This document shows, piece after piece, positions 1-7,258 of a DNA stretch of 7,258 nt. Both the position numbers and the translations under genes were made by a program. The DNA lies in contig CAAEDZ010000314.1 of the NCBI GenBank assembly GCA_900754775.1, positions 1 to 7,258 on the forward strand. The letters are read 5' to 3'. The first letter of the stretch is position 1, and each line of letters begins with the position of its first letter. Under the pieces are notes generated by a model. It had not been told where the DNA came from. It did no database searches and saw only the letters and a program-made list of their open reading frames with translations. This DNA is from Clostridia bacterium (GTDB lineage Bacteria > Bacillota_A > Clostridia > Christensenellales > Aristaeellaceae).

Positions 1-1399
1 CCGCGAAGGGCGGCGGGCCGTCCAGCAGGAGAAGCGCGTCGGAAAGCGGCTGCTCCACCAGCGCCGCGTCCTCCATGCCAAGCGCGTCCCGGAGCAGGGC
101 GCAGAGGGCGGCGGGACGGCCGTCCAGCGGATAGGAGAGGTCAAGGGTACAGCCCGCATCCTCGGGCCGGCGGTCCAGCTCGTCGGCCCAGGCCGTGAGC
201 AGGCCGGGAAGGCGCGGCCACAGGCCGGGATGCCCGGCGTCCGCCAGCTTCCGCAGCGTCGCCGCGGCGCGCGCGCGCCAGCCCGCGTCGTGCTGTTCCA
301 GCAGGGCGAGCTCCCGTTTCAGGCGCGCCAGCGCGTCCGCTTCGCCGGGGCTGCGCGCGGGCTCGGCCAGACAGAAGGCGGACCGGCGGGCAAAGGCCGT
401 GCCGTCCAGCGAATACAGGACGCAGCCGCCGCCCTCCGCGGCGGGAGGCACGGGGCCCAGCGCCACGCGAAGAAGCGGGTTGGCGGCGGGGTCGGCCTCC
501 TGCGGATGCAGCGTTTCTTCCCGGACCCCGGCGGGCGTGTCCGCCAGCGTATGGGCGGCCAGAATCCGGGTGCGGAGATCGTCGAGCGCCTGTGCGTCGC
601 CCCGCGAAAGCAGGTCGCGCCACGCGTCGCGCGCGCGGGAGATGTCCGTAAGAAACGGGCGCAGCACGCCGCACAGGCCCGCCGCGGGGTCGTAGAGGGG
701 GCTGCGCAGCGAGGGCTGCTCGTTCAGGCGGCACAGAAGCGCAAGCCGCGCGGTCAGGAACGCGGCGTCGCGCTCGCAAAGGCATGCGCAGGGGTCGAGG
801 AAACGGCGCTGCGCGCGGTCATACCACGTCACGCAGGGCGGCAGCAGGGGACTCAGGTCGCCGGGGTCGGCGGCGGGCACCACGGCCATGGCGCGGGAGA
901 GAAGGGCGACGGGCCGCGCGGGGATGCCCTCGCCGCACAGCGTAAACGCCCACAGCCCGTCCGGGGCGCGGGCGGGGGAGAGCGCGGCGGTCACCGAGGC
1001 GGAGAAGGCCGTGCCGCCGTCCGAGAGGCGTACCAGCTCCAAGGCGGGCCACGCGCCGTCCTGCGGCCAGGTATCCCACAGAAGCAGCAGGGCCAGCACC
1101 GCGCGCCAGGCCGCCATTGAGGGATGGGCCAGGGCGCGCTCCGGCGTCAGGCGCGAAAGGCGGCGCAGCTGCTGCTCGGCGCTGAGCACGTCGGGGATGG
1201 AATAGCTCACGTCGATGCCCGGCGTTTGCAGGTAGCGGGCCAGGCTTTCCAGCCATTCGCGCGGGCGCCGGTTGTGGTCGCTCACGATGCCGGGCGCGGT
1301 GTGGTAGCCCGTATGAAAGCCCTCGTCCATCGGGGGCAGAAAGGTCAGGTAGGCGGTCTGGCGGTCCAGCGCCTGCTTTTCTTCACGGTTGCCGCGCAC
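1..1399 (-). CDS. Large protein of unknown family, partial (3' end outside window)
   Basis: I do not recognise this family. The frame is open from GTG 1399 to the left edge, giving 466 visible codons with no stop. The GTG is chosen because a near-perfect AAGGAGG lies 8 nt upstream; the first in-frame ATG (1330) has no ribosome binding site. The translation has normal composition, whereas the other frames here give Arg/Ala/Pro/Gly-rich shadows. No signal peptide or membrane helix is evident, so it is probably cytoplasmic; the Leu-rich run at residues 101-108 is short and flanked by Trp. Residues 148-175 (DGLWAFTLCGEGIPARPVAL, then a segment ending AVVPAADPG) and TWYDRAQRRFLDP (191-203) look like strand-forming, constrained segments. 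Residues 352-387 are helical and charged and could form a coiled coil. It starts 21 nt after the tubulin-like gene, so it is very likely translated from the same mRNA and works with it. The size and C-terminal domains cannot be judged here. Confidence 0.85.
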   Translation of the reverse strand, partial: MRGNREEKQALDRQTAYLTFLPPMDEGFHTGYHTAPGIVSDHNRRPREWLESLARYLQTPGIDVSYSIPDVLSAEQQLRRLSRLTPERALAHPSMAAWRAVLALLLLWDTWPQDGAWPALELVRLSDGGTAFSASVTAALSPARAPDGLWAFTLCGEGIPARPVALLSRAMAVVPAADPGDLSPLLPPCVTWYDRAQRRFLDPCACLCERDAAFLTARLALLCRLNEQPSLRSPLYDPAAGLCGVLRPFLTDISRARDAWRDLLSRGDAQALDDLRTRILAAHTLADTPAGVREETLHPQEADPAANPLLRVALGPVPPAAEGGGCVLYSLDGTAFARRSAFCLAEPARSPGEADALARLKRELALLEQHDAGWRARAAATLRKLADAGHPGLWPRLPGLLTAWADELDRRPEDAGCTLDLSYPLDGRPAALCALLRDALGMEDAALVEQPLSDALLLLDGPPPFA

Positions 1400-1405
1400 G
1401 GCGCG

Positions 1406-1414
1406 TCCCTCCTT
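1406..1414 (-). promoter_or_regulatory. Ribosome binding site deciding the GTG start at 1399
   Basis: The minus strand reads AAGGAGGGA, complementary to the 3' end of 16S rRNA. The AGGAGG core (1413-1408) is 8 nt from GTG 1399. It lies in the 21-nt gap after the TGA of the tubulin-like gene. This site is the main reason for assigning a GTG start to the left gene. Confidence 0.8.
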
Positions 1415-1420
1415 CCACGG

Positions 1421-3013
1421 TCAAAGGTCCTCCATCACGGCGGCCAGCAGCGTGTCCATGAAGGCGGCCAGCGCCTCGTCCGGGCTGCCTGCGCGCACGC
1501 CGCCGCCCAGCGCGCTCACCACGCGCGCCATGTCGCGCCGGTCGGGCACGGGGGACAGGACCAGCCGCTCCAGCCCGCGCTGCACCTGACGGCAGGCCGC
1601 CTCATCCGGCGTGCCGCTTCCGAGGGAAACCAGCGCCGCGTGCAGCGCGTCCAGCGCGGCGGCGTCCATCAGGCCGTTTTCCTCCCCTTCTGCGGGCAGG
1701 CGGAAGGCGGGCGGCAGCGTGTGGAGCACCTGATGCATCCAGTTGATATAGAAGGCGAAAAAGCGGTACACCCCGTCCAGCCGCGCGCCCAGCCGGGCGC
1801 GTGCGGAGGCGGGATAGCTGCGGCGGAAGAACGCGGCGAGGTAGCCCACCCGCCCCAGCGAACGCCGCCCGTCGCACAGGAAGGCGCGCAGCGCGGGGTA
1901 GCATTCGGTCACGTAGACGGCGGCGGCCTTCATCATGGCGCCGTAGCGCGCGCGGTAGAGGGCCGCGTCGGTGTCGAAGCTGTCCCAGCAGAAATGCGGG
2001 GTGTGCCACTGATAGTAGTAGCAGTCCATGTTGTGCGCCTGATCGCCCCGGAAGCCCGTTGAGAAAAACCGCGCGGCGCAGCGCGCCGCCAGCCATTCCA
2101 GCATGTGCGCGTCGTTTTCCTGGCTCTGCGAGCCGGTGGAATACAGCCGCGCGGATACGAAGTGCTCCGGCGGCAGGCCCAGCAGGTAGGCCGCGTCAAA
2201 GATGCCGGAGGCGTCCTCCGCGCCGTTTCTGACCATGCCCTCCATGCCGTAGTATTGCAGCGCCGTGCGCGCCTTGTCCAGAAACTCGTCGCTGGAGACG
2301 GCGATTTCGCGCTCCGTGTCCACGTCGGCGGGGGGGACGCGGTAATAGGGCAGCATCAGCACCGCGCCCATCACAAATCGGTCCGTATCCCCGGCGAAGC
2401 GATGGCGCAGGTACCTGCTGACGGCGGGGATGCCGCTGGCGCCCGTGCCGCCGAAGATGCTGCCGGTCAGAAGCACCTGAACCGTCTCGCCCCGGTCCAG
2501 ATCGGCCCGCATGCGGTCCACCATGGCGTTGAGCTCGTCGGGCTGGCCCTGGGCGCGCATGTCCTCCAGCGCGCCCAGCAGATCGGCAAAGAACAATACG
2601 CCCAGATCGGGGTGCCCGCGGAAGCCCTCGCTGTATTCCAGATCGGCCTCGGCGCGGGTGAACAGCGTGCGGGCCAGCAGCCCGTCCAGCGCGTGGCGCG
2701 CGGCCATCTGGCGGACGGAGGCGGCGCGGCGGCTGAGATTCATGCTCCACCGGCTGATGGACAGGCGCGTATGGAAGCAGGGGTGGTCATAGGGCGAGGC
2801 CGCCAGCGCGGCGCGGGCCTCCTCGTAGGCCTCGGCGGCGCGCTTTAAGCGCGTGGTGTTGCCGCAGGAGGCGTCCACATCCACCGAGAGCAGGTCCAGA
2901 GCGGGCAGCGGACCTTCGCCGGGCGTGGAAAAAGCGTCCGCGCACGCGGCGTAGACGATGGCTTCCAGCACCTTGCTGCCCGTTCCGCCCACGGCGATCA
3001 CATACCGGCCCAT
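1421..3013 (-). CDS. Tubulin/FtsZ-like GTPase-domain protein (tubulin-like family)
   Basis: This 530-residue protein looks like a divergent tubulin/FtsZ-superfamily member. The N-terminus is a Rossmann-type strand and glycine loop, MGRYVIAVGGTGSKVLEAI, with GGTGSK at residues 9-14. A second strand ends LLSVDVDAS (41-49), whose Asp residues may contact the nucleotide. The key signature is LLTGSIFGGTGASGIP (181-196): GGTGAS at 188-193 matches the tubulin signature loop GGGTG(S/T)G that binds nucleotide phosphates. Residues 298-310 (QENDAHMLEWLAA) could be the T7-like region supplying the acidic residue for hydrolysis; that assignment is tentative. The rest to 530 is helical and unlike FtsZ. The start at ATG 3013 has AAAGGAGG 7 nt upstream. 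The frame stays open upstream to 3730, but that extension is out-of-frame reading of the membrane-protein and lipoprotein genes. No membrane segment is seen, so it is cytoplasmic. Family knowledge predicts GTP binding and filament formation; neither is shown here. It is not FtsZ itself, since length, C-terminus and context differ. Confidence 0.82.
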   Translation of the reverse strand: MGRYVIAVGGTGSKVLEAIVYAACADAFSTPGEGPLPALDLLSVDVDASCGNTTRLKRAAEAYEEARAALAASPYDHPCFHTRLSISRWSMNLSRRAASVRQMAARHALDGLLARTLFTRAEADLEYSEGFRGHPDLGVLFFADLLGALEDMRAQGQPDELNAMVDRMRADLDRGETVQVLLTGSIFGGTGASGIPAVSRYLRHRFAGDTDRFVMGAVLMLPYYRVPPADVDTEREIAVSSDEFLDKARTALQYYGMEGMVRNGAEDASGIFDAAYLLGLPPEHFVSARLYSTGSQSQENDAHMLEWLAARCAARFFSTGFRGDQAHNMDCYYYQWHTPHFCWDSFDTDAALYRARYGAMMKAAAVYVTECYPALRAFLCDGRRSLGRVGYLAAFFRRSYPASARARLGARLDGVYRFFAFYINWMHQVLHTLPPAFRLPAEGEENGLMDAAALDALHAALVSLGSGTPDEAACRQVQRGLERLVLSPVPDRRDMARVVSALGGGVRAGSPDEALAAFMDTLLAAVMEDL

Positions 3014-3033
3014 GCGCAGGCCTCCTTTCCTGA

Positions 3034-3657
3034 TTACAGCCGCTTGAAAAAGGCGTGGCGGCCGCTGATGGCGGGCGGCGCGGCCAGACGCGACACGGCG
3101 GCGGCGGCCAGCACGTTGAGCGCGTAGCAGCCGAAATACGCCGCCAGATCCCACCCGGTGCGGCCGGGAATCCACCTGACGCCCGCCAGCCAGACCACAG
3201 CGGCAAAGGCCGCGTTGACCGCGCAGAGCCACAGGAGCGTCAGGCGGTAGGTACGGATGGCCCGGCGGGCCGCCCGCGCGGGCTGGATGGCGGAGCGCCG
3301 CCCGGCGCGCCAGAGAAGCTGCACCGCCAGCGTAATCAGCCACGCCGCGAGCGCGCAGGCCGCCAGAAACCAGAGCCAGCTTTGCTCGCGGGAGAAAAGC
3401 GCGGCGCGCAGGGCCTCGGGCGTTGCGGCGGCGGCTTCGCCCGACCGGGCCGGCGCGTCCAGCGGCGCGAGGGAAAAGGGCAGAGCCGCTTGCAGATGCA
3501 GCGCCACGTTGGGCGCGGTGCCCGTCAGCTTGAGGGGGTAGATCCAGAGGCTGGCCGCGGCCTGCCACAGAAGCGGCAGGGCAAAGCAGACCAGATAGCA
3601 CATCAGGCATTTCACCCGGTTGGACCAGCGCAGGCGCACGGCGGACGGCATGCTCAT
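3034..3657 (-). CDS. Four-helix integral membrane protein of unknown function
   Basis: This 207-residue protein has four hydrophobic segments at roughly residues 17-39, 93-116, 138-160 and 169-188. Arg-rich stretches lie at the N-terminus (RLRWSNR) and between helices 2 and 3 (residues 117-138). By the positive-inside rule both termini would face the cytoplasm, with a ~50-residue loop (40-92) outside. I do not recognise a family and see no catalytic motif. ATG 3657 is preferred: it overlaps the lipoprotein stop as ATGA, a classic translational-coupling arrangement, and GGAAGG lies 6 nt upstream. ATG 3651 is a possible alternative, and ATG 3672 lies upstream of the purine-rich site. It ends 20 nt before the tubulin-like gene. 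The coupling to a lipoprotein on one side and a cytoplasmic tubulin-like protein on the other suggests a bridge or membrane receptor; that role is inference. Confidence 0.85.
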   Translation of the reverse strand: MSMPSAVRLRWSNRVKCLMCYLVCFALPLLWQAAASLWIYPLKLTGTAPNVALHLQAALPFSLAPLDAPARSGEAAAATPEALRAALFSREQSWLWFLAACALAAWLITLAVQLLWRAGRRSAIQPARAARRAIRTYRLTLLWLCAVNAAFAAVVWLAGVRWIPGRTGWDLAAYFGCYALNVLAAAAVSRLAAPPAISGRHAFFKRL

Positions 3658-5684
3658 ACGCCCCCTTCCCATGCCCCGGCGGGCACGAATACGTCAAACT
3701 CATAGCGCACCAGAGGCGCTTCATCCACATTGGCGGCCGCGCGGAGCTGCGCGATCAGCTCCTCAAGGCCCGGCGCGCGCATCACGGGCGGGAAGTCCGG
3801 GATGGGCAGGCCGTGATAGCCGGATTCGTTCACGGGTCCCCACGCGTGCTGAAGCTGGCGGGGCACGCCGGTGCTGTCGCCGTCATAGGTATGCACCGCC
3901 TCGGCGAACTGCTCCCACGCGGAAATCTGCTCGTTGGTCAGGCGCACGCCGAGGCTGGCGGCCCAGGGGACGTCCTCCCATTCGACCTGCGCGCCGGAGA
4001 GGTCCGCGCTGACCAGCACGCGGTAATAGCCCGGCACGAGCGCGGCTTCGTCCGCCGAGACGGTGATGGAAAGGCGCGTGCCGCCATCCTCCGGCGTCAC
4101 GGCGGAAAGCGTGAAGGGGCTTTGCCGCCCGCCGCTCCGGAAGGCCTCGTCCTCGCGGGTAAAGACGTACTGCGTATCCCGAAGCGCGATGACCTGCCCC
4201 TCCCCGGCCTGCGCCGTGGTGGGCAGCGTATCGGTCAGAATGAGCGCCGCCTCCACCGAGACGGAGGCGGTGAGGCCGCTCAGGTCCGCGCTCGCCGCGC
4301 CGCTTTCCTGCGTCACGGGCAGCGACACCGTCACCGACGCGCCGGAGGAATCGCTATCCAGCGTGACCGTGGCGGCCTGCCCGCCGGTTTCGAGCGTGCA
4401 GCCGGATACGGACAGCGCCGCGCCCTCGCTAAGCCGGGTCAGGCAGGTCCAGCCGGGCCGCTCGATGCGCACGGAGAAAGATTCAAAGCCGAAGGGCTGC
4501 TGCGTGACGGTCCGGCCGTCCGCGGTATAGGTGAGCTGGCCCTCCTGAGGGCCGCGCAGGCCCTTGAGCGCCTCGGAGGCCGCCAGCCCTTCGTCCAGCA
4601 GCGCGGTGTAGCGGTCCACCTGCGCGGGCGTTCCCACCACCAGCATGATAAGCGTGCGCGGCATGGGCAGCGCCTGATCGGAGTTCTGAGCGGCGTTGTC
4701 GTAATCCAGCCGGCCCCAGAGAAGCGGCTCGGCAAAGTCCGCCGCGCCGAAGGAGGACATCTGCCCCATATAGTCCAGCACAAAGGCGTAGAGCTGAACA
4801 CACAGCCCCGCGTCAAACACGCCCCGCGCTTCAAGCACCTCCGTCACAAAATCAACGGGCGTGCCGTCCGCCTCCACGGTGGACAGGCGGCGCAGGGTGG
4901 CCGGGTCGCAGGTGATGACGGACAGGCGCGTGAGGTCGAGGTTTTCCAAGGCGTACATGAGCGGCGCGTCCGCGTCGCCGTCCGCCACGTAGCCGTCCGT
5001 CTCCCCGCTCCGGATGGCGGCGATCTGGTCATCCAGAGCGTCGGCCATGGCCGGGGCCAGCGACGGGTTTTCCAGCGAGGAGGCGTCCAGCGCGCGCAGC
5101 CGGTTGAGCATGGGCGTGCCCAGGTCGTAGAACGAGCCTTCCATGTCCTCGGCGGACAGGCCCGCAAAGAACGAGGGCAGGGGGGTGACGGCACAGGTGA
5201 GCAGGTCGCGCGTGACGGAGGCGCGCGCCTCCGCGCCGGACCCGGCCAGCGCCTGAAGCGCCTCGTCCGGCAGGCGCTCGTTGCCCGCGCGCAGCACCCG
5301 CACGCGCGAGCCCTCGGCCGCGGCCAGCAGGCAGCGCAGCACGCCCTCGTACATGCCCACCTGCGAGCCGTAGCGGTAATGGAAGCCGCCCTCGCGGTAC
5401 TTGCGGCTGAAATGGGGATAGACGCTCTCCTCGTGGATGTTGATGCCGCCCATCACCTGGGAGGCGTCCAGCCACAGGTCCACCAGCAGGGGCGCGCCGG
5501 ACGCGGGAGCCTCCGTTTCGTCGGGGACGGCGTCGCTCATCGCGGGCCATTCCAGCAGGCGCAGGTCCGGCGCGGCAGATGCGCTGTCCGCGCCGGAAAA
5601 GGCGTCCAGCGCGCCGGGCAGGCCGCACGCCGTGAGCAGCAGAGCGGCGCACAAAAGCAGCGCCAGCAGCATCCGCCGGACCAT
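3654..5684 (-). CDS. Large lipoprotein with vWA-like N-terminal region and beta-rich C-terminal half
   Basis: This 676-residue protein starts with a type II signal peptide: VRR, a Leu/Ala core, then lipobox LTAC with Cys20 as the lipidated residue. It would be exported and anchored to the outer face of the membrane. An Ala/Ser/Asp/Glu linker leads to LLVDLWLDASQVMGG (66-80), which resembles the first strand and metal-site loop of a von Willebrand A domain (D73, S75), although the usual second serine of DxSxS is replaced. Further strands are RVRVLRAGN (127-135) and LSVITCDPA (254-262), the latter resembling the vWA strand ending in Asp. RTLIMLVVGTPAQVDRY (343-359) is another alpha/beta element. 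Residues ~380-580 are Thr/Ser/Val-rich with alternating patterns and probably form Ig-like beta domains. ATG 5684 is chosen because AAAGGAG is 8 nt away; ATG 5690 is only 2 nt from it and adds two residues. It may be a sensor or scaffold for the downstream membrane and tubulin-like proteins. The vWA call is moderate; lipoprotein status is strong. Confidence 0.85.
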   Translation of the reverse strand: MVRRMLLALLLCAALLLTACGLPGALDAFSGADSASAAPDLRLLEWPAMSDAVPDETEAPASGAPLLVDLWLDASQVMGGINIHEESVYPHFSRKYREGGFHYRYGSQVGMYEGVLRCLLAAAEGSRVRVLRAGNERLPDEALQALAGSGAEARASVTRDLLTCAVTPLPSFFAGLSAEDMEGSFYDLGTPMLNRLRALDASSLENPSLAPAMADALDDQIAAIRSGETDGYVADGDADAPLMYALENLDLTRLSVITCDPATLRRLSTVEADGTPVDFVTEVLEARGVFDAGLCVQLYAFVLDYMGQMSSFGAADFAEPLLWGRLDYDNAAQNSDQALPMPRTLIMLVVGTPAQVDRYTALLDEGLAASEALKGLRGPQEGQLTYTADGRTVTQQPFGFESFSVRIERPGWTCLTRLSEGAALSVSGCTLETGGQAATVTLDSDSSGASVTVSLPVTQESGAASADLSGLTASVSVEAALILTDTLPTTAQAGEGQVIALRDTQYVFTREDEAFRSGGRQSPFTLSAVTPEDGGTRLSITVSADEAALVPGYYRVLVSADLSGAQVEWEDVPWAASLGVRLTNEQISAWEQFAEAVHTYDGDSTGVPRQLQHAWGPVNESGYHGLPIPDFPPVMRAPGLEELIAQLRAAANVDEAPLVRYEFDVFVPAGAWEGGV

Positions 5685-5692
5685 GCGCATCT

Positions 5693-5699
5693 CTCCTTT
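5693..5699 (-). promoter_or_regulatory. Ribosome binding site of the lipoprotein gene
   Basis: The minus strand reads AAAGGAG followed by AGATGCGCATG. Two in-frame ATGs compete: 5690 at 2 nt spacing and 5684 at 8 nt. Normal spacing favours 5684. The site lies in the 38-nt gap after the glycosyltransferase stop, which contains no terminator-like hairpin. Confidence 0.75.
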
Positions 5700-5722
5700 C
5701 GTATCGGGCTTACTGGAAAATA

Positions 5723-7063
5723 TCATTCGCCCCCGGCCGGGGCTTTCCCTGCCGCCTTCTCCAGCGCCGCCTGCCAGGCGGGGCTGTGGCGGTACATGTT
5801 TTCATAGAGCTTGAGATAGGCGGAAAAGCACTTGCCCGCCTCAAAATCGGCGGCGCGGGCGCGGCAGGCGTCGGCGCTGCGGGGGGCGGCGCACAGGCGG
5901 CGCACCGCGTCGGCCAGGGCGGCGATATCGTCCAGGGGCACGACCTCGCCCACCTCGTCGGTCACGATTTCGGGCATGGCGGTCGCGTCGTAGCACACGA
6001 CCTGCGTGCCGCAGGCCAGGGCCTCCACCAGCGTCATGCCCATGCTTTCCTCGTGGCTGGCGCTGAGGTACACGTCGGCGGCGGTGTAGAGGGCGCACAG
6101 ATCCGCCGTGTTGCCCGTGCGCTTCACCCCCAGCACCGTGTTTTTGGGCAGCGAGGCGATCTGGTATTCGTCCAGACCCACGGCCACCACGCAATACTCC
6201 GGCCCCAGCGCCTCGCTCAGATCAATCAGGTCGTCCAGCCCCTTGCGCTCGTCCCACACGGCCGCGGCGCTGAGCACCAGGCGGCGGCCTCCCGACCGCT
6301 CCAGCCCGTAGAAGCGCACCACGTCGCGCATGAACTGCTCGTCCGAGCAGGGCTGAAAAACGGTCAGGTCCACGCCGTTGGGCAGGGCATAGACGGGATA
6401 GCCGCTGAGAAAGGAGCGCTTGACCTCCTCGCGCAGCCACTCGCTGGGGGTGGTGAGCACCATGTGCCTGAGGCCGCAGAACAGCTCCCGCTTGTCGCGC
6501 CAGTTGCGCGCGCTCTGGTCCAGAAACCAGCTGGACGGATAGGCATGCCGCCGGACGCATCTCCCGCAGCCCCCAAGCCAGCGGTCGCAGCCGAGGCGGT
6601 CCTCCCGGCCGGCCCGGCGGCGGCGGCCGTCCACCGGCTCCGCGCCGCGCGCCATGGTGTAGTAGGCGCAGTGGCCGGTGTAGGCCCAGCAGTCATGCAG
6701 GGTCCACACCACGGGAAGGTCGTGCTTCCTGAGCCAGGCAAAGAGCATGGGGAGATTGAGGTAATACCCGTGCAGGTTGTGCAGGTGCACGAGGTCGGGC
6801 TTGTACGCATCCAGCTGGCGGATGAGCCGGCGGGTGGCGTAGCGGCTGAAAAAGCCCGCGCGGTCGGTAAGCCGGGTCAGGGCCAGGTCCAGCAGCGTTT
6901 CCGCCTTGCTGCCGATGACATAGCTGGGCACGTCGGCGGGCGCGTGATCGCGCGAATGGCAGATGAGGGCGCGGTGACCGGCCTGCATGGCCGTGCGGCA
7001 CAGGGAAACCGCGATGCGCCCCGTGCTCAGCGAGGCGACGACATTGATCTGGGCGATGCGCAT
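5723..7063 (-). CDS. GT4-family glycosyltransferase (GT-B fold)
   Basis: This 446-residue protein is a retaining-type glycosyltransferase of the GT4 ('group 1') family. It is expected to transfer a sugar from a nucleotide-sugar donor to a glycan or glycolipid at the cytoplasmic face of the membrane. The N-terminal acceptor domain begins MRIAQINVVASLSTGRIA and contains DLVHLHNLHGYY (90-101) and VVWTLHDCWAYTGHC (118-132), typical of enzymes making surface polysaccharides (WcaC-like). The C-terminal donor domain has LPNGVDLTVF (227-236), the basic phosphate-contacting DERKG (271-275) and the EX7E motif with E339 and E347, followed by EALACGTQVV. Five cysteines (C125, C132, C159, C166, C169) surround an Arg-rich stretch GRRRRAGREDR (146-156), which appears to be an insertion compared with relatives as I remember them. 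No signal peptide is present. ATG 7063 has AAAGGAG 7 nt upstream. It is the first gene after the promoter and terminator region. The donor, acceptor and product cannot be read from sequence. Confidence 0.92.
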   Translation of the reverse strand: MRIAQINVVASLSTGRIAVSLCRTAMQAGHRALICHSRDHAPADVPSYVIGSKAETLLDLALTRLTDRAGFFSRYATRRLIRQLDAYKPDLVHLHNLHGYYLNLPMLFAWLRKHDLPVVWTLHDCWAYTGHCAYYTMARGAEPVDGRRRRAGREDRLGCDRWLGGCGRCVRRHAYPSSWFLDQSARNWRDKRELFCGLRHMVLTTPSEWLREEVKRSFLSGYPVYALPNGVDLTVFQPCSDEQFMRDVVRFYGLERSGGRRLVLSAAAVWDERKGLDDLIDLSEALGPEYCVVAVGLDEYQIASLPKNTVLGVKRTGNTADLCALYTAADVYLSASHEESMGMTLVEALACGTQVVCYDATAMPEIVTDEVGEVVPLDDIAALADAVRRLCAAPRSADACRARAADFEAGKCFSAYLKLYENMYRHSPAWQAALEKAAGKAPAGGE

Positions 7064-7070
7064 GCGGGCG

Positions 7071-7077
7071 CTCCTTT
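7071..7077 (-). promoter_or_regulatory. Ribosome binding site of the glycosyltransferase gene
   Basis: The minus strand reads AAAGGAG, 7 nt upstream of ATG 7063. It is nearly identical to the sites before the lipoprotein and tubulin-like genes, which suggests uniformly strong initiation along the operon. Confidence 0.8.
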
Positions 7078-7105
7078 CATGCGGCGGGGAAAAATGGCTG
7101 CGTAT

Positions 7106-7134
7106 AGTGTATCACGTTCCGCGGGGAATGGAAA
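7106..7134 (-). promoter_or_regulatory. Predicted sigma-70-type promoter for the operon
   Basis: On the minus strand TTTCCA (7134-7129; four of six matches to TTGACA) is followed after exactly 17 nt by TACACT (7111-7106; four of six matches to TATAAT). A TG one base upstream of the -10 makes it an extended -10 element. Transcription would start near position 7099 and give a 5' leader of about 36 nt carrying the AAAGGAG site. The placement just downstream of an intrinsic terminator supports an independent transcription unit. This is pattern-based only. Confidence 0.6.
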
Positions 7135-7140
7135 GGGCAC

Positions 7141-7174
7141 AAAAAAGCGCCGCCCGGCAAAGCCGGGCGGGCGC
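7141..7174 (-). terminator. Intrinsic (rho-independent) terminator, leftward
   Basis: Read on the minus strand, GCGC, one bulged C, then CGCCCGGC form a stem with GCCGGGCG and GCGC around a 3-nt TTT loop: 8 perfect GC-rich base pairs, one bulge and 4 more pairs. Six T residues follow directly (7146-7141). This is a textbook terminator for transcripts arriving from the right. It implies a minus-strand gene or small RNA beyond the right edge, or insulation of the promoter at 7106-7134. Confidence 0.85.
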
Positions 7175-7175
7175 A

Positions 7176-7203
7176 GACCGTTGACAAACCCAAGTCAACG
7201 GTC
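7176..7203. repeat. Perfect 10-bp inverted repeat with 8-nt spacer
   Basis: GACCGTTGAC (7176-7185) and its exact complement GTCAACGGTC (7194-7203) flank AAACCCAA. On the plus strand the repeat is followed by ATTTTT, so it could be a plus-strand terminator and, with the adjacent leftward terminator, part of a bidirectional pair. It also contains a perfect -35-like TTGACA (7181-7186), so it could instead be an operator for a regulator. No plus-strand gene is visible to its left that would need terminating. Confidence 0.7.
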
Positions 7204-7258
7204 ATTTTTCATAAGGAAAAACGAACAAGCATGTCGAATATATAAATATAGGAGCAGA
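7201..7258 (+). promoter_or_regulatory. AT-rich intergenic edge with possible plus-strand ribosome binding site
   Basis: Only 18 of 58 bases are G or C, in sharp contrast to the rest of the window. It contains a small A/T inverted repeat, TTTTTC (7205-7210) and GAAAAA (7216-7221). AGGAG at 7250-7254 lies four bases from the edge and could serve a plus-strand gene starting just outside the window. Start codons inside this stretch open only frames of a few codons. The identity of the neighbouring gene cannot be determined. Confidence 0.4.

Follow-up and report, generated by a model that had tools for sequence, protein, structure and literature searches.

The window, as the whole 7,258-nucleotide stretch analysed here is termed, carries four genes on the minus strand in the 5' to 3' order LIPO, 4TM, TUB and BIG. 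LIPO (3654..5684) and 4TM (3034..3657) overlap by 4 nt (3654-3657), 4TM is separated from TUB (1421..3013) by 20 nt (3014-3033), and TUB from BIG (1..1399) by 21 nt (1400-1420), which confirms the tight packing described in the initial annotation. Ribosome-binding sites of the AAGGAGG type precede both TUB and BIG. The same gene order recurs in near relatives, with identities of 55-94% for TUB (18 relatives compared) and 42-91% for LIPO (16 compared), and this conservation together with the shared order rules out that GC-rich DNA merely happens to read as an operon here. The gene that follows BIG in the nearest genome is convergent. Directly upstream of LIPO lies a GT4-family glycosyltransferase gene (5723..7063, minus strand; 446 amino acids; Pfam PF00534, E 5e-20). 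It occupies this position in all 15 same-genus loci and is absent from it in L039 and L046, which belong to another genus; in L048 the available sequence does not extend upstream of LIPO. Within the window's genus alone, the glycosyltransferase gene is a possible fifth member of the operon, and it is excluded from the four-gene module as defined here.

TUB encodes a predicted tubulin-like GTPase of 530 amino acids, a divergent relative of the Tubulin_2 family. A T1-type glycine loop, GGTG (residues 9-12; 2978..2989, minus strand), has G9, G10 and G12 invariant in 49/49 aligned members. Residues 184-192 of the T4-type tubulin signature GSIFGGTGASG (residues 184-194; 2432..2464, minus strand) are likewise invariant in 49/49, partly by construction since the distant loci were retrieved with the pattern GS[IL]FGGTGA; the variants GSLCGGTGS and GSVFGGTGA occur in L056 and L058, respectively. 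Against PF13809, the window protein scores 26.5 bits (E 4.7e-6), just below the 27-bit cut-off, and its counterpart in the nearest genome reaches 27.8 bits. At E<=0.01, PF13809 matches each of the 49 aligned members and PF00091 matches 24 of them, while whole-genome searches with PF13809 at E<=0.001 missed TUB in 5 of the 25 genomes that have TUB loci. When TUB was compared directly, profile against profile, with 30 Bacillota FtsZ sequences, the match was not significant (E 0.16). An indirect chain runs from TUB to the long FtsZl1 proteins (E 7.5e-7, probability 92%; a set of 11 rows from 8 genomes) and from these to FtsZ (E 4e-6, 87%), with three control pairs each at 0.2% or less. Searching the PDB with the TUB sequence returned malate dehydrogenase as the sole match (E 0.39), and searching with the TUB profile returned nothing. 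Collectively, Pfam and the long FtsZl1 proteins support placing TUB in the FtsZ/tubulin superfamily, in keeping with the tubulin signature first noticed in the sequence. Relatives range from about 480 to 710 amino acids, those near 700 carrying a long insertion that is missing from the window protein.

The large partner, BIG, was initially taken to be unrecognised, and that view can now be replaced. The window holds its 5' part on the minus strand (466 amino acids visible); the C-terminal domain lies beyond the window and was modelled with AlphaFold2 in the orthologue L062:11615-15175, which like the nearest-genome protein has 1186 amino acids (BIG proteins range from roughly 1000 to 1260). 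Fold comparison of this C-terminal domain, which follows an N-terminal part of about 655 residues, predicts an ATPase domain with the actin fold of the actin/MreB/FtsA/Hsp70 class, and the nucleotide-binding loop residues D669, G671, E857, D881 and G883 are invariant in 56/56 members. Neither TUB nor BIG carries an export signal in the window copies. The actin fold by itself is no sign of polymerisation, as Hsp70 shares it. Unlike the bacterial actins MreB and MamK, to which it is 12-15% identical, BIG embeds the fold in a much larger protein and is not known to form filaments. It is conceivable, though improbable in our judgement, that BIG is an Hsp70-like chaperone or signalling ATPase and TUB a non-polymerising GTPase switch, the complex folding, delivering or regulating envelope proteins. 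Foldseek ranks Hsp70 nucleotide-binding domains first for the L062 model, one BIG homologue among the matches listed is annotated as a molecular chaperone, and an Hsp70 gene adjoins the module in L138 (Pfam HSP70, E 1e-83) with a similar gene in L135 (found, like the ZorA/ZorB pairs below, with profiles seeded from some of the counted loci). For FtsZl1, the available text of Makarova and Koonin (2010; PMC2875224) likewise holds an existence without filaments possible, if less likely. VIA, however, favours MreB/MamK over DnaK, although the Z-scores of 22.4 and 20.8 differ by less than 2 units, and the approximately 90 residues that follow the ATPase domain in L062 seem to leave too little room for an Hsp70 substrate domain. 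Pfam HSP70 has no match in any of the four BIG proteins and the one fused protein scanned.

Turning to the membrane and exported components, 4TM (minus strand; predicted from its open reading frame) is a small polytopic membrane protein of 207 amino acids whose start overlaps the LIPO stop. It was originally described as a four-helix protein; its nature as a membrane protein stands, while the number of helices is not proven for the window copy, where three of the four proposed helices exceed the threshold of a simple hydropathy scan. The gene is present in 18/18 near-clade loci. Among 60 distant loci, 30 small genes lie directly upstream of TUB, and their products have four predicted segments in 19 cases, three in 9, two in 1 and five in 1.

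LIPO, on the minus strand, encodes a predicted exported lipoprotein of 676 amino acids from the ATG at 5684 (678 from an alternative ATG at 5690), with the lipobox LLLTAC placing the cysteine at codon 20 (5625-5627). It comprises an N-terminal vWA-like part (residues ~60-370) and a C-terminal beta-sandwich (~410-670). The alignment and motif listing place a degenerate MIDAS-like motif, DASQV, at residues 73-77 (5454..5468, minus strand), where distant relatives have DGSGS, DGTPS or DATxS. Across 51 LIPO rows, DxSxS is found in seven (six cyanobacterial, one from Aminicenantes) and Dx[ST]xS in 19 others; neither form occurs in the 17 near-clade rows (the window and 16 relatives), in which CD or VD also replaces the TD of the vWA MIDAS. 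No Pfam vWA match was obtained for the 51 members, and a profile comparison with vWA gave E 8e-4 at a probability of 25%. A fold search with the LIPO model returned weak beta-sandwich matches only, with the C-terminal part filling the results and no vWA match among them; such matches neither support nor exclude a vWA fold. By our own reading, the strand-helix order of the model would fit vWA. A PDB search with the LIPO profile gave one match (E 0.004) whose entry name is uninformative. Of the earlier proposal of a vWA-like lipoprotein, the lipobox and the MIDAS-type motifs of relatives thus hold up, while a profile or structure match is missing, and the term vWA-like is used here on the strength of those motifs. 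The vWA-like protein is a lipoprotein in many members.

To survey co-occurrence, the best 80 of 210 confirmed loci were considered, all retrieved with the peptide pattern given above, which under-samples more divergent relatives. Counted on six-frame translations, BIG follows TUB in 76/80 of these loci and 64/80 have a vWA-like gene no more than 1.5 kb from TUB, so that the co-occurrence anticipated from the window was borne out. LIPO was not found in L085, L088, L098, L101, L116, L120 and L134 despite ample upstream sequence. Among the 60 distant loci (L082-L141), profiles from the near clade recognise LIPO in four (L082, L084, L086 and L136), and LIPO calls in the remaining ones depend on a profile that was itself built by iteration over these loci. 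In separate lineages, TUB and BIG are fused into one polypeptide; the two are thus encoded together nearly always, at times as a single protein. By title, 36 of the 80 loci are cyanobacterial. The module is spread over several bacterial phyla and is not specific to Clostridia, the frame in which it was initially viewed.

A vWA linkage is not new in itself. Operons joining FtsZl1 (Tubulin_2) to a vWA protein were already published by Makarova and Koonin (2010; PMC2875224), whose text defines FtsZl1 by an N-terminal FtsZ-like domain, a long coiled coil and a helical C-terminal domain. As far as that text describes them, FtsZl1 operons (PF13809) resemble the present module in their tubulin-superfamily GTPase domain with glycine loops, in a vWA protein (here a vWA-like one) that sometimes has a signal peptide, and in further unknown membrane proteins, with OmpA-type genes in some lineages. 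It does not mention an actin-fold partner, though its unnamed families A1-A2 and B1-B9 may include BIG, and its list of FtsZl1 genes may include TUB-type genes, the comparison being with the main text. The module could be a plain FtsZl1-vWA operon with the actin-fold protein as an incidental, lineage-specific neighbor, in line with the PF13809 match of TUB and the published linkage (PMC2875224). We consider this very improbable, given that BIG accompanies TUB almost without exception (76/80) and is fused to it in separate lineages. Moreover, a Tubulin_2 survey yielded ten loci, six of them with long genes; nine show no match to TUB-type genes, BIG or LIPO, and L164, the tenth, is the present module. 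Eight cyanobacterial genomes carry both a long FtsZl1 gene and the TUB-BIG module. The six long FtsZl1 genes (frames of 847-1197 amino acids) exceed TUB in length and are not matched by TUB profiles. The module is a branch separate from the long FtsZl1 genes, although the FtsZl1-vWA link had been described before (PMC2875224).

How might these proteins work together? TUB as a GTPase and BIG as an actin-fold ATPase may co-assemble on the cytoplasmic face, as FtsZ and FtsA do. 4TM would anchor that assembly and link it to LIPO, whose vWA-like domain could bind an envelope ligand. NTP-driven assembly inside would then be coupled to an outside element that senses or adheres, and the envelope would be organised or remodelled locally as a result. 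That the operon encodes a membrane-spanning machine of this kind, powered by two cytoskeletal-type NTPases and coupled to an outside vWA-like element, we put at even chances.

The accessory genes of some lineages point instead to conflict systems and against an envelope machine. The available text of Kaur et al. (2020; PMC7159879) describes NTP-dependent, GTPase-centric conflict systems with tubulin or HSP70 themes (GAP1-N2). These resemble the module in combining tubulin and vWA proteins, one vWA being extracellular, and in having HSP70-type partners, which form a separate theme there (PMC7159879); in the present module the actin-fold domain resides in the near-constant partner. By analogy, disturbance of the envelope or of the outside vWA-like element could lead the tubulin-like and actin-fold parts to assemble and trigger an effector in anti-phage defence or programmed death. 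In L108 (a Phormidium record), genes for an iSTAND protein (E 1.6e-14), MoxR-like AAA ATPases and a CoxE-type vWA protein (E 6e-11) lie between TUB and BIG, and BIG has an extra N-terminus of about 270 amino acids. A caspase domain replaces the usual N-terminus in P0196 and P0216, two among 120 listed of 385 BIG homologues, and 5 of the best 80 of 210 loci are followed downstream by ZorA/ZorB-like pairs, one of which (in L124) was checked with PADLOC. These additions nevertheless occur in a minority of the loci examined. None of the five window proteins is matched by PADLOC, which led us to reject the operon as a defence system known to it; TUB and BIG of L124, LIPO of L136 and BIG of L108 likewise gave no match. 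No ZorA/ZorB motor genes, by which Zorya would be recognised, occur among the window proteins. Pfam, which may lack these families, gave no DO-GTPase or GAP1 match for any of the window's five proteins, for four BIG proteins or for one fused protein. The operon is also present in 15/17 genomes of the window's genus, where its position is mostly conserved and variable effectors are not evident, and its abundance in cyanobacteria is at odds with the near-absence of GTPase-centric systems there, as that text reports it (PMC7159879). We judge a conflict role to be unlikely, though less so than the other alternatives.

A bolder reading is of a previously unrecognised tubulin-actin apparatus in several phyla, in which an obligate TUB-BIG pair would plug via 4TM into a lipid-anchored vWA-like element; we advance it tentatively, its chances falling slightly short of even. 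In cell division, FtsA and FtsZ are encoded by adjacent genes and bring an actin-fold and a tubulin-superfamily NTPase to the membrane. To our knowledge, dedicated pairs of the two families are rare, with FtsZ-FtsA the known bacterial case. TUB-BIG shares the neighboring genes for both NTPases but differs in the large extra N-terminal part of BIG, the fusions and the link to 4TM and vWA-like lipoprotein genes. The nearest genome separately holds an ordinary FtsZ-type gene. A search of open-access literature, which does not cover most subscription journals, turned up no description of the TUB-BIG pair. If correct, this apparatus would join FtsZ-FtsA as the second bacterial case of a tubulin homologue paired with an actin homologue, with a transmembrane output of its own, and the FtsZ-like machines for membrane remodelling predicted in 2010 would gain a candidate mechanism with two NTPases inside and one vWA-like element outside. 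An operon found across several phyla, with its NTPases sometimes fused, offers a compact and testable system for cooperation between both cytoskeletal folds, and since cyanobacteria carry the module, it could be studied in culturable hosts.

The tubulin-like GTPase TUB and its large partner BIG, which carries a C-terminal actin-fold ATPase domain, belong to what we judge to be a real and widespread system, a variant of the predicted FtsZl1-vWA kind for which no description was found. In the window, the minus strand carries the vWA-like lipoprotein LIPO (3654-5684), the small polytopic membrane protein 4TM (3034-3657), TUB (1421-3013) and BIG (1399 to the window edge, incomplete). LIPO and 4TM overlap by 4 nt, and gaps of 20 and 21 nt separate 4TM from TUB and TUB from BIG. 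The nearest relative genome, with 27% of the window's words in common, encodes a full-length BIG of 1186 aa followed by a convergent gene; TUB is 94% identical in a record titled Candidatus Limiplasma pullicola. The operon is carried by 15 of 17 genomes of the window's genus. A GT4 glycosyltransferase gene (5723-7063 in the window) is the upstream neighbour of LIPO in 15 of 15 same-genus loci and may be an operon member; another upstream neighbour is common to 11 of the 15.

Among close relatives, LIPO, TUB and BIG occur in unchanged order in 18 of 18 loci, with 4TM called in 15 and also found in the other three. Scanning genome contigs with the TUB alignment gave 210 confirmed loci; the best 80 were kept. 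By record title, these comprise 36 cyanobacteria, 30 Bacillota-type, three Poribacteria, three Acidobacteria-type, two Spirochaetes, two Bacteroidota and one each of Aminicenantes, Chloroflexi, Nitrospirae and Ignavibacteria. In 76 of these best 80, BIG sits downstream of TUB, as it does in 69 of 69 with more than 3.5 kb downstream; the four loci lacking it are three at contig ends (L074, L122, L126) and L125, with 2,498 bp and no match. LIPO lies within 1.5 kb in 64 of the 80 (55 of the 66 whose upstream sequence exceeds 2.5 kb) and farther off in four more; it was not found in twelve, seven of them with ample sequence. The loci were picked by TUB alone; the BIG and LIPO profiles, however, were iterated over them. 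Near-clade profiles still detect BIG in 54 of the 60 distant loci, and LIPO in 4. In an order-level sample of 248 genomes, TUB occurs in 8 and BIG in all 8, on separate contigs in one (G093). The BIG profile matches 21 of the 248; eleven are real, the three more than TUB being the genus with fused BIG. The ten rejected matches are short (frames of 250-427 aa) and resemble ordinary MreB/FtsA-type genes.

Fusions join the two proteins directly. L107, L117 and L123 each hold a single open frame of ~1650 aa, TUB then BIG. In a related genus (L227:6877-12057; L228:5112-10433; L229:8301-13535), BIG carries a fused stretch of ~640 residues, which has no direct TUB-profile match but which profile comparison relates to TUB (E 2.3e-10, probability 97%). 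This stretch is a degenerate tubulin domain; GTP binding seems to have become dispensable in that genus. Four cyanobacterial loci (L089, L091, L097, L104) have a shorter second BIG paralogue, lacking the N-terminal parts, a few genes downstream.

The window's TUB matches Tubulin_2 (PF13809) at E 4.7e-6 and 26.5 bits (cut-off 27). Across the TUB alignment at E<=0.01, 49 of 49 members match PF13809 and 24 of 49 the Tubulin/FtsZ GTPase family. Glycine-loop residues G9, G10 and G12 are invariant (49/49), as is GSIFGGTGA (49/49), partly by construction since the same pattern served to find distant loci. Direct comparison of the TUB and FtsZ profiles gave no significant match; the long FtsZl1 domain, however, is matched by TUB at E 7.5e-7 (probability 92%) and itself matches FtsZ (E 4e-6, 87%), each of three control pairs reaching <=0.2%. 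The window copy lacks the long insertion of ~700-aa TUB relatives. PF13809 was also searched in 25 genomes picked via their TUB loci. Of the 18 that are cyanobacterial, eight have a strong hit (E 2.3e-63 or better) lying in a long frame of 912-1140 aa, and a ~500-aa TUB is known from the loci of the same eight; both types therefore coexist, and TUB is a branch of its own beside the long FtsZl1-type genes. In 5 of the 25 there was no PF13809 match at E<=0.001, despite the presence of TUB.

LIPO begins with a signal segment and lipobox; a lipobox-like motif lies in the first 50 residues of 33 of 51 family members, some starts being miscalled. The MIDAS DxSxS is intact in seven of the 51 (six cyanobacterial, one Aminicenantes), 19 further rows have Dx[ST]xS, and eight begin too late to tell. 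The window protein and 16 near relatives have DASQV-type motifs, with CD or VD replacing TD or similar. In its confident structure model (pLDDT 88.7), the strand-helix order to residue 370 fits, by our reading, a vWA domain. A fold search with the model returned no vWA structure because the C-terminal beta-sandwich filled the hit lists, and none of the 51 members has a vWA match in Pfam. Across the 60 distant loci, 30 small genes were called directly upstream of TUB, with four hydrophobic segments in 19, three in nine, two in one and five in one; three segments of the window's 4TM pass the hydropathy scan, which finds none in TUB or the visible part of BIG.

In the simplest reading, TUB and BIG would work in the cytoplasm as a tubulin-actin NTPase pair that 4TM anchors and that is coupled to the exported vWA-like LIPO. 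Computation supports the pairing and the actin fold of BIG well; how the parts assemble and couple, and to what purpose, we infer. FtsZl1-vWA operons were predicted to act in membrane remodelling by Makarova and Koonin (PMC2875224); the available part of that paper mentions GTPases, kinases and OmpA-type proteins as partners, and none with an actin fold. An open-access literature search turned up nothing published on the TUB-BIG pair. The conserved place of the operon in the window's genus favours a housekeeping envelope role; in view of minority contexts of the module, it may instead serve in conflict. GTPase-centric conflict systems with tubulin or HSP70 themes were described by Kaur et al. 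(PMC7159879), whose available text has them nearly absent in cyanobacteria. The minority contexts of the module include ZorA-like and ZorB-like (OmpA/MotB-type) genes downstream in five of the 80 loci, from Poribacteria, Nitrospirae and Acidobacteria records (L124:16181-19058; L131:16724-19576; L140:17077-19844; L090:13636-16588; L095 from 15957); the PADLOC check covered the L124 pair, where the ZorA match falls mostly within the coiled-coil tail. L115 has a ZorA-like gene with no partner, L093 a weak ZorB-like hit, L138 an Hsp70 gene (Pfam) and L135 a similar one. In two cyanobacteria (L101:11982-18911; L108:11686-19743), TUB is separated by other genes from a BIG that has an additional N-terminal part; in L108 these are iSTAND, AAA/MoxR-like and CoxE-type vWA genes. 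A caspase (Peptidase_C14) domain replaces the N-terminus in two of 120 listed BIG homologues, both cyanobacterial (P0196, P0216).

A Tubulin_2 survey yielded ten loci, six with long genes; nine have no match to TUB, BIG or LIPO, and the tenth, L164, is a locus of the module described here. Adjacent Tubulin_2 matches in L163 (G386:C194; frames of 496 and 556 aa), with no match to the TUB and BIG profiles, are perhaps another short type. L165:8613-9950 encodes a protein of ~445 aa that weakly matches Tubulin_2, in what looks to us like a mobile or conjugative neighbourhood. Finally, a lone 394-aa protein (L166:8784-9968) has, by our reading, a GxGQGGxN-type glycine loop where its weak Tubulin_2 match falls, and its gene adjoins a thioredoxin-reductase-like gene.
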